DNA of 17,899 nt from NCBI GenBank assembly GCA_016758965.1, contig JAEPRB010000485.1, positions 1 through 17,899 of the forward strand. The letters are read 5' to 3'. The notes beneath the pieces are model-generated. The model did not search any database and had not been told where the DNA came from. It saw only the letters and a program-made list of their open reading frames with translations. This DNA comes from Circinella minor (lineage: Eukaryota > Mucoromycota > Mucoromycetes > Mucorales > Lichtheimiaceae). The translations under genes and the position numbers were made by a program. Below, piece by piece: positions 1-17,899 of this stretch (position 1 is the first letter of the stretch; every line of letters starts with the position of its first letter).

Positions 1-1622
1 ATTCGAATCATTGATTAATAAAGCCAGAGCACGTGGAACACCTTCAGATGGCTTGACACGAAAAAGCCAAACCGAATCTGCGCATGCAACTTGTATTGAG
101 GAAACCTTTCCAGTAGCTTTAGTAATCAGATTGTAGTTCCATTCGCAGTCAAAACCAACCACAAGAGAACCACTTATACTGTCGGATTTGTTTCAGATAG
201 CTTGAACAGCTTGTTCAACTTGGTCGTTGCTCTGGATAAGACTGATTGAGACATTACTAGGTAATTGTAGGAATGGTACTGGGTGTTTTTGAAGATCTAC
301 GTTTGTCGATTGTTGGATATTATGAGCATGGTTATTATTGGTATGAAGTGTACGTTTGAGAGATAGTAAAGACCGTTCAAGCAAACGACGATCGCCCTTT
401 ACATTGTCCGTAAAAAACAGATCTGGTTGTTGATGGTTATACAAATGATACGAATTCATCATCTCCTTTAACGGCGCTTCAAGATGAGTGGTTGATTTTG
501 TTGGAACTAGAAGTTGGAGACGTATTTCTTCATATTCATCACAAAGGGTATATAATGCAGTGAACGCGGATAATCCTCCAAGTTTTGCCATATGCTTTGG
601 TACTTTAAAGGAATGGTCACCTTTAAGAATAATTCCATCAAGTATGGCCAACTCTTTATCCATCAATGGTCGTAATTGATCGATAAGTGCTGTATACATG
701 AGACGTAAGTATCTAGTTGAAGGTATGTAACCTGCATATCCTTCTGGATCTTTAAAGCTCGAAAAACGTTTGTATATTATTGGGTTACTACCATGAGGGA
801 TATCATGAAAGGTCGGATATTGTTGGCGATGTACAAGTGAGTTTAGGTATTGTAAATGGAGTCTGGAATGTCTTAGTGTATGGAATTCTCTTAAAGCTCG
901 TTGTAACCGATGAACACCCATGCCATTCTGCATAACTATACGTAGCAGATCACCAAGGTGTTTGGACACAGCACTTCGATGAGTTAAATATGCTGGAAAT
1001 TCGGCTTGAAGATGCAATGGTAATTGTTCCAGAATTCGATTGTCATACGCATTTAAACTAGTCTTGCAACTTTTATTGGTGCATCGATACCTTGAAGACA
1101 TGATGTAGAAGCAACTAAAGGAAGAAGTATATTAGCTTTCAATTAATCAAAAAATCTAAATTAAAAGCATTACCTATCAATGTCTACAACTCGATGGGCA
1201 CGTGGATTGGTATTAAATCCTTTGCTGTTTAGTTTTTGTCTACAATTGGGACACTTTAGCACTGTAGTAACTAAACGATGAGGTGACCAAAGAAAAACAC
1301 GAGGATAATATAATTTTTTAGGATCGGCAGGTCCGGAGTATAATGCAAAAAATGGAGATGGTGGTTCAATCCAAAAGGTATTATGCTTTTGATCATATTC
1401 TTGTGGTCCTTGCTTGCCATCCTTAACTATGTGGTTTTGTAACTTCTCAAAATACTCAGTGAGAATTCGCGCCTCTACATAATCAATACTATCATCCTCT
1501 ACTGTTTTATCATCTTCCGCTTCACTGCTACTATTATCATCATTGTAACATTGGTGCATATCTTCCACTTCTATGTTTCGCGACAAAGTACCAATGGTAC
1601 AAGTACTATCATAAACTGTCAC
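1..1622 (-). pseudogene. DUF6729 domain plus 3'-5' exonuclease protein, partial and interrupted
   Basis: Two exons join in frame across a 59-bp intron (1115-1173). The first encodes an acidic low-complexity stretch, then the motifs FWIEPPSPFFALY, PRVFLWSPHRL and LKCPNC; after the join come RYRCTNKSC and AYDNRILEQLP. I recognise this as the cysteine-containing DUF6729 domain. The frame meets TGA at 193-195 but resumes in the same frame to the window edge with VVGFDCEWN and GKVSSIQVACADSVWLF, the ExoI-type motif (Asp-x-Glu) and following strand of a DEDD/WRN-like 3'-5' exonuclease. The rest of the exonuclease lies outside the window. The 5' end of this exon has no ATG; the most likely acceptor is near 1629. 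Function is unknown; a nuclease role is inferred from family only, and such proteins may be mobile-element passengers. The single TGA could be an inactivating mutation or a missed splice. Confidence 0.72.
1115..1173 (-). other. Intron inside the DUF6729 domain
   Basis: Donor AG|GTAATG and acceptor TTTAG|TTGC. Removing it joins VVDID to CFYIMSSRYRC without changing frame and reconstitutes the continuous DUF6729 cysteine region. The length of 59 bp is typical of early-diverging fungi. Confidence 0.75.
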
Positions 1623-2001
1623 CTCGGACTATATTAGAAGTATAAAATAGGTTAGGTTTTTATACACTAAGCTTTTAATTTACTAGAGCCACACACGTCT
1701 ATTCACGTTGTTTTCTGAGTTAGATACTCTGTCATGTATGTTACAGTCGAATGATAAAGATATGTTATTATTGTTTGATGATGAAGGAATGTTATCATCA
1801 CTCGACACTATGGGGATATTTTGTTGACGAGAATTCTATATTACATTATACATGCTTTACTGTTAGGGAAAATATACTTCTCACCAGATTTTATTAAATA
1901 TTTTTCGATGAACCATATTAGACGAGGAATTGTTAGTTTCTTGATGATTAATGGATGGTAGAGTTGATCCAAAATTTAGGGATGTTTGACCTGCCACTTA
2001 C

Positions 2002-2090
2002 TTTTTATGTCTGCCACTATTTGGATTAACACCACCCTTTTTTCTTCCTCTTGGGTTTGTATTGAATTTAAATGGGCTTCCAGTATTCAT
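2002..2090 (-). CDS. Probable first exon of the DUF6729/exonuclease gene (basic, AT-hook-like)
   Basis: ATG at 2088-2090 opens a 29-codon reading with the basic motif GRKKGGVNPNSGRHK and ends at a strong donor AAAAA|GTAAGT (intron from 2001). Read through instead, the same frame hits TAA at 1998-2000 and then stays open for about 35 codons. Downstream, serine/asparagine-rich open stretches (about 1835-1690) look like further exons before the main exon at 1622, but I could not fix every splice site. The assignment to the gene rests on strand, spacing and composition. Confidence 0.4.
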
Positions 2091-2477
2091 TTTTATTAAA
2101 AAAAAAAGTAAAAAACATAAAGGAAAAAGAAATAACATGACAGAAGCTTATTTGGTGTCTTTTATTTTGATATTGTCAATGCAAAGAGAGGGGTATGAAA
2201 AGCATGCGCTTTTCGCATAATACAAAAGAGACTATCTCAGAATTTGATAGGCTGTCTCACATTGTTTCAGAGACTATCTCGAAAATTGATTCGCTAATTT
2301 TTGGGCCCAGGCACTTCAGACCCGCCAAAATAAGACTTTCATTTTTAATTTCAAAATTATTTCCAAATTTGGTATAGTTACACAAACTTGAAAATTGAAC
2401 CCTGAAAGCACCTAACCAAAAGCTATGATAGGTCAAAATATGAGCTCTCTACCTATAATATTCAAAGAGTAAAATGA

Positions 2478-2508
2478 TAGGGATTCTTCATCATTTCAAG
2501 AATCCCTA
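2478..2508. repeat. Perfect 11-bp inverted repeat (hairpin)
   Basis: TAGGGATTCTT and AAGAATCCCTA are exact reverse complements separated by 9 nt and followed by a T-run. It could be a transcript-end hairpin or the remnant of a tiny palindromic element; the arms begin and end with TA. Confidence 0.5.
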
Positions 2509-2635
2509 CTTTTTTTGCCCTTTATACTTTTCTTCACTATGCATATTGACCAAGGCTTACCTGATATATGGACTTTTATCCAAACTTTTGCTGATCATAA
2601 GGAAACTTTAAAGTAAGTTATATTTTTTTTATTCT

Positions 2636-2637
2636 TA
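2636..2637. other. Left TA target duplication
   Basis: TA immediately outside CAGGATTTTTCC, matched by TA at 10417-10418 outside the right end. A dinucleotide alone is weak evidence; the value lies in its placement at both ends of the inverted repeat. Confidence 0.5.
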
Positions 2638-3054
2638 CAGGATTTTTCCTAATGATTGGCGGGGGGGTTTTTTCCATCATGGCAGGGCCTTTTTTTATTT
2701 TGGCATTGGGGGGTCTTTTTTGATTGGCGGTGGAATTTTCATAATTGGCAGGAGGTGAAAAATTACAATGACGCCTGTAATTTTAAGTTGATGGCAGAAT
2801 TACAAATTTCATGGTGGTTGGGAACTGTGATTTCAATCCCTTATTAAAACTATTTTCTGTAGCTTTCTTATTATTTTTATGTTGTAAATTGTATAATTTA
2901 TTAAAAAAAACATATTTAAATATGAAAAAAAGTATGAAAAAAATAATAATATGAAGATAATAATAATATAAAGATAAAAATAATAATAATAATATGAAAA
3001 AAAATAATGATATGAAAAAAATAAAGGTAAAAACAAAAACTATAACGTTCCCTC
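2638..3054 (-). repeat. Left inverted arm (TIR plus transposase 3' flank)
   Basis: Starts with the TIR, then a short G-rich minisatellite built on TGATTGGCGG / TTGGCAGG units (about 2650-2755), a unique stretch, and an AT microsatellite (about 2880-3020). It is nearly identical, inverted, to 9962-10416; differences by eye are scattered substitutions and microsatellite length. It directly abuts the stop codon of the left transposase. Confidence 0.85.
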
Positions 3055-3896
3055 TTATTCCATGACGGCAAGCAAATGCTTAATCCACCTTTGACAATCT
3101 TGGGCAGAAATTTGATTGACTGAATCGGTTACTCTTAGTAGTAATGTATCAACTGTTGGCAACTTTCTATTTACACTGACGTTCAGCTTCAACCAGAATT
3201 CTTGCATGGGATTCAAGAAGGGCCGATGCTGAGGAAGATACATTATGTGGAAGCCTTGTTTTATAATAGCCTCCTGAAATTCTTGGGTTTTATGGATTGG
3301 TGCATTATCCATAACTAAGGTTCTTTCACCCATTCCATTTTCCTTGAGCACCTTCATCAGCACCTCCAGGGACCCAACATACTTGTCTTTAATACTACTA
3401 ATTTTTGGTTGCATTCTTTTGGCACTTAGACTAACAACTCCTTCACCAGTAATACCACCCAAGAACGTGAAGATGCGATCACAAGACATTGGGATTCTTG
3501 CCTTAGCAGAAGAACCTCTTGCTCGACGCGTGGGGTGTATGTTGAAACAAGCTTCATCTATAAAGACACACTTATAATAGTCAATACCGTTGATCATAAC
3601 AGATGGATTCTTTGATTTAGATATAGAAGTTTCCTATTAAGTTATCAACTATTAGTTAATAAAAGTTTGAAATACAAGCCAAAATTCATAAAGAGTTATC
3701 AATCATAAATAAGTAAAAAATGAAGTGCCTGCTGTTTATTTTTTACCTTGACCATTGATAAAAGTGGCTGTACACCAATGGTAACTCCACTGTATTCATT
3801 GGATATACTGGGATAGATATCATCCACTTCCATCTTGTCTTCATGCATATCAATGTCTGCATTATATGATAGTCTTGAGCTCTCAATATATGACAT
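3055..3896 (-). CDS. Tc1/mariner-type transposase, left copy: open but internally deleted and lacking the catalytic Glu
   Basis: Exon 1 (3896-3729, 56 codons) encodes an acidic N-terminus with HEDKMEVDDIY. Exon 2 (3633-3055) encodes the DDE core: FIDEACFN (first Asp), GGITGEG, VMDNAPIH (second Asp), then PFLNPMQEFW. Exon 1 has exactly the length of exon 1 in the right copy, and the intron position matches. Relative to the right copy about 640 bp is missing just inside exon 2, removing the AT-hook and HTH DNA-binding half. At the third catalytic position (34 residues after Asp2) the codon is CAA, Gln, instead of Glu. The intron uses a GC donor (CAG|GCACTT, 3728) with AG acceptor at 3634. With that splice the 248-residue frame has no stop. 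It cannot be an active transposase as read; a regulatory role is only a possibility. TATAAAA lies about 65 bp upstream. Confidence 0.72.
3634..3728 (-). other. Intron of the left transposase, GC-AG type
   Basis: Donor CAG|GCACTT and acceptor TTAATAG|GAA, 95 bp. The right copy has CAG|GTATTT at the equivalent place, so the donor T has become C. GC donors are spliced at lower efficiency in fungi. Confidence 0.6.
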
Positions 3897-3960
3897 GGTA
3901 CTTGTAGGTTTAAAAAATTGAATAAAAATGTAAGCAGAAGTTGCAGTAGATAAACAGCTC

Positions 3961-3967
3961 TTTTATA
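3961..3967 (-). promoter_or_regulatory. TATA box of the left transposase
   Basis: TATAAAA on the minus strand, about 65 bp before the ATG at 3896. The right transposase has TATAAAAA at the equivalent place (8341-8348), about 66-73 bp before its ATG. Confidence 0.55.
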
Positions 3968-4010
3968 TTCTTTTTTTTCCGAGCATCATAGTTTAAATAA
4001 TATTTAAGTT

Positions 4011-4086
4011 GGTTACACGGAACACCCTTATTTAATATTTTTATCACACATAAAAAAAGGGCCTTAGAAGTTGGTTACATGGAACG
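4011..4086 (-). promoter_or_regulatory. Pair of TGTTCCRTGTAACC-type motifs upstream of the left transposase
   Basis: On the minus strand, GTGTTCCGTGTAACCAACTT (ending 4025) and GCGTTCCATGTAACCAACTT (ending about 4087) are about 60 bp apart, both oriented toward the transposase. Between them is a T-run and ATGTGTGATAA. The right transposase has the same arrangement at 8228-8290. Confidence 0.7.
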
Positions 4087-4180
4087 CTCCACATAAATAA
4101 TATATAAACATATTTTATTTAAAAAGTGTGAGAGATATATTGGAACTTTAGTTATATACTATCAAAAGAATCTCTTTAAA

Positions 4181-4522
4181 CTAAGCTACCAAAAATGACC
4201 ACAACCCTCTTATTATTAAAAGACGGCTCAATCTAATGCTGATTTCTTCATGTGGTCTGCACCCATTAATACACAGACGGCTTTCCAGAAGATGGAAGGC
4301 CCAACCAATTTTATTCCACTCGGCTAAAACTTGACAAATAGCTCTTCTTGACACATTGAACCTTACAGAAATGACATCCTTTGATTCCCGTGCTTGAAAA
4401 TACATTTGAGCTATTTGCTCTTTTATATCCACAGACAGCTTGACTCATTGTCGTCTTTGAATCTCATCATATAGCTCCCATCCTTCTACTTCAATTAGGT
4501 GTATATGATTTTGATGAAGCAT
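4181..4522 (-). pseudogene. Small helix-turn-helix protein, interrupted by one stop
   Basis: From ATG 4522-4520 the frame reads an N-terminal segment ending DEIQRRQ, meets TGA at 4445-4447, and continues in the same frame with VKLSVDIKEQIAQMY and RFNVSRRAICQVLAEWNK. The latter has the spacing of a homeodomain-like/Tc1-type HTH (helix, turn at FNVS, recognition helix RRAICQVL). No DDE domain follows within the 113-codon frame. CGA-to-TGA (giving RRQR) would explain the stop. It resembles the HTH segments of the genes at 5383-5782 and 7488-8006 in layout more than in sequence. An eroded transposase N-terminus is equally possible. Confidence 0.5.
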
Positions 4523-4599
4523 CAATGCACAATCAAGATTTGTTTGAACACATTCTATAAACAAGAGCTATTGTTAACAAAAGAAGATCGGTGATATTA

Positions 4600-5141
4600 G
4601 AGCACTCACAACGGTCCTTGTAAAAAAAGCTTGTAACTCCGTTTACCAGCTTTTTTACAAATTTATGCTCGCAACGGTCCTTGTAAAAAAGCTTGCAAAA
4701 TGCAAAGCTTGTAAATTTTTTAAGAAAGCTTGTAAAATTACAAGGAGCGTTTGAGTGCTTGTAAAAAAAATTTATCACTTTCCATTTTTAATAAGAATGA
4801 CTAATAACAGCATTACTGCTAATACTACTTCCACTTTGGTTTCTACCAATGAACCAACCATCGTGACAACTTGTTGAGCGATTTGATTAAAGGCGTTGAT
4901 GATAGTAGGATCCATTTGAAATTGATTGAAAAGAGATTAAGCTCAAAATAATACTCAACCCTGAGCCTATTTTTTTCACTTGCTTTCACTGAAGTATGAT
5001 TTTCACGTTACACTTCCAAGTTACAAGCTAATTTTACAAGGACCATTGTGAGTATTTGCCTTGTAGTGTTACAAAAATTTTACAAGTCTCAATTTACAAG
5101 CTTTTTTTTTACAAGGACTGCTGCTACTGCTGCGAGTGCTC
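4600..5141. mobile_element. Harbinger-type MITE (542 bp) with perfect TTA target duplications
   Basis: Left end TTA|GAGCACTCACAACGGTCC and right end ...TGCGAGTGCTC|TTA are inverted (GAGCACTC/GAGTGCTC exact; GTCCTTGTAAAAAAA recurs inverted at the right end), flanked by TTA at 4597-4599 and 5142-5144. A 3-bp TWA duplication and GAGC-type ends are hallmarks of the PIF/Harbinger superfamily. The terminal regions carry many short copies of CTTGTAA/TTACAAG, typical subterminal repeats. No transposase is present, so it is non-autonomous; the DDE of a partner element is not in this window. It inserted into the larger element and is therefore younger than it. Confidence 0.85.
4775..4915 (-). CDS. 46-codon open frame inside the MITE
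   Basis: ATG at 4915-4913, TGA at 4775-4777. It starts MDPTIINAFNQIAQQVV and ends in a hydrophobic stretch (VVLAVMLLLVILI). It may be the eroded N-terminus of a protein of the parent Harbinger element, or chance. No motif is recognised. Confidence 0.25.
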   Translation of the reverse strand: MDPTIINAFNQIAQQVVTMVGSLVETKVEVVLAVMLLLVILIKNGK

Positions 5142-5382
5142 TTAGCAATAACACACCTTTTATTAGAAGAATCGCAATAATGAAATCTGTGCGAACATAT
5201 AAGTATGGCATTTGAAAAATGAATAAAATAATCCTTGCCATTGCAAATGTGTTGCTTTTATACTTTTTTATGATTGAACCCATAATGTAACACAAACGGA
5301 ATCTCACAGATCCTACTCACGACACATATATATCCTTATCCATTCTCAAGACAAATCAAAACCAAAATATTTGTAATTATTT

Positions 5383-5782
5383 TTATAAAGTAATATTATT
5401 TATTTCACGGTTAATACGTTCTTGGGCAATGTATGTCCCCACAGTAGCTAGAGGAATTCTGGTTATCTCAATGACATCACGGACTGAGAGGTGTTCGTCG
5501 AAATGAAGATAAAAAATCTCCTCCCGTTCTTGTTCCGTGACGCGTTGTCTCGGTTTCCTTGGTGCATGTCGGACAGGTGGGCCTACTAAAAAAATGGTTT
5601 TCTCTTATAAGCATTCCACATTTATATAGAATATTCTCAAACTTACCAAGTGTTGTGTCAAGTAGGATAAGGGTTTGCACCCACTCGTCAAGAGCGCTTT
5701 GGGTGTCAAGAGCGCTTTGGGTGTCAAGAGCGCTTTGGGTGTCAAAAGCATTAGCTTCATTAAAGTTCGAATTGGAATTCAT
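5383..5782 (-). CDS. Intact small helix-turn-helix protein (112 aa, two exons)
   Basis: Exon 1 (5782-5647) and exon 2 (5585-5383) join across a 61-bp intron with donor G|GTAAGT and acceptor TTTTTTTAG|TA, giving 112 residues with no internal stop. The N-terminus is Asn/Ser-rich, followed by three perfect DTQSAL repeats and an acidic/hydrophobic segment (DEWVQTLILLDTTL). Exon 2 begins with a basic patch (RHAPRKPRQR) and then an HTH: TEQEREEIFYLHFDEHLSVRD leading to VIEITRIPLATVGTYIAQER, with helix 2, turn and recognition helix as in Tc1-type/homeodomain-like folds. It has no catalytic domain, so a DNA-binding regulator of the element is the natural inference. I chose ATG 5782; an in-frame ATG at 5830 would add 16 residues. 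It is one of only two unbroken multi-motif genes inside the element. Confidence 0.68.
5586..5646 (-). other. Intron of the small HTH gene
   Basis: GTAAGT donor and TTTTTTTAG acceptor, 61 bp, phase 1. Its removal keeps the frame open to TAA at 5383-5385 and joins the repeat-bearing N-terminus to the HTH domain. Confidence 0.75.
5687..5740 (-). repeat. Three perfect 18-bp tandem repeats in coding sequence
   Basis: The unit GTCAAGAGCGCTTTGGGT (plus strand) is repeated three times without mismatch and encodes DTQSAL three times. The lack of divergence means recent expansion. Confidence 0.9.
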
Positions 5783-5830
5783 TATGTAGAAAGTTTCGTT
5801 GTTAATTGTTAATAAAAGAAATGTGTTCAC

Positions 5831-6166
5831 CTGAATAATCAGTCCCCATCTGTTAAATAGTTTTCACCACGATCTTCTCACCTTCTTGAGCATCTTTTTT
5901 TTTATTTTGCAAACAATATTATTTGAGTACCATTTTTTTTTATTTTGTAAACAACATAAATTATTCAGACCATATTGGAATAATTACTCAAATAAATAAA
6001 ATCAGAATCTTATTTACAGACACTTTGCATCTGCAAATCGTATTAAACCAAAGAATAACCTTTCTCTTTATCCATTTTGAGCTATAGACTTTCTATCCCT
6101 ATCTTTTGTTCAAATTGTCAGCACCAACCCGGTTATATCCTCTCTTTTGATGTTCCATGTCACATA
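5831..6166. promoter_or_regulatory. Intergenic region between the minus-strand HTH gene and the plus-strand stub
   Basis: AT-rich; contains two copies of a T-run followed by TATTTTGnAAACAA (about 5890 and 5935) and, at 6151-6163, TGTTCCATGTCAC, one mismatch from the motif found before the transposases. Otherwise nothing recognised. Confidence 0.4.
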
Positions 6167-6244
6167 ATGGCAAAAGAAAAGAGATCAAATGAGTATACCA
6201 ACGATTTAAAATGGCTTGTTCTGCGTAACAGTGCCACAAAATAG
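6167..6244 (+). pseudogene. 25-codon stub resembling the N-terminus of an HTH protein
   Basis: ATG follows the TGTTCC motif after only a few bases. The reading MAKEKRSNEYTNDLKWLVLR followed by NSATK and TAG resembles the first helix that precedes an HTH, but no HTH follows; downstream DNA is the 3' end of the convergent gene at 6268-6672. It is probably a truncated relic, or the first exon of something I cannot resolve. Confidence 0.3.
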
Positions 6245-6267
6245 ACTGACAAAAAGAAAGTATTTTT

Positions 6268-6672
6268 TTATTCATCAATATTAAGATAAATTTCTCTATA
6301 TTCTTGAGCCCATCGAAACATTGTTAATTTCGGGACCTCAGTTCTATTATACCCTTTTTTTTCAATTGCACATTGTCTTATAGCCTTCTTGAGTTCTTCA
6401 TTTTCCCTCTCCCACTTTGGTATTTTTTGCTTTTTGTATTCTGTTAGTTTCAGAACTTGCTGTTCTAGCTGCTGCACCCTTTCCAGAGTCTCTTGAAGAG
6501 CCAACTCACCAGGGAGCATGACCGATGGTTCATACTTTGTTCCCATTCGCTTTGCGTCTAGAACCCTAATAAATTCCTCTGTTTGAAGCATTAGAATAGC
6601 ATGTTTAAAAGCAATGCTAATAATCATACCAATAAGAGGATCTTTGCCATCACTAGAGTCGTATTTCATCAT
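6268..6672 (-). CDS. Intact 134-aa coiled-coil protein with a possible C-terminal HTH
   Basis: Open from ATG 6672 (a second ATG follows directly) to TAA. Three parts are visible: an N-terminal globular segment (MMKYDSSDGKDPLIGMIISIAF), a heptad-like Leu/Glu/Gln/Lys-rich stretch (about residues 57-100, ALQETLERVQQLEQQVLKLTEY) predicted as coiled coil, and a C-terminal basic helix pair ending VPKLTMFRWAQEY, which echoes the VPxSTLxRW recognition helix of Psq-type HTH domains. No family is recognised with certainty. It is single-exon and unbroken while its neighbours are decayed. Its 5' side faces the motif array at 6806-7327, with TTTATATAA about 85 bp upstream. Oligomerising DNA-binding protein is an inference from layout. 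Confidence 0.6.
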   Translation of the reverse strand: MMKYDSSDGKDPLIGMIISIAFKHAILMLQTEEFIRVLDAKRMGTKYEPSVMLPGELALQETLERVQQLEQQVLKLTEYKKQKIPKWERENEELKKAIRQCAIEKKGYNRTEVPKLTMFRWAQEYREIYLNIDE

Positions 6673-6805
6673 GACTTAGGGCAATCTTGTTCATTTGAGA
6701 ATATTATTTAAAAATAATAAAAAAGTATATAGTAAATCTCTGTAATTAATGTTATATAAAACAAAGAAAATTCTGAAGAAAAATACAAATACATATAACT
6801 AGAAC

Positions 6806-7190
6806 GTTATATGGAACAAATCATCCCATTCCACTCTAAGATGTCCCATGCTGTTTTTAGGTGAGTGCACGGTGAAGATCTAAAGTTAAATCTGTTGTAC
6901 GGAATAAAACAATAATCATTTTCATAAGAAAAGTACAGAAAGTAAATATTTAGAATTGTTACACAGAACAAAACAATAACCAGTTTCATAAGCAAGGATA
7001 CAAAAAGGGAATAATTAACTACTACATGGAACAAATCGTCCCATTCCACTCTAAGTTGTCCCATTCCGTTTTTAGGTGAGTGCATGGTGAAGATCTAAAG
7101 TTAAATTCGTTGCACGGAACAAAGCACTAATTAATTTCATAAGAAAAATACAGAAAGTAAATATTTGAGAATTAGTTCACGGAACAAACC
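6806..7190. repeat. Imperfect tandem duplication, period 215 bp
   Basis: GGAACAAAtcRTCCCATTCCACTCTAAG recurs at 6813 and 7028 and the similarity continues through TTTTTAGGTGAGTGCA, GTGAAGATCTAAAGTTAAA and TACAGAAAGTAAATATTT. Each unit carries three of the TGTTCC-type motifs. Confidence 0.85.
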
Positions 7191-7327
7191 AAGGATAAAT
7201 GTGAAAAACAATTACAAAGTAAAAATGCACAAACAAAATATTCAAAGCTGTTACTCATAAAAGAATTATAGTTTCTACTTGGGAAACCATCCTGAAGGTG
7301 GATAATTAGATTGTTGCACGGAACAGA
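6806..7327 (-). promoter_or_regulatory. Array of seven TGTTCCGTGnAAC-type motifs in a divergent promoter region
   Basis: Plus-strand forms: GTTATATGGAACAAA (6806), GTTGTACGGAATAAA (6894), GTTACACAGAACAAA (6958), CTACATGGAACAAA (7022), GTTGCACGGAACAAA (7109), GTTCACGGAACAAA (7175), GTTGCACGGAACAGA (7313). All have the same orientation, which on the minus strand reads TGTTCCRTGnAAC toward the gene at 6268-6672. The region separates that gene from the divergent gene starting at 7488, so it may serve both. Confidence 0.65.
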
Positions 7328-7394
7328 AAAAAATGCAATCTTGTTATTATGTACATATGCTCAATTTATATATCTTTGAGCCGTATCAAAAAAG

Positions 7395-7405
7395 TATATA
7401 AAGGG
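7395..7405 (+). promoter_or_regulatory. TATA box of the gene starting at 7488
   Basis: TATATAAAGGG, about 90 bp upstream of the ATG, a position comparable to the TATA boxes of both transposases in this element. Confidence 0.5.
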
Positions 7406-7487
7406 TAACCGATAGATACGTTCATGGTAATAATTTGAAAATTCTAAATTTACGTACACATAACAAAATCAATTACTTACTAGCAAT

Positions 7488-7668
7488 ATGGCCGATGATC
7501 TCCTCGAATTTGAAGAAGATGTATCTATGGAGGACGATGTATATAGTACAAGAGAATTAAGCAACGCACTTCCTTATGTAGATTTTGTGGAGAACTCCCC
7601 CTTGTTCTCCCCCTCATCAGCATCAGCATCAGCATCAACACCATCATCATCATCATCATTGTTCTCAC

Positions 7669-7717
<49 letters not shown>

Positions 7718-8006
7718 GCCACCATTACAGCCAATAAGGGGACGACACAATAGAAGGACATGCCACAATTATGCCTAAGAAGATGTGATTGCTGTTTTGA
7801 AGGCCCATTTTTATGACAGGCTTCATGTTGATGAAGTTGGTGCAAGAGTAGGCATGCCGAAAACTATAGCGGCAAAGTTGATCAGAACTTATCGTCCCCA
7901 AATGTCGGCACCACCCCCACCACCCCAGTCACAGGCTCGCGCTCCTCGGCAAAGCTTTATCAGTAGAGTCGACAGTGATGTATTGGCAGCCGCTTTACAG
8001 CGATAG
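7488..8006 (+). pseudogene. Serine-rich small helix-turn-helix protein, interrupted by one TAA
   Basis: From ATG 7488 the frame encodes an acidic N-terminus (FEEDVSMEDDVYSTRELSN), a long serine tract from a TCA/CAT microsatellite (about 7616-7713), and a basic patch (RGRHNRRTCHNYA). TAA at 7776-7778 interrupts; the same frame continues with EDVIAVLKAHFYDRLHVDE and VGARVGMPKTIAAKLIRTYR, a clear HTH layout, then a proline/glutamine tail to TAG at 8004-8006. CAA-to-TAA would account for the break. The order low-complexity N-terminus, basic patch, HTH equals that of the intact gene at 5383-5782. The EED...MEDDVY segment resembles MEVDDMY in exon 1 of the transposases, hinting at descent from a transposase N-terminus. 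No catalytic domain is present. Confidence 0.6.
7616..7713 (+). repeat. TCA trinucleotide microsatellite encoding polyserine
   Basis: Runs of TCA/GCATCA, interrupted once by TTGTTCTCACCA. The antisense poly-Asp and poly-Met frames are shadows of it. Confidence 0.95.
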
Positions 8007-8227
8007 TTTTTTTTATTATTAATAAAAAATGTTATACTATTGCTTGTTTAATTCACATTTATTTTCTTTAACAATCACATATAATACTTATGAGTTCTTT
8101 ATAAAAAATAAGAATTGATTATTACATCATATGTCTTTAATTAAAAATTGGTGTGTAAATGTCTAGCTTTTTTTTGTGGGTGATAAAAAAAATAATTAAA
8201 AAGAACTATATACTTGCTTCCCTTGGG

Positions 8228-8290
8228 GTGTTCCGTGTAACCAACTTTTTTATGTGTGTGATAATTAGCATGTTCCATGTAACCAACTTG
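8228..8290 (+). promoter_or_regulatory. Pair of TGTTCCRTGTAACCAACTT motifs upstream of the right transposase
   Basis: GTGTTCCGTGTAACCAACTT at 8228-8247 and TGTTCCATGTAACCAACTT at 8271-8289, separated by ATGTGTGTGATAATTAG. The copies and the spacer sequence mirror the left pair at 4011-4086, with the same orientation relative to the transposase. Confidence 0.75.
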
Positions 8291-8340
8291 AACATTATGC
8301 AAAATAATCTAAATAGTCTCTGATGAACAAAAAAAAACAG

Positions 8341-8348
8341 TATAAAAA
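8341..8348 (+). promoter_or_regulatory. TATA box of the right transposase
   Basis: TATAAAAA followed by CAGAACTGTTTATCTATTGCA, the counterpart of the left promoter (AGAGCTGTTTATCTACTGCA). ATG lies at 8414. Confidence 0.55.
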
Positions 8349-8413
8349 CAGAACTGTTTATCTATTGCACTTCTGCTTACATTCTATTCAATTTTTTTTA
8401 ATTACCAATTACC

Positions 8414-9961
8414 ATGCTATCTATCAAAAGTTTACTACTACCCTATGATACCAATGTTGATATGTACGAAGATGAGATGGAAGTGGATGATATGTATCAA
8501 ATTGTATCTGATGAATGCCACAACTTTACTAGTAGTGTTCAATCTTTGGTATCCATGAAAAAAATCAAATATACACCACAGGTATTTAATGAAGTATGGT
8601 TTTGAAATCCAAATTTGACTTGTATTCCACTATTTTTAATAACTCACGGTTGATAATTACAGTAAACATCCACATCCAAATTAATGGATTCTCAAAGCTC
8701 CAACTCCTCCAACTCCTCCAATACTTCCGTCACTGCTCAAAATGTAACAGAACCGGTGAAAAAGGCCAGGGGAAGACCTCGCAAAACCCTTCAGCAAGAA
8801 ACTACCATTGTCCCAAAAAGTATGTTATCCAATATTATTAAACCTTCAATCCCTTCTGTGTCTAACTCGAAATTCGTAAATCATATAGGAGCTCATCGAG
8901 TATATCGAGATCCTGAAATCATCCAACTGATCGACAGGATCCAAAACATCACCTCAAATGCTACAGAAGCTAGACGTGACCTTTTGATACCTGAGAAAAC
9001 CACTCAGCGATATTAGAAGCGATTCGTTGACGGTGAACCGTACCTTCCCAGTACAATAGGTAAGTCTCCTGGACCACCACCAACTTTACAACTGAAGCAT
9101 ACTGCATTCCTACAGGCGTATTATGACACTAAGTCAGACGCGACCCTAAAAGAAGCACAGCAATCACTTGTTGAGAAATTTGGTATTAGCATCACCCAAA
9201 GTGGGCTCTAAAAGCATCTCGTCAGCAAGTGTGGGCTTACTGTGAAGAAGCGGGAACGGATCTCGGAGTACTGAAACTCTGATGAAACAATCGCCTCAAG
9301 GATGAACTGGGCACAGGCATTTGAATTCAGTGGCATTGATTACTACAAATGCATCTTTATCGATGAAGCTGGATTTAACATGCATATCAAACGTAATTTT
9401 GGTCACTCGAAACGAGGTACTCCGGCCAAGGCTTTGGTTTCGAAGTCGCGTGGGGTTAATATGACTATCATAGGTGGAATCACTGGTGAGGGTATTGTCA
9501 ACCTGAGTCTTTGAAAACCACATGCAGTTGTTGCCTCCAAGAAATGCAAACTCCGCAGTGGTGAGGAAAACGTTGTGGGTAAAATTGGTACACGCGCGGA
9601 ACACTATATTGAATTCTTGGAGGTCCTTATGGGAGTCTTAAAGGAAAATAGGATAGATGGAAGAACCCTAATCATGGATAATGCATCTATCCACAAGACA
9701 CCCAAAGTGTTGGAGGCAGTAAGAAAACAAGGATTTGAAATACTATATCTTCCTCCATATTCGCCCTTCCTCAACCTGATCGAAGAATTTTGGTCAAAGT
9801 TGAAGGCTGGTGTCAAATGCCATTTGTTGACTTCTGATGACACTTTGTTGCTAAGGATCATTAACTCAGCCAACCAAGTCACTGCTCAAGATTGCCAGGG
9901 TTGGATCAGGCACTCTCTTTCTTTTGTGCCTCGTTATATCAATGGAGAGAAAATGTTGTAA
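8414..9961 (+). pseudogene. Tc1/mariner-type transposase, right copy: full length, DD34E, broken by five in-frame stops
   Basis: Exon 1 (8414-8581) encodes an acidic N-terminus (EDEMEVDDMY). The intron 8582-8662 (GTATTT...TTACAG) leads to exon 2 (8663-9961), 488 codons in all. Exon 2 carries an AT-hook (KKARGRPRKTL), HTH-type segments (EAQQSLVEKFGIS, GLxKHLVSKCG), then the DDE core: FIDEAGFNMH, LIMDNASIH and PFLNLIEEFWSKLK. Thirty-four residues separate Asp2 from Glu, the Tc1/mariner DD34E pattern. The same frame contains TAA 8663-8665, TAG 9014-9016, TAA 9209-9211, TGA 9272-9274 and TGA 9512-9514, with no frameshift. At the first of these the left copy has GAA. The catalytic residues are intact, so decay is by nonsense changes only. 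It is too long and too regular to be anything but a former transposase. Confidence 0.85.
8582..8662 (+). other. Intron of the right transposase
   Basis: CAG|GTATTT donor and ATTACAG acceptor, 81 bp, phase 0, at the same codon as in the left copy. Confidence 0.65.
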
Positions 9962-10416
9962 TTCTTTTTTTTTTATATTATATCTCGATATTTCTTCTGT
10001 CTTTATATTTTTTTTATCTTTATATTTTTATCTTGATCATATCATTATTTTTTTTCATATTATTATTTTTATTTTTATCTTTATATTATTATTATCTTTA
10101 TATTATTATTTTTTTCATATTTTTTTTCATATTTAAATATGTTTTTTTTTAATAAATTATAAAATTTACAACATAAAAATAATAAGAAAGCTACAGAAAA
10201 TAGTTTTAATAAGGGATTGAAATCACAGTTCCCAACCGCCATGAAATTTGTAATTCTGCCATCAACTTAAAATTACAGGCATCATTGTAATTTTTCACCT
10301 CCTGCCAATCATGAAAATTCCACCGCCAATCAAAAAAGACCCCCCAACGCCAAAATGAAAAAAAGGCCCCGCTATGATGGGAAAAAACCCCCCATCAATC
10401 ATTAGGAAAAATCCGG
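9962..10416 (+). repeat. Right inverted arm (transposase 3' flank plus TIR)
   Basis: Inverted copy of 2638-3054: AT microsatellite, the block ending in GGGATTGAAATCACAGTTCCCA, the TTGGCGG/TTGGCAGG minisatellite in reverse, and terminal GGAAAAATCCGG followed by TA. It is some 40 bp longer than the left arm because of microsatellite length. Confidence 0.85.
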
Positions 10417-10427
10417 TATTCTCAAAG

Positions 10428-10503
10428 TATAGATAGATAGATAGATGGATAGATAGATGGATGGATGGATGGATAGATAGATAGATGGATGGATGGATGG
10501 ATA
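10428..10503 (+). repeat. GATA/GATG tetranucleotide microsatellite
   Basis: Alternating blocks of ATAG and ATGG units, starting about ten bases outside the right end of the large element. Antisense frames rich in SIHPSIYL are shadows of it. Confidence 0.95.
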
Positions 10504-10510
10504 ATAAATA

Positions 10511-10882
10511 AATAGAGAGCAATTAAAGTATTTTTTAAGATGGTTGATAGATAATGGTATTTTTACTGGATCTGCACCAAGTTGTCCCAATGGAAACCAA
10601 ATGTGTGCTATTTTTCCTAATTGAAGAGCACCTATATGGCGCTGTAGATATAGAAACTGCTGTGGTGCTAAGTCAGTTTCTATGAAGAATACTTCTTTCT
10701 TTGGTGGTAAAAGGGTTCCTTTGCATAAGATTATGCTAGTTATCTACTTCTTTTTAGGTGGAGGATTTAATGGTACTAACAAGCAAGTCATTGAGAGTAC
10801 TAAGCTGTCTCCAGATACAGTTGCAGATATTATTAATGATATATACTTACTAATGGAGGGTGATTTAAAACTGGAAGATATG
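10511..10882 (+). pseudogene. Merlin/IS1595-like transposase, N-terminal fragment
   Basis: One frame reads YFLRWLIDNGIFTGSAPSCP, then NQMC, a TGA at 10622-10624, and continues with IWRCRYRNCCGAKSVSMKNT followed by SFFGGKRVPLHKIM, TNKQVIESTKLSPDTVADII and YLLMEG. The order 'LRWL..NG', Cys pair, WRC...C, K-S, SFF..., L.KIM, then an HTH-like S..TV is that of the zinc-ribbon and N-terminal part of ISXO2/IS1595 transposases and their eukaryotic relatives, Merlin. The DDE region should follow, but similarity stops exactly at the left TIR of the MULE (10883). No continuation is found on the far side of that element. Assignment is by motif order from memory; a profile search would settle it. Confidence 0.62.
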
Positions 10883-11501
10883 CATCCGCTTATTTGTTCT
10901 CAGTTGAGTTTGAAATTTTTGCTATGTAAAAAAAAAGTTATAGTGTGTAAAAAAATAATACTTTCCCCCCCTTTTTTTTTACATAAACATCATCACAAAC
11001 AGATAACCGTAAATATGATGGACGTACGTATAATGTGTATATGAATTCGTTAAAAGATGGAAACAAGCCGAAAGATCACAATTTACTGCTAGATGTCAAT
11101 GAACACAAAAAAAAAATACAAAAAAAAATGTAAATTAATAAAAAAAGGGCATGGAACAGTATTAAAGGAAAAACTTTTATACCTGGCAAGATGAAGGCAT
11201 CTGGTAAGAAACACAATTGTTTTTGATTCATCACATATGTAGAAATATAAGGAAGGGTTCTAATGAGAGTTTCCATCGGGATGGAATATAAATGAATGTA
11301 TAATATATTATTTTACTATATATTCTAACTTTTAATAATATTATGCGCTCTTTTTTTTCTTTTTTTTTGTATATATATATGTACCCGTTCACCTAAAAAC
11401 AAACGATTTAGTGTTCCATCTTCTTCAATAGCTAGACGAATTATTATTTTAGGTATATATAAAAACAGAATCTATAAAGTAAAAAAAAATGGGCTTGATA
11501 T
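10883..11501. repeat. Left TIR of the MULE
   Basis: Nearly identical in inverted orientation to 15311-15926, up to GGGCTTGATAT at the inner edge. It contains homopolymer runs and the block CACCTAAAAACAAACGATTTAGTGTTCC. A 66-codon frame at 11076-11276 (minus) occurs identically in the other TIR. Confidence 0.9.
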
Positions 11502-12352
11502 AAAGGTAGTAGCATGATAATCATTGAGAAAACAATAATAAGAATAATAATAATAACAGAATCAATAAATAATAAAAATTCAACCATTCTGTTATTTCTA
11601 TAGAGAATTACTTTACTAACTGGTTTGCAAATACATAGACTTAATCAACTTAGTAAGTTACAATTGATCGTATATTTCGAAACATGGTAAAAAAAGAGTA
11701 TAGAAAAATATTCAGTAAACAGGAGATGATACTATGGGATAATCATTACTGATTTTAATTATTTATATACATTTATATATATACGTATCAGTATATATCA
11801 CTCACCTATTCTATTACTATCAACTCATCCATTTGTATATTTATTGTCAAGATCCACACCATACATAGCTAATCGTCATTACCACCAACACCACCAATAC
11901 ATTTTTGATTGACTGAAATCAGCTAATAACAATTTTGTACATTATATATTATTTTGATGGATGACGGATTAATTGGTATTTTTTTTATTTCAAATTTGTG
12001 CAGTTACGATTATTATAATAGCATCATCACAATAATCTATATTATTTGTAATAGTTTTCAATTATACAACTACTAGATAACGAACTTACATACCAGTGGA
12101 CCAGGTTTGTTATTAGTTTAATGAATTTTATTTTTCAAAAAAAAAGTCAATAATAAAAGCATCACAGTCATATTTTATACGTTGTATTTTTATTAATAGT
12201 TGATAAAATGATATTGATAAAAGGATATTTGATATTTTGGTATTTCGGTATTTTGATAATTGGATAAATATGATATATAATTAAAAAATAAGATGGTCAA
12301 TTGTGAAACAAGTAAAAAAAAAGCAGAAGAAAAAAGAGTGATATGTTGTTGA
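11502..12352. other. MULE 3' non-coding region
   Basis: About 850 bp of AT-rich DNA between the left TIR and the transposase stop codon. No open frame with recognisable motifs and no structured repeat was seen beyond short AT runs. Confidence 0.6.
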
Positions 12353-14591
12353 TCAATTATGTTGTGTATTGCCAGTTTGACGATGATGATGACGCTGGAT
12401 CATCTCTTGGTGAAATACAAGAAGTTCTCTGACTCGTTGTGCATATTCGTTTGATTCTTCTTCAGAGATTGTAGACAAATTAACAACACGATGAGAATCA
12501 TGATGCAGAGAAGAAAATGTTTGAGCAACAAACTGCAAATTATCTTGTGTTGTATCAATAATTTCGATAACATTGTCATTGTTGGTTGCTATGAACTCTG
12601 TTTCAATAGGTAGCTGCTGTATAACGTTCTGTTCAATGAATTAACCATTTTGGGTCGTGCCTAATTCAATCATGTCAATTGCATGCTCTTGCTCTATTTC
12701 GAATTGTAATTGCATGCTTGTAAAGTTCCACAATAAGTACATATGCTTATAAGGAGCATGTCTATGCATATAGTCAGAACAAGTATAGGAATCAATATGC
12801 ATATTTTCATTTACAGTAACATTATAGTCAGGAGTAGAACGAGTAACACAAGTGACAAATGACCGCACTATCCATATCCCTGTCATTGGGCTGCTAACAT
12901 TTTCACCGTGAGGATTGCGGATCATTGCTAAAATCATATTTGCAGAGATAAGAGATGCACGATATTCACGTTGGGATTGTTCATTTTGTAATGGGCCCAT
13001 TCAACCATTGTTGCTCATAATCCGATCGCGTTCTTGCTTGAAATAAAACTCAACATCATTAACAAGAATAAAGATGAGACGATCAAATCGTTTGTTGCGT
13101 ACATGTTTAAGATACACCGACTTCAATTGGTTGTGCCAGCTTTCGATAAATGCATTACTGGCAAACGATCTGTTTCTTTGATCTATATATGCATATGACC
13201 ATCTTTGAACAATATGATCAGGTTCCTAGTGTTCTTCAAAATAATTAAGAAATACATCATCGTCATGATAATGATTTTTAAATCGTTCTATTGCTGTATA
13301 TGTTGCATCCACATCTGTATATCGCATAATATCTTTCAATGCAGATAGCATTTCACCACGATGTTCCTGTTGCTCATTTACTGTATATGCTGGATTATGC
13401 ACTTTTTCTTTCAAATTACGGTTCCATGATCGAACGACATGGAAAGCACAATAATGGATAGAAGCTGCTGGAAAAACTGCATCAATAACATTAACTTCTG
13501 CAATAGAACAATCAATAGTCATTTGTTCAATGATCAACCCACATTGATCCCGAAGAAAAGCCAACCATTCCTTAATAGGACCAGCAGAGTGATTATTGGT
13601 AAACATATAGGCATTGGGATAGCCTGTTCCTGTAGAAGGATCCCGAGTTACAATTGTGTACATAATGTCATTAGCATTGGTAGTAATGTTGTATGTCGCA
13701 TTCATACAGACTGATCTAGCTTGTTGAAGAAAGTGTAGTTGAGTTGGTGATAAAAAACCAAAGCTGTATGTGTCACTATGGGTGGTATATGTTGATGGAT
13801 CCCCATTGAAGATGGTATAATTATTTGATCGTAGACGCTCATTAAGCCAAATTTGTACTGATGTCATGTTATCATCATCAAACTGAAAAAGATCATATTT
13901 AAGCTATATATGACAAAATATTAATATGTGTTTTTTTTTCTTTCTTTTTTTTCCAAAAAAAAAAAGTATTTTACACAACACATGTATTTCAACGGACCTG
14001 CTTCAATTGATTATAAACATCATTGTATTTCAACTTTCGGTGCCCATTATTACTATTATCAGTTACTGATTCAAATTGACGTAAAAGAGCCATACAAATT
14101 TCACGGCAGTTTCTACCATGACATAGTTGTTCTCGAATTTTTTCAAGTGTTATGTCAGTTAACTTGAGAGTTCTTCCGTCGCGATAATCTCCAGGATGAT
14201 GGTGATCATGATCTCATAACAATGCGATTTCACATTCAAGAGGTTGATGGGCCTAAATAGTTATTTTTAAATGGGCTGGACAGTTAACCTTCTTACTTTT
14301 CTTTTGTCCAGTTCGCTCAGTACGTTGGGGAACATATGAACCTCCACGATGACAACGAAAAGTTTTACTGTATATAACTGGAGTACCATTACCTTGTGTT
14401 TCGCGAATGCCAACCCAATTCGAACTAGTTAATTTATTGATCTCTTGAAGGCATTTCTTCCAGTCTGATGCAGGAACATAAACAGATTCATATTCAACAA
14501 ATGCAAGAACTCCAGGCACATTTGAATGAATGAGCGCATAATGAATGTTATGAATAGTGTAAACTTCATGGCCATTAGGTTGTTGATTCAT
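12353..14591 (-). pseudogene. MULE transposase, two exons, five in-frame stops
   Basis: Exon 1 (14591-13998) encodes a FAR1/WRKY-GCM1-like zinc-binding N-terminus: SNWVGIRE, YSKTFRCHRGGSY, KKSKKVNCPAHLKI. After the 115-bp intron (13883-13997, CAG|GTCCGT to TTTTTCAG) exon 2 carries the MULE core: SVCMNATYNIT, PNAYMFTNNHSAGPIKEWL, MTIDCSIAEVNVI, FPAASIHYCAFHVVRSW (CxxH) and SNAFIESWHNQLK with the third acidic residue. The frame runs about 707 positions to TAA at 12353-12355 and is interrupted in frame by TAG 14253-14255, TGA 14214-14216, TAG 13226-13228, TGA 13001-13003 and TAA 12641-12643. The first catalytic residue, normally Asp in the DATY motif, is Asn (codon 13700-13702). Each change is compatible with C-to-T or G-to-A. 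The gene is inactive as read. Confidence 0.83.
13883..13997 (-). other. Intron of the MULE transposase
   Basis: Donor CAG|GTCCGT and acceptor TTTTTCAG|TTT, 115 bp, phase 0; joins LKYNDVYNQLKQ to FDDDNMTSVQIW without frame change. Confidence 0.65.
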
Positions 14592-15310
14592 TGTGAGTAA
14601 TGTTTAGTAAGAATTTAACAACACTTTTGAAAACAGTAAAAGAATATAATATTGAGAAAGAAATAATCAAGAATCGTGCCTTTTATCTAAGCTACTCCCA
14701 TCTGTATTTGTGGTTACACTTGAAAATCACCATAGAAAAAAATACAGCTCATCATTCAGCTACCCATTCCCCCTTTTATCTTTTGTGCACACTACAGCCA
14801 CTCTTTCACCTAGATCATATTCTGCATGACACATTTGTTGCTCCATTTCTATTATTATCTTTATTTTCCTATACGCGATTTTTGAACAACCATTTCGTTT
14901 AAAAACTAGATCGTTCTAATAAATCACCACCCTTTATTTCTTACATTCTAAATAAAATAAAAAAACATCATCCTAATACATGATTAGAGTACCAATAGTA
15001 TGTTGATACTAATGATAAGAGGAGCATTGCTTGTTGTTGACATGTTACTAAGTAAGAGAAGTAACTATGGTTAGATAACTGGTATACATAAAAACATGAT
15101 TGACCTTGACTTGGCTATAAATGATATATAATACATTTTCATTTTACAGCATAATGAACCACAAAAATATGGAGCCCGTAGTATTTGGTTGATATAATAG
15201 AATGGATGAAGGAAACAAATACAAACCTCTTTCTATCGAAAAAGAGTACTACTGGTAAATATTATAAAGAAAAGGAGTCATTAGCCATAGCAATACAGTA
15301 CGATCTAAAT
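14592..15310. other. MULE 5' non-coding region
   Basis: About 720 bp upstream of the MULE transposase ATG up to the inner edge of the right TIR. It presumably holds the promoter. The 100-codon frame at 14600-14902 (plus) is hydrophobic and composition-driven, with no motif; I do not call it a gene. Confidence 0.5.
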
Positions 15311-15926
15311 ATCAAGTCCCTTTTTTTTGCTTTATAGATTCTGTTTTTATATTTACCTAAAATAATAATTTGTCTAGCTATTGAAGAAGATGGAACATTA
15401 AATTGTTTGTTTTTAGGTGAACGGGTACATATATATATACAAAAAAAAAGAAAAAAAAGAGCGCATAATATTATTAAAAGTTAGAATATATAGTAAAATA
15501 ATATATTATACATTCATTTATATTCCATCCCGATGGAAACTCTCATTAGAACCCTTCCTTATATTTCTACATATGTGATGAATCAAAAACAATTGTGTTT
15601 CTTACCAGATGCCTTCATCTTGCCAGGTATAAAAGTTTTTCCTTTAATACTGTTCCATGCCCTTTTTTTATTAATTTACATTTTTTTTTGTATTTTTTTT
15701 TTGTGTTCATTGACATCTAGCAGTAAATTGTGATCTTTCGGCTTGTTTCCATCTTTTAACGAATTCATATACACATTATACGTACGTCCATCATATTTAC
15801 GGTTATCTGTTTGTGATGATGTTTATGTAAAAAAAAAGGGGGGGAAAGTATTATTTTTTTACACACTATAACTTTTTTTTTACATAGCAAAAATTTCAAA
15901 CTCAACTGAGAACAAATAAGTGGATG
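15311..15926. repeat. Right TIR of the MULE
   Basis: Inverted counterpart of 10883-11501, beginning ATCAAGTCCC and ending CAAATAAGTGGATG. The final bases run into the truncated Gypsy gag region at 15943. Confidence 0.9.
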
Positions 15927-15942
15927 TGCACAAACAACCCCT

Positions 15943-16890
15943 CTACTGATTGTGCATGGGCCGAAAATCCTGCTTGCCATGACGATTTTCTTGATTACGC
16001 TTTTTACAATCACGATGCATATGACCCCATTCACCACACTTAAAACATTTCACCCGATTACTACCATCGTTATACCGACTGTTATATAAACCACCACCGC
16101 TCGAGCCACCGTATTGATGATCCGCCGGCTTGATTGCATCAAGATCCATTGGAGTGGGACCTTGATTTACATAAGAGGACGACGGCTGACCAAAAGATTT
16201 ATTAAATGGAGAGAAATTTGTGGGACGTCTATTAGCAACCTTCGCACATTGTTCCACTGTTTCATATGCTTCGGCATAAGCATATGCTTCTGATAATGAA
16301 AAAGGTTTCTGCATCAAAACTTGTAAATGGCACTGATACTTTAGACCTTGCACGAAATTAAATAACGCGTCCTTGGTGTCCATATCTGGCAACTCCGGCA
16401 TCAACGAACGAAATTCACGCACATACTGTTCAACGGTACTTGTTTGCTGGAGTTGCTGTAACCGCTGTCTTGCTAGTTGTTCCGCATTTGCTGACTTAAA
16501 TTCGTACTTGAACACATGCTTAAATTCGGACCACGTACTTGGAGTCGATGTCGTCATATCATACTCAACACCACGCCACTATGTAGCCGCACCATCACGT
16601 AATAACGTCACTGCAAATAACACCATTTGATGATCATCGATGTTTACAAATTCCACATATTTTTCTAATGAATACAACCATGCTTCTACCTGCTGGACCG
16701 TGTGCTCGCCATGAAACGTATCTGGTTGATGAGGACGAATGATCTTAGCCAAACTTTGTTGATCATCAGTATGTGCTGTAGGTCTTGTTGGTTGTGTACG
16801 TAAATTTGCGATTTGTTCTGCCTGTTGTTGTTGTTGCTGCATTATTTGTTGTAACGATTGAAGCATCGTCATAATTGTTTGCTGTTCCAT
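15943..16890 (-). pseudogene. Ty3/Gypsy-type gag with CCHC zinc knuckle, one in-frame stop
   Basis: ATG at 16890-16888 opens a Gln-rich N-terminus (MEQQTIMTMLQSLQQIMQQQ), then the retrotransposon gag domain: PDTFHGEHTVQQVEAWLYSLEK (split here by nothing), WSEFKHVFKYEF, RQRLQQLQQTSTVEQYVREF, FVQGLKY, and a nucleocapsid knuckle CFKCGEWGHMHRDC (C-x2-C-x4-H-x4-C). TAG at 16579-16581 interrupts it at the position where the family has a Trp pair (DGAAT-stop-WRG), so TGG-to-TAG is likely. The frame ends at TAG 15943-15945 after HNQ, 17 bp from the MULE TIR. Protease, reverse transcriptase and integrase are absent from the window, so pol was lost or lies elsewhere. Confidence 0.85.
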
Positions 16891-16940
16891 ATTACCAGCT
16901 TGTTGTTGATTATCTATTTTGAATCAATGAATCGATTTTT

Positions 16941-16955
16941 CTTCTGTCGCTACCA
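16941..16955 (-). other. Candidate primer-binding site of the Gypsy element
   Basis: On the minus strand TGGTAGCGACAGAAG follows the putative LTR end (...GATCTGACA) after two T residues and precedes the gag ATG by about 50 bp. TGG start and position fit a PBS complementary to a tRNA 3' CCA end; I have not assigned the tRNA. Confidence 0.55.
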
Positions 16956-16957
16956 AA

Positions 16958-17643
16958 TGTCAGATCCGTTGTAAGTTTATATGACTAATCACCGCACCTT
17001 AACGTTAACAATAATAACCAGGATTCTTCGGTAGATGAAACACAATAAACTATGCCACAAGGGAAATGATAATAAAGAAGGTGAGGAAGGTAAAATAAGA
17101 AACAAGTAGACTAGTTGATAATTAGATAGATAACTCGACAATTAGATAGTTTGTTTATTTGTTAATTGATTAATTATTTTATTATTATTATTTTAGATGG
17201 TATTTATATAAAAACAAAATAAAAATAATATTTCCAAATACGAATATGAACATGATAATATTATTAAAATAATAATATTATGCAAACGACATGATCGTTG
17301 TCTTGATAAGAATAAGAAATAATGAAAATCAAAAATAAATAAATTAAAAACAGAATATAGATCAATATGATCCATATGAGACAACACAAAAGAATTAATT
17401 AAAGATCATAAAGCTGATCTTTCATAATAACATAAAAGGAAAAGGATATTATAAACGGGAGAGGCGACAGAGGTAATAATAATAAATAATATAAATAGAA
17501 ATAAGGGAGACAATGTATGAAAGAATATAGGAGGAACAGATGGGTGATGAATAAAAGTAACCAATGGGTAAATACGTTAGGTAGAAGTATTTACCTGGCG
17601 ACGACCCGGATTCCTGGGTTGGAATCGTCGCTTCGACGTCACA
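16958..17643 (-). mobile_element. Candidate 5' LTR of the Gypsy element (686 bp)
   Basis: On the minus strand the segment starts TGTGACGTCGAAGC and ends GGATCTGACA, i.e. TG...CA ends, directly upstream of the PBS and gag. It contains TATATAAATA (plus 17201-17210) roughly 240 bp before its 3' end, a sensible U3/R boundary. The other LTR is not in the window, so the outer boundary is provisional. Confidence 0.45.
17201..17210 (-). promoter_or_regulatory. TATA box in the candidate LTR
   Basis: TATATAAATA on the minus strand, pointing toward gag. Confidence 0.4.
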
Positions 17644-17899
17644 TTTGGAGCTGACGCGGAACTGGGAACAACACCCGCTTCAGACGCGACAATTATGACA
17701 CATGTGGTGCTTGAATATGATAAAAAGGAAGTATAAAAATAAAGGTAAAATAAAAATAAAATAAAAATGTAAGAAGGAGTAGAATAAAATAAAATAGAAA
17801 GGGTTCAAAGAAGTTACGGGTTAAGTGTAGTGAAAGTAAAGAGGTAGAAATAGAAAAGAAGATAATAAAAAAAAATATCACAGTGATTATCCCAAATCA
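17644..17899. other. Unassigned right flank
   Basis: Begins with a distinctly more GC-rich island (about 17595-17695) spanning the putative LTR edge, then returns to A-rich DNA. On the minus strand the island is open (SSASAPNVTSKRRF, RNPGRRQ) and ends at a possible GTAAAT donor near 17594, so it might be an exon; no family is recognised. Confidence 0.35.

Follow-up and report, generated by a model that had tools for sequence, protein, structure and literature searches.

Structure of the element

The window analysed here is a 17,899-nucleotide stretch of Circinella minor DNA, and positions 2638-10416 of it hold one member of a repeat family, a Tc1/mariner-type element of the DD34E class (Table 1). 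The TIRs flanked by TA that the initial annotation had described were confirmed, with the left end reading CAGGATTTTTCC and the right end CCGGATTTTTCC; the TA target-site duplication of Tc1/mariner elements is present. At least 43 places in the genome match the left TIR, which is therefore not a chance palindrome. Moreover, an inverted-repeat scan revealed inverted arms that reach into the upstream regions of the two transposase genes (3794-3941/8369-8516 and 3989-4032/8263-8306). The enclosed length had been given as about 7.8 kb, which is true of the window copy; the native element, however, is about 7.2 kb long, since the window copy owes its greater length to a nested insert that had been overlooked. 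The single-gene, 1-2 kb format that is typical of Tc1/mariner elements, though not strictly defining, is thus replaced here by 7.2-7.8 kb and six genes.

These genes are, from left to right, TpA(-), H1(-), H2(-), CC(-), H4(+) and TpB(+). Both transposase genes read outward, with Pfam DDE_3 matches in the left gene (E=1.6e-14) and in two pieces of the right one (2.2e-4 and 1.2e-19), and the centre holds the small HTH-like and coiled-coil genes that had been noticed there. An intron with GT..AG borders was read from the sequence of TpA (3634-3746), and a further intron is annotated within the TpB remainder in NCBI models. The main part of TpB carries 4 stops in the window copy, and the gene is interrupted by one stop in C297 and by one in C316, so that no fully intact copy is shown here.

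Table 1. Positions of the features of the element in the window.
Feature	Position	Strand	Evidence
Left TA target-site copy	2636..2637	.	C316 empty site likewise has a single TA
Left TIR, about 396 bp	2638..3033	+	94.2% over 400 columns vs right TIR
Five TGGC boxes, spacing 21-24 bp	2657..2756 (2657, 2680, 2701, 2725, 2746)	+	inside left TIR
TpA exon 2: DDE catalytic domain, no HTH, catalytic Glu -> Gln (NPMQEF)	3055..3633	-	Pfam DDE_3; alignment
TpA exon 1: acidic N-terminal module common to TpB	3747..3896	-	splice model read from sequence
H1 exon 2 (HTH protein; window copy has one TGA)	4184..4555	-	sequence
Nested MITE-like insertion, 542 bp, flanked by TTA duplication	4600..5141	.	absent from C297; foreign to native element
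H1 exon 1	5158..5211	-	matches Circinella umbellata P0131 residues 1-18
H2, HTH in C-terminal part	5395..5830	-	H2-family profile matches TpB HTH
CC, coiled-coil-type protein; stop at upstream end in window copy	6268..6724	-	sequence
GTTRCACGGAACA-type motif, six copies in the CC-H4 interval	6806..7325	+	motif scan
H4: HTH protein with acidic and Ser/Pro-rich parts; window copy has one TAA	7488..8006	+	sequence, profile, model
TpB exon 1 with N-terminal module, followed by GT..AG intron 8582-8662	8414..8581	+	sequence; splice agrees with NCBI models for two further copies
TpB remainder: AT-hook, two putative HTH regions, DD34E domain	8663..9961	+	Pfam, alignment
Right TIR	10021..10416	-	alignment with left TIR
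Right TA target-site copy	10417..10418	.	read from termini

The two transposases are not equivalent

The initial annotation placed an outward-facing DDE transposase at each end. Both were found, but they are not equivalent, as TpA lacks the AT-hook/HTH half. TpB has a DDE_3 domain (E=1.4e-26) with 34 residues from D2 to E, the spacing of the DD34E class; Pfam called no HTH in it, the query beginning within that region, and its HTH was read by eye and through the profile matches of H4 and H2. TpB reads as the full, putatively catalytic transposase. At the third catalytic position, all 115 alignable relatives have E (120 listed, 5 gaps). TpA of the window, C297 and C85 has Q there, and Glu is kept in TpA of C316, C409 and C570. 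In the subfamily of the window copy, TpA thus seems no longer able to cleave DNA.

In a tree built without C471's second transposase (L035, 2664-3320) and without hits spanning no more than 140 columns, the TpA rows fall on one side of a branch and the TpB rows on the other (support 94/90; 98% of 200 bootstrap trees), indicating that the layout with two transposases is older than the two subfamilies. The paralogy is shown by this comparison: TpA reads as an ancient paralogue of TpB without its DNA-binding half.

The six genes form one mobile unit

The initial annotation had proposed to search for further copies that share the outer TIRs and the order of the inner genes, and such copies do exist. 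The order and orientation of the six genes are identical in three two-ended copies (window, C297 and C316), and part of the order is kept in the decayed copies C85, C409, C570, C1, C184, C478 and C582. C85 cannot be read as a full copy, its middle containing 3,632 N; the idea of a retrotransposon in that place was dropped. In Circinella umbellata, relatives of H4 and TpB have consecutive locus tags, and the H1 model extends into the region upstream of TpA.

The other proposed check concerned empty sites with a single TA. An exact one exists elsewhere for C316: at three loci, the alignment spanning the junction is identical in 296/300, 255/257 and 178/181 columns. Since C316 carries all six genes, this shows, at the level of sequence, that one full copy moved as a unit. 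The window copy's own empty site is weakly supported (222/289 columns identical, gapped and in a microsatellite).

Two single-gene mariners in opposite orientation around host genes, with the outer ends moving the whole block, could also yield such an arrangement. The outward transposases, with inverted homology reaching into their upstream regions, would fit this origin, as would the close relatives C495, C158 and C471, ordinary elements of about 1.88 kb that have the same 12-bp end. However, as stated initially against two ordinary insertions, there is no inner TIR, at least among the 25 longest of 92 inverted-repeat pairs; the layout is identical in diverged subfamilies and, judging by locus tags, in C. 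umbellata; and the HTH half is missing in 6 of 6 TpA rows. Moreover, own-genome searches with the inner genes placed them almost only beside other element genes (10 of 11 loci for H1), which rejects the view that they are unique host DNA. Among the loci fetched, neither half occurred singly between an intact TIR pair of its own; what comes closest is C213, where a decayed unit of 2.3 kb holds one DDE fragment. Of the two cases named at the outset as speaking against a single element, neither was seen in this material. We thus consider a composite improbable, and reject it for the present state on the fixed gene order, the TpA clade and the empty site, while it may be the remote origin of the element.

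Selection on the genes

Between the diverged copies C297 and C316, dN/dS was 0.08 for TpB, 0.24 for H4, 0.35 for TpA, 0.36 for H1 and 0.40 for CC; for H2 it was 0.26 (C297-C85). Ratios of 1 or more arose in 0-1 of 2000 bootstraps for each gene. All six genes are therefore below 1 between diverged copies, TpB being far more constrained than the others. In young pairs, ratios exceeded 1 (W-C297: H1 4.94, CC 1.94, H2 1.30, H4 1.22; C316-C570: TpA 1.24), as expected of decaying copies, yet these values lend no support to constraint.

These data bear on whether H1, H2, CC, H4 and TpA are passive cargo, kept by chance or for the host, with TpB and the TIRs alone mattering. The much stronger constraint on TpB agrees with this, and so do C99 (4.9 kb) and C125 (6.3 kb), TA-flanked units which are bounded by TIRs of the same family, hold either unrelated genes or none that can be recognised, and show that internal content can vary. 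A cargo ORF of C99 that we tested had no second copy in the genome, and its host source was not found. Against passive cargo stand the ratios well below 1 of the five non-TpB genes, the fixed gene order, and the resemblance of H4 and H2 to transposase HTH derivatives rather than to captured host genes; we regard it as unlikely. Sequence comparison thus shows both conserved gene order and protein-level constraint between diverged copies.

The small proteins and their candidate binding sites

The H4 profile matched the first HTH of TpB with a probability of 95.8, and the H2 profile matched the TpB HTH at 57.6; 0 of 60 column shuffles reached either value. The match suggests that the transposase's first HTH gave rise to H4, and probably to H2 too. 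The profiles of H1 and CC did not exceed shuffles against TpB (9/60 and 10/60 as high), and no such derivation is claimed for them. A candidate copy of the TpA/TpB N-terminal module at the N-terminus of H4 was likewise unsupported (55/1000 and 829/1000 shuffles as high). H4 is predicted to form a three-helix unit (pLDDT about 87-90 at residues 81-120), and its model had no match in the PDB at E<=0.001, the top rows being mostly HTH proteins. The predicted structure of H1 is poor (mean pLDDT 54).

The other listed copies have TGGC boxes with similar spacing at their left ends. Boxes are also present in a single-gene relative and so do not by themselves require extra proteins. In addition to the six copies in Table 1, the GTTRCACGGAACA-type motif occurs upstream of TpA (4012, 4074) and of TpB (8229, 8271). 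All 14 copies in the window lie within the element, as compared with a chance mean of 3.0, and 0 of 200 shuffles reach 14, a flattering count given that the motifs were picked after being seen in the window and C316. The form differs by subfamily, being GTTRCACGGAACA in the window copy and C297 and GTTACACTGGACA in C316. Matches were not significant in C85 (3; 16/200 shuffles reach 3) or in C409 (5, 8/200; C316 form 4, 46/200).

Discussion

Tc1/mariner elements are textbook one-gene transposons. The copies, the gene order and the C316 empty site support the early suggestion of a giant mariner-type element with accessory genes, and we consider it probable that this Tc1/mariner transposon carries several genes, which encode DNA-binding proteins of its own together with a paralogue of the transposase that is not catalytic. 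Such an IS630-type DD34E element of about 7.2 kb would insert into TA as one unit carrying six genes, with TpB as its catalytic transposase. TpA, which retains the N-terminal module along with the catalytic fold, may serve TpB as a partner without catalytic activity or as its regulator. The small HTH proteins H1, H2 and H4 and the coiled-coil protein CC could bind the TIR boxes, spaced by about 22 bp, the motif repeated close to the genes, or both, and through such binding the element would control its own transcription and the assembly of its ends. These roles of TpA, H1, H2, CC and H4 are inferred from sequence. More tentatively, the transposase may have been split into a multi-protein machine of a full TpB, a DDE-only non-catalytic partner and HTH-derived DNA-binding proteins, acting on phased boxes and on operators that changed with the subfamily; we hold this to be possible though doubtful.

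The Tc1-MP1 type of Mucorales has 1,688 bp, 141-bp TIRs and one ORF, and transposase relatives are named in Circinella minor (PMC9977792). The Circinella element resembles it in superfamily, TACA-type ends and DDE transposase, and differs from it in its length of about 7.2 kb, its TIRs of about 400 bp, its six genes and its two transposase paralogues. The same paper describes Tc1-OP1 of yeast, called the largest reported Tc1/mariner (5,659 bp, 169-bp TIRs, one 1,155-aa ORF; PMC9977792), likewise a large fungal Tc1 with long TIRs but, as described there, without accessory genes, whereas the Circinella element has six genes. Multi-gene Tc1/mariner elements with three ORFs are reported from ciliates: TBE, with a zinc-finger/kinase ORF and accessory ORFs under purifying selection, and Tec, with a site-specific recombinase; neither is described with the second transposase paralogue or the HTH set of the Circinella element (PMC4724952, PMC7325037). 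Among the element proteins scanned, Pfam gave no match to a kinase/zinc-finger or tyrosine-type recombinase ORF. In other superfamilies, En/Spm, MuDR and PIF/Harbinger have a catalytic protein and one or more separate DNA-binding proteins, a division of labour that the Circinella element would share.

This fungal lineage has six conserved genes, among them a transposase paralogue that was retained although it lacks the catalytic Glu in the window's subfamily, and genes for HTH proteins resembling pieces of the transposase. If this reading is true, the element would show how, in nature, transposition by a single protein can turn into a regulated system of several proteins, and single-gene relatives in the same genome allow the two to be compared.

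Gene order and copies of the element

The window is the entire contig C485 (17,899 bp) of a 46.6-Mb assembly of 619 contigs. The initial annotation had taken part of it for one large element, and we found other copies with the same inner gene order: the copies on contigs C297 and C316 carry all six genes as the window copy does, namely TpA(-), H1(-), H2(-), CC(-), H4(+) and TpB(+), where TpA and TpB are the left and right transposase genes, H1, H2 and H4 encode small HTH-type proteins and CC a coiled-coil-type protein. The C297 copy (7,225 bp counting both TAs) lacks the window copy's 542-bp nested insert and shares 95-96% identity with that copy over the main aligned pieces; the right part of the C316 copy (7,618 bp) shares ~79% with it. 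The two TIRs of the window copy share 94.2% identity across 400 alignment columns; this copy is itself decayed.

The left TIR matches at least 43 places in the genome. At C85 both ends are present and 3,632 bases of the middle are N; partial copies are listed in the table. Searches of the own genome located H1 at 11 loci, 10 of them with another element gene in the extracted part (the exception being C500), and H4 at four, at one of which (C387) it stood alone within the 5 kb examined.

Three further elements with TIRs of the same family were also observed. Those of C99 and C125 have no transposase; their ORFs are unrelated and match no Pfam family above cut-off, and a genome search with one C99 ORF found no further copy. 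The C98 element has no recognised gene, and its flanks, once joined, read as a single open frame.

Elsewhere in the window, a 606-bp inverted repeat with arms 99% complementary encloses a MULE-type transposase gene, and one arm adjoins a Ty3-type gag gene; the arms look like LTR-type sequences in opposite orientation.

Features of the window and of related loci
Feature	Position	Strand	Remarks
ORF with DUF6729 domain	window 193-1101	-	E=1.8e-10
Element	window 2638-10416		between TA copies
Nested insert	window 4600-5141		542 bp, MITE-like, within H1 intron; TTA on both sides (duplication)
606-bp inverted repeat	window 10883-11488 / 15321-15926
Ty3-type gag gene	window 15943-16557
CC-H4 interval, C316	L010 4241-5144		six GTTACACTGGACA
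C99 element	L012 1586-6518		4.9 kb, TA-flanked
C125 element	L013 1300-7602		6.3 kb, TA-flanked
C98 element	L014 1512-3167		1,656 bp
C409, C570			retain TpA, H1, H2, CC
C535, C330			retain TpB
C184, C478			retain H1 + H2
C582			retains H1 + part of TpA
C1			decayed; H1, H2, CC, H4, TpB start in same order, weak matches

Movement as a unit

The element moves as a unit. For seven TIR-bounded copies the flanks were joined and used to search the genome, and those of the C316 copy are continuous with one TA at C37 (296/300 columns identical), C397 (255/257) and C569 (178/181); at C56, 158/166 are identical and the match stops ~14 bases beyond the junction. A single-TA empty site, which the initial annotation had proposed to look for at the window copy's position, was found for the C316 copy; for the window copy, a gapped match at C327 (222/289 columns identical) is only suggestive of one. 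The remaining copies among the seven gave no clear match spanning the junction.

Constraint on the encoded proteins

Using the Nei-Gojobori method with 2000 codon bootstraps per gene, we obtained dN/dS values between C297 and C316 of 0.08 (TpB), 0.24 (H4), 0.35 (TpA), 0.36 (H1) and 0.40 (CC), and of 0.26 for H2 between C297 and C85; for each, a ratio of 1 was reached in 0 or 1 of the 2000 bootstraps. For H2, the C297-C316 comparison covered 50 codons, with dS close to saturation, and gave 0.45. Ratios for close pairs went up to 4.94, resting on few changes, as expected of copies decaying after insertion.

Two transposases

TpB has an N-terminal module, which the NCBI gene models of C316 and C297 (P0001, P0002) splice to the remainder; the protein also contains an AT-hook-like stretch, HTH regions and, as its catalytic part, a DD34E domain (DDE_3, E=1.4e-26; catalytic spacing 34). 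TpA has a similar N-terminal module joined straight to the DDE domain via a GT..AG intron, a splice model read from the sequence with the intron ends checked. In a 22-row tree, a single branch parts six TpA from five TpB rows (support 94/90; 98% of 200 bootstrap trees), and the long-branched C213 fragment falls within the TpA side.

At the third catalytic position, 115 of the 120 listed TpB relatives have E and the remaining five a gap. In TpA this position holds Q in the window, C297 and C85 copies; the TpA genes of C316, C409 and C570 retain E, with deletions between the first Asp region and the second. TpA catalysis appears to have been lost by different routes, through the Q substitution and, possibly, through these deletions.

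Small proteins and their relatives

The H4 profile matched the first HTH region of TpB with an hhalign probability of 95.8, and the H2 profile matched it more weakly (57.6), with 0/60 column shuffles as high in either case; H1 and CC profiles had no match to TpB beyond shuffles (9/60 and 10/60 as high, respectively). H1 has weak Pfam HTH matches, below cut-off. In the H4 structure model, confidence is confined to a three-helix unit; HTH proteins made up most of the best-ranked Foldseek hits in PDB, none of which reached E<=0.001.

Relatives of H1 occur in 14 protein records (one from C. minor, six from C. umbellata). For H4, the 7,981 best-sharing candidates were scored, and at least six records hold relatives (two C. 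minor, one C. umbellata, two Zychaea mexicana). In C. umbellata, H4 and TpB have consecutive locus tags (566622, 566623), record P0138 links H1 with the TpA upstream region, and H1 records group with both subfamilies, P0131 being closest to C85/window and P0129 to C316.

Repeated DNA signals

The left TIR carries TGGC boxes at positions 22, 45, 66, 90 and 111, and the other eight ends examined show similar spacing, sometimes with gaps; when the window end was shuffled by mononucleotides, 2/2000 shuffles had five or more. In C495, a single-gene relative, TTGCG boxes are found at 22, 43, 66, 88 and 110; the array is therefore older than the extra genes.

Two further motifs were picked after inspection of the sequences. 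All 14 instances of GTTRCACGGAACA in the window (chance mean 3.0) fall within the element, six of them in the CC-H4 interval; the C297 locus has 16, of which 14 fall within the element. C316 carries GTTACACTGGACA in its place, with 11 matches that include six in the CC-H4 interval. In all three, 0/200 shuffles had as many; the counts at C85 and C409 were unremarkable against shuffles. The six GTTACACTGGACA between CC and H4 are mirror-symmetric, three plus and three minus.

Comparison with known elements

The nearest single-gene relatives in the genome (C495, C158, C471) are ~1.88 kb long with the same CAGGATTTTTCC end. According to excerpts of PMC9977792, Mucorales Tc1 elements have one ORF in 1,688 bp, and Tc1-OP1, termed the largest Tc1/mariner reported, one ORF in 5,659 bp; excerpts of PMC4724952 and PMC7325037 give the ciliate TBE/Tec elements three ORFs. 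The Circinella element, in contrast to the one-ORF Mucorales and three-ORF ciliate elements, has six genes. Our search found no six-gene or two-transposase Tc1/mariner in fungi in the open-licence literature, and "undescribed" applies only within that search. The Circinella element is a real, mobile, multi-gene Tc1/mariner.
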